Shown here: one piece after another, positions 1-64,000 of the stretch
Layout of the letters: the number at the start of each line of letters is the position of its first letter
Numbering within the stretch: position 1 is the first letter of the stretch
Source: Acidobacteriota bacterium
Lineage (GTDB): Bacteria; Acidobacteriota; Thermoanaerobaculia; Thermoanaerobaculales; Sulfomarinibacteraceae
Reading direction: 5' to 3'
Assembly (NCBI GenBank): GCA_022340665.1
Contig: JAJDNM010000072.1
Coordinates: 1 to 64,000, forward strand
Length of the DNA: 64,000 nucleotides
Program-made: the position numbers and the translations under genes
Notes under the pieces: generated by a model
Told to the model about the DNA's origin: nothing
What the model saw: the letters and a program-made list of their open reading frames with translations, nothing else
Databases searched by the model: none

Positions 1-1112
1 ACATGGTTGCCGTCGGGGGAAAAAGCGAGGTCACGGCCCTCGGCCGGACCGACCGTTAAACCCTGCGCAACGAGGTAGCGATACTTGTTCGTGAGCCCCT
101 TTGTAAGGTTTTTGTAGAGACGGCGATCCGGCACACCAAAGATGGCCACATCGACATCGTTCTTGTAGGTGGTGAATGCGGCGACCAAGTCTCCTGAAGG
201 TGAAATCGCCGGCGAGATCTGGTTGGAGTTCACGAACCCCGGCACCCTGAAGCGACGACCGAATTCGCTGGGAACGCCGCGGTCCGCGTAGGGTTCGTAT
301 TTTCGCCGCATCCAGGTTCGAAATGCCGCATCGAACTCCTCGGGGTCCATGTTGAGAACCCTGGCAAGAGGGCGTCCGACCTGCCCGCCAAAGTTGCCTC
401 GAAAGGCAAAGACGAAATCGCGAACGACATCCTCCCCCCACTCCTCCTCGATGTACTCGAAGACCTTGTGGCCCCACCTGTAGGCGAGGAACCCGGTTGG
501 TGGGTTGGCGATCGACGCCATTTGCGAGGACATCGCCGCATCGCGCATGTACATCTCGTCGCGCGAGGTTTCGTCGTCCCCGAAATAGGACGCCATGCCC
601 TCCATGAACCACTGCGGGGGGCGCGCATAGATCGCGCGCCCTCGCCTTCCACCGAAGAAGATCTCGTACTGAAAAATGTGTGTGAGCTCGTGCTGTATCA
701 AAGCCTGCAACTCGGCGTCGGGAAGGTCGACCGGTAGGACCATTCTATTGCGAACCGGCGTTGCGAACGCACCCACCCCTTCCGGAATGAAGCCCACTAT
801 GACGTTGGTCTGTTCGAACTCAGCATGTGTCGCGTAGATGATCATTGGTATCGGCTTGAGGATCTGAAAGTTCAGCTTCCGAGCAATCTCGTCGTATGAA
901 CTTTCGGCGAAGGACGCCACTTTTTCCAGCATCGGTTCGGTACGGTCGTAGTAGGAGATCCGGAAGTGGGGGGTGTCGTAGGTGTACCAGTCGAATCTGT
1001 CCCAGCGTACCTTGTTCTTCCCTCCAATATAGGGGTAGTAGGGGTTCAGCTGGGCAGCCGCCGGCAGGGCCGCGAATAGGAATATGATGCATGCCGTGAT
1101 CCACGATCTCAT
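1..1112 (-). CDS. Secreted gluzincin-type peptidase with C-terminal beta-propeller (3' end cut by window edge)
   Basis: The first 370 codons are present and the gene runs off the left edge. The start ATG follows a good GGAGGTGAG ribosome site. Residues 1-21 form a signal peptide, so the product is exported. HELTH at about residues 141-145 and a downstream EGMASY segment give the HExxH...E zinc ligands of gluzincin peptidases. The end of the visible part contains an AFSPDG segment, typical of the first blade of a TolB/PD40 propeller. Proteins with a peptidase-MA-like front and a propeller body are common in Acidobacteria and related phyla; their substrate is unknown. It is the last gene of a minus-strand set of envelope genes. 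The family call is good and the function is open. Confidence 0.75.
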   Translation of the reverse strand, partial: MRSWITACIIFLFAALPAAAQLNPYYPYIGGKNKVRWDRFDWYTYDTPHFRISYYDRTEPMLEKVASFAESSYDEIARKLNFQILKPIPMIIYATHAEFEQTNVIVGFIPEGVGAFATPVRNRMVLPVDLPDAELQALIQHELTHIFQYEIFFGGRRGRAIYARPPQWFMEGMASYFGDDETSRDEMYMRDAAMSSQMASIANPPTGFLAYRWGHKVFEYIEEEWGEDVVRDFVFAFRGNFGGQVGRPLARVLNMDPEEFDAAFRTWMRRKYEPYADRGVPSEFGRRFRVPGFVNSNQISPAISPSGDLVAAFTTYKNDVDVAIFGVPDRRLYKNLTKGLTNKYRYLVAQGLTVGPAEGRDLAFSPDGNH

Positions 1113-1220
1113 ATCTCACCTCCGCTGGGCGTCATGGTGTACCGTTTGAAACTGACGCAAATCCCATTCCCAGGCTTTGTGCTGCTAATCACTCTTATGT
1201 CGATTGACGGCATCTCCTCA

Positions 1221-1913
1221 TCAGTTGGAAAATATGGCTCTTTTGACCTGCACGGCACGCGGCACGAAAACGCCGGTCAGACGGTTCTGCAGAGTGTACA
1301 GGTCGGTGAACATGTCGGTATATTCCTCAAGCTTGCGCTCGTTCTTCGGCTGAAAGTCCGTAATCTGTTCGCGATGAGCGACCTCGCCACTGGTGGCGTC
1401 AACTACCACCAGCAGAATGTCATAGCTGAATCCGGTCTCTTCCACCATCACCTGGCGAAAGTAGGTTTTTCCGTCCTGAGGTGAGACGTACTCCTCGGTC
1501 GTGTAGCCGGCGCGGTCGAGCACCTTGACGTCTATCGAAGCGGCAATCACAAAATCGGCTCCGGTTTCCTCTCCGAGGGCAGTCCAGAAGTCCTCGTCTC
1601 CCAGGAGGGCGGACAGGTAGGTTGTCGGCGGCCGAAGATCGTCCCGCTTCGGTAACAGGTGCAGGTGGGCATCTCGTCGGAGGATTTTACGCAGGAAGAT
1701 CTCGAACTCCCGCGCCGCCGTCATGTCGATCGACTGGACGTTCTCGCCTTCTCTCGGCTCGACCATGATCGGGCCGACGTAGATATTCTCCGATCCGTCG
1801 AGCGGGAACTCTGGCTTCAGGTGCAGCTCAATCCGGATTTCGCGGGTACCGGCGCCGCACACGGCGGATACAGCGATGATGATCGCGAGAAGCTCAACGA
1901 TTCTCTTCTTCAT
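1221..1913 (-). CDS. Exported protein of unknown function
   Basis: I do not recognise the family. The product is about 230 residues and begins with a basic segment plus a hydrophobic stretch (MKKRIVELLAIIIAVSAV), read as a signal peptide. A start 12 codons upstream is possible, but the ATG used here has GGGAG eight bases in front and gives a normal signal peptide. The body is soluble and acidic. A segment near residues 120-200 (ADFVIAASIDVKVLDR, then ILLVVVDATSGEVAHRE) resembles the alternating strands of lipoproteins that report on conserved envelope assemblies, but this is only an impression. It overlaps the end of the upstream TPR gene by 20 bases, so the two are probably translationally coupled. 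Confidence 0.6.
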   Translation of the reverse strand: MKKRIVELLAIIIAVSAVCGAGTREIRIELHLKPEFPLDGSENIYVGPIMVEPREGENVQSIDMTAAREFEIFLRKILRRDAHLHLLPKRDDLRPPTTYLSALLGDEDFWTALGEETGADFVIAASIDVKVLDRAGYTTEEYVSPQDGKTYFRQVMVEETGFSYDILLVVVDATSGEVAHREQITDFQPKNERKLEEYTDMFTDLYTLQNRLTGVFVPRAVQVKRAIFSN

Positions 1914-2325
1914 CTTCAGCTCCCTTTTCGGCTTCACCTTCATCCGCATCGCCTTCCGGAATCGCGATATAGGTCGTGTAAAACTCCTGAAATCTCGTGT
2001 AATTCCTCTGCAATGCGCTATTTCCAGGATCCAGGGCGAGGCCTTCCTGGTATGTCAGGAGGGCCATCTCATACAAACCGTTGGCCTCCTGCGCTACTGC
2101 GATATTGTTGAGAATCCTCGACTGGCTGGGCGTCAACTCGTTGGCATGCTCAAATCGCATCAACGCCTCTTGCCAGTAGCCGCGGCGGGCGGCCTTGAAG
2201 CCCCATTCCATCTCGGCCGCGGCCTCCTTGGCGTTTGGATCTCCCGCGACGGCCGTTCCGTAGGTAATGGCAACCGCGACTGCCAGGAATACCCCAATCA
2301 TCGTCACGCGTTTGAATTTGGGCAC
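1894..2325 (-). CDS. Small periplasmic TPR protein
   Basis: The 143-residue product has a signal peptide (hydrophobic residues 8-27, AVAGD cleavage region) followed by about two tetratricopeptide repeats at residues 35-105, with the usual A/G-Y-A-L-P spacing (YWQEALMRFEHANELTP, then YEMALLTYQEGLALDP). The tail is very acidic (residues 120-143). TPR proteins act as protein-protein scaffolds. It sits 44 bases behind the GWxTD-VWA gene and overlaps the next gene, so it is probably part of one envelope operon. Confidence 0.75.
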   Translation of the reverse strand: MPKFKRVTMIGVFLAVAVAITYGTAVAGDPNAKEAAAEMEWGFKAARRGYWQEALMRFEHANELTPSQSRILNNIAVAQEANGLYEMALLTYQEGLALDPGNSALQRNYTRFQEFYTTYIAIPEGDADEGEAEKGAEDEEENR

Positions 2326-2369
2326 CGCTCTCTTCCTCCGATCACTTCATCGAATAATCACAGCGTTTC

Positions 2370-4979
2370 TCAACCACCCGCCGGATAGTAGCCCGTCAGG
2401 GTTCGCACTTTGACTCCCTTGCGATCGACCTCGACCTTGATCTTCCGCAGTACGTCCGGTGGGTCCTCCGAACTGGAGGTGTAGGCGATCAGGTACTGAG
2501 TTCTCAACTCCCGATTGATCTCGTCATAGATTCTGTCGAGCTCTGATTTCTCCGACACGAAGAACGACTGCCCTCCGGTCACGTCGGCGAGCTTGCTGAT
2601 CTGCCACCGTGTGGTGATTTTGGTCGACGGAATCCCGACCCCGACCATGTAAATCGTGACGCCCATTCGCTGCGCATACCCGAGCGCGTCTTCGAAGCTG
2701 TTTTTCGAGGCCGTGTCCTCACCGTCGGTCAGCACCACCATCGCCCGCCGGCCACTGACGCCCGAGAACTGGAAGAGACCCATGATGACGGCATCATAAA
2801 AGGCCGTCGCGCGGTCCGGATACAACGCCAGCATGGCGTTTTCGATGGTCGCGAAATCGGCGGTGAATCCGGCTAACAGGTCCGGCCGATCGGAAAAAGT
2901 CTCGATAAAGGCGCGGTCTCGAGGCCGCAGCAGGTCACTGAGAAAGCCCATCACCACTCGCTGTACGGTCGGCAATGTCTCCTCCATCGACCCCGAGGTG
3001 TCGATTACCATCCCCATCCGGACCGGCAGATCACGGTGGAGGGAGAAATGCGAGATGGACTGCTCCACCTTGTTTTCGTACACGGTGAAATCATCCATCG
3101 TGAGATCCTCTACCGGGTTGCCGGCCTTGTCGAGAACCGTGATCGGCAGCTCGACCGCGGTGACCTTGACGACGGTACCGAACTCGGGCGTGTTCACGAA
3201 CTGCAGATCCTCGGCTTGCGCCCCGTCATCCAGAACAGCGAGCGCCCGCAGATATCCGAATTGTTCTCGCGTATTCAAGGTGACCAGCGTTTCGAAAGGC
3301 GGCTCGTAGATTGTGTCGAGCAACTCATCGTTCCAGTAGAGCTCCAGTCGGTCGAGCTCGGCGTCGGTTGGCGTGTTGACCTCCGCGGCTACTCGCACCT
3401 GGCCTCGCGAACCTTCGCTCGGCGACACCGGCCTCAGGCTCACGTAGAACCGCTCCCTTCCGACGTTCAACGTGTAGCCGTCGCGGGCGATCTCTTCACC
3501 CGAGGCGTCATACCCGACGACCGTCACGGTGGTCAGCTTGGGCAACGGTCCGAGGTCGAGATCGATATCGAACGGCGGCCTGTTCTTGGTCAAAATCGCC
3601 TCATCGTCGAGCAGAAAGGTCACACGTCTGACCTCTTCGCGTGCGATTGCTTCGAATCTGCAGAGGCCACTGACGGCGTCGCCCTGGGGTCCGAGCAGCC
3701 GCAACATCGGTTGTACTTCGGCCTCCTCTTCATCGACCGAGGCGGCGTCGACACCTCCTTCGAGGTGTCCTCCAATGGCTTCGAGCTCCTCATTGGATGG
3801 TTCGACGGCTTCCACCACCACGTCATCCTCGTCAATCGCCGCATGCTTGGAGTGAACGTCTTCGACCTTGACGCGAAGGTGGTAGTTACCCGGTCGCACG
3901 AGACGTTCCATCGTCAGTCCGACCCGGTCTTCTGCCTGTGGGACCGAGAAAAGGTAACGGAAACGGTCCACCATCACTTCGCCCTCGCTTGTGAGCTCAC
4001 CAACGACATCGAGTTGGAGCACATCCACGTCGCCCACAGAGTTGGTCCCAAGTCCTTCCGCGTCGACGTCGAGGGCAATGCTGAGTTCCGCCAATCCACC
4101 CCGTCCTGCCCGTGTCTCGCTCGAGATGGAGAAATCGAGGGGCTCGGCGTCATCCTCCAGGAGCGCAGAAAACTCCATGAATCGGTGTGATGTGGACTCC
4201 AGGCCCTGGTCCCTCTCGGCGGAGCGGAATCTCGTCATCGCCCCCAAGTAGCTCGGATCACTCGACCACGCCGTGACGGCTGCAAGCAGACGCATGGTCA
4301 CGTCACCATTGGGACAGCGGTACACGGGAGAATCCCACGGACTCTGAACCGCGCCCCAGCCGCCACCACGCTCGCTCGCCGCGGTCCAATCGTTGCGCAG
4401 GGCCTCCGTGCCCTCGTACTTGGTCCACAGCCGCCAGTGGCCCATCCCATGGCGCTGATAGAACAGAGCCACGACGTCCTCGCCCAGACCCTCGAGATAC
4501 GGCCAGATCCAGAACTCCATCTTCTGAAAAATCGACTCACAACGAGGATCGTGGCGCACCGCGGGCGGGCCGTGGATGAGCAGGACCCTCGCCCTGTCCT
4601 CGATTGTGTTCCCGAACTCCATCCTGGCCATTTGCAGACGGTCTTCGTACATCCGCCGGAAGGCGACACCGATTCCAGATTCCCTCGACCACAGAGTCCA
4701 CAGGCGTTCGACGAAGGCGGTCCTCTGTGCCTCGGTCTCCAGGGCCAGAAAGGCGCGCCGCTGGTCCTTGGTAATCAGGGGGTAGACCTCCTCATCCAGC
4801 CACACCCGCCAGCGCAAGGGTAGTTCCGCCAGCGCGGCCTTCTCGCCCTGCTTCAACTCCGTCTTGGATTTCTTGTCGGCTCCCGCTTGAAGAGGTAAGC
4901 CAAGGAGCACCGTCAAAATCGCGCACACCAGGAGCGGAAAGGTCGCTCTGCTGCCTTGTCTGTGCTTCGCGCCGTTCAT
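2370..4979 (-). CDS. GWxTD domain protein with C-terminal acidobacterial VWFA domain
   Basis: The 869-residue exported protein has a signal peptide in the first 35 residues. The ATG at the given start is preferred over one six codons upstream because GGGGGTG lies in front of it. Residues of roughly 45-180 match the GWxTD family, with the helical pattern around LWSRESG and the segment IEDRARVLLIHGPP. The last 270 residues are a von Willebrand factor A domain with the MIDAS sequence DTSGS and a later TDGED, matching the VWFA-related family that is strongly expanded in Acidobacteria. The middle part looks like Ig-like or FG-GAP-like strands. A role in extracellular or periplasmic metal-dependent adhesion is inferred. 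It heads the minus-strand envelope set with the TPR protein. Confidence 0.85.
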   Translation of the reverse strand: MNGAKHRQGSRATFPLLVCAILTVLLGLPLQAGADKKSKTELKQGEKAALAELPLRWRVWLDEEVYPLITKDQRRAFLALETEAQRTAFVERLWTLWSRESGIGVAFRRMYEDRLQMARMEFGNTIEDRARVLLIHGPPAVRHDPRCESIFQKMEFWIWPYLEGLGEDVVALFYQRHGMGHWRLWTKYEGTEALRNDWTAASERGGGWGAVQSPWDSPVYRCPNGDVTMRLLAAVTAWSSDPSYLGAMTRFRSAERDQGLESTSHRFMEFSALLEDDAEPLDFSISSETRAGRGGLAELSIALDVDAEGLGTNSVGDVDVLQLDVVGELTSEGEVMVDRFRYLFSVPQAEDRVGLTMERLVRPGNYHLRVKVEDVHSKHAAIDEDDVVVEAVEPSNEELEAIGGHLEGGVDAASVDEEEAEVQPMLRLLGPQGDAVSGLCRFEAIAREEVRRVTFLLDDEAILTKNRPPFDIDLDLGPLPKLTTVTVVGYDASGEEIARDGYTLNVGRERFYVSLRPVSPSEGSRGQVRVAAEVNTPTDAELDRLELYWNDELLDTIYEPPFETLVTLNTREQFGYLRALAVLDDGAQAEDLQFVNTPEFGTVVKVTAVELPITVLDKAGNPVEDLTMDDFTVYENKVEQSISHFSLHRDLPVRMGMVIDTSGSMEETLPTVQRVVMGFLSDLLRPRDRAFIETFSDRPDLLAGFTADFATIENAMLALYPDRATAFYDAVIMGLFQFSGVSGRRAMVVLTDGEDTASKNSFEDALGYAQRMGVTIYMVGVGIPSTKITTRWQISKLADVTGGQSFFVSEKSELDRIYDEINRELRTQYLIAYTSSSEDPPDVLRKIKVEVDRKGVKVRTLTGYYPAGG

Positions 4980-5221
4980 ATCGAAATGCACCCCCATAGG
5001 GTAGCGCGGAATACGCGGGTGTTCAGCCGCAATGCCAACGATCTGCGGGCGCCTTCGCGAGCCTGTTGCGGCACGCCGATTCCGGCCTCATCTATGCAAC
5101 GTATTCCGCGCCGGTTACCTTTCCTCGTCTCAGGATGTACGGGACCGGAAGCTCAGGGTTCAAATGCGGGAACGGAGCGGTGGCCGAAGATGAGCAGGGA
5201 CCTGTCGCCCGGATAGACAAT

Positions 5222-5240
5222 CCGACCCGAACTGGGTCGG
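5222..5240 (-). terminator. Hairpin behind the carboxylase gene, weak terminator candidate
   Basis: CCGACCC and GGGTCGG form a perfect 7-bp stem with a 5-base loop, four bases past the stop of the minus-strand carboxyltransferase gene. No clean U-tract follows on that strand, so factor-independent termination is uncertain. The rest of the 4980-5243 gap shows nothing recognisable. Confidence 0.3.
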
Positions 5241-5243
5241 TGA

Positions 5244-6911
5244 TCAGGTTTGAAGCACGCCAACCTTGAAATCGCGGATCTCGGGCTGCTGGGCAGAAGC
5301 GGCAAGTGCACGGGCCAGGATCTGTCGCGTGCGGCGGGGATCGATGATTTCATCCACCCACATCCGGGCCGCGGCGTACCTCGGGTCCATGGCGGCCTGG
5401 TAGCGAGCCTGGATTTCGGCGAGGAGCTCCGCCTTTTCCTCTTTGGACACGTCTTCACCTCGGTTCTTGAGCTGAATCGCGAGCAGCGTCTCCGACGCCT
5501 GCTGCCCTCCCATCACCGAGATCGACGCCGACGGCCAGGCAAAGAAAAACCTTGCGCCGTACGCGCGTCCGCACATGGCGTAGTTGCCCGCCCCGAAGCT
5601 GTTGCCGACGAAGACAGTCAATTTCGGCACCACCGAATTGGCCACTACGTTGACCATTTTGGCGCCGTCCTTGATGATCCCCTCACGCTCCGATTTGGAG
5701 CCGACCATGAAACCGGTCACGTCCTGCAGGAACACGATTGGCATGCCTTTCTGGTTCATCATTTCGATGAACCGGGCACCCTTGTCGGCGGCATCGCTGT
5801 AGATGACGCCACCAATCTGCATTTCCTTCTGCGAATCCTCGAGGCCGCGCCGGCGATGGACAATCTGGCGTTGATTCGCGACGACGCCAATCGCCCAGCC
5901 ATCGATCCGACCGGTACCACAGATCAGAGTGCGTCCGTAGGTCGCCTTGTACTCCGTGAACTCGGAGGCGTCGAGTAGCACCGCCAGCAGATTCCTCATG
6001 TCGTACGGTCGTGCCCGGTCGACCGGCAGCAGGCCGAGAATATCTTCGGCCGCGACTTCCGGCTCTCTCGGCTCGGCACGATCGAACGGCGCCAACACCG
6101 GTCGCGCCAGCTCAGCGATGCGCGTGCGAATGTGATCGATCGCCGAAGCGTCGTCCGGGAATCGATCATCAACGACTCCCGAAATGTCCACCTGAACCGT
6201 AGCCCCGCCCAGACTCTGATTGTCGATCTTCTCTCCAATCGCCGCCTGCACAAGATGGGCGCCGGCGAGGAAGATGGTCCCGTTGCCCTCGACGATCAGC
6301 GCCTCGTCGGACATGATCGGGAGATAGGCTCCTCCCGCAACACAGGATCCGAGGATCGCTGCAATCTGATAGACGCCCTCGGCCGACAGCCGGGCATTGT
6401 TGTAGAAAACCCGGCCAAAATGGTCCCGATCTGGGAAGATCTCGTCCTGCATCGGCAGAAAAACGCCCGCCGAATCGACCAGATAGATCAGCGGCAGCCG
6501 GTTTTCCATGGCGATCTCCTGGGCCCTCAAGATCTTCTTGCAGGTCAACGGGAACCATGCTCCAGCCTTGACCGTGGCGTCGTTTGCGACCACCACGCAC
6601 TCGCGGCCACTCACAGTAGCCAGCCCAACCACGACTCCGGCTGCGGGAGCGCCACCCCATTCGTCGTACAGATCCCACGCTGCGAAGGACCCTACCTCGA
6701 GTAGCTCCGTCCCTTCATCGATCAGCGCCTCGATGCGCTCCCGGGCGAGCATCTTGCCCTTCCCCTTCTGCTTTGCCGCGGCGGCCTCACCTCCGCCCTT
6801 CGCGATCTCCCCGCGCTGCGCCTCGAGTATGCGGATTTCGTTGCGCCAATGATCGCGATTGGTCTCGAAGGTCACATCCCTGTTCGGCGTCGTGTTGAGG
6901 ACTTTGGGCAT
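5244..6911 (-). CDS. Biotin-dependent acyl-CoA carboxylase, carboxyltransferase (beta) subunit
   Basis: The 555-residue protein transfers carboxyl from carboxybiotin to an acyl-CoA. The two crotonase-like halves are visible: an N-terminal part with GGG(E)AAAAKQKGKGKMLARERI, GSFAAWDLYDEWGGAPAAG and GGAHLVQAAIG, and a C-terminal part with VFLQDVTGFMVG and GNSFGAGNYAMCGRAYGARF, then WPSASISVMGGQQA. The last motifs are closest to methylcrotonyl-CoA or geranyl-CoA carboxylase beta subunits rather than AccD, but propionyl-CoA cannot be excluded. The start is set by GGGGAG seven bases before ATG; an upstream ATG eight codons earlier lacks this. No biotin carboxylase or carrier gene is adjacent, so its alpha subunit must lie elsewhere. 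Branched amino acid or odd-chain metabolism is the likely role. Confidence 0.9.
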   Translation of the reverse strand: MPKVLNTTPNRDVTFETNRDHWRNEIRILEAQRGEIAKGGGEAAAAKQKGKGKMLARERIEALIDEGTELLEVGSFAAWDLYDEWGGAPAAGVVVGLATVSGRECVVVANDATVKAGAWFPLTCKKILRAQEIAMENRLPLIYLVDSAGVFLPMQDEIFPDRDHFGRVFYNNARLSAEGVYQIAAILGSCVAGGAYLPIMSDEALIVEGNGTIFLAGAHLVQAAIGEKIDNQSLGGATVQVDISGVVDDRFPDDASAIDHIRTRIAELARPVLAPFDRAEPREPEVAAEDILGLLPVDRARPYDMRNLLAVLLDASEFTEYKATYGRTLICGTGRIDGWAIGVVANQRQIVHRRRGLEDSQKEMQIGGVIYSDAADKGARFIEMMNQKGMPIVFLQDVTGFMVGSKSEREGIIKDGAKMVNVVANSVVPKLTVFVGNSFGAGNYAMCGRAYGARFFFAWPSASISVMGGQQASETLLAIQLKNRGEDVSKEEKAELLAEIQARYQAAMDPRYAAARMWVDEIIDPRRTRQILARALAASAQQPEIRDFKVGVLQT

Positions 6912-6970
6912 GGAGCATCTCCCCTGAATGGTCATTGTAGCGATGCATCACCAAACCGCCTACGGGGAGA

Positions 6971-7050
6971 CGAGTTTTGAGTTTTGAATTTTGACTTCAT
7001 ATCCATACCCCCGGTATCCGAAGAGGGGGCGGGCGGGAACTCAGAACTCG
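6971..7050. repeat. Heptamer-flanked intergenic element, copy 1
   Basis: Tandem GAGTTTT/GAATTTT heptamers (6971-6995) are followed by a C-rich then G-rich core (CCCCCGG...GGGGGCGGGCGGGA) and a reverse-complement half block ACTCAGAACTC. It lies between two divergent genes, unlike most other copies, which sit behind stop codons. Confidence 0.6.
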
Positions 7051-7175
7051 TAGCTCAACGCTCCGCCTCTGCTACACTCCTCGTCTCTGATGGAGACGGC
7101 ATGGCCTAGGTGAACCCGACATGCTCGACAACCGCGTCGGGGCGTCGGCGTCTGTCAGCGGGCGGCTGGAGGAAG

Positions 7176-8096
7176 ATGCGAATCAAGGTGCGCACGATTC
7201 ATCGCGAGGAGCTCCCCGGCATCGCAATCGTCCGGGATGCGGCGGCAGTCGGTCTGGCGGCCTATCCGTCCTCAAGCGGCGCGCTCGATCTGGAGATGGA
7301 CTCTGATCCTGACCTGCGCCACCTCTTTTCCCATGATCCTGACGGTTTCTTCACGGCCTACCTTGGGGATGAGACCCTCGGTTTTACTGCCGCCCACATG
7401 CGATCGGGCCAGTGCATCGTTTCCGAATTGTGGGTGCTTCCCCAGCATCAGGGCCGCGGTGCCGGTCGGGCCCTCCTGTCGCGCGCGCTCTCTTACGGTG
7501 AACGGTCAGGCGCGCGCGAGTATCTCGCCCTGGTGCCGCCCGAGGCAGCAATCCAATCGCTGTTGCTCGGCAGCGGATTCAAACCGATCACGCCCGTATA
7601 TCAATTCTCCCTGCCAGTGAATTCGGCCACGGATCTGGCCCAGGGACTGGCAGCTCTGCTCCCGGGCAAGGATGTCACGACCGACCTGCTAAATCGGCGC
7701 GGCCAGGCAGACATTGACCGGATCGATCGCGTGACTCGCAACATCACCCGAGAAGTCGATCACGTTTACTGGCTCAAGGATCGCGGGCTTCGCGCGGCAC
7801 TCGTGAAACAGGGCGCGCGGATCGCCGCGTATGCCTACGGCGGACCCGAGCAAGTCGGTCCGGTCGCGGGCAGTACTCAGGACGCGGCGCTTTCCGCCCT
7901 CGGTTGGGCGATCGAGCTGGCGATCGGTGCTGGTGCATCCGATCAAATCGAGCTGCGGATCCCGGCCCCATTCCGACTGGCTCTCGATGCCCTGCTCGAT
8001 ACCGACGCGCGCTTTCGATCAACCCTTATTCTCTATGGAAAGGGCGCGTCTCTCGCGTTCGATCGATCTCTCTTCGGAAGTCTCAGCCTGCCATGA
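7176..8096 (+). CDS. GNAT-family N-acetyltransferase
   Basis: The 306-residue protein carries a GNAT fold near residues 60-150. Motif A is seen as ELWVLPQHQGRGAGRALLSRAL, with the Q/RxxGxG/A pyrophosphate loop for acetyl-CoA, and motif B follows at LLLGSGFKP. The C-terminal half is a second, less clear domain. The ATG chosen has GGAGG just upstream; a GTG 22 codons earlier would add a low-complexity leader. Its stop overlaps the start of the helicase gene in an ATGA, so the two are translationally coupled. The substrate is unknown. Confidence 0.8.
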   Translation: MRIKVRTIHREELPGIAIVRDAAAVGLAAYPSSSGALDLEMDSDPDLRHLFSHDPDGFFTAYLGDETLGFTAAHMRSGQCIVSELWVLPQHQGRGAGRALLSRALSYGERSGAREYLALVPPEAAIQSLLLGSGFKPITPVYQFSLPVNSATDLAQGLAALLPGKDVTTDLLNRRGQADIDRIDRVTRNITREVDHVYWLKDRGLRAALVKQGARIAAYAYGGPEQVGPVAGSTQDAALSALGWAIELAIGAGASDQIELRIPAPFRLALDALLDTDARFRSTLILYGKGASLAFDRSLFGSLSLP

Positions 8097-10150
8097 TGAA
8101 CACGTTGCGCAAGGCCGGCGACGAGCGTCGGCGCCGCGTGCGATACGACGAAGAGCTGAACGAACAGCAATTGGAAGCCGTTATGCACCCGGGCGGGCCG
8201 ATGCTGGTGCTCGCCGGTGCGGGCACCGGAAAAACCCGAACCCTCGTGTATCGGACCAGCCGACTGATCGAAGACGGCGTGCCTCCAGGTAAGATCCTGC
8301 TGCTGACCTTCACCAACAAGGCGGCGAGGGAGATGATGGATCGGGTCGAAGGCCTCGTCGAAAGCGCTACAACCCGCATCACCGGCGGTACGTTTCATTC
8401 TGCGGGGCATCGAATTCTCAGACGCTATGCCGAACTGATCGGATACAGCACGCGTTTTTCGATCCTCGACCGTGAAGACTCAACCGACCTGATGGGAGTG
8501 GCCCTGGCAGATGTCAGCCCCGACACACCGGTCCGTCGCATGCCTCGCCCGCGCCTGCTGGTCGACCTCTACAGCTTCGTTATCAACACCGGCCACGAGC
8601 TGGCAGAAGTCTTGACCAAACGCGCACCCCAATTCCTGGACGAGGCCGAGCTCATCGCCGATGTGTTCAAGCGATATCTGGAGCGCAAGCGCCAGGCGGA
8701 TCTGATGGATTTTGACGACCTGCTCCTCAACTGGTTGCTGCTGTTGAGCAGGTTTCCGAACGCCCGGGCGGAGCTGCTCGATCGGTTCGACCACATCCTG
8801 GTCGACGAGTATCAGGATACCAACCGTCTACAGGCCGACATCGTCGATGCGATGCTCGGCCCGGACCGCAACCTTATGGTCGTGGGAGATGACGCGCAGT
8901 CGATCTACGGATTTCGCGGCGCGGACTTCTCGAATATCCTCGGGTTTCCGGATCGGCATCCGGACTGTCGGGTGTTTCGCCTCGAGACGAACTACCGCTC
9001 ATTCCCTCCCATTCTCGACCTTGCCAACGCGTCAATCGAGCACAACATGAACCAATTCCGAAAGACCCTGCGGCCGGATCGAACAGGCGACACACTGCCA
9101 GTCGAAATCGCTGTTCCAACACCCGAGATTCAGGCCAGCCACATTGCCGGCAGCCTCCTGGAACTCCAGGAAGAAGGATTCGATCTCGAGGATATCGCCG
9201 TGCTGTATCGCAACCACGCGCACTCTCTCGACCTCCAGGTAGAGCTCACCCGAAGGAACATCCCGTATCGGGTCCGATCGGGACTTCGGTTCTTCGAGCA
9301 TCGGCACGTCAAGGACGTGCTTGCCCATCTGCGGTATATCGACAATCCGCGTGACGAGATCGCATTTGCCCGCCTCGTCAAGCTGCGCGACGGGTTCGGG
9401 CCGCGTCTCGCGGTCCGCGTGTGGGAAAACATCTCTGGTGGGGACGGCCTGAAGCGTCTCTGTTCCCTCGATTCGGCATCACTCGGTCTCCCACGGATCG
9501 CCAGAGCTTCCCTGGTGGAGCTGCAATCTCTGGCGAACGAGCTTTCCGAGCCGCGGCTGCTCGCCCAACCGGGAGAGGTCATCCGGCTGGTCGTCGAGTC
9601 GTTCTACGCAGCCTGGTCCCGGGCCCATCTCGACAACGCCGGCGCCAGGCTCGAAGATCTCGAACAGCTTGCACTCTTCGCCGACGGATACCCCGACCTC
9701 AACACCTTCCTGTCGGAAGTCACGCTGCTCAACGATCTCTCGGGCGAGGATGCCATGGCCGGCCCACCGGACGAGATGGTCACCCTCTCTACCGTCCACC
9801 AGGCCAAAGGGATCGAGTGGCGCGCGGTCTTCGTCATCTGGCTGGCGGAGGGGCGGTTCCCATCCTTTCGAGCCGAGGATGAAGAGGAGGAACGGCGCCT
9901 GTTCTATGTCGCCGCCACCCGCGCCAGGGACCGCCTTTTCCTCGTCCGGCCGGAAATCGCGCGTGATCGGTATCGTGTGGACACGATCCTCGTTCCCTCC
10001 CGTTTTCTGACCGAACTTCCGGCAGAGGTGAGAGAGCTGAAGGCGGTGGCCGAGGAGCGGCCCGCAGACGGTCTCGACGCCCTCCCAGGCGGCGGCCGTT
10101 ATACCCTGCCGTCGTTCCTCAAAGAACCTTCTGACGACGACGTCAATTGA
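8093..10150 (+). CDS. UvrD/Rep-family ATP-dependent DNA helicase (superfamily 1)
   Basis: The 685-residue protein has all main SF1A motifs: Walker A AGAGTGKT at 41-48, motif Ia LTFTNKAAREM, motif II DEYQDTN near residue 240, motif III GDDAQSIYGFRGA, motif IV YRNH, motif V TVHQAKGIEW and motif VI RLFYVAATRARDRL. It is of normal length for the family, with a short unstructured tail. It would unwind DNA in repair or replication restart. Whether it is UvrD, PcrA or Rep cannot be settled; the short C-terminal part lacks a clear Tudor-like UvrD tail. The start overlaps the GNAT stop (ATGA). Confidence 0.92.
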   Translation: MMNTLRKAGDERRRRVRYDEELNEQQLEAVMHPGGPMLVLAGAGTGKTRTLVYRTSRLIEDGVPPGKILLLTFTNKAAREMMDRVEGLVESATTRITGGTFHSAGHRILRRYAELIGYSTRFSILDREDSTDLMGVALADVSPDTPVRRMPRPRLLVDLYSFVINTGHELAEVLTKRAPQFLDEAELIADVFKRYLERKRQADLMDFDDLLLNWLLLLSRFPNARAELLDRFDHILVDEYQDTNRLQADIVDAMLGPDRNLMVVGDDAQSIYGFRGADFSNILGFPDRHPDCRVFRLETNYRSFPPILDLANASIEHNMNQFRKTLRPDRTGDTLPVEIAVPTPEIQASHIAGSLLELQEEGFDLEDIAVLYRNHAHSLDLQVELTRRNIPYRVRSGLRFFEHRHVKDVLAHLRYIDNPRDEIAFARLVKLRDGFGPRLAVRVWENISGGDGLKRLCSLDSASLGLPRIARASLVELQSLANELSEPRLLAQPGEVIRLVVESFYAAWSRAHLDNAGARLEDLEQLALFADGYPDLNTFLSEVTLLNDLSGEDAMAGPPDEMVTLSTVHQAKGIEWRAVFVIWLAEGRFPSFRAEDEEEERRLFYVAATRARDRLFLVRPEIARDRYRVDTILVPSRFLTELPAEVRELKAVAEERPADGLDALPGGGRYTLPSFLKEPSDDDVN

Positions 10151-10205
10151 ATTGTCGCCTCTCGATGGCTGCCCGTCGCACCCGGCCGACACGGGTGCTC
10201 AGGGC

Positions 10206-10234
10206 TTGACAACGTCGATTTTAATCATTAGAAT
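10206..10234 (+). promoter_or_regulatory. Sigma70-type promoter of the thioredoxin gene
   Basis: TTGACA (10206-10211) and TAGAAT (10229-10234) are separated by exactly 17 bases inside an AT-rich island (about 10205-10300) in an otherwise GC-rich genome. The island also holds TTGAATAG (10239-10246) and TATTCATAT (10260-10268), which recur in front of the cytochrome genes. Confidence 0.75.
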
Positions 10235-10301
10235 ATACTTGAATAGTTATTAAGTTAATTATTCATATCATACGTTTCATAGCCGACAAAGGAGAACTCT
10301 C

Positions 10302-10679
10302 ATGGCAGTCACGCAACTGACTCAAAAGAATATTGAAGAAACCATCAACAACAACGACATCGTCGTGATCGATTTCTGGGCACCTTGGTGCGGTCCCTGC
10401 CAGAACTTCAAACCCATCTTCGAGGATGCGTCCGAACGGCACACGGATGCGGCCTTCGCCTCGTGCAACACCGAAGAGCAGCAGGAGCTGGCCGCGATGT
10501 TCCAGATCCGGTCGATCCCGACCCTGGTTGTGTTCCGGGAAGGCGTCGGTATCTTCGGTCAACCGGGCATGTTGCCCGCCGAGGCTCTTGACGAGCTGAT
10601 GGACAAGGTTCGGGACCTGGACATGGATGAGGTCCGGGCCGAGGTCGAGAAGCAGCAAGAAGACATCGCTGACGCTTGA
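10302..10679 (+). CDS. Thioredoxin-family protein
   Basis: The 125-residue cytoplasmic protein shows the thioredoxin fold with the active site WCGPC at 29-33 and the cis-proline loop SIPTL near residue 72. It would reduce disulfides at the expense of a thioredoxin reductase not seen here. The N-terminal half is close to classical TrxA, while the C-terminal helix is longer and very acidic (last 25 residues). The ribosome site is AAGGAGAA. It has a strong promoter and a long terminator, so it is a single-gene transcript. Confidence 0.9.
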   Translation: MAVTQLTQKNIEETINNNDIVVIDFWAPWCGPCQNFKPIFEDASERHTDAAFASCNTEEQQELAAMFQIRSIPTLVVFREGVGIFGQPGMLPAEALDELMDKVRDLDMDEVRAEVEKQQEDIADA

Positions 10680-10726
10680 TCCCAAGAGTCGGAGACACCT
10701 CCGATCCCGGACTGGTGACGAGAAAC

Positions 10727-10777
10727 GCGCCCCGATTCCCACTGCTGTGGGATCGGGGCGCATCGATTTTCATTCTT
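10727..10777 (+). terminator. Rho-independent terminator of the thioredoxin gene
   Basis: GCGCCCCGAT-TCCCAC pairs with GTGGGATCGGGGCGC (10727-10742 with 10747-10761, one bulge) around a short loop and is followed by a T-rich tail to 10777. Confidence 0.8.
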
Positions 10778-10869
10778 AGCGAGGATTCGCATCGACACCT
10801 GCCAAGCATCGCACGAGGCAGCACAGTCATGAAATGCGCGGACGAGTATGATGGTCGCCGGAATGGGGA

Positions 10870-12120
10870 ATGGCTGAACCCGAAGCGACTGAAACGGAGC
10901 CCAGCCTGGAGACATCGCTGGGGTGGCTTGCGGTCGTTCTCGCCGTTTCCCTCCCCCTCTACCGACCCTGGGTGACCCTTGCGACAACCGCGATCTTCGT
11001 TCTATGGATCATCGGAGGACGGCTCAGAAGCTACGCGACCCGACTGAAGGGCCACCGGCTGACCCTCGCTGTCCTGTGCTTCATCGGCCTCAACATCATC
11101 TCTCTGCTGTGGTCCAGCGATCCTGCGGCCGGGTTCAGGTACCTCACGAAATATAGGTACCTGCTCCTGATCCCGATGGTCGCGACCGCCGCCAAGCCGA
11201 TCTACCGCCGATATGCGGTCAATGCTTTCGAACTCGCGGCCGGCGCATCGGTCGTGCTCTCTCTCGGCGTGTACGTCGACCTGCTCCGTATTCGAGATTC
11301 CCACCCGGGTAATCCATCGCCAGTCATGGCCCACCTCGACTACGGCCTGCTGCTCGCCCTCGCCGCCCTGCTCATCCTGGCGCGCGTGCTTTACACGGAA
11401 ATGCCCGTGCTCCGCCGAACCGCCTGGTCCGGTCTCGCCATGCTCGTGATCGTCGGCCTTTTCATCAACATCGGCCGCGCCGGCCAGCTGGCGTTCGTGG
11501 GGGGCCTGGCGGTTCTCCTGATTCACTGGATGATCGACCGCTCCATCCGCATCAGAGTCGCCATCGTCGTCGGGACCCTTCTAACCCTCGTCGCGCTATG
11601 GTTCGCTCTTCCGACGATTCAGACTCGAGTTCAACAGTCCCGGTCGGATCTCACTGCGGCCCTCGTCCATCATCGCTATGACGGGAATCTCGGCGGACGA
11701 GTCGCGGCATTCGTCGTCGCACGGGATGTATTTCGAGAGAATCCCCTCTTTGGAACCGGAGTCGGCGGCAACATGGGGGCGTTTCGAACCGCAATCGATA
11801 CCCGGTTCCCCCAATTCAAGCCGTCTATCTACTGGTATCCCCACCTTCACAACCAGTACACGCAGATCGCCACCGAACTCGGGTTGGCTGGCCTGATCGC
11901 GGTGGCCTGGATCTTTTGGGAACTGATCCGGGTCCCCGACCGACGCCGGGAACTCGATGCGGCGGCCCTCGTCCTGGCGACGGTCTATCTGCTCGGCTTC
12001 CTCGGAGAGCCATACTTTCACAAGCAGATCACACTGGTGCTCTTCAGTCTCTTCGCTGGCCTCATCTCGGCTGAACAACTGGATACACAGGGTTCAGCCA
12101 CCTTATCGACCGAAAGCTGA
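10870..12120 (+). CDS. O-antigen ligase / Wzy-type polymerase family membrane protein
   Basis: The 416-residue protein has about ten to twelve hydrophobic segments and a large loop before the last helices. In that loop, the sequence GTGVGGNMGAFR is followed by PHLHNQYTQIATELGLAG; the HNQY histidine is the conserved residue of the WaaL/O-antigen ligase family. These enzymes join undecaprenyl-linked glycans to lipid A core, or polymerise repeats, at the outer face of the inner membrane. The convergent neighbour is a WaaE-like glycosyltransferase, which supports a role in surface polysaccharide. The precise acceptor cannot be told. Confidence 0.8.
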   Translation: MAEPEATETEPSLETSLGWLAVVLAVSLPLYRPWVTLATTAIFVLWIIGGRLRSYATRLKGHRLTLAVLCFIGLNIISLLWSSDPAAGFRYLTKYRYLLLIPMVATAAKPIYRRYAVNAFELAAGASVVLSLGVYVDLLRIRDSHPGNPSPVMAHLDYGLLLALAALLILARVLYTEMPVLRRTAWSGLAMLVIVGLFINIGRAGQLAFVGGLAVLLIHWMIDRSIRIRVAIVVGTLLTLVALWFALPTIQTRVQQSRSDLTAALVHHRYDGNLGGRVAAFVVARDVFRENPLFGTGVGGNMGAFRTAIDTRFPQFKPSIYWYPHLHNQYTQIATELGLAGLIAVAWIFWELIRVPDRRRELDAAALVLATVYLLGFLGEPYFHKQITLVLFSLFAGLISAEQLDTQGSATLSTES

Positions 12121-12153
12121 CACTGGTCTGTAGAGCCGCAATCGTCGGCCACG

Positions 12154-13071
12154 CTACAGGTCGTCCTGTTGGCGCTCCTCGAGATCCTTCAGCCCTTCCC
12201 ATGTGTTGTTGTCCTCATCGAACTCGGGCAGCACGGGAGGGATACCTCGTTCCTCGTTGACCTGCCAGCCCCACAGAATCGCGAACTTCATGTAGGTGCT
12301 ATAAGACTGGAGGAGACAGAAAACGATGCCCAAAGCACCATCGAGGATTCCCAGCTGCAGAAAATAGGTGCGAAGAAACCGCCAGGTGGGCCGAAGCAAT
12401 ACCTCGAGAGCGCTCGTTCGGTCACCATCTCGCCAGCACTGGGCTGCGTTCCAGTACCCGTACTTGGCCAACCGAAAGGCGTATTCGTCAAAGCTCCGAT
12501 CAACCATGTAATGCTCGATCGGGTTGTCGAGAGTCGGCACCTCGCCCGTCGTGTGCAGCACCGAGTGAACGCGGCGATTCTCATAGTAGGCGGCACCCGA
12601 TTTGAAGAGCCTCGCCACCTGATCATGTTGCCAACCCGAATACCGAATCCGTTTTCCGAGAATATAGACATTGCGGTTCATCATGTAGGCGGTGTGCTCG
12701 GGTCCGCCAGCCAGCAGATCCTCGACCTCGGCGCGCAGCCCATCGGTGCATCGCTCGTCGGAATCCAAAAGGAAAATCCAATCATTGGCCACGTGCTGCA
12801 TCGCCCAGTTCTTCTGAGCGCCAGCGCCATAGTAGTCGCGCTGAAAAAACTTGACCTTTTCGTATCTCTGCGCGATTTCCGGTGTCCGGTCAGAGGAGAA
12901 TGAATCGACCACTACGATCTCGTCACACCACAGAAGTGATTCAATGCATTCTCCGATATTGTGTTCCTCGTTGAACGAGGTGACGACACCGCTCACCTTC
13001 GGCCTCGGGCGGCCGTCTGCGGTCATACTCGTTTCGAGTTCGGAACCCATCGCGTTCACCTCGCGTTTCAT
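12154..13071 (-). CDS. Family 2 glycosyltransferase, LPS-core WaaE/KdtX-like
   Basis: The 305-residue cytoplasmic or membrane-associated enzyme starts with a GT-A fold: VSGVVTSFNEEHNIGECI at 25-42, VVVDSFSSDRT, then the acceptor-side metal motif LLDSDERC near residue 105. The pattern of SDER followed by YSGWQHDQVARLF closely resembles LPS inner-core glycosyltransferases of the WaaE group. The C-terminal third has a hydrophobic segment. It is convergent with the O-antigen ligase. The start ATG has GGAAG upstream. Confidence 0.85.
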   Translation of the reverse strand: MKREVNAMGSELETSMTADGRPRPKVSGVVTSFNEEHNIGECIESLLWCDEIVVVDSFSSDRTPEIAQRYEKVKFFQRDYYGAGAQKNWAMQHVANDWIFLLDSDERCTDGLRAEVEDLLAGGPEHTAYMMNRNVYILGKRIRYSGWQHDQVARLFKSGAAYYENRRVHSVLHTTGEVPTLDNPIEHYMVDRSFDEYAFRLAKYGYWNAAQCWRDGDRTSALEVLLRPTWRFLRTYFLQLGILDGALGIVFCLLQSYSTYMKFAILWGWQVNEERGIPPVLPEFDEDNNTWEGLKDLEERQQDDL

Positions 13072-13161
13072 CTGCTTCCGGGCAAAAATCGAGACGCGTA
13101 CTCGGGCCGCGAAATCCTAGCATATTCGGCGTTTCGAGCAATTTAGGGTTATCATGGAGTG

Positions 13162-13872
13162 ATGGCCGACAGCAGGCAACACGTCTTGGTCGTCGGCGCC
13201 AACAAGACCGGCCTCGAGCGCGTCGCTCCCCTGCTCCGACGCGCCGAGTTTAGCGTGCATTCGGTCGAACCCTCTCCCTTCCTGCTCGATCTGGTTTTGA
13301 GCACCCCTTTCGAGCTCGTGATCGTCGACTATCCGCTCGACACATTGCCCCTGGACGACCTGATCGACACTTTGCGCGACGAAGGATCGGCATGCCGTAA
13401 CGCCGGTCTGTTGCTACTCGCCGAGCCCGACCTGTTGGAGGACGCCCAGGCGATGGTAGATCTGGGCGCAAACCGAGCCATCTGCTGCGAATGGAGCGAG
13501 GCGCGCCTCTGGCAATCAATCGGTGATCTTCTGGAGGTGGCGCCGAGGGTCTTCATGCGGGTTCTGATGCACGCAGAGATCGAGGTCAAGAATCAACGCA
13601 ATCGGGCGATTTTCCAGACGGTGAACCTGTCGGCCTCTGGAGCACTCCTCCAGGGATCCGACAAGCTCACGCCTGGGGAAACTTTCGAATTCCTATTCCG
13701 ACTCCCCGGGGGAGGACTGGTCGAGGGCCAGGCGGAGGTCGTGCGTCAGACCAACCCACTTCGGGAGGGCATCGACGGCATCGGAACCCGATTCACCTCG
13801 TTCGGGGAAAATTGCGAGGAACGCCTGTTGTCCCACATCGATCGTCAGATCTCGCTTGGCCAGATGAGGTAG
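13162..13872 (+). CDS. PilZ-domain protein with degenerate receiver-like N-terminus
   Basis: The 236-residue protein has an N-terminal alpha/beta part (about 5-125) that follows the receiver fold. VLVVGANKTG stands in place of the acidic pocket, so only the VIVDYPL aspartate remains of the phosphorylation site. The C-terminal part (about 130-236) is a PilZ domain with NLSASG, the [D/N]xSxxG cyclic-di-GMP motif; the preceding arginine motif is imperfect (QRNR). It may bind c-di-GMP without being phosphorylated. An in-frame GTG one codon upstream is an alternative start; no strong ribosome site is seen. It stands alone between divergent and convergent neighbours. Confidence 0.7.
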   Translation: MADSRQHVLVVGANKTGLERVAPLLRRAEFSVHSVEPSPFLLDLVLSTPFELVIVDYPLDTLPLDDLIDTLRDEGSACRNAGLLLLAEPDLLEDAQAMVDLGANRAICCEWSEARLWQSIGDLLEVAPRVFMRVLMHAEIEVKNQRNRAIFQTVNLSASGALLQGSDKLTPGETFEFLFRLPGGGLVEGQAEVVRQTNPLREGIDGIGTRFTSFGENCEERLLSHIDRQISLGQMR

Positions 13873-13887
13873 GTGTTTCTCGGAGAC

Positions 13888-13924
13888 AATTCGGAACTCG
13901 GAAGTCGGAATTCGGAGTTTTCGG
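13888..13924. repeat. Heptamer-repeat block, copy 2
   Basis: Five near-tandem heptamers, AATTCGG, AACTCGG, AAGTCGG, AATTCGG and a final variant, begin 16 bases past the stop of the PilZ gene. Confidence 0.6.
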
Positions 13925-13957
13925 CATCCCTGGCGGGTTAGAGATGACCTACCGAGG

Positions 13958-15220
13958 TTAGCGGACGAGAGTGAGTGACAGCCACGGCCAGTAGGTGATG
14001 ACCAGCACCGTCAGCAGGAGTATCGCCAAGAATGGCAGGGTCGCGCGGTAAAGCTGAACCACCGGTCTTTCGAATCGGTAGCTGGCAATGAAAAGGTTCA
14101 TCCCGACCGGCGGCGTACAGTAACCTATCTGCATGTTTGCAAGGAAGATCATGCCCAAGTGGATCGGGTCGACGCCGAAACCCGCCGCGACGGGCAGGAT
14201 GAGCGGTACCACAATGACGAGGGCGGAAAAGATGTCGAGCATCATCCCGAGAACGAGCAAAAAGATGTTGAGCAGGATCAGGAAGCTCAGCTTGGATGAG
14301 ATGTGGGCGGTCACCCACTCGAAGAGCTTCATCGGCACCTGTTGGTCGATCATGTAGTTGGTCGATGCGAGGGACACCCCGAGAATGATCAGGATACCCC
14401 CGACCAGCACCATCGAGTCCCGCATCACTCGCGGCAGCTCTGCGAGCCGGATGTCGCCGTAAATAAGCACTTCGACGATAAACACATAGACCACGGTCAC
14501 CGCCGCCGCCTCCGAGACCGCGAAAAAGCCACTGTACACCCCGCCGAGCACGATGATTGGAAGCGGAATCTCCCAGATCGACTCACGCAGCGCCGCCACC
14601 GCCTCGCGGCGATCGAACGCCGTCCGCTCGACGCGCTCGCGAACGGATCGTCCCTCGCGCATGCAGTACAGCGATAGCAGCAGGAGCATGAGCAATCCGG
14701 GCAGAACCCCGGCCACAAACAGGTCACCTACCGGTTGTTCGGAGATGACGCCGTAGAGGATCAACGGCAGGGAGGGCGCAAAGAGTAGCCCGAGGCTGCC
14801 GGATGTTGTGACCAGGCCGAGGTTGAACTGTTCGCGGTAACCGGCGGCCGACAACGCCGGATAGAGCAGAGCGCCCATTGCGATGATCGTGATCCCCGAC
14901 GCTCCCGTAAACGCGGTGAAGAGGGCGCAAACGAAGAGCGCGACCACGGCGAGGCCGCCCGGCATCCACCCCAGCAAGACGTTGGTGACCCTGACGAGGC
15001 GTCGCGGCGCGTCACTCTCACCAAGCAGGTAGCCGGCAAAGGTGAAGAGCGGGATGGCGATCAGGACCGGAATCTCGGACACCCTGAAGATCTCCATCGG
15101 CACGACCATGAGGTCGATGTCCGAGCTCGCAAATCCGACCAGAGCGCCCGCCGCGATAATCGCGAACAACGGCGTGCCAAGCACCGCGAGCAGAATCAAG
15201 ACGATTCCGACGAGGATCAC
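13958..15220 (-). CDS. dctM: TRAP transporter large membrane subunit DctM
   Basis: The 420-residue protein is highly hydrophobic with about 12 segments and forms the transport channel of a TRAP transporter. Recognisable are GASGITIIAMGALLYPAL, FAPSLPLILYG and, near the end, GYCTPPVGMNLF, all typical of DctM. The GTG start overlaps the stop of dctQ (GTGA), and the length then fits the family. It is the last gene of tatT-dctP-dctQ-dctM. Confidence 0.92.
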   Translation of the reverse strand: MILVGIVLILLAVLGTPLFAIIAAGALVGFASSDIDLMVVPMEIFRVSEIPVLIAIPLFTFAGYLLGESDAPRRLVRVTNVLLGWMPGGLAVVALFVCALFTAFTGASGITIIAMGALLYPALSAAGYREQFNLGLVTTSGSLGLLFAPSLPLILYGVISEQPVGDLFVAGVLPGLLMLLLLSLYCMREGRSVRERVERTAFDRREAVAALRESIWEIPLPIIVLGGVYSGFFAVSEAAAVTVVYVFIVEVLIYGDIRLAELPRVMRDSMVLVGGILIILGVSLASTNYMIDQQVPMKLFEWVTAHISSKLSFLILLNIFLLVLGMMLDIFSALVIVVPLILPVAAGFGVDPIHLGMIFLANMQIGYCTPPVGMNLFIASYRFERPVVQLYRATLPFLAILLLTVLVITYWPWLSLTLVR

Positions 15221-15729
15221 GGTTCGGCCTCCCCGCCAAAGAATTGCCCCCCGTGTCGAATAGCGAAAAGGAGGTACCGCAGAGCTATGACGCCGAAGGC
15301 GACCGGCAGGATCACTTCGCAGGCCCAAACTGGCACGGAGGCAATTACAGTCATGCCGGATGCCCGGTCCTCCACGACGAGGCGGACGGCGTTCCAGGCG
15401 ACAACCGCGGAAACGCCGGAAGTGAAGAGATCCGTGATCACTCGAACACGGGCACGCCACCGTGCCGGAAGAAAACGCGACACGGCATCGATCGATATCT
15501 GCTTGTCGGCCCTGGTGGCGACCATCGCGCCTATCATTCCGACCCACAAGACGCTGATTCGCAGCACCGGATCTGCCCAGATGATGGCTCCATCGAAGAG
15601 ATTTCGGAGGACGATCTGGGAGGCCGAGAGAGCTACCATTGCGGCGAGCAGCGCCACCAGGAGTGCGTCCTCGATGAGCGCCGTCGCCCGAATGAGGCGG
15701 GCGACGACGGAGTGCTCAGCCTGTTGCAT
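15217..15729 (-). CDS. dctQ: TRAP transporter small membrane subunit DctQ
   Basis: The 170-residue protein has four hydrophobic segments and the conserved ISVLWVGMIGAMVATRADKQISID stretch of DctQ, where the W-G-A-x-R/K-x-x-K-x-I-x-x-D pattern is clear. It pairs with DctM in the inner membrane. It starts two bases after the dctP stop and overlaps dctM by four bases. Confidence 0.9.
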   Translation of the reverse strand: MQQAEHSVVARLIRATALIEDALLVALLAAMVALSASQIVLRNLFDGAIIWADPVLRISVLWVGMIGAMVATRADKQISIDAVSRFLPARWRARVRVITDLFTSGVSAVVAWNAVRLVVEDRASGMTVIASVPVWACEVILPVAFGVIALRYLLFAIRHGGQFFGGEAEP

Positions 15730-15731
15730 CC

Positions 15732-16757
15732 TCAGCCGCCGCCTATTTCGGAGGACCGTTGTGCTCGGTAGGTCTTGACGAGGTTGTCGACCATCGCGAT
15801 CGTCGCCGGATTGTAATTGCGCTCTTCAACCAGTTGCTTGGTTGCCGTAGCGGCGATCTCGTTCCATTGATCGAGGGTCGCATCCGTCGGATCGACGAAC
15901 TCGACGCCCTGTTTGGCAAGAGCCTCTCTCGCCTCGGCATTGTCTTTTCTGCTGGCCTCGTCGAGCGCTCGGATCGCCCGTGCCATCAGCTCGCGGACGA
16001 TCTCCTGGTCTGCGTCGCTGATTCGATGAAAAGCCTTGGTGCTGACGATCGTCGTGCCACAGACATAGGTAATCGGGAGGTCGGTCAGGTATTTGGCCTT
16101 GGTGAACCACTGCAATGCGATCGCTCCCACCGGGGGTGCAGCGACGGTGTCGATGAGACCCGTCTGCAAGCCCGTGAGAACGTCCGAGATCGGGAGTGGG
16201 ACGGGCGACAACCCGGTCGCCTTGGCAATCGCCAGGGACACCGGATCGCCCTGCGGCACCCACGCCTTGCGCCCTCTGAGATCCTCGAATGTCCTCGTCG
16301 GTTTTGCCGACAGCAAATAGTTGAAACCTGTTTCAGTGATACCAAACGACAGAAATCCCTTCTTCTCGAGCCCGTCAATCAAAACCTGGTCCATTCGGTC
16401 GCGGACGAAATCCACCTCTCCCTCCGAGCGAAAGAGCAGCGGCAGGCTGTATATCTCGAAGTCGGGATTGATTGTGGCTACGCTCGCCGCGAGCACGACG
16501 CCGCCTTGTAGTTGGCCGATACGAATCTTGCGCAGCACCGCCGAATCGGTACCCATCGTACCTCCAGGATAGAAGCGAAAGGACACCCGCCCCTCAGTCT
16601 GCTCCTCGATTTCTTCGGCAGCCTTCTTCAACTCCTTCATCCACAGAGTCCCGTCAGGGGCCATGGTGGCTATTTTCAAACGAACACCCTGCGCGCCCAC
16701 CGGCAGTGCGATGAGCAAAGCCAGAATTGCGGCGGACAGAGTTCTGGTAATCGCCAT
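15732..16757 (-). CDS. dctP: TRAP transporter periplasmic solute-binding protein DctP
   Basis: The 341-residue protein has a signal peptide ending near residue 22 (LPVGAQG). The DctP fold is shown by LKIATMAPDGTLWMKELKKAAEEIEEQT, by FYPGGTMGTDSAVLRKIRIGQLQG and by the ligand-binding segment FEDLRGRKAWVPQ, whose arginine normally clamps a carboxylate. The substrate is therefore probably an organic acid, but it cannot be named. In TatT-containing systems the DctP partner docks onto a periplasmic TatT trimer, and tatT lies directly upstream here. Confidence 0.9.
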   Translation of the reverse strand: MAITRTLSAAILALLIALPVGAQGVRLKIATMAPDGTLWMKELKKAAEEIEEQTEGRVSFRFYPGGTMGTDSAVLRKIRIGQLQGGVVLAASVATINPDFEIYSLPLLFRSEGEVDFVRDRMDQVLIDGLEKKGFLSFGITETGFNYLLSAKPTRTFEDLRGRKAWVPQGDPVSLAIAKATGLSPVPLPISDVLTGLQTGLIDTVAAPPVGAIALQWFTKAKYLTDLPITYVCGTTIVSTKAFHRISDADQEIVRELMARAIRALDEASRKDNAEAREALAKQGVEFVDPTDATLDQWNEIAATATKQLVEERNYNPATIAMVDNLVKTYRAQRSSEIGGG

Positions 16758-16760
16758 GTG

Positions 16761-17651
16761 TCAATCTCCAAAATAGTCTTCGGAGGAATCCAACAGGGTT
16801 TTCGCTTCCTCCTGGGCCAAAGTGTTGCTCAGGGTCAAGCCCGGCGCTACCGGATCGGCGTGAATCACCTCTTCGCAGAGGCGGTCATGCAACGCGCGGT
16901 CAAAAACCAGGCGAGCGTAGTTTTTGGCAAGCAATACCTTGGCCATCAGGTTCCTTCCGTTCGACAGCGCGATCACCTTTTCGAAATCCTCCCGCCCCTG
17001 CTCCGGGTTTCCTCCCATCGCCTCCGGTAACAGGGTCGCCAGAATTCCCAGATAGAGAAACGCCGAGCCGTCCTCGAAGGTTTCGTCGAGAGCGACGACC
17101 CGCTGCATCATGGCGTCGACCCGGGCCTTGTCGGCCACCGCCGACCAATCATCGGTGTTGGCTTGGATCCAGGCTGCCCAAGCTGCACCCGCGCCGTAGA
17201 GGGCCTCGACATTCCCGCGGCCAGTCGATGCAACGACCTTCTCAAATTCGTCGTATGGCGCATCCCAAATGTCGCAGGCGTTCTTCTCGCTCTCGCACCA
17301 CGCCGCCCACCCGTAGTCGCGCCCTTTTCGCGAGAGCCTCGAGGCCCTGTCAGGTTCCTCGACAAAGGCACCGGCATAGCTCGAGTAGAGTCCGGCTCCC
17401 GCGAGCAACAGATCGGTGTTTGTCGGATCTTTCGCAATCAGGCCGTCGATCAGCAACAGGTACGCGGGAGCTCCCTGGCGAACGGTCTCAGGGTCGTTCT
17501 GATTGAGAACCGCGTCGGTCAGGCTATCGGCGAGCCCGCTGGTCGCAGAGGTCATCATCGACGAACATCCAAAACTCGACACGGCCATGGCGACAACCAC
17601 CACCGTCCCAGTCCGCCGAAAATTTATGTTCACCCTTTGAAACACGATCAC
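16761..17651 (-). CDS. tatT: TRAP-associated lipoprotein TatT
   Basis: The 296-residue protein has an N-terminal hydrophobic stretch ending in a lipobox-like SSFGC, so it is probably lipid-anchored in the periplasm. The rest is all-helical with TPR-like helices and matches the TatT (TRAP transporter T-component) family: ALYGAGAAWAAWIQANTDDW and the ending with MGGNPEQGREDFEKVIAL. The known family member from Treponema forms a trimer with a pore that binds the solute-binding protein. It is the first gene of the TRAP operon, with only three bases before dctP. Confidence 0.85.
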   Translation of the reverse strand: MIVFQRVNINFRRTGTVVVVAMAVSSFGCSSMMTSATSGLADSLTDAVLNQNDPETVRQGAPAYLLLIDGLIAKDPTNTDLLLAGAGLYSSYAGAFVEEPDRASRLSRKGRDYGWAAWCESEKNACDIWDAPYDEFEKVVASTGRGNVEALYGAGAAWAAWIQANTDDWSAVADKARVDAMMQRVVALDETFEDGSAFLYLGILATLLPEAMGGNPEQGREDFEKVIALSNGRNLMAKVLLAKNYARLVFDRALHDRLCEEVIHADPVAPGLTLSNTLAQEEAKTLLDSSEDYFGD

Positions 17652-17727
17652 CTCGTCGCCTTGATGCGAAAGACTCTCGGAATCGCTAACGGTATATGGA
17701 GATTTTATCGCTGTCGCGACGTCCTGG

Positions 17728-18378
17728 CTACCTGGTGCCGAAACCGCCCTTCAATGGGCCATCACCCGTGGGCCGCGAGAACAGGGTTCGAGTTTCGGAG
17801 GACTTCACGTTCGTAATCAAGGTGGTACCGTTTCCGCCTCGCACCATTTGCACCGGAACAGCTGAGCGGTATGAGCCGGTCAGCCGGTAAGGCCTGCCGG
17901 TGTAAAGGGACAGAATACGCGACACGTAATCGCGGGTTTCGTGATAGGGCGGAATGCCCCGATACTTCGACACCGCGCTCTCTCCCGCGTTGTACGCTGC
18001 CAAGGCGAGTTGGAGATTGCCCGAGTATCTATCCACCAGGCGAGAAAACTCCCTGACCCCACCGCGGACATTCAACTCCGGGTCGAACGGGTCGTCCACA
18101 TCGAGCCGTTCCGCGGTTTCCGGCATCAACTGCATGAGCCCCATGGCGCCGCGACGACTCACGGCGTTCGGGTCGTAACCCGACTCCACCCGAACGAGCG
18201 CATCGACGAGCTTCGGATCGACACCGTGCTCCCTGCTGACGCTTCGAACCAGCTGCTTCAGATCGGCGACGTTCATGGCGGTTCGCCCAGCGGGGATTGC
18301 CGACGACGACGCGTCAAAGCTGAACGCTGGCACAGCCAGGAACGTGCTCAGCACGAGGATCGAAACCAAACGAGCCAC
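17728..18378 (-). CDS. Lytic transglycosylase (SLT family)
   Basis: The 216-residue protein has a signal peptide (LVSILVLSTFLAVPAFS) and an SLT domain at about 40-160. The catalytic glutamate lies in VRVESGYDPNAVS, followed by GAMGLMQLMP and AYNAG, the three family motifs. It cleaves the glycan strands of peptidoglycan in the periplasm. The GTG start avoids overlap with the divergent UGPase gene. No clear ribosome site is visible, and CATAAT just upstream could serve a near-leaderless transcript. Confidence 0.88.
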   Translation of the reverse strand: MARLVSILVLSTFLAVPAFSFDASSSAIPAGRTAMNVADLKQLVRSVSREHGVDPKLVDALVRVESGYDPNAVSRRGAMGLMQLMPETAERLDVDDPFDPELNVRGGVREFSRLVDRYSGNLQLALAAYNAGESAVSKYRGIPPYHETRDYVSRILSLYTGRPYRLTGSYRSAVPVQMVRGGNGTTLITNVKSSETRTLFSRPTGDGPLKGGFGTR

Positions 18379-18419
18379 GGTAATATTATGACAGACAACG
18401 GCGTTTAAAGGGGTGTTGT

Positions 18420-19829
18420 TTGCCTTCCGAAGAATCAAAACCACATTCGATTCAACAGTTTGTCGATCTCATGCGCCGAGCGAATGCACCCGAGTCTGCA
18501 GTCAGGTCCTTCCGCTTCCACTACCAACGTCTTCTCGACGGCGATAGGGGACTCCTCGCGGAGGACTCCATCCGATCAACCCCTGCGCTGCGAGACTCAG
18601 AAGATTTCGATGCCTACGAAGAATCGGGGCGCACCTCGATTCCCGAGGTCGTCATCGTCAAGCTCAACGGCGGACTCGGGACTTCGATGGGCCTCGATCG
18701 AGCCAAATCGTTGCTCCCGGTGCGCGACGACCTGAGCTTTCTCGATCTCATCGCCCGCCAAGTCCTGTCGCTTCGCGAGGAGACCGAGTCGGAGATCCCC
18801 CTTCTGATGATGAACAGCTTTAGAACCGCAAGAGACACCGACGCGGCACTCGCCAAATACCCTGACCTCGTGCTCGAGGGCATGCCGCTCGGATTCGTCC
18901 AGAATATGGTTCCGAAGGTCCTCGAGGACGGGTTGACCCCTGCGGTCCACGACACGCGGCCGCAACTGGGCTGGTGCCCTCCCGGTCACGGTGATTTCTT
19001 CACCGCGATCAAGGGCTCTGGAATGCTCGATCTACTCCTGGAACGCGGGGTCCGCTACGCGTTCATCTCGAACGCCGACAACCTTGGTGCAGTGATCAGC
19101 CCGTCACTTCTCGGATACATGGTGACGGAGGGAATCGACTTCGTGCTCGAGGCCGCCGACCGTACACCGGCAGACCGCAAGGGAGGACATCTCTGTTCCT
19201 TGCCCGACGGCCGCCTGGCACTGAGAGAATCGGCCCAGTGCCCGCCCGGCGACGCAGATTCTTTTCAGGATGTCCAGCGGCATCGGTACTTCAACACCAA
19301 CAACCTCTGGATTCACCTGCCGACGCTCCAACAACTGCTCGAAGAACACCGAGGTGTCCTGCCACTGCCGACTGTCGTCAACCGCAAGAACCTCGACCCG
19401 CGAGACCCTTCGTCGCCTCACGTCTTCCAGCTCGAGACCGTGATGGGAACCGCGATCTCGCTGTTCCCACGCGCCACGGCTGTGCGCGTCGGCCGGCACC
19501 GGTTTTCGCCAGTCAAAAACACCAACGACCTGCTCGGGGTGCGTTCAGATGCCTACGGACTCTCGTCCGATGGACGAATCGTTCTTGCTACGGGGCGGAT
19601 TGCGCCACCGGTCATTCGACTCGACGAGAGATATTTCAAAATGATTGACGCTTTTGACGAGCGGTTTCCGTTCGGTCCTCCGTCCCTCCTTCGTTGCCAC
19701 AGCTTTTCGGTCGAGGGCGATGTCACGTTTGGCGCCGGAGTGTCGGTGGAAGGCGACGCGGCCGTTCGTGCCACGACCCGCACATCAGTGCCCGACGGCA
19801 CTCTCATCCGAGACACGGTTGTCCTGTGA
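18420..19829 (+). CDS. UTP-glucose-1-phosphate uridylyltransferase, eukaryotic UDPGP type
   Basis: The 469-residue enzyme makes UDP-glucose from UTP and glucose-1-phosphate. It belongs to the UDPGP family found in eukaryotes, not the bacterial GalU family, as shown by KLNGGLGTSMG near residues 81-91, then KSLLPVRD, and by NADNLGA and FNTNNLWI further on. The C-terminus carries the short left-handed beta-helix part (FGAGVSVEGDAAV). The start is TTG with GGGGTG seven bases upstream; an ATG 17 codons later is possible. Its product feeds surface polysaccharide or glycogen synthesis; glgC lies in the same window. Confidence 0.88.
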   Translation: MPSEESKPHSIQQFVDLMRRANAPESAVRSFRFHYQRLLDGDRGLLAEDSIRSTPALRDSEDFDAYEESGRTSIPEVVIVKLNGGLGTSMGLDRAKSLLPVRDDLSFLDLIARQVLSLREETESEIPLLMMNSFRTARDTDAALAKYPDLVLEGMPLGFVQNMVPKVLEDGLTPAVHDTRPQLGWCPPGHGDFFTAIKGSGMLDLLLERGVRYAFISNADNLGAVISPSLLGYMVTEGIDFVLEAADRTPADRKGGHLCSLPDGRLALRESAQCPPGDADSFQDVQRHRYFNTNNLWIHLPTLQQLLEEHRGVLPLPTVVNRKNLDPRDPSSPHVFQLETVMGTAISLFPRATAVRVGRHRFSPVKNTNDLLGVRSDAYGLSSDGRIVLATGRIAPPVIRLDERYFKMIDAFDERFPFGPPSLLRCHSFSVEGDVTFGAGVSVEGDAAVRATTRTSVPDGTLIRDTVVL

Positions 19830-19877
19830 CGAATTCAAAAGCCGGCTCAATTAGCGGTAAAGAGGGAGAACTCCAGA

Positions 19878-21485
19878 ATGGCTGAAACCGATCCGTCGCG
19901 AGAGACCAGGACTATGGCCCAGATCATTGGCGACGCGTTCGTCGAGCTCCAATCGACTCTCGTTTCGTTCGTCAAGGCACCAAAGGCTCTCTGGGGAATC
20001 AACATCCCGTACGTCATCGAAGGCCTCGTCTATTTCGGGATTCTGACGATTCTCGGAAAGTACTGTTCGGAGAACGTCGGGTTGAGCGACCTGCACGCAG
20101 GCTGGGTGTACTCGGTGGTCACCGCCGGCATCACCTTCGCGATGATGTTTCTTGGCGGAGTGTGCGACAAGATCGGCGTGCCAAAGGCGCTCGCGATTGC
20201 CTTCACGGCCTTCGTCGTCGCGCGTGGACTGATTGCGCTCTCGGGCACATTGCCCCTCGGTCAGGGTCTCGGGTCGCCGATGTTCCTGGTCATGGCTCTC
20301 GGTCTCTTCCTGTCGATTCTCGCGTACGGCCTCTATCAACCGGCCGCGTATGCCGGGGTGAAGCGATACACGAATCCGAAGACCGCTGCAATGGGCTACG
20401 CCGTCGTCTACGCCTTGATGAACCTGGGCGCGTTCCTGTCGGGTTTCATTTCGCCCATGGTTCGCCACCGTTTTGTGGAGGTGTTTCCTCCGAACGGTCT
20501 GACCGCCGTGTTCTGGGCCTACACAGCGTTGTGCGCGATCGCACTGGCGATCACCCTGCTGATTCTGACCAGGGCAACGGACGCCGCAGCGGTCGAACGA
20601 GTTGCACGCGAAACGGCCGAGCTCACCGACGCCGGGAAGGTCACCGAAGAAAATGAAAGGGATTCCACTGACTCTTCCGGAAACACCAAACCCTCCAACT
20701 TGTTGCTTGTCATGCTCGGGTCCGCAACGGCGATCTCGATCGCTGTTGCCGTCGCGGCCACAACTGGCCGCCTCGCGGTGGCGCCGTGGATCACCTACGT
20801 CTTGGCCGCCGCCTTGCTGCTCCTGGTGGTCGGCGAATACCTCAGAGTTCGACCGGACCACCCCTTCCGCGACGGCAGATTCAGCTTTCTGATCTTCATC
20901 CTGATTCCCGTGCAAACGCTGTTCGCGCACGTTTGGCTGACCATCCCCTACTATCTCGACCGGGCGTTTCGCGGATCGGTAGTTAGTGATTACTTCGAGT
21001 TCTTCTCCAATATCAGTCCGGTTCTGATCTTCATCCTCGCGCCGCTGGTCGCCGGTCTGACCGCACGGGTCAACGCCTACACGATCATGATCGTTGGCAC
21101 CCTGGTCATGGCCTTGCCGACATTTCTGCTCGTGCTCGGCCCGCACCTCGTGTCATTTCTGGCCTTCGTCCTTTTCATGTCTATCGGCGAGGCAATGTGG
21201 TCACCACGCTTTCTCCAGTGGATCGCTGAAGTCGCGCCACCCGGCCAGACCGGGCTCTACATGGGCATCGGACAATTCCCTTGGTTTCTCACGAAGTTCG
21301 TGACCGGCCTCTACTCGGGTTACTTCGTGGCGAAGTACATCCCGAATCCCGAGACCGGACTGCCGATTCACAGTGAAATCATGTGGTTTATCTACGGAAT
21401 CATTGCCATGATCTCACCGGTGGCTCTCATCCTCGCTCGAAAATGGATGATGGCGGGAATGAAGGAGAGGCACGAGAGTTCGTAG
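19878..21485 (+). CDS. MFS transporter
   Basis: The 535-residue inner-membrane protein has about 12 hydrophobic segments. The loop after segment 2 contains GGVCDKIGVPKAL, a variant of the MFS signature GxxxDxxGxR. A hydrophilic loop at about 236-275 divides the two halves. The overall plan resembles POT/PTR-like carriers, but the ExxERFxYY motif of peptide carriers is not present. The substrate is unknown. It follows the UGPase gene by 48 bases and may share its transcript. Confidence 0.75.
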   Translation: MAETDPSRETRTMAQIIGDAFVELQSTLVSFVKAPKALWGINIPYVIEGLVYFGILTILGKYCSENVGLSDLHAGWVYSVVTAGITFAMMFLGGVCDKIGVPKALAIAFTAFVVARGLIALSGTLPLGQGLGSPMFLVMALGLFLSILAYGLYQPAAYAGVKRYTNPKTAAMGYAVVYALMNLGAFLSGFISPMVRHRFVEVFPPNGLTAVFWAYTALCAIALAITLLILTRATDAAAVERVARETAELTDAGKVTEENERDSTDSSGNTKPSNLLLVMLGSATAISIAVAVAATTGRLAVAPWITYVLAAALLLLVVGEYLRVRPDHPFRDGRFSFLIFILIPVQTLFAHVWLTIPYYLDRAFRGSVVSDYFEFFSNISPVLIFILAPLVAGLTARVNAYTIMIVGTLVMALPTFLLVLGPHLVSFLAFVLFMSIGEAMWSPRFLQWIAEVAPPGQTGLYMGIGQFPWFLTKFVTGLYSGYFVAKYIPNPETGLPIHSEIMWFIYGIIAMISPVALILARKWMMAGMKERHESS

Positions 21486-21497
21486 TGAGAAGCCTTC

Positions 21498-21568
21498 AGC
21501 TGTCAGCTCCCCTAATTACCAAGCGGTGTAACTCACACCAGATGACTGTCACTTGGCAGCTGACAGCT
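21498..21568. repeat. Inverted repeat with AGCTGTC units, copy 3 of the intergenic family
   Basis: AGCTGTCAGCT (21498-21508) and its exact reverse complement (21558-21568) lie 49 bases apart, 13 bases behind the MFS stop codon. The AGCTGTC unit is again a heptamer. Confidence 0.55.
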
Positions 21569-21579
21569 CGCCTGGGGTG

Positions 21580-21608
21580 TTGACACAGTCAGCCGTCGTT
21601 GCTAGATT
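21580..21608 (+). promoter_or_regulatory. Promoter of tRNA-Gly
   Basis: TTGACA (21580-21585) and TAGATT (21603-21608) are 17 bases apart, 24 bases in front of the tRNA. Confidence 0.75.
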
Positions 21609-21632
21609 GACGCTCCCTTCGCTGGGATTCGA

Positions 21633-21710
<78 letters not shown>

Positions 21711-21726
21711 TTCGGAAGACAAACAG

Positions 21727-21746
21727 CCGGCCTTCGGCCGGTTTTT
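21727..21746 (+). terminator. Terminator of tRNA-Gly
   Basis: CCGGCC and GGCCGG form a 6-bp stem with loop TTC and are followed by five T residues. Confidence 0.85.
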
Positions 21747-21799
21747 CATTTTCCTTGTTTTGGAGGAAAAGGTCGGAATGGTCTGCCAACAACGCGTTC

Positions 21800-21828
21800 T
21801 TGACCCTTACAGACATGTGCCCTAGAAT
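21800..21828 (+). promoter_or_regulatory. Promoter of tRNA-Cys
   Basis: TTGACC (21800-21805) and TAGAAT (21823-21828) are 17 bases apart, and the tRNA begins 11 bases after the -10 element. The -10 is identical to that of the thioredoxin promoter. Confidence 0.75.
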
Positions 21829-21838
21829 CATCGTTCCA

Positions 21839-21913
21839 GGCGACGTGGCCAAGTGGTAAGGCAGGGGCCTGCAAAGCCCTCATTCCCCGGTTCGAATCCG
21901 GGCGTCGCCTCCA
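21839..21913 (+). tRNA. tRNA-Cys (anticodon GCA), CCA encoded
   Basis: GGCGACG and CGTCGCC form the acceptor stem. The anticodon GCA lies at 21871-21873 in loop CTGCAAA, closed by GGGGC/GCCCT with one wobble. The T-arm CCGG-TTCGAAT-CCGG is canonical and CCA is encoded at 21911-21913. Confidence 0.96.
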
Positions 21914-21932
21914 ATCCCCCCAATCACCCGAT

Positions 21933-22118
21933 GCTCTACGGCTCTGCGGCTCTGTGGCTCTGTGGCTCTGTGGCTCTGTGGCTCTGTGGCTCTACGGGAG
22001 GAATCGGGTCTGACGAGAGATTTGTCAAGCGATGTGCCGTTCGGCCGTCGCGCCGTATGGCCGATGGGCTCGGGTGGTTGGGCGGTATATTCGAAATTCG
22101 AACATCGAAATTCGAACT
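21933..22118. repeat. Intergenic repeat element, copy 4 (octamer array plus heptamer block)
   Basis: The left part (21933-21996) holds about seven copies of the octamer TGGCTCTG, the first two degenerate. The right part has a G-rich core (GGGCTCGGGTGGTTGGGCGG near 22068) and then ATTCGAA heptamers (22089-22118), ending 15 bases from the stop of the S1-domain gene. Confidence 0.6.
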
Positions 22119-22132
22119 TTGATCTCCCCAAC

Positions 22133-23695
22133 CTACTTCTTCTCGGCCACCTTCTTCGACGAGATCTTTTTCTTCGCAGGGGTCTTCTTTTTCGTCGCGG
22201 CTTGCTTCGAAGGGGTCTTCTTCGCTGCGGTTTTCTTTGCAGCGGTCTTCTTCGCGGCTGCCTTCTTTTCAGGCGCCGCAGACGCTTTCTCGTCTTTGCT
22301 CAACGCCGCAGCAAGCTGGGCACCAAAACCCGTCATTGCGGGTTCAGCGCTTTCGCCAGAATCCATGTGCCTCAGGTACTCCTGCCGCTCCTTCTCGCGA
22401 GCGAGTGCTCTGACGGAAAGGCTGATCCTGCGTCGGTTCGGATCGAGTGCCATCAGCTTGAGCGAGATCTTCTCCCCCGGCGAGAAAGCTGTACGTGGGT
22501 CGGCATCCTTCTCCAGACCAAGCTCCGAGATCGGGATCAATCCGCTGAGGCCCGGCTCGAGCTCTACGAAGACCCCGAAGTCGGCTCCGTTTTCGACCGT
22601 TCCCTCGACCGTCTGGCCTTCCTGGTACCGCATTTCGATCCGATCCCACGGATCCCGGTCCGGCATCTGGCGCAGCGTCAGCCCGATGCGCTGATTGTCG
22701 ACATCTACGTCTCGCACCCAGCCTCGGACCGGCTCCCCGACCTCGAGCTCGGGCGCATTCAGCTCGAGCCCGGGCGGCAGCTGGCTCACGTGCAGCAACC
22801 CGTCCATACCCGGCTCAAGCTGGACGAATACACCAAAATCGGTCTTGCGGACGATCGTTCCTTCGAACCGTCCGCGCGCCTGAAATCGCTCCTCCACCGA
22901 CGCCCACGGGTTGTCGGTCAGCGCTTTCATGCTGAGAGAAATGCGGTCTTTGTCGCGATCGAGCTCGAGGATCTTGACCCGGACGTTCTGACCAACCTCC
23001 AGCTCTTCTCGGGGATGGTTGATCCGGTGATGGGCGATCTCGGTCACGTGGACCAAACCATCGACACCACCGAGGTCAATGAACGCGCCGAAATCGGTCA
23101 GTGACCTCACGCGGCCATCGACCTCCGCTCCCGCCTCGAGGTTCGCCCAGGCCTCCTCCTTGCGACGGTCCTTCTCCTCGCGAAGGTGTGCCGCCCGCGA
23201 AACAACCAGGCGTTGGCCGTCAGGCTTGTACTCGAGCACCTTGAAAGTGTACGTCTCGCCCAAATGTTGATCGACGTCGTCGGTTCGCACGTCTGAAATA
23301 TGAGAGATCGGACAGAAACCGCGCACTCCGGAAACAACGACGTCGAAGCCGCCCTTGCGCCGGCCGACAACCTTACCCTCGACCGACTCACCTGACGCCA
23401 CCGCCTCGTTGAGTTTTTCCTTGAGCTGGGCCTCGAGCGCGAGCCTGCGTGATACGCGAATTTCTTCGCCCGACGAAACCACGACCACCTCGACCGGATC
23501 TCCGGTCCCCAGATCGTCGATTTCCTCGCGGTCGAGGACGGCCTCAGACTTTCCGGAAACATCCACCAGCGCGACGTCGCCCTTGATCGCGACAATCACT
23601 CCTTCGATGACATCACCGACTTTGAGGGCTTCGGCTTCGAAGCTTTCTCGCAGTGCTTGCTCGAACTCGTTGTAGCTGCTGGAATCGTCGCTCAT
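22133..23695 (-). CDS. rpsA: S1-domain RNA-binding protein (ribosomal protein S1-like) with lysine/alanine-rich tail
   Basis: The 520-residue protein has five S1 (OB-fold) repeats at about residues 25-80, 104-165, 189-258, 272-341 and 358-428; the last three contain the DFGAF/DFGVF strand. Ribosomal S1 normally has four to six such repeats and helps mRNA bind the 30S subunit. The last 50 residues are an AAAKK/KTPAKK tail like histone H1, which is not part of ordinary S1. The ATG start follows thirteen codons of another possible reading; only the given one opens with the acidic S1-like leader. It could also be a paralogous RNA-binding protein rather than the ribosomal copy. Confidence 0.82.
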   Translation of the reverse strand: MSDDSSSYNEFEQALRESFEAEALKVGDVIEGVIVAIKGDVALVDVSGKSEAVLDREEIDDLGTGDPVEVVVVSSGEEIRVSRRLALEAQLKEKLNEAVASGESVEGKVVGRRKGGFDVVVSGVRGFCPISHISDVRTDDVDQHLGETYTFKVLEYKPDGQRLVVSRAAHLREEKDRRKEEAWANLEAGAEVDGRVRSLTDFGAFIDLGGVDGLVHVTEIAHHRINHPREELEVGQNVRVKILELDRDKDRISLSMKALTDNPWASVEERFQARGRFEGTIVRKTDFGVFVQLEPGMDGLLHVSQLPPGLELNAPELEVGEPVRGWVRDVDVDNQRIGLTLRQMPDRDPWDRIEMRYQEGQTVEGTVENGADFGVFVELEPGLSGLIPISELGLEKDADPRTAFSPGEKISLKLMALDPNRRRISLSVRALAREKERQEYLRHMDSGESAEPAMTGFGAQLAAALSKDEKASAAPEKKAAAKKTAAKKTAAKKTPSKQAATKKKTPAKKKISSKKVAEKK

Positions 23696-23761
23696 GGCAG
23701 GCCTCGCACGAAGACTTTCCGCGCAAAAGTACACGGGAGGCGGAAATATAGCACATACGGT

Positions 23762-23936
23762 GAATTGAATTAGGAATTAGAAATGAGGAATCATGAATGC
23801 TGCCCACCCTAGCCCGCATTTCTTGTTTGGAATTTCGGATTTCGGATTTCGGATTCCTCGTCCGGCCCCCCGGGAGGATGAGAGGGCGGGTGGAAATTCA
23901 AAATGCCGAATTCCTAATTCCTATTTCCTAATTTGC
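23762..23936. repeat. Intergenic repeat element, copy 5 (two joined units)
   Basis: The order is GAATTAG-like heptamers, a CCCACCCTAGCCC core, a central ATTTCGG heptamer array, a second core (GGCCCCCCGGGAGG, GGGCGGGTGG) and AATTCCT heptamers. The right end touches the stop codon of pyrC. Confidence 0.65.
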
Positions 23937-23937
23937 G

Positions 23938-25227
23938 CTAGCTGGCTTGCCAGACGACCTCTCCACCAACGATCGTCGCCACCGGCCACCCCTTGAGCCG
24001 CATTCCCGCAAACGGAGTGTTGTGTGCCCGCGACCTGAAGTTCCCAGGATCGACGGTACGGACCGCGCGGAGATCGAGCACAGTCAGATCGGCGGGCGCG
24101 CCCTCGCGCAGGCTCCCACCTGGCAGACCGAATATCTCGGCCGGGCGGGTCGACATCAAGCGCACCAGTTGCGTGAGACCGATGACCCGACCATGCACGA
24201 GTCGGTCGAGGGCCAGCGGAACCGCCGTCTCAAGCCCGACGATTCCAAATGGAGCGTCGGCAAAATCGAGCTCCTTCTCGTCGGCATGATGTGGCTCGTG
24301 GTCGGACACAATCGCATCCACGGTTCCGTCGTAGATGGCCTGCAGAATTGCCTCCACCTCGGTTGCACTTCTCAGCGGCGGGTTGGTCTTCCAGTTCGGA
24401 TTGTAGTCCGCACCGGCCACGTCCTCGTCGGTCAGAACGAACTGATGTGCCGCCACCTCGCTGGTCACCGCGAGCTTTCGCTGTTTGGCCGTGCGCACGA
24501 GGTCGAGCGCGGTTGGCGTCGAGAGGTGACAGAGGTGAAGCCTGCCACCGGTGAGGTCGGCGAGGAGAACGTCTCGCGCCACCATCACTTCTTCAGCAGA
24601 GGTCGGCATTCCGCGCAAGCCTATCCGGGTCGAAACCGCCCCCTCGTGCATCGAGCCACCGTCCGACAGGTCCAGGTCCTCACTGTGGACAGCAACCGGC
24701 ACATCGAAGCTCCGCGCGTATTCGAGGGCGCGGCGGAAGAGTTGGGCGTTCGCCACCGGCCTCCGGTCATCCGAGACGGCCACCGCCCCGGCTCTCACCA
24801 TCTCCCCGATCTCGGCCATTTCCACACCGTTCAGGCCAACAGACAGCGCGCCAACCGGATAGATCCGCGCGAGGCCCACCTGCTGGGCCCGTTTGCTGAT
24901 GAACTCGGTGACTGAGGGATCATCGTTGACCGGGTCGGTGTCTGCCATGCAGCAGACGGCCGTGAAACCGCCCGCCACGGCGGCGCTACTGCCGCTGGCG
25001 ATCGTTTCCTTGTGCTCGAACCCCGGTTCTCGCAGATGTGCATGGAGATCGATGAACCCAGGGGCCACGACCATCCCGGCGGCATCGAACACCTTGGTCT
25101 GGGCCGGTTGGTCGAGCCGCTCTCCGGCAGCGGCCACCACGCCGCCCTCGAGCAGGAGGTCCATACCCTGATCGAGGCCCTGCGAGGGATCGACAACCCG
25201 CCCGTTACGAATCAGAAGCCGCTTCAC
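23938..25227 (-). CDS. pyrC: Dihydroorotase
   Basis: The 429-residue enzyme closes carbamoyl-aspartate to dihydroorotate in pyrimidine synthesis. The amidohydrolase zinc site is seen as HAHLREPG at 62-69, with HSEDLDL and CHLST further on, and the catalytic region SDHEPHH near 300. This places it in the long class I (PyrC/allantoinase-like) group. The GTG start has GGGAGG six bases upstream and overlaps pyrB by 23 bases. It is the third gene of pyrR-pyrB-pyrC. Confidence 0.93.
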
Positions 25228-26167
25228 TGCGTCCTCCCGCAAGCAGGTACAGAATGGCCATGCGAATCGCCACGCCGTTGGTCACCTGATCGAGGATCAG
25301 CGACTGGGCGCCGTCGGCGACCAGCGAGTCGATCTCGACTCCCCGATTCATCGGTCCAGGATGCATGACGACCGCGTGATCAGCCGCGAGTTTCAATCGG
25401 TCCGGGGTGAGCGCGAAGAAATCGAAGTACTCCCGCATCGATGGGAAATTGACCTTTTTTTGGCGCTCCAGCTGGATCCGCAGCATCATCACCACGTCCG
25501 CATCCTCGAGTGCCGGTTCGATCCGCACGAACGGTTTGACTCCGAGTTCCTCAACGTCCAGTGGGAGCAGGGACGCGGGAGCGACGAAGCGGACCTCGGC
25601 CCCCATCTTGTCGAGCAGGAAGGCGTTGGAACGGGCAACGCGAGAGTGACGGATATCGCCTGCAATCACGACCTTGAGACCGCCGAGCCGGCCAAAATGC
25701 TGGCGCATCGTGAAGGCATCGAGCAGAGCCTGGGTCGGATGTTCGTTGATTCCGTCTCCCGCGTTGATGATCGACGCGGGAACGACCTTCGACAACCGGT
25801 GCGGTGCACCCGAGTGCGGATGACGGATGACGATGAAGTCCGGCGACATCGCCATCAGGTTGCGCGCGGTGTCGAAAAGCGTCTCGCCCTTGCTGACCGA
25901 CGAGCTCGAAGCGGAAAAGTTGAGCGTGTCGGCGGACAAACGCTTTTCGGCGACCTCGAAGGAGAACCGCGTGCGCGTCGAAGGCTCCATGAAGAGATTG
26001 ACGACCGTCGATCCGCGAAGGGTCGGTACTTTCTTGATTGGCCGCTTGGCGACATCCAGTAACTCTTCCGCTGTCTCGAGAATGAGTTGGATCTCGCCGG
26101 GTTCGAGCTGACTGATCCCTACGACATCCTTGCGGGCCAGGGCAGTGGCCGCCTCAGTTGTCATCAT
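25205..26167 (-). CDS. pyrB: Aspartate carbamoyltransferase catalytic subunit
   Basis: The 320-residue enzyme condenses carbamoyl phosphate and aspartate. The carbamoyl phosphate loop STRTR is at 63-67 and HPTQALLD at 143-150; the ending segment [11 protein letters not shown] is also diagnostic. No pyrI regulatory gene is adjacent. The start (ATGATG) has GAGAGG upstream and overlaps the end of pyrR by 14 bases, so the genes are coupled. Confidence 0.95.
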
Positions 26168-26729
26168 CGACCTCTCTCCCGATCCACACCCCATCCTCGC
26201 CATCGACCTCTACGAATCGCACCTGCACGTCCTCGTCGCGGGTCGTGTCGAGAACCTTGCCGACGACGTCGGCCGCGATCGGCAGCTCGCGATGTCCCCT
26301 GTCGATCAGCACCGCGAGGCGCACCGCAAGAGGCCGCCCGTAGTCGACCAGCGTGTCGAGCGCGGCCCGGATGGTGCGTCCGGTGAACAGGACGTCATCC
26401 ACCAGATAGATGACACGGTCGTCGAGCGAGTCCGGCAGAACCGTTTTCTTGAGAACCGGCTGTTGATGGGCCGGCCGCCAGGGTCCGACATCATCGCGAT
26501 ACAGGGTGATGTCGAGCCGACCGACCGGGATCTCATATCCGGTCACCTCGGAAAGAGCCTTTGCGAGGCGATCCGCCAGCGGCACCCCGCGGGTGTGAAT
26601 GCCGACCAGCATCACCGAGTCCCCGTCGCGCTCGCGGATCTCGGCCGCCATCCGCGCCACAGTGCGTGCCATCCCCGCCTCGTCCAAGATCTCCTGGAGC
26701 ATCGTCAGGCCGGGATTCGAGCCTTTCAT
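26154..26729 (-). CDS. pyrR: Bifunctional pyr operon regulator / uracil phosphoribosyltransferase
   Basis: The 191-residue protein has the PRPP-binding motif [10 protein letters not shown] at 110-119 and the PyrR-specific [11 protein letters not shown]. PyrR proteins bind pyr mRNA leaders in response to UMP and attenuate transcription, and may also make UMP from uracil. The ATG chosen follows GGGGGTGAG; reading frame continues 60 codons upstream through a terminator hairpin, but that part is repeat-derived. It heads pyrR-pyrB-pyrC. Confidence 0.93.
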
Positions 26730-26745
26730 CTCACCCCCAACTGCC

Positions 26746-26772
26746 AAAAAAAATGCTCCCCGATCGGGAAGC
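26746..26772 (-). promoter_or_regulatory. Attenuator-like intrinsic terminator in the pyr leader
   Basis: On the minus strand, GCTTCCC and GGGGAGC form a 7-bp stem (one G-U pair) with loop GATC, then A and eight T residues. It ends 16 bases before the pyrR ATG, and no gene lies upstream on this strand that it could terminate. It therefore fits the attenuator of a PyrR-controlled leader. I could not find an obvious antiterminator or a full PyrR-binding loop. Confidence 0.7.
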
Positions 26773-26829
26773 TTGAGGTCGGAATCCTGTGCTTTCGATT
26801 TCGCATCGGCCAGATGGTAGCACACACGA

Positions 26830-26987
26830 GAATTCGGAATGAGGAATGGGGAATGAGGAATTCCCACCCACCCTCCCGAGCATTTCGAATTTCGAATTTC
26901 CCACCCCACCCGCCCGGGATCGGTACGGTCTGGCCCTCTCGTGCCGAGATCCCAACTCCTAATTCCTAATTCCTAATTCCTAATTCA
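26830..26987. repeat. Intergenic repeat element, copy 6
   Basis: GAATGAG-type heptamers are followed by core CCCACCCACCCTCCC, then ATTTCGA heptamers, a second core CCCACCCCACCCGCCC with a palindromic GGGATC...GATCCC part, and finally four AATTCCT heptamers (26955-26987). It fills the divergent spacer between pyrR and the EamA gene. Confidence 0.65.
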
Positions 26988-27009
26988 GCGAACTGTATGA
27001 TATCCGCCG

Positions 27010-27909
27010 ATGACCAAACACCCGACCGCGAGACCCATGGACAGGATGATGATCCTCGCCGCGGCGCTGCTCTTTTCGACCGGAGGCGCGGCGGTGAAGT
27101 TGACCTCGCTGACCGGTTGGCAGGTGGCGAGCCTTCGCTCGGGCATCGCTGCCATAACCCTAATCCTTATCCTTCCCTCTGCGCGGCGAAACTGGAGCCA
27201 CCGAACCCTTCTCGTCAGCTGCGCCTACGCGGCGACCATGATCTCCTTCGTTCTCGCCAATAAACTGACGACTGCCGCCAACGCGGTCTTCCTGCAAAGC
27301 ACGGCACCTCTCTACGTACTGGTCTTCGGTCCGCTGCTCCTAGACGAACCGATCCGCCGGAAACACATCGTATTCATGGCCACGCTCGCGGCGGGCATGT
27401 GGCTGATCTTTGCCGGCGACCAGGGCCGGTCCGCCACTGCGCCGAATCCTGTGCTCGGGAACATCATCGGTGCCGTGACCGGCTTCTGGTGGGCCCTCAC
27501 CGTCATCGGCCTGCGCTGGCTCGGACGCGATCAGACCCGGTCTTCATCCTCGTCCGATCCCGCTGCGGCAGTGGTCGGCGGCAATGTCATCGCGTGTCTC
27601 GCGGCCCTTCCCGCGGCACTGCCGATTTCCAACCCGACCGCAATCGACTGGATCTCGGTGAGCTTCCTCGGGATATTCCAGATTGCGATTGCCTACGTCT
27701 TCCTGGTCCGGGGAGTACGGCGGGTCGAAGCGCTCGAGGTCTCGCTGCTGGTGCTGCTCGAGCCTGTGCTGAGTCCCGTGTGGGCCTGGCTGATACACGG
27801 CGAGGTGCCGTCCGGCCTCGCCCTCCTCGGTGGTGCCTTGATCGTGACCGCGACTGCATCCTTCACCTGGTCAACCAGCTCCGAGCCTTCAGCCATCGGC
27901 GAACCCTAG
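27010..27909 (+). CDS. EamA/DMT-family transporter
   Basis: The 299-residue inner-membrane protein has ten hydrophobic segments in two EamA halves (about 10-135 and 155-290). Each half ends in the usual pattern, for example LQSTAPLYVLVFGPLLLDEPI and LLVLLEPVLSPVWAWLIHGEVP. These are metabolite exporters, often of amino acids; the substrate is unknown. No strong ribosome site is seen. Confidence 0.85.
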   Translation: MTKHPTARPMDRMMILAAALLFSTGGAAVKLTSLTGWQVASLRSGIAAITLILILPSARRNWSHRTLLVSCAYAATMISFVLANKLTTAANAVFLQSTAPLYVLVFGPLLLDEPIRRKHIVFMATLAAGMWLIFAGDQGRSATAPNPVLGNIIGAVTGFWWALTVIGLRWLGRDQTRSSSSSDPAAAVVGGNVIACLAALPAALPISNPTAIDWISVSFLGIFQIAIAYVFLVRGVRRVEALEVSLLVLLEPVLSPVWAWLIHGEVPSGLALLGGALIVTATASFTWSTSSEPSAIGEP

Positions 27910-28089
27910 CCAAATCCAGGCTTCCCGCTGGTGGCAGTGTCAGATGATCGAACGCGCCGTGCGCGGTTTACCTCGCCCGCAGTGTTCAGAGTATTGCCGA
28001 AAGCATCGCGATTCCCGGGAAGGTGGAGAACCCCACGACCTCGGTGACGGTGGCTAGAACGATCGACGAGCATTGTGCCGAATCGACAC

Positions 28090-28299
28090 TCAAAACCAGT
28101 CGTCACTCCCGCGACGCCTGTGACGGCCGCCTGCCTTGTTTTTCCGTTTGCGGCCGCGGCTGCCCCGCTCGCGGCGCCATTCGTCGTACTCGTCACGTTC
28201 GTCGGGATCGACCCTCGGCCGAGACGGCTCGGTTTCGTTTTTTTCGAGTTCCTCGTCGAGCAATCGATCCCGCTGTCGCCTTCTCTTTTCGCCGGTCAT
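28090..28299 (-). CDS. Small highly charged protein of unknown function
   Basis: The 69-residue product is almost entirely charged, with basic runs (GEKRRRQRDR, GRKRKNK) and an acidic middle, and ends in GSDDWF. GGAG lies six bases before the chosen ATG; an in-frame start 16 codons earlier is less likely. Low-complexity composition makes homology hard to judge, so it may not be a real gene. The adjoining gap 27910-28089 shows nothing recognisable. Confidence 0.4.
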   Translation of the reverse strand: MTGEKRRRQRDRLLDEELEKNETEPSRPRVDPDERDEYDEWRRERGSRGRKRKNKAGGRHRRRGSDDWF

Positions 28300-28444
28300 T
28301 GGAACTCCAGTTTCTGCGGTCCCTTGATCCAAGTCCACCAATACCACAATTCCGGGATGCGGTCATGTTTGAGTGGATCCAGATACAATCCCGCCACAGG
28401 GTGCGAAACCATGTGTGACTGAAACGGCCAAAAAGGAGGTCCTT

Positions 28445-29233
28445 TTGCAAGCGGCACGAAACATCTGGACGCTGGATCGCGGAAACGGGCCGATCGTGGC
28501 GACCGCCATCCATGACGGGCACGATGTGCGGGCAGAGGTCGCTCATCATTTAGCGCTGGACGAGGCCGCTCGTCTTCGCGAGGAGGACCCCTTCACAGGC
28601 CGGTGGACTGTGATTGCGCCGACAAGAGTCGTGGCCACTCGCTCGCGATTCGAGGTCGACCTGAACCGCCCGCGAGAGACCGCGGTCTATCGAACCCCTG
28701 AGGAAGCCTGGGGCCTCGAGGTGTGGAACGGCTCTCTTCCGGAAGCAATTGTAGAGCGAAGCCTCGAGGACTACGACGCGTTCTACGCCGAGCTCGAGCG
28801 CCTCTACACAGAGCTCGCGAGACGGCACCAGCGCTTCCTTGTGCTCGATCTGCACTCGTACAATCACCGCCGTGAGGGTCCGGCCGGCCCCCCTGCGGAT
28901 CCGGCCGGAAACCCACAGGTCAATATCGGCACCGGCACGATGAGTGACCGTTCTCGCTGGGCGCGATTGATCGAACGGTTCATAGACGACCTCACGAGCT
29001 TCGATTTTCCCGGCGGCAGGCTTGACGTGCGGGAAAACGTCAAGTTCCGGGGCGGGGCCTGTGCCGCGTGGACCCATCGGAGCTTCCCCGATTCCGCGTG
29101 CGTACTCTCGATCGAGGTCAAGAAGTTCTTCATGGACGAGTGGACCGGCGAGGCCGACGAGAGGCAGCTGAACGCCATCGGCGAGGCCCTCGCCTCAACC
29201 CTCCCCGGCGCGCTCGAAGAGCTGGAGCGGTAG
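28445..29233 (+). CDS. N-formylglutamate amidohydrolase-family protein
   Basis: The 262-residue protein matches the N-formylglutamate amidohydrolase family: an early AIHDGHDVR zinc-ligand region, the VDLNRPRE segment near residue 75 and VLDLHSYNHRR near 135. Classical members release formate from formylglutamate in histidine breakdown, but no histidine genes are nearby. The TTG start is set by a full AAGGAGGT four bases upstream; an in-frame GTG 24 codons earlier lacks this. Its stop touches the GTG start of the metallopeptidase gene, so it is the first gene of a three-gene operon and may act on a peptide or amide made by its partners. Confidence 0.8.
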   Translation: MQAARNIWTLDRGNGPIVATAIHDGHDVRAEVAHHLALDEAARLREEDPFTGRWTVIAPTRVVATRSRFEVDLNRPRETAVYRTPEEAWGLEVWNGSLPEAIVERSLEDYDAFYAELERLYTELARRHQRFLVLDLHSYNHRREGPAGPPADPAGNPQVNIGTGTMSDRSRWARLIERFIDDLTSFDFPGGRLDVRENVKFRGGACAAWTHRSFPDSACVLSIEVKKFFMDEWTGEADERQLNAIGEALASTLPGALEELER

Positions 29234-31141
29234 GTGGTACGGGTTGAAGAAAAGACCATACCGGACCGTCTCGTCAGAGTGGTCGGTAAACGCCTCTCCG
29301 AGGGCAAGCAGGTACGGCGCACTTTGCCCGTCTGGGGCCGGCTGGCGATCGACCGACCGCTGCCCTTTCTCTGCGTCTACCGACGCCCCAAAAAGGCCGA
29401 AAAAGATGCCACCTTCCGCTTGGTAACCAGCGAGGCCTCCTACCTCACCTGCCTGGCGGACAAGCGGCAGCGTGAGGGAATCGCGCGGCTCGCCGGTACG
29501 GTCGCGGAGGCGATAACAGAGAGATTCGGGTCGATTCTGTTACTCGAGGTGTGGGCCGGATTGTCTGCTCCAGTCCAGGACGGGATCTCTCCGGGCGCGC
29601 TGCAGCCGGAGTTCCGGATCTTCGCACCGAAGAACCAGCATCATGCCGCGCTGACGGATGCGTTCGAGGAGGAGCTGCGCCGCGTCAAGATCGGTCGTAA
29701 GAGGGCGCGCGTCGAGACTGTCGAAAGCAGCCGACGTTGGCCACGCGGACTGTCACAGATCATAGCTGCCGACGAGGCCCGGAAGACCGGGTGTGTCTTC
29801 TACGGCCTCGAGGTCAGTCCCATCTACATCAATCCGGAAACCGGGGAAGCCTACCCCGGAGTGCTTCGGATCCTGCGCCGCCGGCTGTCGGTCGCTCTGC
29901 GCCGCATCTTTTACGAGTTCGCCCGGACCTCCACGACCGTCGACCCGGCCCACTTCCACACCCTGGGCCGGCGGGCGGTGGTGAAGGCGGTGTGGGAGGT
30001 CGACGAGATGCTGGCCTCCGCCTCGGAGAGCTACGAATTCCTCCTCCAGCTGACGCCGGTCAACGGGGAGCAGGCGTGGCGGCAGTTCGAGCGCTACAAG
30101 TTCGAGCGCGTGCCGGCATTTCACTACCGGCCGATACCGGTCGAGCCGGTGGTCCTGAAGCGGCGTCTCTTCCGGGCACCGGTGGAGCGCATCGAGGACC
30201 CGGCATTGGCTCTCGTCTTTCGCCAGAAGCTGGACGAACTCGACCGACAGATCACCATGCTCCAGGACCGCAACACCTCGCGCTTCCTCCACGAGAGTCT
30301 GCAACTCTACGGTGGCGTGGAGGATGATCTTCACACCCTCGCATTGGACATCCTCGAGCGGATCCGTCCGCGCAGCCGGGAAAAGGCTTCCCCGGGGATC
30401 GTGGGCGCGGAGGCCTTCGCTGAGCGCGCCCGTGAGGAAATCACATACTTGCGCTCACAGCGTCGGGAGGTCAAAGCCAGAGTTGAAATCAGGTCCGACG
30501 TGACCGGCCTCCTGGTATCACGAGGCAACCTGCTTGTCAGTTCCCACTCTCGGATCCCTGCGTCGAGGGTCGAAGCCCTGGTGCAACACGAGGTCGGCAC
30601 TCATATTCTCACCTACTACAACGGCCGCGCACAGAAATTCCGTCTGCTCCACACCGGGCTCGCCGGCTACGACCCACTTCAGGAGGGCCTCGCCGTCTTG
30701 TCGGAATACCTCGTGGGAGGCCTCAGCCGACCCCGCCTGCGGTTGCTGGCGGGCCGGGTTGTGGCGGCGCGGAGCGTGCTCGACGGCGCGACCTTTATCG
30801 AGACCTTTCGCCAGCTCCGAAACACCCACGGCTTCGCCAACCGGACCGCCTACACCGTCACTCTCCGAATCCACCGTGGTGGAGGCTTGACGAAAGACGC
30901 TGTATACCTTCGCGGCCTGCGGCAGATCCTCGACTACATCGCTGACGGCGGTAGCCTTGAGCCATTGTTCACAGGTAAGATTGCGATCCAGCACATTCCG
31001 ATCATCAACGAGCTGCGGTGGCGAGGTGTGCTGGTTCCGCCGCCGCTGGCGCCGCGGTACATAAACCAGACGGATTCCCTACTACGGCTCGAAAGGCTGC
31101 GGCAGGGCATGTCCGTCGTCGACTTGCTGGAGGAGAACTAA
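29234..31141 (+). CDS. QEGLA-motif zinc metallopeptidase (DUF1704/MATCAP-like)
   Basis: The 635-residue protein carries HEVGTH at 452-457 (HExxxH zinc motif) and QEGLA at 483-487, the signature of the flavohemoglobin expression-modulating QEGLA family. The same domain in animals is the tubulin tyrosine carboxypeptidase MATCAP, so a carboxypeptidase activity on protein or peptide C-termini is a reasonable inference. The N-terminal 200 residues are a separate alpha/beta part. The GTG start directly follows the previous stop, with GGAG nine bases upstream. The ATP-grasp gene follows after one base, which suggests opposed ligase and peptidase activities. Confidence 0.85.
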   Translation: MVRVEEKTIPDRLVRVVGKRLSEGKQVRRTLPVWGRLAIDRPLPFLCVYRRPKKAEKDATFRLVTSEASYLTCLADKRQREGIARLAGTVAEAITERFGSILLLEVWAGLSAPVQDGISPGALQPEFRIFAPKNQHHAALTDAFEEELRRVKIGRKRARVETVESSRRWPRGLSQIIAADEARKTGCVFYGLEVSPIYINPETGEAYPGVLRILRRRLSVALRRIFYEFARTSTTVDPAHFHTLGRRAVVKAVWEVDEMLASASESYEFLLQLTPVNGEQAWRQFERYKFERVPAFHYRPIPVEPVVLKRRLFRAPVERIEDPALALVFRQKLDELDRQITMLQDRNTSRFLHESLQLYGGVEDDLHTLALDILERIRPRSREKASPGIVGAEAFAERAREEITYLRSQRREVKARVEIRSDVTGLLVSRGNLLVSSHSRIPASRVEALVQHEVGTHILTYYNGRAQKFRLLHTGLAGYDPLQEGLAVLSEYLVGGLSRPRLRLLAGRVVAARSVLDGATFIETFRQLRNTHGFANRTAYTVTLRIHRGGGLTKDAVYLRGLRQILDYIADGGSLEPLFTGKIAIQHIPIINELRWRGVLVPPPLAPRYINQTDSLLRLERLRQGMSVVDLLEEN

Positions 31142-31142
31142 C

Positions 31143-32186
31143 ATGAGAATCGGGTTTCTGGTCAATGGTATCGACACCGAGAAGGTCGGCTTCACCACCG
31201 TTCGCTTGGCCTGCGAAGCCGTCAACCAGGGCCACGAGGTCTTCTACTTCGGGGTCGGGGACCTGGCCTACGATACCGATGAATTCGTCAGGGCGAGGTC
31301 GCGCACCTTTCCGAAGAAGTCCTACTCGTCTCATACGACCTTTTTCAAGGACCTGCAGGGCGGCAAGGGCCTGAACGAACGGATCACCGTCGACGATCTA
31401 GACGTGCTCATGCTGCGCAACGTGCCGTCGGACGACTTCCTGAATCGACCGTGGGCGACCACCGTCGCGACCGAGTTCGGACGTCTTGCGATGCGACATG
31501 GGGTGATTGTCGTCAACGATCCGAACGGCCTCTCCAAGGCCGGATCGAAGATGTACCTGCAGCTCTTCCCTGAAGAGTCCAGACCACGCACGCTGATAAC
31601 TCGCAACAATAGCGAGATCAAGGCCTTCGCCAAAGACCTGGGGACGATCGTTCTCAAGCCGCTTCAGGGTTCGGGGGGAGCGAGCGTCTTTCTCGTGCGG
31701 CCTGACGATATTCCGAACCTCAACCAGATGATCGATGCGGTGAGCCGAGACGGCTTTGTCATCGCCCAGGAGTATCTCCCGGCAGCGGCCGAGGGTGATA
31801 CGCGTCTTTTCATGATGAATGGGAGGCCGTTGCGGGTGAAGGGCAAGTACGCCGCTTTTCGCAGGGTACGAACCGGGGGCGACATGAGATCGAACATCCA
31901 TGCCGGCGGCAAGCTGGCGGCCCCGCAGATCACCGATGAGGCCCTGCGAATGGCCGAGATCGTGAGGCCTAAGCTGGTCCAGGACGGGATGTTCCTGGTC
32001 GGACTCGACATCGTCGGCGACAAGCTGATGGAGATCAACGTCTTCAGCCCGGGCGGGCTGGGCAGCGCCCAGAAATTCTCCAAGGTCAATTTCTGCCGCT
32101 ACGTCATCGAGGCGCTGCAGCGGAAGGTCGACTACATGGAGTTCTACGGCCGCAGTTTCGGCAACGTTGAAATGTCGAATCTGTAA
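31143..32186 (+). CDS. ATP-grasp ligase, glutathione-synthetase-like
   Basis: The 347-residue protein shows the ATP-grasp order: a pre-ATP-grasp domain (1-125), then IVLKPLQGSGGASVFLV as the lysine/glycine-rich ATP loop, FVIAQEYLP, and the metal-binding end GLDIVGDKLMEINVFSPGG, where E-I-N gives the magnesium ligands. This is the GshB pattern, and glutathione synthetases end in the same EINVFSP. No gshA partner is present, so the substrate is probably another peptide or amino acid. GGAGG lies upstream of ATG, and the gene is coupled to the QEGLA peptidase. Confidence 0.85.
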   Translation: MRIGFLVNGIDTEKVGFTTVRLACEAVNQGHEVFYFGVGDLAYDTDEFVRARSRTFPKKSYSSHTTFFKDLQGGKGLNERITVDDLDVLMLRNVPSDDFLNRPWATTVATEFGRLAMRHGVIVVNDPNGLSKAGSKMYLQLFPEESRPRTLITRNNSEIKAFAKDLGTIVLKPLQGSGGASVFLVRPDDIPNLNQMIDAVSRDGFVIAQEYLPAAAEGDTRLFMMNGRPLRVKGKYAAFRRVRTGGDMRSNIHAGGKLAAPQITDEALRMAEIVRPKLVQDGMFLVGLDIVGDKLMEINVFSPGGLGSAQKFSKVNFCRYVIEALQRKVDYMEFYGRSFGNVEMSNL

Positions 32187-32254
32187 CCCGGATCAGCCCG
32201 CGCCGACGTGATTCTGGGTCAGGCCCGCTATCGGTCGAGGGATGCGAGCGGTAG

Positions 32255-32662
32255 TCACTCCCCTCCGGCGCGATCGCCGTGGGAGACCGTTACTACGGTG
32301 TGGATGCCGCCGCGCAACCGGTAATCGAGCTCGACCTCCATCCAGGCAGGGTCACAGCAGGCCACCAGGTCCTCGAGCACCCGGTTGGCGGCGTGCTCCT
32401 GGTAGATGCCGACGCTGCGAAAACTCGTGAGGTAGTACTTGAACGATTTGAGCTCGATGCAGGCTTCGGTCGGCAGGTACCGCACGGCAAGAGTGCCGAA
32501 ATCAGGCAGCCCGGAAAAGGGACACACGCAGGTCCACTCGTCGGTCGAGATCTCGACCAGAGCATCACTCCCGGCGTACTGGTACGCAAAGGTTTCGAGC
32601 ACCTCCGGGGCCACCTTCTCGAGGCCGTCGAACGGAAACGTCATGCCTTCGGCTTCAACCAT
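32255..32662 (-). CDS. queF: NADPH-dependent 7-cyano-7-deazaguanine reductase QueF
   Basis: The 135-residue enzyme reduces preQ0 to preQ1 in queuosine synthesis. The catalytic cysteine is C47 in CPFSGLPDFG, and the QueF motif ELKSFKYY is at 70-77, with QEH near 88-90. Its length matches the short unimodular type. A full AAGGAGGT precedes ATG. It is convergent with the ATP-grasp operon. Confidence 0.93.
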   Translation of the reverse strand: MVEAEGMTFPFDGLEKVAPEVLETFAYQYAGSDALVEISTDEWTCVCPFSGLPDFGTLAVRYLPTEACIELKSFKYYLTSFRSVGIYQEHAANRVLEDLVACCDPAWMEVELDYRLRGGIHTVVTVSHGDRAGGE

Positions 32663-32732
32663 GGGGACCTCCTTCCGAAATCTTAACCTGATCGACTACA
32701 CTGCAGCGAAAACGCCGAGCGAGGGGTAAAGA

Positions 32733-33566
32733 ATGGATTTCACGAAGAAGTTTCGCGTCGAACCGGGTACCAGGATCGATCTCGACGCGATCGATGCCGA
32801 CTTCAAGCCCAAAGGTCTGAGCCGCGAGGATGCGGATGAGGAGTTTCGCGGGCTGACCTCGGAGCTTCGTGATCTGCAGCATTTGATGTATGCCGAGGAC
32901 AGTCGATCGCTGCTGGTGGTCCTCCAGGGGCGCGACGCCGCCGGCAAGGACGGCACCATCCGCCACGTCTTCGGGCCCATGAACCCGCAGGGAACCCGGG
33001 TTACCAGCTTCAAGATACCGTCCCGCGAAGAGGCGGCCCACGACTTTCTCTGGCGCTGCCACAAGGTCGCGCCGAAGAGAGGTACGGTCGGTATTTTCAA
33101 CCGCTCCCACTACGAGGAAGTGTTGGTCGTTCGGGTCCACAGCCTGGTGCCCGAAAACGTCTGGTCGAAAAACTATGACCACATCAACGCCTTCGAACGG
33201 CTGCTGGCCGACAATCGGACCCTGGTTCTGAAGTTCTTCCTCCACATCGACCGAAACGAGCAGCTCGAGCGGTTCAAGAAACGCATCGACAACCCCAGGA
33301 AGAACTGGAAGATTTCGGAGGCGGATTACTCCGAGCGGCCGCATTGGGACGCTTACACCGAAGCCTACGAGGAAGCCCTTTCGCGATGCAGCACCGACAT
33401 CGCCCCGTGGTTCGTGATACCCGCCAATCGCAAATGGGTTCGCGATCTGGTGATCGCGGACATCGTTGCAGAGGCAATGCGAGATCTCGACATGAAGTTC
33501 CCCGCCCCGGACGTGAACATGGAAGAGATTCGCGACAAGTACCACGAAGCAAAGAACGCCGGATAA
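32733..33566 (+). CDS. Polyphosphate kinase 2 family protein
   Basis: The 277-residue protein has the PPK2 Walker A GRDAAGKDG at 66-74 and the Walker B region FNRSHYEE near 121, with the lid arginines around KKRIDNPRKNWK. PPK2 enzymes phosphorylate nucleotides from polyphosphate. The spacing fits class III-like AMP/ADP phosphotransferases, but class assignment from motifs alone is weak. GAGGGG precedes the ATG. Confidence 0.9.
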   Translation: MDFTKKFRVEPGTRIDLDAIDADFKPKGLSREDADEEFRGLTSELRDLQHLMYAEDSRSLLVVLQGRDAAGKDGTIRHVFGPMNPQGTRVTSFKIPSREEAAHDFLWRCHKVAPKRGTVGIFNRSHYEEVLVVRVHSLVPENVWSKNYDHINAFERLLADNRTLVLKFFLHIDRNEQLERFKKRIDNPRKNWKISEADYSERPHWDAYTEAYEEALSRCSTDIAPWFVIPANRKWVRDLVIADIVAEAMRDLDMKFPAPDVNMEEIRDKYHEAKNAG

Positions 33567-33570
33567 CCCG

Positions 33571-33670
33571 AATTTTCAATTTTCAATTCTTAATTCTCAA
33601 TTCCCCTCCGCCCCCTGTTTCTCGGGAAGGGTGCGCGGGATCTCAAAATTCAAAATCGAAAATTCAACAT
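33571..33670. repeat. Intergenic repeat element, copy 7
   Basis: AATTTTC heptamers (33571-33600), core CCCCTCCGCCCCCTG with a GGGAAGGGTGCGCGGG counterpart, then reverse-complement AAAATTC heptamers. It begins four bases behind the ppk2 stop. Confidence 0.65.
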
Positions 33671-33740
33671 TTCACTCTTGGCAGCGCGCCCCTCAGAACC
33701 CATATTGTTCACACGAGCCAGTTTCGAAAAGGGGGCCACC

Positions 33741-34127
33741 ATGCGCTGGACCTATTCGTGTCCTCACTGCCGGGCCATGCTCAACCCCGACGAGACAGTC
33801 GTGCTCATCGGAGAGTGCGGCCCTCATCGCATTCTCATCGGTTTCCACCCGGAACCGGGATCCTACCGCGCCTACCTCCCGCCGGAGTTCAAATTCGAGG
33901 AGGGTTCGCTGTGGGACTTTTCGTGCCCGGTGTGCAGCCGGAGCCTCGTCGCCGAGGTCACCCCCGAACTGTGCGCCCTGGACATGGCCACTCAGGGTGT
34001 CCGCCACCGGCTGTTTTTCGCCAGAACCGCTGGCGAGCAGGCGACCTTCGTCATTTCTGCCGAAGGTATCACGACTCATGGCAAGGACTCGGCCCGGCAC
34101 GAACTGGAGATGCTGGAGCTGGTCTAG
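33741..34127 (+). CDS. Small zinc-ribbon-like protein of unknown function
   Basis: The 128-residue cytoplasmic protein has two CxxC pairs, SCPHC near residue 7 and SCPVC near residue 65, which would together bind one zinc ion. The C-terminal half is beta-rich. I do not recognise a family. The ATG has GGGGG six bases upstream. An in-frame start 21 codons earlier would overlap the repeat spacer and is not used here. Confidence 0.65.
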   Translation: MRWTYSCPHCRAMLNPDETVVLIGECGPHRILIGFHPEPGSYRAYLPPEFKFEEGSLWDFSCPVCSRSLVAEVTPELCALDMATQGVRHRLFFARTAGEQATFVISAEGITTHGKDSARHELEMLELV

Positions 34128-34159
34128 CCGCCAAGAGCGCATGCCGCTTCGGTGCGTAA

Positions 34160-34232
34160 GGTGCCACTCGTCGCATTGTCATCATTGCACTGCCATCCCG
34201 AGCACACTCGTGACAATGCGACAGGTGGCACC
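34160..34232. repeat. Long inverted repeat with 22-base arms
   Basis: Arm 1 (34160-34181) starts GGTGCCAC and ends TCGCATTGTCA. Arm 2 (34211-34232) is its reverse complement with 20 of 22 positions matching. The loop is 29 bases. It lies between two plus-strand genes and lacks a U-tract, so it is not a standard terminator. Confidence 0.75.
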
Positions 34233-34293
34233 GGTGTCATCGAGGCAACATCGCGCATGGAGTATCGGGCAACTATCCGTGTAGGATGGTCTC

Positions 34294-35292
34294 GTGGACA
34301 GCAAGCGACGACGGGTCATCCTGCGCTCGGCAGCCTTGGGCCTGGCCGTATTGGGCGTGGGGACAGTCGGCTACATGGTGATCGAAGGTCAAGACGTCTT
34401 CGATGCCTTCTACATGACCACCATTACCGTGACAACCGTCGGTTTCCGCGAGGCGTTCGACCTTTCGCCGGCCGGCAAGGCCTTCACAATCGTCCTCGCC
34501 TTCGGCGGCATCGGCGTCATTCTCCTGATAGCGACCGAGTTCGCACGGGCCATGCTCGACACCGATATCCGGCGGATGATCGGGATTCGAAGGGATCTGA
34601 CGATGATCAACAAGCTCTCGAACCACATCGTGGTCCTCGGGTACGGCCGTATGGGTCAAGCGGTCGTCGAGGTTCTGCGCGATCGGGGAATCGATTTTTC
34701 GGTCGTCGATCTCGACCCGGAACGTTGCAGGGAACTCGAGGAAGACCATCTTCCGGCCGTACGCGGCGACGCAACCCAGGAAGATGTACTCAAGGCGGCC
34801 GGGGTGGAACGCGCGCGAACCCTGATCGCCTGCCTGGCGGATGATGCGCACAACGTCTACTCGATTCTGCTCGCCAGACAGCTCAAGCCGAACGTCACGA
34901 TCATCGCGCGTGCGGTCGAGGACGGCGCAGAGGAGCGCCTGAGGCTGGCCGGAGCGGACCGCGTTCTCAATCCCTATCGAAACGGCGGGACCCTTCTCGC
35001 CATCACGGCGATCAAACCAACAGTGACCGACTTCCTCAACGCCTCACTGGCGGGATCCGCGATGGAGCTCGAGCTCGCGGAGGTGGTGGTCCATCCTTCG
35101 AGCGAGCTCGCCGGCAAGACGCTGGCAGGCGCTGGAGTCCGGCAACGATTCGGGATCATCGTCGTGGCGTTGAAGCGAGGTGACCAGAGCACCTTCAACC
35201 CGGGCCCGGACGAACGAATCGAGGCCGGCGACGTGTTGGTGACCCTCGGACCGACTCACGCACTCGAGAGCATCGAGCGCGCGACTCAGTAG
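34294..35292 (+). CDS. Potassium channel with RCK (TrkA-N/TrkA-C) domains
   Basis: The 332-residue protein has two hydrophobic segments (about 10-31 and 62-82) around a pore loop with TTVGF, the potassium selectivity filter. A Rossmann RCK-N domain begins at about 109 with VVLGYGRMG, and an RCK-C domain occupies about 250-330. The plan is that of MthK/Kch-type ligand-gated channels. The GTG start follows AGGATGG. A second potassium system, TrkH-TrkA, lies at 59-62 kb. Confidence 0.9.
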   Translation: MDSKRRRVILRSAALGLAVLGVGTVGYMVIEGQDVFDAFYMTTITVTTVGFREAFDLSPAGKAFTIVLAFGGIGVILLIATEFARAMLDTDIRRMIGIRRDLTMINKLSNHIVVLGYGRMGQAVVEVLRDRGIDFSVVDLDPERCRELEEDHLPAVRGDATQEDVLKAAGVERARTLIACLADDAHNVYSILLARQLKPNVTIIARAVEDGAEERLRLAGADRVLNPYRNGGTLLAITAIKPTVTDFLNASLAGSAMELELAEVVVHPSSELAGKTLAGAGVRQRFGIIVVALKRGDQSTFNPGPDERIEAGDVLVTLGPTHALESIERATQ

Positions 35293-35311
35293 CGCTTATG
35301 GATGAGCCGAC

Positions 35312-36520
35312 CTAGCCGACTGCGGCCAAGCGGCCCGGGTACGCGGCCACCGCCGCATCGAGGATCTTCATGGCGCGACTGAGTATTTCGGCATCGTACA
35401 TGAAGGCGATCCGGACCTCATCGACGCCCAGTCCATCGGTCACGTAAAAGCCTTTTCCCGGTGCCAGGCAAACCGTCTCCCCCTCGAGCGCGAAGTCGCG
35501 CAACAGGAACACCGCGAACTCCTCACAGCTATCGATCGGCAAGCGGGTCATGGAGTAGAACGAGCCCTCCGATCGATGTGGGTTTACGCCATCGATGGCG
35601 GCGAGGCCATTGAAGACCGCGTCCCGCCGGGCCTCGTACTCCCCGCACAGCGCCTCCGAGTAGGCGCGACCGTGCTCCAACATTGGCACGACCATGAGCT
35701 GCTCGGCGGTCGCCACGGATAGCCTGGCCTGACAGAAACGCAGCGCGATATCGAGGACCTCCCGATTGTGAGTCGCCAGACACCCGATGCGAACGCCACA
35801 GGAGTTGAAACGCTTCGATACGCTGTCGACGACGATGATGCGCTGCGCCAGGCTCTCGAATTGCGTGAACGATCGCGGTGTGCCGCCATCGAAGACGAAC
35901 TCACGATACACCTCGTCACAGATCACGAAGAGGTCGTTCTCGAGGGCTACGGTCGCGACTGCCTCGAGCTCCTCCATCGTGTAGACGGTTCCGGTCGGGT
36001 TTGACGGATTGCACAGCAATATTGCCCGCGTTTTTGGCGTCACGCAGGCACGCAGGCGGTCAATCGACCCAAAGTGATAACCGTCCTCGACCTTGAGTGT
36101 GATCGGCATCATAGTGACATCGGCTTGAGCGGCAAAGCTCAGATAGTTTGTGTAACAAGGCTCGAAGACCAGCACCTCACCGCCACCGCCAGCGACGATC
36201 GAGAGAATGATGGTCAGCGCCTCACTGGCGCCGGACGTTACAAATATCTCTTCGGCATCGAACTGGATCTCCCAACTCGAGAAGAAGGCGCTCCACGCCT
36301 CACGGGTCCGTGGCAGCCCCTCGCTCGGCGCATATGCGAGCGTGGCCAACGATAGACCGTGCAGCTCGGCTATCATCTCGGGCGGCGTCGGCATGTCCGG
36401 CTGGCCGATATTCAGGTAAATGACATCCGTGCCTCTCGCTTCGGCCGCGCGCGCATGGGGCGCGAGCTTGCGAATCGGCGATGCCTGTAAGGTGGCGGAT
36501 TTTTCTGAGATTTTCGGCAT
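35312..36520 (-). CDS. Class I pyridoxal-phosphate aminotransferase
   Basis: The 402-residue enzyme shows NIGQPDMPTPPEM at about 32-44, SGASEALTIILS, NPSNPTGTVYT and the cofactor lysine in SVSKRFNSCGVRIG near residue 237. The final arginine region (VRIAFMY) binds the substrate carboxylate. It is of normal length for aspartate/alanine-type aminotransferases, but the amino donor cannot be told. GGGAGGTGACG precedes ATG, which rules out an ATG 24 codons earlier. Confidence 0.9.
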   Translation of the reverse strand: MPKISEKSATLQASPIRKLAPHARAAEARGTDVIYLNIGQPDMPTPPEMIAELHGLSLATLAYAPSEGLPRTREAWSAFFSSWEIQFDAEEIFVTSGASEALTIILSIVAGGGGEVLVFEPCYTNYLSFAAQADVTMMPITLKVEDGYHFGSIDRLRACVTPKTRAILLCNPSNPTGTVYTMEELEAVATVALENDLFVICDEVYREFVFDGGTPRSFTQFESLAQRIIVVDSVSKRFNSCGVRIGCLATHNREVLDIALRFCQARLSVATAEQLMVVPMLEHGRAYSEALCGEYEARRDAVFNGLAAIDGVNPHRSEGSFYSMTRLPIDSCEEFAVFLLRDFALEGETVCLAPGKGFYVTDGLGVDEVRIAFMYDAEILSRAMKILDAAVAAYPGRLAAVG

Positions 36521-36616
36521 CGTCACCTCCCTGCGGGTGAAGTCGGCGATGAAATTGTAGCTCACTCGTAATTCCGCCACCGTACAATGCAAAGGTCGGA
36601 TTAACGGGGAGACACG

Positions 36617-38032
36617 ATGTACAGCTTCGAACAGTGGAGAAAAAAGTACGGCCGTGCGACCGTCAACTCGCTGTGGGACATCTTCATGGTCTGGGTGGTG
36701 ATCATCAACCTGTGCCTGATCCTCTTCGATCTCACTTACCTCTGGCTCCGTCCCACCTATTTCAAGTACCTACCAGTCGTAACACGGATCTGGGATCCGG
36801 TCCTCGGTATCGAGCCCCACCCGCTCACCGAGGAGCTGAGAGACAAGGCTGACGAAGCAGAAGAGGAGTTGCAGTACGACCTTCGACCCACCGATTTGAC
36901 GCGAACAGTGGAAGAGCTTCGCGCCCTGACCCTGAGAGTCTTCGTTGAAAACCCGTTCGAGCGGTCGGGACAGACCGAGGAGCTCGTCGCCATCGAAGAG
37001 GCAATGGCGCGGGTCACCGGTCATCAATCGAGTTCGCTCGCAAACCCGGACGAGCTCAGCCAAATCGTCAACGATTTCTGGATGGGTCCACCGGAACTCC
37101 TCAGACACCGGCTCGAATTGTTTGACGAGTATCTGGAACCGCTCCTGGCAGTCAACTATTTTCGCGGCTACGACCTCGACGGCAACCTCATCAACCACTT
37201 TTGGAAGATCGATCTGCCGTTTCTGATCCTGTTCTGGATCGAGTTCATGACTCGCTGGTTCCTCGCGATCCGCCGCAAGACCTACGCCAGATGGTACTTC
37301 TTCCCGATCTTCTACTGGTACGACCTCCTCAGCCTGATCCCGGTGACAGCCCTGCGCCCCCTCCGTCTGCTGCGGGTCATCTCGATATACATGCGGTTGC
37401 GAAAGTCCGAGCTCTCACGGGTCGGTCAGGACATTGCCAGCCGCTTCGTCGCCTACATCTCCAACATCATCACCGAGGAGGTGTCGGATCGGGTCGCACT
37501 GCGGATACTCTCCGAGTTCGGTGAGGAGATCAAGGACGGCACACACACGCGCATCGCGCGGGCCACGGTCGAGCCGCGGCGGGAACAGATCGAGGACGTG
37601 CTGGTCGGCCAGATCCGGACGATACTGACCGACGACAGCACCATCGAGCGCTTTCGTCAGCTCCTCCAGCTCAACCTCGACACGGCGCTGGAGGAGTCCG
37701 AAAGCCTGCGTGCGGTGCCGGTGCCCCACTTCATCCTCAAACCGGCGGTTCGCTCCATCGGAGACGTGATTCTCGACACTACACTCGAGACGGTCAGCAT
37801 GACCCTCGACAGCCCTGAGGGCGAGGAAGCCATGAGCGCGCTCGCCGATTCGATCCTCGACGCTCTGTTTCAAGGCCCGGCTCTCGAGGAGTTCCAAAGC
37901 CTGGTCGAGGACATCAGCCTGCAGGTCGTCGACCACATGAAGGATGTCGTCGAAGTCAAGAAATGGGCGCTGCCCGATGAGCAGGAGGGCAAGAGAATGC
38001 CGATGCCGTGGGAGGAGGAACCCGACGGCTGA
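36617..38032 (+). CDS. Membrane protein with voltage-sensor-like S3-S4 segment, no pore
   Basis: The 471-residue protein has one hydrophobic segment near 15-45, a cytoplasmic-looking loop to about 190, then two segments at about 195-215 and 230-250. The second pair reads YDLLSLIP...LRPLRLLRVISIYMRLR, close to the S3-S4 of voltage-gated channels (D-L-L-S-L-I-P and repeated L-R-x-L-R). No pore loop or selectivity filter follows; instead, there are about 200 residues of soluble helical domain. It may be a voltage-sensing regulator or a fragment-like channel relative. The start has GGGGAG upstream. Confidence 0.6.
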   Translation: MYSFEQWRKKYGRATVNSLWDIFMVWVVIINLCLILFDLTYLWLRPTYFKYLPVVTRIWDPVLGIEPHPLTEELRDKADEAEEELQYDLRPTDLTRTVEELRALTLRVFVENPFERSGQTEELVAIEEAMARVTGHQSSSLANPDELSQIVNDFWMGPPELLRHRLELFDEYLEPLLAVNYFRGYDLDGNLINHFWKIDLPFLILFWIEFMTRWFLAIRRKTYARWYFFPIFYWYDLLSLIPVTALRPLRLLRVISIYMRLRKSELSRVGQDIASRFVAYISNIITEEVSDRVALRILSEFGEEIKDGTHTRIARATVEPRREQIEDVLVGQIRTILTDDSTIERFRQLLQLNLDTALEESESLRAVPVPHFILKPAVRSIGDVILDTTLETVSMTLDSPEGEEAMSALADSILDALFQGPALEEFQSLVEDISLQVVDHMKDVVEVKKWALPDEQEGKRMPMPWEEEPDG

Positions 38033-38057
38033 ACCCGGACTGCCCGCGATTTTCTCT

Positions 38058-38185
38058 CGTCATTCCGACCGAGGGCCCGGTATGGCCCGAGCGGAGGAAT
38101 CTGTGAAAAAAAGGCAGCGCGATGCTGCATTGCCCACAGATCCCTCGGCTGCGCGCGCCTGCGGCGCGCTTCGCTCGTGATGACG
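38058..38185. repeat. Imperfect palindromic repeat, MITE-like
   Basis: The left arm begins CGTCATTCCGA and runs to GGAGGAATCTGTG. The right arm is its inverted counterpart, CACAGATCCCTCGG to CTCGTGATGACG. The arms surround a GC-rich centre. It starts 26 bases behind a stop codon. Confidence 0.65.
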
Positions 38186-38223
38186 TTCTGGCTGGGCTCG
38201 TCGGACGAGCCCGCCATCACGTC

Positions 38224-38249
38224 ATTTCGGATTTGGGATTTTGGATTTG
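38224..38249. repeat. Heptamer-repeat block, copy 8
   Basis: ATTTCGG, ATTTGGG, ATTTTGG and ATTTGCT are four consecutive heptamers, 38 bases behind the palindromic element. The rest of the gap to 38316 is GC-rich with CCGCGGGC palindromes and no gene. Confidence 0.5.
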
Positions 38250-38316
38250 CTTTGACCTGAGGGCCGAGTGCCGAGCACGCGTATCCGCGGGCACGGCCCG
38301 CGGACGGTGGACTGGT

Positions 38317-39117
38317 CTAGCTGTTCTTCGCGGTCAGGCGATCGAGGCGAAGGGTGGCGTCGGCGCCCATGAAATGGCGGCCGGAGAGGATCACCACGAG
38401 CATCGCGCCAAGGGCTACCGCGGCGGCGATCATGAACATCACCACGATCTGATAGGCGACCGCCTGGAGGGGCGGTGATCCGGCGAGGATCTGTCCGGTC
38501 ATCATGCCCGGCAGCGACACGAGGCCGGCCGCCGCCATCGCGTTGATGATCGGGATCATTCCGGTGCGCACCGCGTCCCGGAGCGGTTCTTTCAGCGCCT
38601 CACCTCGGGTGGCTCCGAACGCGATTCGAAGTTCGACTTCGGCCGCCCGAAGATCGAGGTGGTCCATGAAACGGTCGAGACACAGCGAGATCCCGGTGAG
38701 CGAATTGCCGAGGATCATGCCGAGCAGCGGAATGACATACTGCGGCTCGTACCACGGATCGACGCCGACCACGATCTGGGTCACCATTCCGCCCACTACC
38801 AGGCAGCTGGCGGCCATCGTGAGCCAGGCGTCCAAAAGGATCCCCCGGTAGAGCCGTGACGCCCGAACGACCGCTTCGCGGGCGGCAAACACTGTCATTA
38901 ACAACAGCAACAACACCACCAACAGCGGATTGCGGAGAGCGAAGATCCGCTCGAGCACCAGGCCGAGGAGGCCCAACTGGATAACGGTCCGTAGGGCAGC
39001 CACCCATAGCCGCCGTTCGACTCCAAGCCGAAGGACCATCGACACCGCACCCGCCGCAACGATGAGCACCGTGGCGATGATCAGCTGCTGGCGTCCGAGC
39101 TCTATGAAGTCGGTCAT
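38317..39117 (-). CDS. fetB: FetB-like ABC transporter permease (UPF0014)
   Basis: The 266-residue protein has about seven hydrophobic segments and the family landmarks YVIPLLGMILGNSLTG and RIAFGATRGEAL, then MTGQILAGSPPLQAVAYQIVVMF. These match the FetB/YbbM family, which in E. coli works with FetA to export iron and resist oxidative stress. GGGAGG precedes ATG, and the gene overlaps fetA by four bases. Confidence 0.85.
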   Translation of the reverse strand: MTDFIELGRQQLIIATVLIVAAGAVSMVLRLGVERRLWVAALRTVIQLGLLGLVLERIFALRNPLLVVLLLLLMTVFAAREAVVRASRLYRGILLDAWLTMAASCLVVGGMVTQIVVGVDPWYEPQYVIPLLGMILGNSLTGISLCLDRFMDHLDLRAAEVELRIAFGATRGEALKEPLRDAVRTGMIPIINAMAAAGLVSLPGMMTGQILAGSPPLQAVAYQIVVMFMIAAAVALGAMLVVILSGRHFMGADATLRLDRLTAKNS

Positions 39118-39776
39118 GAAACCTCCCGCAATCCGCCTTCGGAGAGCCGCAGCCGAAGGTCGGTTCGGGCGATCATCGTCGGATCGTGAAACACGCATAC
39201 GAGCAACCGGCCCGCACGGTGGGCGAAGTCGAGGAGCAGCTCCAGGCAGGCGGAGGCGATTTCCGGATCGAGCCCAGCGAGCGGTTCGTCGGCGACCAGC
39301 ACCTGTGGGTCCCAGAGCAGCGCGCGGGCCAACGCCAATCGATGGCGCTCGCCGCCGGAAATCGTTCGTACGTCGCGATCGAGAGGGATCGCCTCGAGCC
39401 CAACTCGAGCCAAAATCGCCGACGCCGCGCCCTCGTCGAACCGCTTCCGACGTCCGGAGCGTTGAGCAAATGGAAACGCCACATTTTCACGCACGGTACC
39501 GGAGATCATCGGCGCATCCTGTGCCGCGAGGCTCACACGTGCCCGCCAGGCGACCAGGTCGGCGCCGGCATACGGCTCGCCCTCGAGCCACCACTCAGCC
39601 TCGGGCGAATGTGCAAGTGCCGTCAGGTGGCGAAGGAGCGTGCTCTTACCACTCCCGGAGGGGCCTTCGATCGCGACGGTCTGTGATTCATCCAGGGAAA
39701 TCGAGACTTCCTCGAACAGAACCCTATTCTCGCCGTCGGTGGCCGTGAACGGGCCGCACTCGAGGAAGGCTGCCAT
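39114..39776 (-). CDS. fetA: FetA-like ABC transporter ATP-binding protein
   Basis: The 220-residue ATPase has Walker A GPSGSGKST at 38-46, the signature SGGER at 140-144, Walker B VLVADEP at 159-165 and a D-loop GLD. Its partner permease overlaps it directly (ATGA), so the two form one transporter, probably for iron or another metal as in FetAB. The substrate is inferred from the family only. Confidence 0.85.
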   Translation of the reverse strand: MAAFLECGPFTATDGENRVLFEEVSISLDESQTVAIEGPSGSGKSTLLRHLTALAHSPEAEWWLEGEPYAGADLVAWRARVSLAAQDAPMISGTVRENVAFPFAQRSGRRKRFDEGAASAILARVGLEAIPLDRDVRTISGGERHRLALARALLWDPQVLVADEPLAGLDPEIASACLELLLDFAHRAGRLLVCVFHDPTMIARTDLRLRLSEGGLREVS

Positions 39777-39798
39777 GCGGGGAGTTTATATCTTTTTC

Positions 39799-39895
39799 GA
39801 TCCCGGTCCCGAACCCGATCCCGATCCCGAAACGGCTCGGGAGATCTTGTGGCGCCGACGTCGGAAGCGGGAACGGGAACGGGAGCGAGAGCGGA
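39799..39895. repeat. Inverted hexamer arrays between fetA and dinB
   Basis: CCCGAT/CCCGAA hexamers (39799-39830) and their reverse complements CGGGAA (39866-39895) flank a centre with GGCGCCGACGTCGG. The element looks like a hexamer form of the heptamer family and fills a divergent promoter region. Confidence 0.55.
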
Positions 39896-39941
39896 GTGTC
39901 ATGAAGTAGCCAAAGGAATAAACAAGGCGTAAAATTGAAAA

Positions 39942-41018
39942 ATGGTCGACCGGCCGATACGCCGCATCCTTCACGCCGACATGGACGCGTTCTATGCCGC
40001 CATTCACATCCGCGACGATCCCGCCCTCGAAGGGAAACCGGTTGTGGTCGGTGGCGATCCGTCGGGCCGCGGCGTCGTGGCTGCCGCCAACTACGAGGCT
40101 CGCAAGTACGGGATTCACTCCGCGATGCCGGCGGCGCTGGCCAGGCGGCTGTGCCCCGAGACGATATTCCTCCGCCCCGATTTCACGCGCTACCGGTCGG
40201 AGTCGCAGCAGATCTTCGCCATCTATCGTGATTACACGCCGATCGTCCAGCCGCTGTCGCTGGATGAGGCGTTCCTCGACGTGAGCGAGCACCTCGGCCC
40301 TTTCGACAGCGCCACCGCGATTGCCGAGGACATCCGCCGCCGGGTTCGAGAGGAGCGCCAATTAACAGTCAGTGTCGGCGTGGCGCCAAACAAGCTGGTG
40401 GCCAAGATCGCCTCCGACCACCGCAAACCGGACGGGCTGACGGTCATCCGCCCGCACGAGGTCGAGGCATTCCTCGCGCCGCTCCCGGTCCGCCGGCTTT
40501 TCGGCATCGGCCCGGCCGGCGAACGACGGCTGCACGAAATGGGCATCACCACGGTGGGCGAGCTCCGTCAGCAGACTGTCGATCGTCTGATGGTCCGATT
40601 CGGCAACTGGGGGCGATTTCTCTGGGAGCGCGCCCGCGGAATCGACAACCGTCCGGTCCATCCCCAGCGAGAACGGAAGAGTCTGAGCACCGAGCGCACC
40701 TTCGAGGACAACGTCAAGGACCCTGTGGAGATCGATCGGATCCTCGACTCGATGGCCCGAGAGGTCGCACGGGGCCTCGAGAAGCGCCGGCTGGCGGCGA
40801 CTACGATCACGGTCAAGGTGCGCTATCCAGATTTCACCACCCGCACCCGCTCGCACACCCTGCCATCGCCGACGTCGGATGCGGCCACGATCTCCGCCGC
40901 CGCGCGCGAGATGGTGCGACGTACCGAGGCAGCCAAGCACTCGGTCCGCCTGCTCGGCGTCGGAACGAGTCATCTTGTCCCCGGCGACCTCGGGCAGAAG
41001 GCGCTGTTCGAGGAGTAG
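39942..41018 (+). CDS. dinB: DNA polymerase IV (Y family)
   Basis: The 358-residue translesion polymerase has ADMDAFYAA at 12-20, the catalytic LSLDEAFLD near 104 and GVAPNKLVAKIASDH further on, then the little-finger domain to the end. It copies past damaged bases with low fidelity. It ends without a clear beta-clamp peptide; the final QKALFEE could serve weakly. No lexA box was recognised upstream. Confidence 0.93.
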   Translation: MVDRPIRRILHADMDAFYAAIHIRDDPALEGKPVVVGGDPSGRGVVAAANYEARKYGIHSAMPAALARRLCPETIFLRPDFTRYRSESQQIFAIYRDYTPIVQPLSLDEAFLDVSEHLGPFDSATAIAEDIRRRVREERQLTVSVGVAPNKLVAKIASDHRKPDGLTVIRPHEVEAFLAPLPVRRLFGIGPAGERRLHEMGITTVGELRQQTVDRLMVRFGNWGRFLWERARGIDNRPVHPQRERKSLSTERTFEDNVKDPVEIDRILDSMAREVARGLEKRRLAATTITVKVRYPDFTTRTRSHTLPSPTSDAATISAAAREMVRRTEAAKHSVRLLGVGTSHLVPGDLGQKALFEE

Positions 41019-41036
41019 TGGAATTCAGGTGGGACC

Positions 41037-41190
41037 TGGATGCTCAAGGCTCGATGCTGGTTGCCGGATGCCGGATGCCGGATGCCGGATGCTACGAATC
41101 GATAGACCACCGTGATGGATTGGCAAGAGGCGGGAGAACTGATCGAGAATCCAGCATCGAGGATCCAGTATCGGGTGGGTGGGCGGGATG
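41037..41190. repeat. Intergenic repeat element, copy 9
   Basis: GGATGCT/GGATGCC heptamers (41037-41094), a spacer of about 50 bases, then reverse-complement units (CCAGCATCGAGGATCCAGTATC) and a G-rich core GGGTGGGTGGGCGGGA. It begins 18 bases behind the dinB stop. Confidence 0.65.
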
Positions 41191-41214
41191 GTTCTGGCAC
41201 ACTAGTGCCTCCAA

Positions 41215-41730
41215 ATGACTGACGTTCGAGAGTCCATTTCTTCACCCACCCGCCTTGTTCTCGGTCTCGTGACCGCCCTTGCCGGGCTGTGGACCGCAGG
41301 CATCTTCGTCGCCCCCTGGTTGATCGCGCACGACGTGATTGCCGGTCACTGGCTTCGGTGGTTCTATCGACCAGCGTGCCACCAGATCAGCGACCGGTGC
41401 CTGGACCTCGGTTTCGGACCGATGGCCGTGTGCGCCAGGTGTGCCGGCCTGTACCTCGGCGGAACTCTCGCCCTCCTGTGGATCACCATCCGTGATCGAT
41501 CGTGGCGGCCCCGTCCCCGCTGGCTGGCGGTGGTTGCCGCGCCGACGATTGTGGACTTCGTCGCCGGCCAGGTCGGACTTCCGAGCCTTGGGAACTGGGC
41601 TCGTTTCGCGATTGCCATGCCGCTCGGTTTCCTCGCCGGTCTCTACCTCGGTGATGCGCTGTTCGAAATCGTGAGGCACAACTCGAACCAGGGAAATCGA
41701 AAAAAAGAACCGAAGGATTCGGTAGGATAG
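41215..41730 (+). CDS. DUF2085 membrane protein
   Basis: The 171-residue protein has four hydrophobic segments and the family cysteines in RPACHQISDRC and MAVCARCAGLYLG, which mark DUF2085. Its function is unknown; the CxxC and CHxxxxxC groups suggest metal or redox binding at the membrane face. It is followed by two more small membrane proteins. Confidence 0.8.
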   Translation: MTDVRESISSPTRLVLGLVTALAGLWTAGIFVAPWLIAHDVIAGHWLRWFYRPACHQISDRCLDLGFGPMAVCARCAGLYLGGTLALLWITIRDRSWRPRPRWLAVVAAPTIVDFVAGQVGLPSLGNWARFAIAMPLGFLAGLYLGDALFEIVRHNSNQGNRKKEPKDSVG

Positions 41731-41752
41731 GGCGACACTCAAGGAGGACACC

Positions 41753-42283
41753 ATGAATCAGGCACCTTCGATGCTCAAACCCGCATTGGTCGCCGGAGTC
41801 GTCTTCGGAATCGCGGGATCCATTCCGGTCATCAACTGGATCAACTGCGCCTGCTGTGCACTGATCATCGGCTGTGGATTCTTCGCTGCTTATCTGTACT
41901 CGAAGGACTGCCGCAATGCCGGCGTCGCTTTCCTACCCGGTAACGGGGCTACCGTCGGTCTGCTCTCCGGACTCATCTATGGTGGGATCTCGGGAGTCCT
42001 CGGCGGCCTCATCAGCTCCGCCATGGGTATCGGGGAGTGGGATGAGGTCATCGAGCAGATCGAGGCGACGGGCGCAGACATCGACCCGGAGGTCCTGGAC
42101 CAGATCTCGCAGTTCATGGACAGCTCCGGCGGGCTGATGGTGTTTCTTGTCGGGCTGTTCTTGGCCCTGCTTCTGGGTGCGATCTTTGGAACCCTTGGCG
42201 GACTGATCGGCGGCTCGGTCTTCAAGTCGCAACCGCAACCGCCGGAGTACGACCGGGCGCCGCCACCGCCGCCCGTCGGCTGA
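41753..42283 (+). CDS. Small glycine-rich membrane protein of unknown function
   Basis: The 176-residue protein has three or four hydrophobic segments. The first contains the unusual cluster NCACCALIIGCG; the last is followed by a proline-rich tail (PQPPEYDRAPPPPPVG). A strong AAGGAGGA precedes ATG. The plan resembles DUF5518-like or related small membrane proteins, but I cannot name a family with confidence. Confidence 0.65.
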   Translation: MNQAPSMLKPALVAGVVFGIAGSIPVINWINCACCALIIGCGFFAAYLYSKDCRNAGVAFLPGNGATVGLLSGLIYGGISGVLGGLISSAMGIGEWDEVIEQIEATGADIDPEVLDQISQFMDSSGGLMVFLVGLFLALLLGAIFGTLGGLIGGSVFKSQPQPPEYDRAPPPPPVG

Positions 42284-42488
42284 TACTCTCCGGGCAGAAT
42301 GCGTTGCAAGTGGCATCGTCGGCCCCATCCCAGGCGCCGCCGCCGAGGGTAAGGAGCTCCCGGGAGGATCCTGCACGACCGATGGCCTTCGCACGACTGA
42401 TCGTCGCCACCACCCTGTCGGGCACGCGGCCGCAAGACGTCTTCGTGGGGATGGGTTTCATGGGCGTGGAAGGGGTGGCCACTTCGCG

Positions 42489-42887
42489 GTGACCACCCGT
42501 TCCCTGTCAAAGGAGGAGCGCCAGCTGGCGTATCTCTGGCTCGCGGCGGCCGCCTTGGCCGTCGCCTTGCGACCCCTGTGGATGGCTGTCGCACCTCACC
42601 TCGGGAATTGCGTCTTTCGCTCGATCACCGCTGTGCCGTGCCCGAGCTGCGGCACCACCCGAGCGGCGACCGCCTTCCTCGACGGAGACCTGGCATCCGC
42701 GTTCGCCGCGAACCCGCTCGCAGCCACAGCAGGTTTGATCTTCGTCGCCGGTGCTCCGCTCGCGGTTCTCTGGGCAGTATCACGATGGCCGATCCCGGTC
42801 GCCGAGGGGTCCAAGGCGGGTTGGCTTCGCGTGACCACCGCCGTCCTCGTGCTATTGAACTGGCTGTATCTCATCATCGTCGACTGA
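42489..42887 (+). CDS. DUF2752 membrane protein
   Basis: The 132-residue protein has three hydrophobic segments and the DUF2752 motif PCPSCGTTRA near residue 50. Its function is unknown, although it is often found near other small membrane proteins such as the one upstream. The start is GTG. The 205-base gap in front of it holds no convincing gene. Confidence 0.75.
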   Translation: MTTRSLSKEERQLAYLWLAAAALAVALRPLWMAVAPHLGNCVFRSITAVPCPSCGTTRAATAFLDGDLASAFAANPLAATAGLIFVAGAPLAVLWAVSRWPIPVAEGSKAGWLRVTTAVLVLLNWLYLIIVD

Positions 42888-42966
42888 TGTCCGATTCGGG
42901 CCTCTCAACGTAGTTGCAAATTTGAGATTTGGTTTCATTCATTGTCATTATTTCATTTGAATAGTC

Positions 42967-42995
42967 TTGACAATGACACAGCTTGATTCTATTCT
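42967..42995 (+). promoter_or_regulatory. Promoter of the monoheme cytochrome/DUF3373/octaheme unit
   Basis: TTGACA (42967-42972) and TATTCT (42990-42995) are 17 bases apart in an AT-rich island. TTGAATAG sits directly upstream at 42957-42964, and a small GGATAT/ATATCC hairpin (43011-43035) lies in the leader. Confidence 0.65.
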
Positions 42996-43063
42996 ATCGA
43001 CCGTAAAAAAGGATATGGCTATTTAGTTGATATCCATACATTCTTTGGTTCTAGGAGGTCAAA

Positions 43064-43420
43064 GTGAACCGTTCCACATTGTTCGTTGCGGCCATGCTGA
43101 TCGGAGTTCTCGCTCTGAGCTTGGCCAATGTCGCAACTGCGGCGAAGAAACCCAAGGGCGTCGACCTGTACAAGGAGTACTGCAAACCCTGCCACCTAGC
43201 CGATTCCGAACACGGCGAGTACACGCCGATGAGCCTGATTCAGGATCAATGGGATCGCTTCTTCAAAGAGGAGTACGTCGAGAGCCACTCTGGCGTACTC
43301 GACGGAAACCACGACAACAAGCCGGTTACCGAGGTCATCAGCGAAGAGGACCTCGAGATGATCAAGAAGTTCGCGATCGACCACGCGGCCGACTCCGAGC
43401 AGCCGATGACCTGCGGCTAG
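43064..43420 (+). CDS. Secreted monoheme c-type cytochrome
   Basis: The 118-residue protein has a signal peptide (about 1-26) and one heme motif, CKPCH, near residue 40. A C-terminal cysteine (MTCG) is unpaired. The heme lies early, as in class I cytochromes c, but the distal methionine cannot be assigned with certainty. It would carry electrons in the periplasm. The GTG start has TAGGAGGT upstream, and it is the first gene of a three-gene unit with the porin and the octaheme protein. Confidence 0.85.
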   Translation: MNRSTLFVAAMLIGVLALSLANVATAAKKPKGVDLYKEYCKPCHLADSEHGEYTPMSLIQDQWDRFFKEEYVESHSGVLDGNHDNKPVTEVISEEDLEMIKKFAIDHAADSEQPMTCG

Positions 43421-43447
43421 TCAGCAATAGACTCAAGGAGAATCCAG

Positions 43448-45094
43448 ATGATACGCAAGACACTCGCCTTGCTTGGCATAGCCCTGCTCTGCACGACAAC
43501 GGGGCTATTCGCACAGAGCGCCGACGCCACCCAGGAACAGATCGACGATCTCAAAGAAGAGGTCAAAGATCTCGAAAAGCGCCTGATGAAGGCCGAGCGC
43601 AAGTCCGCACTCGACCGCATCAATTTCACCGGTGATTTTCGCTTCGAGGCGAACTCGATCAGCTCGACCTACGACGATTACTTCAACGGGATGCAGTTGC
43701 AGAGGGCGCTGGTCGACACGCTCTTCTACTTCGGTGCCAACAATATGCCCCCGCAGTCACCCGAGGACGTGCAGAACTTCATCGCCCAGAACTACTCACA
43801 GTACCTCTACTACCTCAACAACGTCGTCACCTTCGACTGGCTGAAAGAGATGATGGCATCCTTCCCGCCGGAGATGCAGCAGGGCCTGATGCAGCAGCTC
43901 CTTCCCTACACATTCACCGAGGGCTATGACTACTCGAACGACATTCTCTACACCAATCGTCTTCGCCTGCAGATGCATGCCGAGGTGGCCGACAACATCG
44001 AGTTCGCCGGCCGGCTCTCGATGTACAAGGTATGGGGCGATTCGACCGGCGTCCAGACCTTCAACGGCTTCCCCACCTCGATCAACATCGACGGCACGAC
44101 CTCATCGGTCCCGAACTCCGACATCGTCCGTGTCGAACGGGCCTACTTCACCTGGTCCGGAGACAAATTCTACCTGTCGATCGGGCGCCGTCCCTCCACC
44201 GGAGGGGTGCCCCTCAACTTCCGCAACGACGAGCCGCGCGGTGGGTCGCCTCTTGGAACCTTGGTGAACTTCCAGTTCGACGGCATCACGGGCGGTTGGA
44301 AGATCAGCGACACATCGACCTTCCGCCTGTGCTATGGCGTCGGCTTCGAATCCGGCTTCGGAAACGCCCAGGAGCTCCAGCTGCCCGCCGACAGGCTCAA
44401 GGACGCTTCATTCCTCGGCTTCAACTGGGACATCTGGAACACCGAGGACCTGTTCGTTCAGACGACCGTCATGCGTGCGTTTGACGTCACCGACGGCTTC
44501 GGCGGACTCGTTGTTCTGCCGGTCGATCCGGTCACCGGCCAGGATGTCCCGGCCCCGGTCGTTCTGCGATATGCGCCGTCGGCGACCCTCGGCGACATCA
44601 GCTGGGCGAGCCTTGTCGGCGTCATTCACCCGGGACCGTTCGACGTCTTCGGAAGTTACAGCTACATGAAGTCTGATCCGACAAACGTCACATCGCCGTT
44701 CGGCGGTCTCTTCTCCGACCCCTTCGAGATGCCTGAGAAACAGAATGCATACTCGTTCTACCTGGGCGCTCGTTACACCTTGCCGAACGACGACACGAAG
44801 ATCGGACTCGAGTACAACTACGGCTCGGAGTACTGGTTCAATATGGCGGTCGCCGAGGACAGCCTCTTCGCGCCCAAGACCTCGGTTCGCGGAGACGTCT
44901 GGGAGATCTACCTCACGCATCGAATCGCGCGGCGTTTCATCCTCAAGCTCGATTACATGATGTACAACTTCGACTCCTCTGGTTCCGGCTGGCACATGGG
45001 GGCGCCCAAGGATCTGGATTCGACCCCGATCCTCGGTTTCCCCTCGCCCACCGACGCCGACCGTTTCCTGTTAGGATTGCAGGCGCGTTTTTGA
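43448..45094 (+). CDS. DUF3373-type outer-membrane porin
   Basis: The 548-residue protein has a signal peptide (TTGLFAQ end), a coiled-coil start (about 28-55) and then a beta-barrel that ends in the aromatic residue F, as outer-membrane proteins do. The alternating strands and the FSFYLGARYTLPNDDTKIGLEYNYG-like segment match the DUF3373 family, which is found with multiheme cytochromes in metal-reducing bacteria. It may let the octaheme or monoheme cytochrome pass electrons or small anions. AAGGAG lies upstream of ATG. Confidence 0.75.
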   Translation: MIRKTLALLGIALLCTTTGLFAQSADATQEQIDDLKEEVKDLEKRLMKAERKSALDRINFTGDFRFEANSISSTYDDYFNGMQLQRALVDTLFYFGANNMPPQSPEDVQNFIAQNYSQYLYYLNNVVTFDWLKEMMASFPPEMQQGLMQQLLPYTFTEGYDYSNDILYTNRLRLQMHAEVADNIEFAGRLSMYKVWGDSTGVQTFNGFPTSINIDGTTSSVPNSDIVRVERAYFTWSGDKFYLSIGRRPSTGGVPLNFRNDEPRGGSPLGTLVNFQFDGITGGWKISDTSTFRLCYGVGFESGFGNAQELQLPADRLKDASFLGFNWDIWNTEDLFVQTTVMRAFDVTDGFGGLVVLPVDPVTGQDVPAPVVLRYAPSATLGDISWASLVGVIHPGPFDVFGSYSYMKSDPTNVTSPFGGLFSDPFEMPEKQNAYSFYLGARYTLPNDDTKIGLEYNYGSEYWFNMAVAEDSLFAPKTSVRGDVWEIYLTHRIARRFILKLDYMMYNFDSSGSGWHMGAPKDLDSTPILGFPSPTDADRFLLGLQARF

Positions 45095-45130
45095 TCGATA
45101 GGCTGATCCTTTGAGCACGAGGAGGAGACA

Positions 45131-46534
45131 TTGACTCGGCGTACGATCTCTCTACTATCGCTGTTCGCCCTGGTCGCGATGCCGGCAATCGCCGCCGACT
45201 ATTCTCACAAGGAATACTTCGAACACTACGAGGGCACGAAGACCTGTCTCAACTGTCACCAGGACGAGGCGGAGACCTTCTTTCACTCCCAGCACTACCA
45301 GTGGACCGGCGAGACGCCGGCGATCGTCAACGCCGATGGCAAGAAACTCGGGAAGAAGAACACCATCAACGACTTCTGCACCAACCCGATCCCGGCCTGG
45401 ATCGGCATCACCAAGAACTCCCGCGGTGAGATCCTCTCCCAAGGTTGTTCGAAGTGCCATGCCGGGCTCGGGAAGATTCCGTCCGCGGAAATGAGTCGGG
45501 AACAGCTCGAGAACATCGACTGCCTGATCTGCCACGCATCCGGCTACAACCGGACCCTGGTTGAAAACGAGGACGGCAGCCTGGAGTGGAAGCCGATTTT
45601 GTGGAAGAACCAGGAGGGCCTCGACTCCGTCTCCAAGCGGATCACCATGCCGAAGCGGACGAGCTGCCTGCGATGCCACTCCGGTTCCGGCGGCGGTCCC
45701 AATTTCAAGCGCGGAGACATCGAGTACGCGCTGGCGGAAACCGACCGCCGGTTCGACGTGCACATGGGCACGGACGGTGGCGACATGGCATGCATGGACT
45801 GCCACGCAGGCACCAGCCACCGCATGCGAGGTCGCGGCGTGGATCTGATGGGTTCAGATTCCGCCGACCAGCTCCGATGTGCAGATGGTTCCTGCCACGA
45901 GGCAACGCCTCACCAGAAGGAGCTGCTGAACCGGCATGCCAATCGGGTCGATTGCACGACCTGCCACATTCCGGCCTTCGCCAAGGAGGACCAAACCGAC
46001 ATGGTTCGGGACTGGTCGACGCCAGCCTACGATGAGGAGAAGGACAAGCACACGCCAACCTTCACCTTTGGCAGTAATGTCACGCCCGAGATTGCCTGGT
46101 ACAACGGCTCCGTGTGGGCTCAGCTGCCAGGCGTTCCGGTGACCGAACGCGATGACGGCGTGGTCACGATGGTATTGCCACAGGGTTCGCGCTCGGATGC
46201 CAAGGCCAAGCTCCACCCGTTCAAGGTTCACCGTGGCAAGATGCCGGTGACAAAGGACGACCGCTGGATCTTGCCGATCAACGTCGAGGAGTTCTTCGCT
46301 GACGGAAACATCGACGGCGCAGTCCGTGAGGCGGCCCACGTGCTCTACGGGATCGAAAACTTCGACTACGAGTGGGTACCTGTGAAACGCTATATGGGTA
46401 TCTTCCACGAGGTCCAGCCGGCGGAGAACGCGCTTCGTTGTCTCGACTGCCACGGACCCGACGGGCGTCTCGACTGGGCCGGTCTCGGCTATGAGGGAGA
46501 TCCGCTTGCCGAGGTCTTGAGTCCCTCGCACTGA
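45131..46534 (+). CDS. Octaheme c-type cytochrome, tetrathionate reductase (Otr) family
   Basis: The 467-residue periplasmic protein has a signal peptide and eight heme motifs: seven CxxCH (CLNCH, CSKCH, CLICH, CLRCH, CMDCH, CTTCH, CLDCH) and one CX4CH (CADGSCH). The stretches FDVHMGTDGGDMACMDCH and LNRHANRVDCTTCHIPAFAK followed by DMVRDWS match octaheme tetrathionate reductases. These reduce tetrathionate and also nitrite or hydroxylamine in vitro. Here the protein is encoded with a porin and a monoheme cytochrome and may shuttle electrons in sulfur compound respiration. The TTG start follows GAGGAGGAG. Confidence 0.85.
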   Translation: MTRRTISLLSLFALVAMPAIAADYSHKEYFEHYEGTKTCLNCHQDEAETFFHSQHYQWTGETPAIVNADGKKLGKKNTINDFCTNPIPAWIGITKNSRGEILSQGCSKCHAGLGKIPSAEMSREQLENIDCLICHASGYNRTLVENEDGSLEWKPILWKNQEGLDSVSKRITMPKRTSCLRCHSGSGGGPNFKRGDIEYALAETDRRFDVHMGTDGGDMACMDCHAGTSHRMRGRGVDLMGSDSADQLRCADGSCHEATPHQKELLNRHANRVDCTTCHIPAFAKEDQTDMVRDWSTPAYDEEKDKHTPTFTFGSNVTPEIAWYNGSVWAQLPGVPVTERDDGVVTMVLPQGSRSDAKAKLHPFKVHRGKMPVTKDDRWILPINVEEFFADGNIDGAVREAAHVLYGIENFDYEWVPVKRYMGIFHEVQPAENALRCLDCHGPDGRLDWAGLGYEGDPLAEVLSPSH

Positions 46535-46556
46535 GGCGGACCTTTCGAACACCAGG

Positions 46557-46581
46557 GCGGGCCTTCGGGCCCGCTTTTTTT
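46557..46581 (+). terminator. Terminator behind the octaheme cytochrome gene
   Basis: GCGGGC and GCCCGC form a stem with loop CTTCGG, followed by seven T residues (46575-46581). It separates this unit from the decaheme operon. Confidence 0.88.
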
Positions 46582-46750
46582 GTCCATGAATCGATAAGAT
46601 ATTGAGACTGAATCACTCATTTTCTCATTTTCAGCTGAATAAGAACCGTTAGGAATCCTAAATGAATCACTCAAAGCCATATAATGAAACCGTTTACCTC
46701 TAAATTTTGTGTATTTGAAAAACTATTCATATGACCAAATTGACATAGGC

Positions 46751-46779
46751 TTGACAATTCATTTTGAGATTACAATTAT
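46751..46779 (+). promoter_or_regulatory. Probable promoter of the decaheme operon
   Basis: TTGACA (46751-46756) lies in a long AT-rich region (46590-46790). The -10 is poor: AATTAT at 17 bases, or TACAAT at 14. ACTATTCATAT (46722-46732) upstream shares TATTCATAT with the thioredoxin promoter region. The remaining 46590-46750 stretch holds no gene. Confidence 0.4.
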
Positions 46780-46803
46780 GTGACAGTGCAGAAGAACTGG
46801 ACC

Positions 46804-46922
46804 TTTTCGCCAGACCTTCGAGGCTCTCACCGCCGCCCCGGGAGGGCGGCGAAGCGCTTGATTTTCAAGGGCTACGGAAGCCCGCTGCGAGGCGAAAACC
46901 CGACCCCCTCTCCGGGCGTCGG
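46804..46922 (+). ncRNA. Candidate structured leader RNA upstream of the decaheme operon
   Basis: TTTTCGCC (46804-46811) and GGCGAAAA (46891-46898) form a perfect 8-bp closing stem. Inside are CGCCGCCC/GGGCGGCG (46831-46838 with 46844-46851), CTTGA/TCAAG (46857-46861 with 46865-46869) and GGCT/AGCC (46870-46873 with 46879-46882). A further CCGAC/GTCGG hairpin follows at 46900-46922. The ribosome site of the decaheme gene lies 30 bases further on. The fold is a multi-branch junction, as in riboswitches, but I recognise no known class. Confidence 0.55.
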
Positions 46923-46965
46923 TTCATCTCAGATTTCTAACCAATCGATTTAAGGAGGATTGGAC

Positions 46966-47850
46966 ATGAGGAGGAGCATCCTGCTGGCCCTGGTCGGCGT
47001 GGCATGCGCCCTGGCCCTACCGGCGACGGCCGCTGACAGTCCGTGCATGGATTGTCATGATGATGTCGCCGCCGCGATGGCCAACCAGATCCACATGCGC
47101 ATCGAACCTTTCGAGGTCTACGGTCGCACGGTGGGCTGCGAGGGCTGCCACGGTGACGGTACCCAGCATATGGAAGAGGGAGATCCGGAGCTGATCCGGA
47201 CCTTCGAGAACCCGGTTGAGGACACCGCCGCGTGCCTCGATTGCCACGGTCAGAAAGAACAGGGCGCGTGGCACGCATCGACGCATGCGATGGAAAACCT
47301 GAGCTGCCTCGACTGCCATTCGATTCACCAGGCGAAGAACCCGCTGAACACCTGCAAGGACTGCCATCAGGCAGTCGTTGCCCAGTTCCAGCTGCCTTCG
47401 CACCACCCGGTACCCGAGGGCCACATGACCTGCGTCGGCTGCCACGACCCGCACGCCGCGACCGAGAGCCAGCTCAAGACCGACATGCGGCTCAACGATC
47501 TCTGCTACACCTGCCACCAGACCAAGGAAGGCCCGTTCATCTTCGAGCACGCCCCGGTGGTCGAGGATTGCAGCCTGTGCCATACACCGCACGGAGCGGT
47601 CGCTAACAATCTGCTGACGGCGAACGAACCCACCGTCTGTCTGCAGTGCCACGAGTTCCATTTCCACGCCGGTCTCAACAGCCCTGAAGGGCACATTGAC
47701 GTCGGTGGCACGGAGTTCGACAACCCGTTCGGCGAGCACAGCTTCAACGTGGCCTTCACCACCAAGTGCACCCAGTGCCACTCGCAGATCCACGGCACTG
47801 ACCTGCCGTCCCAGTCGATTCCGGGCGGCGGCCACGGAATGGTGCGGTGA
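46966..47850 (+). CDS. DmsE/MtrA-type decaheme c-type cytochrome
   Basis: The 294-residue periplasmic protein has a signal peptide (to about ATAAD) and ten CxxCH motifs (CMDCH, CEGCH, CLDCH twice, CKDCH, CVGCH, CYTCH, CSLCH, CLQCH, CTQCH). The length and spacing are those of the MtrA/DmsE/PioA family, which thread through an MtrB-type barrel to conduct electrons across the outer membrane. The barrel gene follows after ten bases. AAGGAGG lies six bases before ATG; a TTG two codons earlier is not needed. Confidence 0.92.
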   Translation: MRRSILLALVGVACALALPATAADSPCMDCHDDVAAAMANQIHMRIEPFEVYGRTVGCEGCHGDGTQHMEEGDPELIRTFENPVEDTAACLDCHGQKEQGAWHASTHAMENLSCLDCHSIHQAKNPLNTCKDCHQAVVAQFQLPSHHPVPEGHMTCVGCHDPHAATESQLKTDMRLNDLCYTCHQTKEGPFIFEHAPVVEDCSLCHTPHGAVANNLLTANEPTVCLQCHEFHFHAGLNSPEGHIDVGGTEFDNPFGEHSFNVAFTTKCTQCHSQIHGTDLPSQSIPGGGHGMVR

Positions 47851-47860
47851 GGGGGACATC

Positions 47861-50068
47861 ATGAATATCAAATCCATTTTCCAGCTCTCGCTGGTTCTGG
47901 CCCTGATCGCTATCCCCGTGACCGTTTTCGCTCAGGAGGCGTCGCAGGCCGAGCCGGGACCGTTCACACTCAACCTTGTCGGCACCGAGCCCGGATCAAT
48001 CTCCGACGCTGATGTGGAGTCGAGCGTCGAGATCGGTCTTTACAACACGAGCCTGGACGACTCGCCGGACATGGTGGCCGAGTACTACGACACCAGGTCG
48101 GGTATCACTGCCAATGCGATGATCTCGTCGCACAGTGACTCGGGCAGCCTTGAGTTTGTGGCCGCCTTCCAGAGCGCCGATACCCAGGCCGGCTCGTTCG
48201 ATTTCGACCTCGGACGCAGCTGGCGTTCGAAGAACAGATACCAGAAGTTCATCCACCGGCTCGGTCACGATCCGATGACCAACCTGGAAGCGACGTCGAC
48301 CAACGGCAAAGTGGTCTGGCACACGGACCTTCGTCCCGACCAGGAGTACCAGTTCAACTACTCGGTCCTCAGCAGCAGCAACGAGCTTCAATTCGAAGGG
48401 CTCGACGCGCTGACCATCGGTCTCGATGTGCGGGAGCAGAAGCGTCGGGGACATACCCAGGCCTACACCACCTCGCACTGCGACAACTGCCACATCTACA
48501 GCCAGGGGCACCCGATCGACGAGACGACGACCGACGCCACCGTCGACGCCAAGCTAGCGTGGAGCGGCGGCTACGCCAAGGCGGCTTTCACGACCCGAAG
48601 CCTGAAGCACGGCACGTCGTCGGTGCCGATGACCTACGACGACGCCCTCCATCCGGAGCTGCAAATTCCGGTCTTCGACAACCGCCTCCAGTACGACGAC
48701 GACGCGATTGGCGTACCGGCGGACATGTGGTCGAACATCGACAAGAACAAGACCCGGCTCGATCTGGTCTTCAACGACGTCGGTGGCTTCACGATCACCG
48801 GCAACGGCGTTTTCTCGGACACCGAGAACACCTACACCGGCCTGAAGTCCGACTATCGAGGTTACGTCGTCACCGCGGCCAAGGGCTGGAAGAACGGTTG
48901 GCGCCTGCGCTGGCGCGGTCGCGCGTACTCGATCGACAACGACGATGTCTTCGTCGACGTCAACGACCGACCCGGTGTTGCCGGGCCACTCGCCGGCCAG
49001 ACCTTTGAAGAAGTCTGGGGCGTCAACTTCGACCACACCCGGATGTCGGCGCTCAACCGCGACGCCTTCGAATCGAAAGCCGACCTCAGCTATCGCTTCG
49101 GCCGCAAGACCGGAACGTTACGTTTCATTTGGGACTATGACAGCGTCGATCGTGACAACTTCCAGGTCTTTCCCGGTAAGTTCGAGACCTCCACGAACCT
49201 CCTCGGGGCCAGTTATCGCGTCCGCCCGGCCACCGGTTGGAACTTCGAAGCCAACCTCAAGTACGCATCTGTCGACAACGCGTTCATGCTGATTGATGGC
49301 GCCTGTTCAACGCTCGTTTCCCCCAGCTATCCCAATCCGTGGAATCCGGAAACTCCGCAGTACTACCAGTTCCAAGACGCGCGCATCGCGGACACAACGG
49401 CATCGGCCTCGAGCTGGATGCGAGCCGATCTTCGCGCCGGATACTCGACCGGCAACACGACCCTCTTCGGCAAGTACATCTACTATGACGGAGACAACAA
49501 CGATGGCGACCTGACGGACTGGGCGCGCAAGAGCAGCACGGCGCTCGTTACCGTTTGGTCGGCCCCGACCGAGAACATGAATTGGTACGCTACGCTTTCC
49601 TGGATCGATTCGGATCTGGATGTACCTGCCTGCATACCAGTCTTCGATGGTTGAGCAGGCACTGTTATGGGAGGCCAGGATGGCTTCTCTCGTGACGTGC
49701 TCGACTACACCTCCGAATCCACGACCCTGATGGCCGGTGTCAAATTCCTCACCGGGAGCGAGAACGAGATCGGAATCGATCTCAGCTGGATGCAGGCCGA
49801 GGCGGGCCTCGCGCCCTTCGATCTGTCGGCTGACGACTACGTGGCGATTTCTCCGCCGATGAGCTTCGACTTCTCGACTTCACACCTCAACTCGGATCTG
49901 GACAACACCCGAATCGACGCCGAGTTGTGGGCCAAATTCTGGTTCGACTCGAAATGGTGGCTGCGTCTCCGCTATCACTACGTCGATTTCCAGGACGACG
50001 CGCCCTATCTCTACGACACCTCGGGCACATACCAGTTCGCCGCTGCAGCGATCGGACTGGTCTTCTGA
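47861..50068 (+). CDS. MtrB/PioB-family outer-membrane barrel with in-frame UGA at codon 598
   Basis: Read through the UGA, the product has 735 residues, the usual size of the family: signal peptide (1-24), a plug-like start, one CDNCH motif near residue 210, and about 26 amphipathic strands ending in a terminal F. The part before the UGA lacks the last strands and the part after it (133 residues) continues in the same frame as barrel strands (LMAGVKFLTGSENEIGIDLSW, RLRYHYVDFQDD). The residues around the stop read VPACIPVFDG-UGA-AGTVMGG. The gene is either a selenoprotein, a recently broken gene, or an assembly error. An ATG at 49667 could restart but has no strong ribosome site. It follows the decaheme gene and would be its sheath. 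Confidence 0.75.
49652..49689 (+). promoter_or_regulatory. UGA codon followed by SECIS-like hairpin
   Basis: UGA is at 49652-49654. From 49669, GGGAGGCCA pairs with UGGCUUCUC (49681-49689) in nine unbroken pairs, three of them G-U, around the triloop GGA. The loop begins 23 bases after the UGA. Bacterial SECIS hairpins lie directly behind the UGA with a small G-containing loop about 17-35 bases away, as in E. coli fdhF. The fit is good, but such hairpins also arise by chance in GC-rich genes. Confidence 0.4.
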
Positions 50069-50088
50069 TCTGACATTCCCTTGTTGTC

Positions 50089-50117
50089 GCCCCGCCGTTC
50101 GCGGCGGGGCCTTTTTT
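50089..50117 (+). terminator. Terminator behind the MtrB-like gene
   Basis: GCCCCGCCG and CGGCGGGGC form a 9-bp stem with a TTCG tetraloop, followed after one base by six T residues (50112-50117). Confidence 0.88.
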
Positions 50118-50255
50118 GTGTCCGAAGAACCCGCAAGGCGTGGCATTTGGACCCGCCGGGCCGACATTCCGGATCCTCAACCGCGGACGAAAGTTGGCAC
50201 GGGCCTTGCGCATACCTCTGCGGGCGGCCACCGAACCGCCAAAAAGGAGGTACTC

Positions 50256-51248
50256 ATGACAATCAATCGTTCATACACGTTCACGGCGCTCGCCATCCTG
50301 GTGATTGCGAGCTTCATCATCGCCCCGCCGGCCGATGCCCAGCAGCGCCGTCGGGCAACGGTCCAGGTTGGACCCGAGTGCACGGGCGGGCTCCAGGCCC
50401 TCTTCGACGAAATCGAGGCGGGCTTTCTGTCCACCGATGATGAGGTCGATATTCTATTCCTTCGCCAGGAGGAGAAGCTCGCTCGCGACGTCTACCTGAC
50501 ACTGGCCGATCGGTGGCAGCTGCCGATCTTCGCCAACATCGCTCGCGCCGAGCAGAAGCACATGGACCTCGTGCTCAAGCTGATCGAGACCTACGGGCTC
50601 GTCGATTCCATCACCGACGACACCGTCGGAGCCTTCAGCGACGGCTTCCTGGCACAGCTGTACATCGACCTCGTGGCCACCGGTGAGGTCTCACTCGTCG
50701 ATGCGTTGGCCATCGGAGTCGAGATCGAGGACATGGATCTCGCCGATCTCTACCAAATGATCGAGAACACCGAAAACGACCATGTCAAGCTGGTCGCCCA
50801 CAACCTCGCCAAGGGCTCGCGCAACCATCTCCGGGCCTTCATGCGCGCCCTCGAGGCTCAGGGCGGAACCTACACGCCTGACGAGTATCTGGACCAGGAA
50901 ACCTTCGACGGGATTCTCGAGGCCGACATGGAGCGGCGGATGTTCTACGACTCGGACGGTGAACCTGTCCCGGCCTGCGGCGGATCGGTCGGCGGGTTCG
51001 GCATGCGACGCGGCGGACAAGGCTACGGCTCCGGTGACGGTTCGAACGGGAACGGCGATGGAAGTGGAGAGTGCACCGGTGACGGCTCGGGTGAGTGCGA
51101 CGGCACCGGCCCGAACGGTGGTAGCAATGGCAACTCGAACGGGTCCGGCAGCGGCTCTGGCGAGTGTGACGGCACCGGTCCGAACGGTGGTGGCAACGGT
51201 GGCGGCAACGGTGGCGGCAACGGTGGCGGCAACGGTGGCGGCAATTGA
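50256..51248 (+). CDS. Exported DUF2202 protein with glycine/asparagine-rich tail
   Basis: The 330-residue protein has a signal peptide and a DUF2202 domain at about 50-205: LFLRQEEKLARDVYLTLADRW, ARAEQKHMDLV and ENTENDHVKLVAHNL. The E-x-x-H pairs on helices look like a ferritin-type di-metal site. The last 95 residues are low complexity with GDGSGECDGTGPNGG units and a final GGGN array. The function is unknown; an extracellular location is inferred from the tail. AAGGAGG precedes ATG. It lies directly behind the barrel terminator and before a second glycine-rich secreted protein. Confidence 0.8.
   Translation: MTINRSYTFTALAILVIASFIIAPPADAQQRRRATVQVGPECTGGLQALFDEIEAGFLSTDDEVDILFLRQEEKLARDVYLTLADRWQLPIFANIARAEQKHMDLVLKLIETYGLVDSITDDTVGAFSDGFLAQLYIDLVATGEVSLVDALAIGVEIEDMDLADLYQMIENTENDHVKLVAHNLAKGSRNHLRAFMRALEAQGGTYTPDEYLDQETFDGILEADMERRMFYDSDGEPVPACGGSVGGFGMRRGGQGYGSGDGSNGNGDGSGECTGDGSGECDGTGPNGGSNGNSNGSGSGSGECDGTGPNGGGNGGGNGGGNGGGNGGGN
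51184..51245 (+). repeat. Coding 12-base tandem repeat GGTGGCGGCAAC
   Basis: About five copies encode GGGN units at the end of the DUF2202 protein. The array may change length by slippage without a frameshift. Confidence 0.75.
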
Positions 51249-51280
51249 CCGGCCTAGTGACTGAAGCAAAGGATTTCACC

Positions 51281-51757
51281 ATGAAGAAAATAGGAAGATC
51301 CCTCATCACCATAGCCTGCGCAGGCATGCTTCTCGTGGCTTCGGCCGGTCAGGCCAAAGCCCAGGATGCAGCCCCCAGTGCGAATCAGAAGAAGGCCCAG
51401 ACACAAGCGAAGAAGGGCGACGGCACGTGCGACGGTCAGGCCCAGGGTGCAGGGCAACAGAAGGGCGCCGTTCGAAAGAACGGACCCGCAGACGGATCCG
51501 GCACCCAGGGGGTCGGCCCCCGGGGCGGCAGCGGCAACGGCTCGCCCGGCAAGATGGGCACCCGCAAAGGTGCGGACACCTCGATGCAGAAGGCGAGCAA
51601 GAAAGGCACGAGTTCCGCCGGCGTGAACGGCTCCGGAAAGGGTGCAACCATGCGCTCCAGAGCGCGTGACCTCAGCGGCTCCGGCAGCAGAAGTTGCGCC
51701 GGTTCTCGATCCGGCTCTCGAAGTTCCGGAGGCTCCCGGCGCGGCGGACGTCGGTAG
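51281..51757 (+). CDS. Secreted glycine/serine/arginine-rich protein
   Basis: The 158-residue protein has a signal peptide (MKKIGRSLITIACAGMLLVA) and a disordered basic body rich in G, S, K and R, with GDGTCDG close to the units in the DUF2202 tail upstream. It ends in SRSGSRSSGGSRRGGRR. I know no family. The ATG at the given start produces a normal signal peptide and has AAGGA upstream. It is probably co-transcribed with the DUF2202 gene. Confidence 0.65.
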   Translation: MKKIGRSLITIACAGMLLVASAGQAKAQDAAPSANQKKAQTQAKKGDGTCDGQAQGAGQQKGAVRKNGPADGSGTQGVGPRGGSGNGSPGKMGTRKGADTSMQKASKKGTSSAGVNGSGKGATMRSRARDLSGSGSRSCAGSRSGSRSSGGSRRGGRR

Positions 51758-51778
51758 GCTCCCCCTCTCCCCTCTTTC

Positions 51779-51807
51779 GGCCCCGCTCTCCCGGGCGGGG
51801 CCTTTTT
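51779..51807 (+). terminator. Terminator behind the glycine-rich protein gene
   Basis: GGCCCCGC and GCGGGGCC form an 8-bp stem with loop TCTCCCGG, followed by five T residues (51803-51807). Confidence 0.88.
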
Positions 51808-51811
51808 CGTC

Positions 51812-51934
51812 TGGATGCTAGATGCTGGATGCTGGATAAACCAAGAGCGCAAATTTCGCACCGACCACGTTTACGGGCGAGTGGGCAGATCCAGGATCTA
51901 GCATCAAGTATCCAGAATCGGGCGGGTGGCGGGA
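51812..51934. repeat. Intergenic repeat element, copy 10
   Basis: GGATGCT heptamers (51812-51838), a spacer, then inverted units (CCAGGATCTAGCATCAAG) and the core GGGCGGGTGGCGGGA, ending two bases from the glgC stop. Confidence 0.65.
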
Positions 51935-51936
51935 AC

Positions 51937-53211
51937 TCAGATCACCGTCCCGTCCGGAACAACTGCATTCTTGGCCACAACGACGATCCCGTCGCGAATC
52001 GCCCAGCCATCGCCCTCGACCTCTTCGACCCCCGCCTCATTACAGATACGGACGTTGCTTCCGATCCGGGCGTTCTTGTCGATGATGGCGTTGCAGATCT
52101 CGCAGCCTTCGCCGATGCCTGGCGTCGGCTCCCCCGGCCTGGGGTCCGGATAGTGGGAGTCGATCCCCATGATCAGAGCGTTTCGAACGACGGACTTCCG
52201 GATCGATCCTCGAAGGCCGACGATGGCGTTCTCGAGCTCGGAGTCCTTCACACTCGACCCGTCAGAGAGGAGCGCACGATCGAACCTGCACCTGTGGAGG
52301 CGAGCCCCCGGGAGGTAGCGGGGCCGCGTGTAGATCGGCCACGCCTGATCGTGAAAGGTGAACTGCGGCGTCTCCTGTACCAGGTCCATGTGGGCCTCGA
52401 AGAAAGCACCGATGGTCCCGATGTCCCGCCAATAGCCCTTGAAGAAATGAGCCTGCACCCGTCGATTCGAGACCTCGGCGGGAATGATGTCGCCTCCGAA
52501 ATCCACCAGCGTGTTGTCGAGCGATTCGATGAGCGCTTCCTTGCGAAAGATGTAGATCCCCATCGACGCCAGGTACGGCAGATCCGAGGAAACGCCCTTC
52601 GCCTCGAGGAGGCGCGGCGACACCTCCATACCTGCCCGTTCCCGGTCGGTCGAGGGCTTTTCGCGAAACTCGACGATTCGTCCGCTGTCGTCCACCCTCA
52701 CCGCACCGAAGCCGGCGATCTCCTCGCTCGAGCAGGGTTTGACCGCGATGGTGATGTCGGCGTCGTTCTCGATGTGATCGTGCAGGAGTTGGCGATAGTC
52801 CATGCGATACATGTGGTCGCCGGCGAGGATCAGCACGTGTTCACCGGGGAGCTGGGCGAAGATGCGGAGATTCTGCCTCACCGCGTCTGCGGTGCCCTGG
52901 AACCAGGTCTGGACTGTCGGAGTCTGCTGGGCGGCGAGGATCTGCACGTAGCCGCGCGAGAAGGCGTCGAAGCGATAGGTGCGGCCGATATGACGGTGCA
53001 GGGACACGGAGTTGAACTGGGTCAATACGTACATGCGCTCCATGCCCGAGTTGATGGCGTTCGAGATCGGAATGTCGATCAAACGGTATTTTCCGGCCAC
53101 CGGAACCGCCGGCTTGCTGCGCTGCAACGTCAGCGGAGCCAGGCGAGTGCCACGCCCACCACCGAGGATCAGAACCGTCACATCCAAGTTGCACTCGTCG
53201 AGCGCGCTCAT
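51937..53211 (-). CDS. glgC: Glucose-1-phosphate adenylyltransferase
   Basis: The 424-residue enzyme makes ADP-glucose for glycogen synthesis. GGGRGTRLAPLT (17-28), KPAVPVAGKYRLIDIPISN, GTADAVRQN, GDHMYRMDY and FREKP give the nucleotide and sugar sites. The C-terminal third is the left-handed beta-helix used for allosteric control. GAGGAGG precedes ATG. No other glycogen gene is adjacent. Confidence 0.95.
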   Translation of the reverse strand: MSALDECNLDVTVLILGGGRGTRLAPLTLQRSKPAVPVAGKYRLIDIPISNAINSGMERMYVLTQFNSVSLHRHIGRTYRFDAFSRGYVQILAAQQTPTVQTWFQGTADAVRQNLRIFAQLPGEHVLILAGDHMYRMDYRQLLHDHIENDADITIAVKPCSSEEIAGFGAVRVDDSGRIVEFREKPSTDRERAGMEVSPRLLEAKGVSSDLPYLASMGIYIFRKEALIESLDNTLVDFGGDIIPAEVSNRRVQAHFFKGYWRDIGTIGAFFEAHMDLVQETPQFTFHDQAWPIYTRPRYLPGARLHRCRFDRALLSDGSSVKDSELENAIVGLRGSIRKSVVRNALIMGIDSHYPDPRPGEPTPGIGEGCEICNAIIDKNARIGSNVRICNEAGVEEVEGDGWAIRDGIVVVAKNAVVPDGTVI

Positions 53212-53332
53212 TCAATCCTCCTCGAGCAATCTTGGGCCAGTGTAGCCGCTCCAGAATCGGCTGCAAAGTTCGCGTGCCATGTGTCGTGCAGATCACCCGT
53301 GATTGCCGGATTCCCATGTAGCATGATCGCGC

Positions 53333-55474
53333 ATGAGTGAAAACCGATCTCGCGCTCGGCCGGTGAACGGCGTTCGTTCCGCGGTTCTCGCGGCAACCGC
53401 CGTGATCCTGACCGGGATCGCCTGGGGCCTCGGCTGGTTGCCGCCCATGGAACGCGCAACCGGGGACCTTCTCCTGCGAATCTCCACCCGCGGCCTCGAC
53501 GCAGATCCCACCGTCGTGGCGATACTGATCGATGACCTCGCAGTCGAACGCTACGGCCCCTTGCCGTGGCCCCGCGACCGGTATGCAAATCTCGTAGCGG
53601 TCGCGGCCGCCGCCGGGGCTCGGGGATTCGCGATCGACGTCCTCTTGTCGGAACCGACCAGCCCTGAGAGCGACATTGCCCTCGCTCGCGCTCTCAGGAA
53701 GACGCCGGCCGTCCTCGCAGCCGCCTTCGATCACCAAGGTCGATGGTTGCTCCCGATGGATATCTTTGGAGGCTCGGGAGCCGCGGCTCATGCGTACGGG
53801 GAGGTCGGTCCGGACGGGGTGGTGCGCACCGTCGCCGCAACCAAACAGGGAAACGGCCTCTCCCTCCCCGCCCTCTCACTCGCGGCCGCTCGGCTCCTGA
53901 GGCCGGAGCTGGCGATCGAGCCCGGCTCGATTCTGCGCCCGGAATTCCGGCCCGCGCCCCAGCACATCCCGGCGCTCGGCACGGTCGACGTACTCGACAA
54001 GAATTTTGACCCGCGGGACCTTGACGGCAGATTGGTATTCGTCGGTGTCTCGGCAACGGGCGCAGGCGATCAGTTCGTCGTTCCCACTGGCCCGCGCCAC
54101 CAACCGGTGCCAGGCGTTCTGTCTCACGCCTCGGCGGCGGCTTCCATCCTCCAGAACCGACTTCTCCGGGTCCCCGGGTGGGGCTGGTCTCTGGCCGCTG
54201 CACTGCTGCTTTCATTCGGCGTGCAGCTCACCCGTGACCATCGCGGCGAGTTCGATCTCGGAGTCTTCGTAGTTCTCGTCGCCGGTATGGTTCTGATCGC
54301 GATGCTGGCCGTCCGCTACAGTCTGCTACTTCTTCCGACAATCTCGATGCTGACAGTGGTCGTCCTGTCAGCCCTCCTCCGAGAAACCGTCGAGTCACGG
54401 GCAGCGCGGAGGGAGAGCGGTCGTCTGCTGGAGGCTGTGCTGGAGCACGTTGGAGGCTCGACTTCGCCCGTTCCGAGAACCGCTGCGGGCCGCCTCGATG
54501 CCCTCCGACAAGTCCAGAGGCGGGTCCTCGAAGACGACGCCCGCCGCCAGGCCCTGCTCGAGGGAATGGACGAAGGGGTCGTCCTCTGGGATTTGAATGG
54601 CGAGGTCGTCCTCGCCAACCCGGCAGCGGGCCGCTTGTGGAACGGGCCGCTCGACATCGGCCAGATCTCACCGAAACAGGAGACCAGCAGTCCCCTGGTC
54701 GTCGAGCGCAGCTCACGCCAGATCGCGGTCACGCTGACCGACCTCGGCCAAGGCCATCTCGCCATCCTGCGCGACATCACTGCCGAGCGCACCCTGGAGC
54801 AGAAACGCAGAGAGATGCAGAGGCTGGTGTCGCACGAGCTGAAGACTCCGCTGGCGTCGATTGCCGGTTTCGGTGAGAACCTCGAGCGATACGAACTCGA
54901 CGGTGAGGAACAGCGTCGCGTCGCCTCCTTGATCCGCGGGGAAGCCCAGCGGCTTCAAGAGATGGTCACGGTGTTCCTCGACCTCGAACGGCTGGGAGGA
55001 GGTCACTGGGACGGCGCCACGGAGACCGTCGATCTCGGCCGTCTGGTGGCTTCACGGCTCGATGTGCTCGAGGCCGCCGCCACCTCGTACGAGGTTGGCA
55101 TCGCCCGTTCGCTCGCCGACGGCTGCTGGGTTCGCGCGGTCCCCGCGCTCCTCGACCGGGTGGTCGACAACCTCGTCGGTAACGCGATCAAGTACACGGA
55201 AGCAGGAGACGTCATCGAAATCGATCTCACCCGAACCGGTGACAGCATCCGTCTCAGTGTTCGCGACCGTGGGCCAGGCATCCCCAAAGACGGAATGACA
55301 CGCCTCTTCGAACGTTTCTACCGGGTACCGGGGGTCAAGGGCACCGGTGCAGGCCTCGGGCTGGCGCTGGTCAGAGAGGTGGTTGATTGGCACGGAGGAT
55401 GCATAAAAATCGACAGTGAGATTGGAGCCGGCAGCACCTTCACGGTCACTTTGCCGGCGATGCGGGAGGTTTGA
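53333..55474 (+). CDS. CHASE2-domain sensor histidine kinase
   Basis: The 713-residue membrane protein has an N-terminal hydrophobic segment, a periplasmic CHASE2 domain at about 40-275 (VVAILIDDLAVERYGPLPWPRDRY), three hydrophobic segments at about 280-350, a PAS-like region and a kinase core. H501 in LVSHELKTPLASIAGF is the phosphorylated residue, with NLVGNAIKYT, RDRGPGIP and GTGAGLGLAL as the ATP-binding boxes. The response regulator follows after three bases. The signal detected is unknown. Confidence 0.9.
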   Translation: MSENRSRARPVNGVRSAVLAATAVILTGIAWGLGWLPPMERATGDLLLRISTRGLDADPTVVAILIDDLAVERYGPLPWPRDRYANLVAVAAAAGARGFAIDVLLSEPTSPESDIALARALRKTPAVLAAAFDHQGRWLLPMDIFGGSGAAAHAYGEVGPDGVVRTVAATKQGNGLSLPALSLAAARLLRPELAIEPGSILRPEFRPAPQHIPALGTVDVLDKNFDPRDLDGRLVFVGVSATGAGDQFVVPTGPRHQPVPGVLSHASAAASILQNRLLRVPGWGWSLAAALLLSFGVQLTRDHRGEFDLGVFVVLVAGMVLIAMLAVRYSLLLLPTISMLTVVVLSALLRETVESRAARRESGRLLEAVLEHVGGSTSPVPRTAAGRLDALRQVQRRVLEDDARRQALLEGMDEGVVLWDLNGEVVLANPAAGRLWNGPLDIGQISPKQETSSPLVVERSSRQIAVTLTDLGQGHLAILRDITAERTLEQKRREMQRLVSHELKTPLASIAGFGENLERYELDGEEQRRVASLIRGEAQRLQEMVTVFLDLERLGGGHWDGATETVDLGRLVASRLDVLEAAATSYEVGIARSLADGCWVRAVPALLDRVVDNLVGNAIKYTEAGDVIEIDLTRTGDSIRLSVRDRGPGIPKDGMTRLFERFYRVPGVKGTGAGLGLALVREVVDWHGGCIKIDSEIGAGSTFTVTLPAMREV

Positions 55475-55477
55475 CGA

Positions 55478-56842
55478 GTGGCCGCCAGAATTCTCGTCGT
55501 CGACGACGACACCGCGATGCGCGAGATGATGTCGCTGGCTCTCCGCAAGGAGGGCCACGATCTCCGAGTGGCTTCGTCGGCCGACGAGGCGCGACAGGCG
55601 ATCGACGAGTCCACATTCGACGTCATCGTCACTGACATCTATCTCGGTGACGGCACCGGGCTCGAGGTGCTCGAGCATTGCCGCGAGGCGTGTCCCGAAG
55701 CCAGGGTTATCCTCGTGACTGCGCACGGAACCGTCGAGACGGCCGCCTCAGCCCGGCAGCTCGGTGTCTACGACTATCTCGCCAAGCCGTTCGATGTCGC
55801 CACCCTGGTGGACCGGGTCGCGACGGCGCTGGAGCTGGGGTCGGACGACGGCACCCAGATCGAGCTCGGACCCGAATCTCTGATCATCGGAAACGACCCG
55901 GCGATCGTCGAGGTCTACAACGCCGTCGCGCGAGTGGCGCCACTGCCAATGCCGGTGCTGGTGCGTGGTGAGACCGGCACCGGCAAGGAGCTGATCGCGC
56001 GAGCCCTGCATCGATTCGGCGCCAATCCGGCGGGAGCATTTGTTCCCCTGAACTGTGGTGCGATCCCGGAGACCCTGCTCGAGAGTGAGCTCTTCGGACA
56101 TCGCAAGGGCTCATTCACCGGCGCTGACCGCGATCGCCGCGGTGCGATCGAGGCTGCCCGCGACGGCACCCTCTTTCTCGACGAGGTCGGCGAGCTGCCA
56201 CCGGCGTTGCAGGTCAAGCTGTTGCGGTTTTTGCAGTCCGGAGAGGTGCGAGCGGTGGGCGCGGAGGACGCCGTACAGGTACCGGTCCGGGTGATTGCCG
56301 CGACTCACCGCGACCTCCGCGCGGAGGCCGAAGCTGGCACGTTCCGCGAAGATTTCTTCTATCGTCTCGCCGCCTACGAGATCGTGCTACCGCCGCTGCG
56401 AGAGCGGCGTTCCGACATCCCCCTGCTGGTCGAGCACTTTCGCCGCCGCAATCAGAAAGATGTTGATTCCATGGAACTTCAGTCTCCCAGTCCCGAAGTG
56501 CTGGAACTGCTGGTGAATCACGGGTGGCCCGGCAACGTCCGCGAGCTCGAGCACATCGTTCGGCGAACCATCGTCGACAGCGGTGGCCTGAGCGATGCGC
56601 GGAGCGTTCGGGCGCTACTCAGATCGGATGAGGACCAGACGGAAAACCGCATCACCCCTCCCGGGATTGGCGACGACCTCACCCTCAGGGAGCTCGAAAA
56701 GCTCCACATCGAGGCGGTGCTGGAGCGCTGTGAGGGGAACCGCACCCGGGCGGCGGAAATCCTCGGAATCGAACGAAAGTCCCTGTACCGCAAGGCCGAT
56801 CGTCTCGGCATTGCGCTTGACCCTCAGGAGGTCGACCCATGA
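55478..56842 (+). CDS. NtrC-type sigma54-dependent response regulator
   Basis: The 454-residue regulator has a receiver domain with D53 as phosphate acceptor (VVDDD, VIVTDIY), an AAA+ domain with Walker A GETGTGKE, the sigma54 contact loop GSFTGA (the more common form is GAFTGA) and LFLDEVGELP, and a C-terminal Fis-type helix-turn-helix (RTRAAEILGIERKSLYRKADRLGI). It would activate sigma54 promoters when phosphorylated by the kinase upstream. The start is GTG. It overlaps the FecR gene in ATGA. Confidence 0.93.
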   Translation: MAARILVVDDDTAMREMMSLALRKEGHDLRVASSADEARQAIDESTFDVIVTDIYLGDGTGLEVLEHCREACPEARVILVTAHGTVETAASARQLGVYDYLAKPFDVATLVDRVATALELGSDDGTQIELGPESLIIGNDPAIVEVYNAVARVAPLPMPVLVRGETGTGKELIARALHRFGANPAGAFVPLNCGAIPETLLESELFGHRKGSFTGADRDRRGAIEAARDGTLFLDEVGELPPALQVKLLRFLQSGEVRAVGAEDAVQVPVRVIAATHRDLRAEAEAGTFREDFFYRLAAYEIVLPPLRERRSDIPLLVEHFRRRNQKDVDSMELQSPSPEVLELLVNHGWPGNVRELEHIVRRTIVDSGGLSDARSVRALLRSDEDQTENRITPPGIGDDLTLRELEKLHIEAVLERCEGNRTRAAEILGIERKSLYRKADRLGIALDPQEVDP

Positions 56843-57567
56843 AGTGGCCCATCACATTGGTTGTTGTCTCGCTGGCTGCGCTGGCGGCCACCGTCGCGTC
56901 CGAATCCCCGGCGGTGCTGGATTACGAGGTCGTTTCGGTCAAGCGCAGTCTGCTGCTGAAAACCGAAGACGGAGAACGGGCGCTGCAGGTCGGCGACCAC
57001 GCCAGGTCGGGGGACACTCTCCGAACCGGTTCGAGATCACACGCAGAGCTCGCTGTCTCCGATTATGTGGCCAGATTCGCGATCTCGGCCAAAACCAGCT
57101 TTCGCCTCTCTCATGACACGCCGGGAGTTCTCATCGAAGTGGATCGGGGCAGCCTGCGCGCTATCTTCGGAAAGCTCCCGGACGGCGACACCAGGGAACG
57201 CCTGGTAGCGACACCCTCCGCGATCCTCGCGGTTCGGGGCACGGAGTACGGCGTCGACGTGGCGAAAAACGGTGAAACCTCGATCTTCGTCTTCGAGGGA
57301 ACCGTCGAGGCCTGGGAGAGGGGTGGTGCCGGCGAAAGGGTCCGGCTGCAGGCGGGCGAGACTTCGAGAATTCGCAAGGGCCGTGCTCCTTCGACTCCGA
57401 AGGCGCACGGAATCGGGTCCAACGATTGGGACCGGGGCCGACGGTCGACACCGTCCATGGGAGGTCCTCAGCAGTCCCCTGGGATGGGCAGCGCCGGATC
57501 CGGTTCGGGAAGCTCGGGCGCACGCTCTTCGTCGTCTCGCGGTGGGTCGAAACGACACGGCGGGTGA
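56839..57567 (+). CDS. FecR-domain periplasmic protein
   Basis: The 242-residue protein has a signal peptide and a FecR domain: DHARSGDTLRTGSRSHAELAVSD, then LIEVDRGSLRAIF and TPSAILAVRGTEYGVDV. The tail is glycine/serine-rich. It is coupled to the response regulator (ATGA) and may pass an external signal to the CHASE2 kinase; that is an inference from gene order. Confidence 0.85.
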   Translation: MKWPITLVVVSLAALAATVASESPAVLDYEVVSVKRSLLLKTEDGERALQVGDHARSGDTLRTGSRSHAELAVSDYVARFAISAKTSFRLSHDTPGVLIEVDRGSLRAIFGKLPDGDTRERLVATPSAILAVRGTEYGVDVAKNGETSIFVFEGTVEAWERGGAGERVRLQAGETSRIRKGRAPSTPKAHGIGSNDWDRGRRSTPSMGGPQQSPGMGSAGSGSGSSGARSSSSRGGSKRHGG

Positions 57568-57581
57568 GTCGGGACAACCCG

Positions 57582-58814
57582 CTACGATTCTGAGCTGGAC
57601 AAACGACGCACCCGAATCAGGGCCACCGTGGCCACCACACACGCCATTAGCATGAAGATCGAACCCGTGCGGAACGGCCAGGCAAAACCGAGCGCACCGT
57701 AGACAACCTCGCCCCAGAAGGGACCGATGATTCGGGCGAGGCTCGACACGCCCTGATAAACGCCCATCACTCCACCGACCTCGTCCGGATCGACGAGCTT
57801 CGAGGTGAAGGCTGAGAGCGACGGGTGGGCGATGCCCTGACCGAGGGCGAGCACCGCAAGAGCCATCAACAACGGCCCGCGCTCCGTTGTATTGGGTATG
57901 AAGCCCAGCGCCAAACAACTGAGAAGGGCGCCGGCAACGATCAACCGGACCTCGCCGAACCTTTTCGCCAACCGACCGACCAGTCCTCCCTGCACGATCG
58001 CTCCCAGCACCCCGGCGTAGACGAAGAGCCACGCGATGGTCGAGGTCGCATAGCCGAAACGAAGCTTCGCGAACTGGGCGAAGGTAGTTTCGAAATTCGC
58101 GAAAGCAAAGATGGTGCAGAAGACCATCAGCAGGCAGAGGCCGACGAGAGGATGGGACAGGGCATCAGTGAGGCTGCCGAGGCTGAGTGGATTTCGCCGT
58201 GCCTTCCGTCTGGCGTCCTTGTCGAGGGTTTCCGGAAGACGGGTCAGGACGAGAACGAAAGCGGTCATCGACGTCACGGCCGCACCGATGCCGGGGAGCC
58301 ACGGTGCAACCGTCACCAGCAGGGCACCGAGAGCCGGGCCGAGAATGAAGCCGAGGCCGAAGGCCGCGCCAATGATCCCCATGCCCTTCGCCCGCTCCTC
58401 GGGTCCCGTGATGTCCGCGATCACCGCCAGCGCGGTCGAAATGTTGCCGCCTGAGATCCCGTCGATGATACGAGAAGCGAAGAGCATGCCGAGAGATCCT
58501 GCGATGCCGAAGAGCACGTAACCCACCGCCGAGCCGAACAGCGATACCAGCAAGACCGGTCTCCGCCCCACCCGGTCCGAGAGACGACCGAGAATGGGCG
58601 CCGCAATAAACTGCATGATCGAGAACGAGGCCATCAACAGCCCGAAGACGGCCGGCGACGGCCCGTATTCCTCCGCATACAGCGGCAATATCGGAATCAC
58701 GATGCCGAAACCCACCAGATCGATGAAGACGATCAGGAAGACGATGCCGATCTTTGCACGATGCTCTTTCAACCAGATGCCCCTTCGCGTTGGCCGAGGG
58801 GATTCTATCGTCAT
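57582..58814 (-). CDS. MFS transporter, TetA/Bcr-like drug exporter type
   Basis: The 410-residue protein has 12 hydrophobic segments. The motif GRLSDRVGRRPVLL after the second segment is the antiporter type of GxxxDRxGRR, and GPALGALLV gives the motif C glycine-proline bend. These mark drug/H+ exporters. The ATG chosen lies just outside the heptamer array; the reading frame continues upstream into it as HPASSIQ units, which is not a plausible N-terminus. The ribosome site is weak. Confidence 0.82.
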   Translation of the reverse strand: MTIESPRPTRRGIWLKEHRAKIGIVFLIVFIDLVGFGIVIPILPLYAEEYGPSPAVFGLLMASFSIMQFIAAPILGRLSDRVGRRPVLLVSLFGSAVGYVLFGIAGSLGMLFASRIIDGISGGNISTALAVIADITGPEERAKGMGIIGAAFGLGFILGPALGALLVTVAPWLPGIGAAVTSMTAFVLVLTRLPETLDKDARRKARRNPLSLGSLTDALSHPLVGLCLLMVFCTIFAFANFETTFAQFAKLRFGYATSTIAWLFVYAGVLGAIVQGGLVGRLAKRFGEVRLIVAGALLSCLALGFIPNTTERGPLLMALAVLALGQGIAHPSLSAFTSKLVDPDEVGGVMGVYQGVSSLARIIGPFWGEVVYGALGFAWPFRTGSIFMLMACVVATVALIRVRRLSSSES

Positions 58815-58833
58815 CCGCCCTCGGGGAGGTGTT

Positions 58834-59036
58834 CGATGCTGGATGCTGGATGCTGGATGCTGGATGCTGGATGCTGGATGCTGGATGCTGGATGCTGGAT
58901 GCTGGATGCTGGATGCTGGATGCTGGATGCTGGATGCTGGATGCATCGAATCAATAAGTCGTCTCGCTGAATTGTCAAGGGGTGGGCCGACGGATCGAGT
59001 ATCTAATATCGAGTATCCAGTATCGGGAGGGTGGGA
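58834..59036. repeat. Intergenic repeat element, copy 11, with a 15-copy GGATGCT array
   Basis: A perfect array of the heptamer GGATGCT spans 58835-58943, about 15 copies. It is followed by a spacer of about 55 bases, inverted degenerate units (GAGTATCTAATATCGAGTATCCAG) and the core GGGAGGGTGGGAGGGCGG. The core touches the trkH stop. The array starts about 20 bases upstream of the MFS start codon. Confidence 0.85.
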
Positions 59037-59042
59037 GGGCGG

Positions 59043-60479
59043 TCAGCGACGCCAGAATTCGCGCGAGAAGAGCGCGAGCAGGGTGAAGACCTCGAGGCGT
59101 CCGAAGAGCATGCAGGCGGCCAGCACCACCTTCACCTGCCCAGGGAAATGGGCGAAGTTGTCATAAGCCCCGATCTCTCCCAAACCCGGACCAACGTTGC
59201 CGATCGAAGTGAGTCCGGCCGATATCGCCGTCAGCAAATCGTAGCCGCTGGCCGCGACCACAGCTGTGCCAACCAGGGCTATCATCAGGTAGGCAGTGAG
59301 AAACGCCCAGATTCCTGACAACACCGACTCTCGCACCACGACCCCGCCGTACTTGACGGGCCGCACCGCGTGCGGATGGATGAGCCGCAGGAGGGTCGTG
59401 CGCAGCGAGGTCAGTGCGAGAAGAGCGCGCAGGCTCTTGATGCCGCCGCCGGTCGAGCCCGACATGCCGCCGAGAACCATCAGGCACAGCAGTACCAATA
59501 ACGGCAAGGTTGTCCATGTTTCGAAGTCCGTGGTGCAGTACCCGGTGGTGGTCAGAATGCTGACGGTTTGAAACGCTGCGTGGCGGAGGCTGTCTCCGAG
59601 CCGATTTCCATCCTCATGTACCGTCACGAAGAGCACCAGGGTTGAAACCGCAATCACGCCGAGGAAGTAGCGCAATTCGCTATCCCGCCACACCTCGACA
59701 ACGCGGCCCGTCAGGAACTTGAAATGGAGCACGAAGTTGATGCCGGCCAACAGCATGAAGAAGATCACGATCCACTCGACGGTGGCCGAACCAAACTCCC
59801 CGACCGACGTGTTCTTGGTGGAGAAACCTCCGGTCGCGAGCGTCGTGAACGAGTGGCACAGTGCATCGAACCAGCTCAGACCTGCCAGACGAAGCGCCAC
59901 GCACTCCGCGCCGGTGAACCCCACGTAGACCAGCCACAAGGTGCGGGCCGTCGTCGCAAGACGCGGCTTGACCTTGTCCGCCACCGGGCCCGGCACTTCG
60001 GCCTTGAAAAGCTGCATGCCTCCGATGCCGAGCAGGGGCAGAATAGCGATGGTGAATAGAATGATCCCCATGCCGCCCAGCCATTGGCTCATCGCGCGCC
60101 ACAAGAGCAGCGCTCGCGGAATCAGGGTAGTATCCGTGATCACGGTCGAACCGGTCGTCGTGAATCCCGACACCGACTCGAAGAACGCGTCCACCGGTCC
60201 CAGGCTGCCGGTCACGAGATAGGGCACCGAACCTACCAGTGAGACCGCGATCCAGGCCCCGGAGACCACCAGGAAACCGTCCCTGGGACGGATGTGCCGG
60301 TCGATCGGTGGACGGACGCGCACCAACAGGAGGCCGATAATGCCGCCGATCGCAATCGCCGCTACCCACGGCTCGAGAGACTCGCGATAGAAGAGGCTCG
60401 CCAGAAGCGGAAGGCAGAGGAAGGCGCAGTCGAGCAGCAGCAGCCAACCGAGCAGGTAGGTGACGAAGCGGCGGTTCAT
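59043..60479 (-). CDS. trkH: Trk potassium uptake channel TrkH
   Basis: The 478-residue protein has about ten hydrophobic segments and four pore loops: SVSGFTTTGSTV, SFTTLATGGFST, SILTTTGYCTTD and LTSIGNVGPG. These give the TrkH/KtrB selectivity filter with its glycines. It takes up K+ together with the TrkA protein encoded upstream. The ATG chosen begins with the first membrane helix; an earlier in-frame start would overlap trkA. Confidence 0.93.
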   Translation of the reverse strand: MNRRFVTYLLGWLLLLDCAFLCLPLLASLFYRESLEPWVAAIAIGGIIGLLLVRVRPPIDRHIRPRDGFLVVSGAWIAVSLVGSVPYLVTGSLGPVDAFFESVSGFTTTGSTVITDTTLIPRALLLWRAMSQWLGGMGIILFTIAILPLLGIGGMQLFKAEVPGPVADKVKPRLATTARTLWLVYVGFTGAECVALRLAGLSWFDALCHSFTTLATGGFSTKNTSVGEFGSATVEWIVIFFMLLAGINFVLHFKFLTGRVVEVWRDSELRYFLGVIAVSTLVLFVTVHEDGNRLGDSLRHAAFQTVSILTTTGYCTTDFETWTTLPLLVLLCLMVLGGMSGSTGGGIKSLRALLALTSLRTTLLRLIHPHAVRPVKYGGVVVRESVLSGIWAFLTAYLMIALVGTAVVAASGYDLLTAISAGLTSIGNVGPGLGEIGAYDNFAHFPGQVKVVLAACMLFGRLEVFTLLALFSREFWRR

Positions 60480-60504
60480 CCGGGGCGTGTCCCCTGCTCC
60501 CGCG

Positions 60505-61854
60505 TCATGCCACGACGACTCTGTCGAGACTCGAAGCCATATCGGTCTCGGCCGCGACAATCACGTGATCACCTGGCTCGATGCGGTGGTCGCCACCGGG
60601 AATGAAAATATCGTCTCCGTGTTGCACGGCCACGATCAGAATGCCACGCGGCAGACCGAGCTCGGACAGCGGCGAAGATACCAGGCGACTCCCCGCGACG
60701 GCCTCGAGCTCGAAAACCTCCACCGAGTCCTCGAGCAACGCGGCCACCGCCTTGATCCGGCCTTTGCGCGCAAACTGGAGGGCGTGGCTCACCGACAACA
60801 GCCGAGGCGAGATGATTGCATCGATGCCGAGGTCACCCACCAGTCCGGACAGGGCCGAATTGTCGACCAGTGCGAAGGTGTGGGCGGCGCCCATCTTTCC
60901 GGCCAACAGACAGGCCACCACGTTTTCTTCATGGCTGTCCGTGCACGCGACGAAACCAGCGACCCGATCCGCGCCTTCCTCGCGTAGAAGCTCGCGGTCT
61001 GTAGGGCTGCCGTGAACCACCAGAGTATCGGAGAGCTCCGCCGCCGCCCGGTCGCAGGCGGGACGACGATCGTCGATCAGCGTCACAGGAACCCCGTCTC
61101 CTTCCAGCCGTTTGGCGAGGGCAATTCCAATCCGCGTGGCACCGGCAATCATCACCCGTTTTTCCGCACCCTTCGGTTGGCCGAGCAGCACCAGCACGTT
61201 GTCCAGCTCGGATGGATCCAACGCGAAATAGACCAGGTCCCCCGCCCGGATCTCGTCGTCCCCATAGGGCACCCGCCACCGACCATCGCGGCGGATTGCG
61301 ACCACCAACATCGGCGTCGCAGGGAACAGGAGTCTGAGGTGCGACAGAAGCAGACCCGAGAACTCGCTGTCCGGCTTGATATGGAAACCGGCTACCAGCA
61401 GCTTTCCTTCGGAGAACGAAACGACGTCGACCGCACCCGGTACCGGCAGCAAGGAGAGGATCTTCTCCACCGACGCCTGGTCCGGATTGATGGCGACCCT
61501 CTCCTCGCCCGGTTCGCGGGCGATGCGACGAAAGCCCTCCTCGTGCCCGGGATCCCGCAGCCTCGCGGCCACCCTGGGCACCTTGAAGATCACCGAGCCG
61601 ACCAACGCGACCACCATGTTGGCTTCATCCGAATCGGTTGTCGCCAGCAGGAGATCCGCACTTTCGATTCCCGCGTTCATGAGAACCGGGATCGTCGCAC
61701 CGTTGCCGTTGATCGTCTGGACGTCCAGTTTTTCGTTGAGATCGGCGATCAACTCCTGGTCCTGCTCGACAACCACAACGTCATGGCCGTCACGCGACAA
61801 CTTCTCCGCCAGAGTCGATCCGACGAGCCCCCCCCCGACGACAACCGCTTTCAT
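60505..61854 (-). CDS. trkA: Trk potassium uptake regulator TrkA
   Basis: The 449-residue cytoplasmic protein has two RCK modules, each with a Rossmann NAD/ATP site (VVGGGLVGSTLAEKL at 3-17 and VMIAGATRIGIALAKRL near 232) and a TrkA-C domain. It gates TrkH. It lies 25 bases in front of trkH on the same strand. Confidence 0.93.
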   Translation of the reverse strand: MKAVVVGGGLVGSTLAEKLSRDGHDVVVVEQDQELIADLNEKLDVQTINGNGATIPVLMNAGIESADLLLATTDSDEANMVVALVGSVIFKVPRVAARLRDPGHEEGFRRIAREPGEERVAINPDQASVEKILSLLPVPGAVDVVSFSEGKLLVAGFHIKPDSEFSGLLLSHLRLLFPATPMLVVAIRRDGRWRVPYGDDEIRAGDLVYFALDPSELDNVLVLLGQPKGAEKRVMIAGATRIGIALAKRLEGDGVPVTLIDDRRPACDRAAAELSDTLVVHGSPTDRELLREEGADRVAGFVACTDSHEENVVACLLAGKMGAAHTFALVDNSALSGLVGDLGIDAIISPRLLSVSHALQFARKGRIKAVAALLEDSVEVFELEAVAGSRLVSSPLSELGLPRGILIVAVQHGDDIFIPGGDHRIEPGDHVIVAAETDMASSLDRVVVA

Positions 61855-61925
61855 GCCCCGGACGTTCCGCGAGACGAGAGTTCAGACAGAGTTTTGATCA
61901 TGATGGGGTAAGTTTACACGGACGT

Positions 61926-62019
61926 CGATTTCGGATTTGGAATTTCGGAATTCGGATTTCCCGCCCCACCCCTCGGAGAACCCAAGGGTCGGTGGTATTC
62001 CTCATTCCGAATTCGAAAC
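61926..62019. repeat. Intergenic repeat element, copy 12
   Basis: GATTTCG-type heptamers, core CCCGCCCCACCCCTC with GGGTCGGTGG counterpart, and inverted ATTCC/GAATTCG units, ending three bases from the stop of the cytochrome lipoprotein gene. Confidence 0.6.
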
Positions 62020-62022
62020 CCG

Positions 62023-62433
62023 CTACGGGTTCGCACCGTCTTCGATCCAGCGGCGATAGAGATCGAGCTCGGGCTCCCGAAGCTTCTTCGAGCCGGTCAG
62101 CGTCCGAGGCATGCCCTTCCCCTTCTCCGTAGCATGTTCCAATTTCATCCACAGATAGGAGCTCTCGGGATCTCCCGGCGTCACCAGGGCAACATCCGGC
62201 TCCTGGACCGATCGCGGACCGACCAATCGGCCGTATCCGGTTCCCTGGTCCAGCACGAGGTCGGCCTTGGCTTCACCAGTCTGATGACAGCTCAGGCAAT
62301 GGGCGAGCACCAGTGGCTCGAGGTGCTCCGCATACGAGACCGGCGTGCCGACCGGCACATCTGGAACCTGCGCGCCGCATCCCGCGATAACGACCAGCGC
62401 GAACCCAACAACAGTCGCCTTTGAGGTCCTCAC
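62023..62433 (-). CDS. Monoheme cytochrome c lipoprotein (PSCyt1-like)
   Basis: The 136-residue protein has a lipobox (VIAGC) at about 15-19 and one heme motif, CLSCH, near residue 48. The pattern H-L-E-P-L-V-L-A-H-C-x-x-C-H followed by SYLWMKLEH and a conserved methionine (KGMPRTL) matches planctomycete-type cytochrome c domains. It would be anchored to a membrane facing the periplasm. Its partners are not adjacent. Confidence 0.85.
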   Translation of the reverse strand: MRTSKATVVGFALVVIAGCGAQVPDVPVGTPVSYAEHLEPLVLAHCLSCHQTGEAKADLVLDQGTGYGRLVGPRSVQEPDVALVTPGDPESSYLWMKLEHATEKGKGMPRTLTGSKKLREPELDLYRRWIEDGANP

Positions 62434-62455
62434 GCCAACCTCCCGGATGCGGTGA

Positions 62456-64000
62456 TCAGCTACCCGGGTGGCGCCGGATCATGCCGAGGCGGGTCGCGCA
62501 GTCGATGCTGACCTCGAGCGGCTCTCCGACTCGCACATGGCGAACGTTGCGGCTCTCCCAGACGGACTCCTGCTCGTCAAGCCAGTCCCAATCGATACGG
62601 CCATTGCCATCGTGCTCGACCGACATGTAAAGCACCTGGTTGCTGAGCAGCCGGTGGAAGAAGTGGGTACCGTGGCTGAGGCTGGTCGGTGCGTCTGGCA
62701 ACGTGGCTTCGACGATCACGCGCGCTGCCGAGATTTGGCCCCAGGCGACGGGCACGCCAAATCGGTCGTCGGTGGTCCCCCACCGTCCGAGGCCGATGTA
62801 GATCGCGTGCCGGCCTTCCTCCACCAGGCCTCTGTTCACGGCGTCCAGCTCTGAGGCCATCATCCTCGTTGCACCACGGTCAAAGTTCTGCGGACGGAGA
62901 TACACGACATCGGTGAGATCCTTGCGGGCGCCGTGGCCAAGGCAATTGTCTGAAGCGACGACGATTTCTGCCGCATCCAGATCGACCTCTGTCACCTTCG
63001 ACCGTTCGCCCGGAGTCAGCATCGGACGCACCTGCAGGAAAGCGACCTCCATCGGCATGGCTCGGTCAGCGTCGAGGTTGACGGCGACCTCGATCTCGGC
63101 CTCTCCGTTGACGGCGTTGCACGCCAACTCGAGGAGATTCTCCATCATCGGTGTAAACGGGATCGTCTTCGACTCGAGGATAGGTGCAAAGGTGAGCGCC
63201 CGCGGTCCGGCACCACTGATGCCGGACCTCAACTGATCCGATGCGGGGTCATAGGTGGAGGCGAGGTAGGTCAGGGTGCCGTCGGCCTCGGCGTCGGCCA
63301 GCCCGGCCCGCACGAGACAGGCGGCCTCACGCACCGGATCCGGTGGCGGCGGATCTCCGACGTTGACGGCCCAGAAGCTGTTCTGCGTGAATTCGAGGAG
63401 GTCGCGTGTGCTCTTGAACGGCGGAGGCGCCAGAGGGCGGTGGGGGCAGTAGCTCCATACGTGGTCGCCGTCCGAGATCGACTTGCCGAGACCGAGGGCC
63501 AGCGACACCACACCATCCTCACGGCTGTTGCCCGGGACCGGGTAGTGGTTGTACGACCTGGCGAGGGCCGACAAGGTGGGATAGAACCGGCCGTCGTACC
63601 TCCTTCCGGTCACCTCCTGAATGACCACCGCCATCTTTTCGGCGTCGTCTGCCAACCCGGCAGCGCGGCGAGAGAAGACGGCGCTTTCGAAGAAGGTCGA
63701 TGCCCAGGCGAGCTTAAGGGCGCTCGAGAGACGCTGGTATCGCGCTTGGTCGGAGGGCTCTGTGTTGGGGATCATCTTCGAGGCGAAAATTCCGGCAAAG
63801 GGGCGATGGCTCGCATCTTCGAGAAAGCTCGAGGGCCGGATTGCGAGCGGTACACGAAGGATGTCGAGCACGGCACGCAGCTCGGCTCTCAGCTCCTCCG
63901 ACAGCTCGGCGCGTTGAAAGGCATCCGCAATCTCACTGTCCGGGAGGTCCTCCTGAACCACCTGCCAGAGACGGTTGCGGTCCATGAACTCGGTAAAGAC
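62456..64000 (-). CDS. PEP/pyruvate-binding domain protein (PEP-synthase N-terminal type), 5' end cut
   Basis: The visible 514 codons run off the right edge without a stop. The ATP-grasp-like PPDK N-terminal domain is seen from about residue 40 of the visible part (LAIRPSSFLEDASHRPFAGIFASK), with VIQEVTGRRYDGRFYPTLSALARSYN further on and AFLQVRPM at the usual end. No phosphohistidine or PEP-binding domain follows, so this is not a complete PEP synthase. Related proteins in Acidobacteria have further N-terminal domains. The function is unknown beyond ATP-dependent phosphotransfer. Confidence 0.78.
   Translation of the reverse strand, partial: VFTEFMDRNRLWQVVQEDLPDSEIADAFQRAELSEELRAELRAVLDILRVPLAIRPSSFLEDASHRPFAGIFASKMIPNTEPSDQARYQRLSSALKLAWASTFFESAVFSRRAAGLADDAEKMAVVIQEVTGRRYDGRFYPTLSALARSYNHYPVPGNSREDGVVSLALGLGKSISDGDHVWSYCPHRPLAPPPFKSTRDLLEFTQNSFWAVNVGDPPPPDPVREAACLVRAGLADAEADGTLTYLASTYDPASDQLRSGISGAGPRALTFAPILESKTIPFTPMMENLLELACNAVNGEAEIEVAVNLDADRAMPMEVAFLQVRPMLTPGERSKVTEVDLDAAEIVVASDNCLGHGARKDLTDVVYLRPQNFDRGATRMMASELDAVNRGLVEEGRHAIYIGLGRWGTTDDRFGVPVAWGQISAARVIVEATLPDAPTSLSHGTHFFHRLLSNQVLYMSVEHDGNGRIDWDWLDEQESVWESRNVRHVRVGEPLEVSIDCATRLGMIRRHPGS

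Follow-up and report, generated by a model that had tools for sequence, protein, structure and literature searches.

The window, a 64,000-nucleotide stretch of a contig from an Acidobacteriota bacterium, carries on its forward strand a gene for a barrel protein of the GSU2204 family, preceded by genes for multihaem cytochromes and a porin-like protein (Table 1). The barrel chain begins with an N-terminal signal peptide and ends in ...GLVF, with a C-terminal phenylalanine and a TGA terminator at positions 50066-50068. A single UGA interrupts the otherwise open frame, and the two halves share that frame, with 137 residues lying beyond the interruption. As the same gene terminates at TGA, UGA is a genuine stop codon for the barrel gene too. 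An earlier sequence-only reading of this DNA had described the frame as intact except for one UGA, with a normal terminal phenylalanine, and had pointed to a cysteine seven residues before the UGA; both descriptions hold, the cysteine being Cys591. Absent from that reading is a c-type haem attachment motif, CDNCH, in a long loop of the barrel. This CXXCH motif is kept in 44 of 45 homologue rows, and the remaining row is gapped at this site. Two histidines are also largely conserved, His132 in 41 of the 45 rows and His136 in 38.

Table 1. Features of the barrel locus, in window coordinates
Feature	Positions	Strand	Basis or remark
Small protein containing a single haem c motif (CKPCH)	43064..43420	+	Adjoins the decahaem-barrel pair in near relatives
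DUF3373 outer-membrane porin-like protein	43448..45094	+	PF11853, E=7e-99
Multihaem cytochrome, octahaem tetrathionate-reductase-like	45131..46534	+	TIGR04315, 304 bits (below cut-off 375); PF11783
GSU2203-family/DmsE-MtrA-type decahaem c-type cytochrome	46960..47850	+	10 bases upstream of barrel gene
GSU2204-family barrel gene, predicted selenoprotein	47861..50068	+	735 residues with Sec598; reading frame and NF041027 match
c-type haem attachment site of CXXCH form (CDNCH, residues 207-211) in long barrel loop	48479..48493	+	Near-invariant in homologue rows
Cys482 codon; disulfide with Cys591 predicted	49304..49306	+	Co-occurrence with Cys591
Cys591 codon, seven residues before Sec	49631..49633	+	Not conserved; co-occurs with Cys482
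UGA codon, predicted to be read as selenocysteine, residue 598	49652..49654	+	Aligned with UGA in 42 distinct homologues and with TGC (Cys) in 2
Bacterial SECIS hairpin (predicted), apical part	49669..49689	+	GGGAGGCCA-GGA-UGGCUUCUC; fold, covariation and covariance model

The barrel protein matches the NCBIfam model NF041027, named "GSU2204 family CXXCH-containing (seleno)protein" (GSU2204_Se_pt_1), with 498.8 bits (cut-off 350) over model positions 1-580 of 580, and the match stops at the residue just before the position encoded by the UGA. The gene directly upstream matches NF041028 (338.6 bits, cut-off 325) and TIGR03508 (219.6 bits, cut-off 192.2). In all 19 neighbourhoods examined, which come from many families of the phylum, the barrel gene is immediately preceded by such a decahaem gene, which encodes 10 CXXCH motifs at 18 of these loci and is truncated by a contig end at the remaining one. 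The genes at 43064-46534, encoding the small cytochrome, the DUF3373 porin and the octahaem-like protein, adjoin the pair only in near relatives. No MtrC-type gene was recognized beside the decahaem-barrel pair in the window. The Pfam family MtrB_PioB (PF11854) gave no match to the window protein even at E<10 and is matched by 5 of 15 aligned close relatives, with a best E of 3e-10. No relative of the barrel turned up when solved structures were searched by profile.

When the read-through protein was compared with all six frames of 80 related genomes, 21 of them yielded a relative of the barrel. The only stop within each full-length relative is a TGA that aligns with codon 598, and the surrounding residues in the homologues follow the motif C/T-I-P-x-x-D-G-U-A-G-x-x-x-G-Q. 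The search was widened to the class (149 genomes, with a codon check) and then to the phylum (396 genomes), and the final alignment comprised 45 rows representing 44 distinct genes that resolve the column. Codon 598 is UGA in 42 of these genes and TGC, for Cys, in 2. No residue other than Sec or Cys occupies the column among the 44 distinct genes, so that the glycine, tryptophan or arginine that the sequence-only reading had named as evidence against selenocysteine never appears. A few further genomes are scored as UGA by the phylum-wide tally of 396 genomes, which carries no column check. The UGA-bearing homologues reach down to about 30% identity, and the protein is conserved on both sides of the UGA. 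The two Cys forms (L085 and L086) share the local sequence VMEG-C-GG and, in a tree that omits the Sec column, make up one supported branch among the Sec genes. No relative of the barrel was found in plasmid records.

Two relatives depart from the common gene structure. One (L072, in genome G103) has a second in-frame UGA 40 codons past the Sec codon, followed by a 39-residue tail, which stems either from misassembly or from decay of this copy. In the other (L100, at G022:C51), the barrel gene is split, with an in-frame TAA near the start, and still has the downstream TGA with an NG-x-AGG motif.

Bacterial SECIS elements are described as stem-loops immediately 3' of the UGA with a small apical loop that contains G (PMC1088965). 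The hairpin in the window has this form, with a 9-bp stem that includes a G-U pair and a GGA triloop starting 23 nt past the UGA. With a folding energy of -33.1 kcal/mol (z = -2.41), the 81-nt stretch was equalled in stability by 2 of 200 shuffles; taken alone, without conservation, this stability is only suggestive of a SECIS element. The alignment of 38 sequences is more telling, as 86% of stem cells are paired (73% in shuffles), 47 stem cells are changed on both sides (20.3 in shuffles), and the covariation score is 0.339 (0.124 in shuffles). For each of the three measures, none of 500 shuffles was as high, with the shuffles ignoring the relatedness of the sequences, and the covariation signal was lost when the partner strand was slid. 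Moreover, a phenylalanine codon (UUC) in the right arm goes with wobble base A of a glycine codon (GGA) in the left arm in 5 cases, and a tyrosine codon (UAC) goes with wobble base U (GGU) in 9 cases, both without exception. The wobble base follows the Phe/Tyr change, implying that a synonymous site tracks an amino acid change on the other arm and so preserves the RNA pair. All 38 sequences have G as the first base of the loop, and the Cys forms show a relaxed hairpin. Thus, the SECIS-like hairpin that had been noticed from the letters, with its 9-bp stem and GGA triloop, is real and supported by covariation. Because the UGA column is conserved and the stem covaries, the combination of UGA and hairpin lies far beyond chance.

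Run against the whole genome, a covariance model of the element gives the window site 68.8 bits and finds no other convincing site. The second match (C46, 25.9 bits) was rejected as a further selenoprotein; it lies antisense to an unrelated ORF. Two loci of a deeper branch (L104 and L123, family f31) have a six-residue insertion in the loop after Sec and a hairpin of altered sequence, UCCGAC-GGU-GUCGGA in L104, with the stem still formed.

An accidental UGA, arising from a nonsense mutation, a sequencing error or pseudogene decay and giving a truncated product or none, would look alike if seen once in a single metagenome-assembled genome, and some relatives are truly broken (the split barrel of G022 and the second UGA of L072), but the occurrence of UGA in the same column of 42 distinct homologues from independently assembled genomes, alongside a covarying hairpin, refutes what the sequence-only reading had held to be the main alternative and leaves it next to no probability.

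Translation might instead stop at the UGA and re-initiate at the in-frame ATG that lies 12 bases past it (ORF 49667-50068), giving two polypeptides and a split barrel. However, the ATG at 49667 is not conserved, its place being taken in relatives by codons for Thr, Leu, Asn or others. In addition, the Cys forms encode one continuous chain, and a closed barrel would not be expected from either half by itself. We regard a two-polypeptide product as highly improbable.

The genome that contains the window encodes a tRNA-Sec (72.7 bits, with a UCA anticodon), SelB (335 bits) and SelA (495 bits). SelD was not found above the cut-off in this genome, which is about 97% complete. Since SelD is present in two genomes of the same genus (G003 and G004) and in all other UGA relatives tested, its absence probably reflects an assembly gap. 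The presence of sel genes, which the sequence-only reading had proposed as a check, is thus borne out by the own genome for tRNA-Sec, SelB and SelA, and for SelD only by its relatives. The best SelD-like match in the own genome (L041) was not counted because it falls below the cut-off; by reading of the ORF, it is an AIR-synthase/HAD-type fusion. In seven relatives (G024, G038, G050, G092, G241, G262 and G464), selD carries a single in-frame TGA, which would fit a selenophosphate synthetase that itself contains Sec; the selD genes of the window's own family are TGA-free.

A SelA match is present in 43 of the 48 genomes with the UGA form, one of these 43 (G015) showing only a fragment below the cut-off. 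Four of the five UGA genomes that lack a SelA match have SelB above the cut-off, and the fifth has a SelB fragment. SelA is absent from the two genomes with the Cys form (G266 and G475), and neither SelB nor SelD exceeds the cut-off there. The association of SelA with the UGA rather than the Cys form has p = 0.017 by Fisher's exact test, and as both Cys genomes belong to one genus, the contrast is effectively one evolutionary event.

These data also bear on a reading in which the UGA is translated as another amino acid without selenium, by general reassignment of the codon or by ordinary suppression. Such decoding would agree with a frame that is open in all relatives and with an own assembly that lacks SelD above the cut-off. 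However, UGA normally stops the barrel gene, and tRNA-Sec, SelB and SelA are all present. Moreover, the sole alternative residue is Cys, found in genomes without the Sec pathway, and a hairpin of SECIS type is under selection next to the codon. This reading consequently retains very little credibility.

Insertion of selenocysteine at residue 598, as predicted from the sequences, is therefore hardly in doubt. The conservation of UGA or Cys, the covarying SECIS element, the Sec machinery, the haem motif and the partner gene can all be read directly from the genomes. The core of the sequence-only reading, in which a UGA encodes selenocysteine ahead of a SECIS-like hairpin in an MtrB/PioB-type barrel, passes every one of that reading's own checks that was run.

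The other cysteines of the chain help to place the Sec residue in its surroundings. Cys482 and Cys591 are both present in 17 of the 45 rows and both absent from the other 28, with no exception. Each changed five times on the tree, and the four phylogenetically independent pairs are all concordant, a number too small for significance in a sign test. This pattern probably reflects a disulfide between neighboring loops. Beyond the Sec loop, alternating hydropathy suggests five strands, with short turns at residues 631-634 and 696-698 and long loops at 646-682 and 710-722; the Sec loop itself (583-617) is likewise long, and the loop with the CXXCH motif is of the same long type. The last strand of an outer-membrane barrel usually ends in the periplasm. 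With the C-terminus placed there, the hydropathy pattern suggests that the Sec loop and the two long loops that follow it face outward. A structure prediction of the barrel from a two-row alignment (the window and L044) had a pLDDT of 26, too low for a usable model.

The sequence-only reading had further conceived of Cys591 and Sec598 as a pair in a surface loop. In its general form, this idea makes Sec598 and Cys591, or another cysteine of the chain, a redox pair that would serve as a thiol-oxidoreductase site, and the spacing of seven residues between Cys591 and Sec recurs in about 40% of homologues. However, Cys591 is missing from most homologues, and its perfect co-occurrence with Cys482 (17 rows with both, 28 with neither) is what a disulfide between these two would produce. 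Sec nevertheless persists in homologues that lack both cysteines, many of which have no thiol or selenol group besides those of the CXXCH motif and of Sec itself. A Cys/Sec redox pair within one chain is thus unlikely.

We propose that the GSU2204-family, MtrB/PioB-like gene would be translated into a full-length outer-membrane beta-barrel, with UGA-598 decoded as Sec by tRNA-Sec and SelB under the direction of the hairpin just downstream. The barrel and the upstream decahaem MtrA/DmsE-type cytochrome would together carry electrons across the outer membrane as a conduit that has no MtrC-type partner, similar to PioAB, which is a two-part conduit (PMC6831781). Electrons would pass via the decahaem protein inside the barrel. 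The c-type haem site of the barrel and the Sec residue, each in a long loop expected to face outward, would then lie near the outer end of the conduit. At this end, Sec may be a redox or metal-binding group that meets an external acceptor, or it may be a ligand or neighbor of the barrel haem; it could bind or reduce the acceptor or a metal, or tune or ligate the haem. We infer the topology of the barrel, its complex with the cytochrome and the transfer of electrons from the gene content and the sequence patterns described above. We hold the explanation as a whole, a Sec-containing barrel in an MtrAB/PioAB-like conduit, to be very probable. The two-part conduit of barrel and decahaem cytochrome, argued by analogy, appears likely, and an action of Sec at the outer end of the conduit is speculative.

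Among the possible roles, Sec could serve as an axial haem ligand, either to the CXXCH haem of the barrel or to the last haem of the decahaem partner, and not be catalytic at all. Sec and the CXXCH motif are among the few invariant features of the protein, their loops are likely on the same side, and the only replacement tolerated at the Sec position is Cys. However, the conserved His132 and His136 provide alternative ligands, and we know of no precedent for the ligation of a c-type haem by Sec, which we count against this role. Overall, a haem-ligand function is possible but doubtful, and most of the remaining probability goes to another redox or metal-binding function. It is likewise no more than a tentative suggestion, and one we do not favor, that Sec at the outer mouth works in extracellular electron transfer and functionally takes the place of an extracellular multihaem cytochrome. 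If true, Sec as a haem ligand or as a terminal redox or metal site would be a new role of selenium in respiration. Annotation reports genes of this kind as truncated if the UGA goes unrecognized.

The sequence-only reading knew of no described selenoprotein in the MtrB family; one is in fact listed, by NF041027 and by two reviews that place the family among selenoproteins as an outer-membrane barrel of MtrB/PioB type and do not give the Sec motif (PMC13188914, PMC9312934). The family name is absent from the main text of the GOS paper that the reviews cite, and the original description was not located. The selenoprotein family is hence already known as a predicted one, and the window gene is a well-supported new member of it. 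What is new here is the distribution in Acidobacteriota, the Cys variants, the invariant 10-haem MtrA/DmsE-type partner directly upstream and the correction concerning Cys591. What had been an entry in a table, naming a predicted selenoprotein barrel without its Sec motif, thereby becomes a case that can be tested. Hematite or magnetite raises the expression of GSU2203 and GSU2204 jointly in Geobacter sulfurreducens, by 1.5- to 2.7-fold (PMC4070692).

Comparing the window barrel with known systems, the closest likeness is to NF041027 itself, which shares the CXXCH motif, the Sec residue and the adjacent decahaem partner of the GSU2203 family. Whereas the model covers only the part before Sec, our analysis adds the 137-residue tail, the SECIS element and the Cys variants of Acidobacteriota. 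ExtKL of Geobacter (NF040886) is likewise predicted to be a selenoprotein and belongs to a system for extracellular electron transfer; however, it is a cytochrome and not a barrel, and no sequence relation to the window barrel was seen. MtrB and MtrE of Shewanella and PioB of Rhodopseudomonas are, like the window protein, large outer-membrane barrels whose genes adjoin a decahaem MtrA-type gene, whereas the window barrel differs from them in its own haem c motif, its Sec residue and the lack of a PF11854 match. To our knowledge, neither Sec nor a CXXCH motif has been reported for PioB. PioAB nevertheless resembles the arrangement proposed for the window, in which the genes point to a conduit that would likewise consist of two parts and do without an extracellular multihaem cytochrome.
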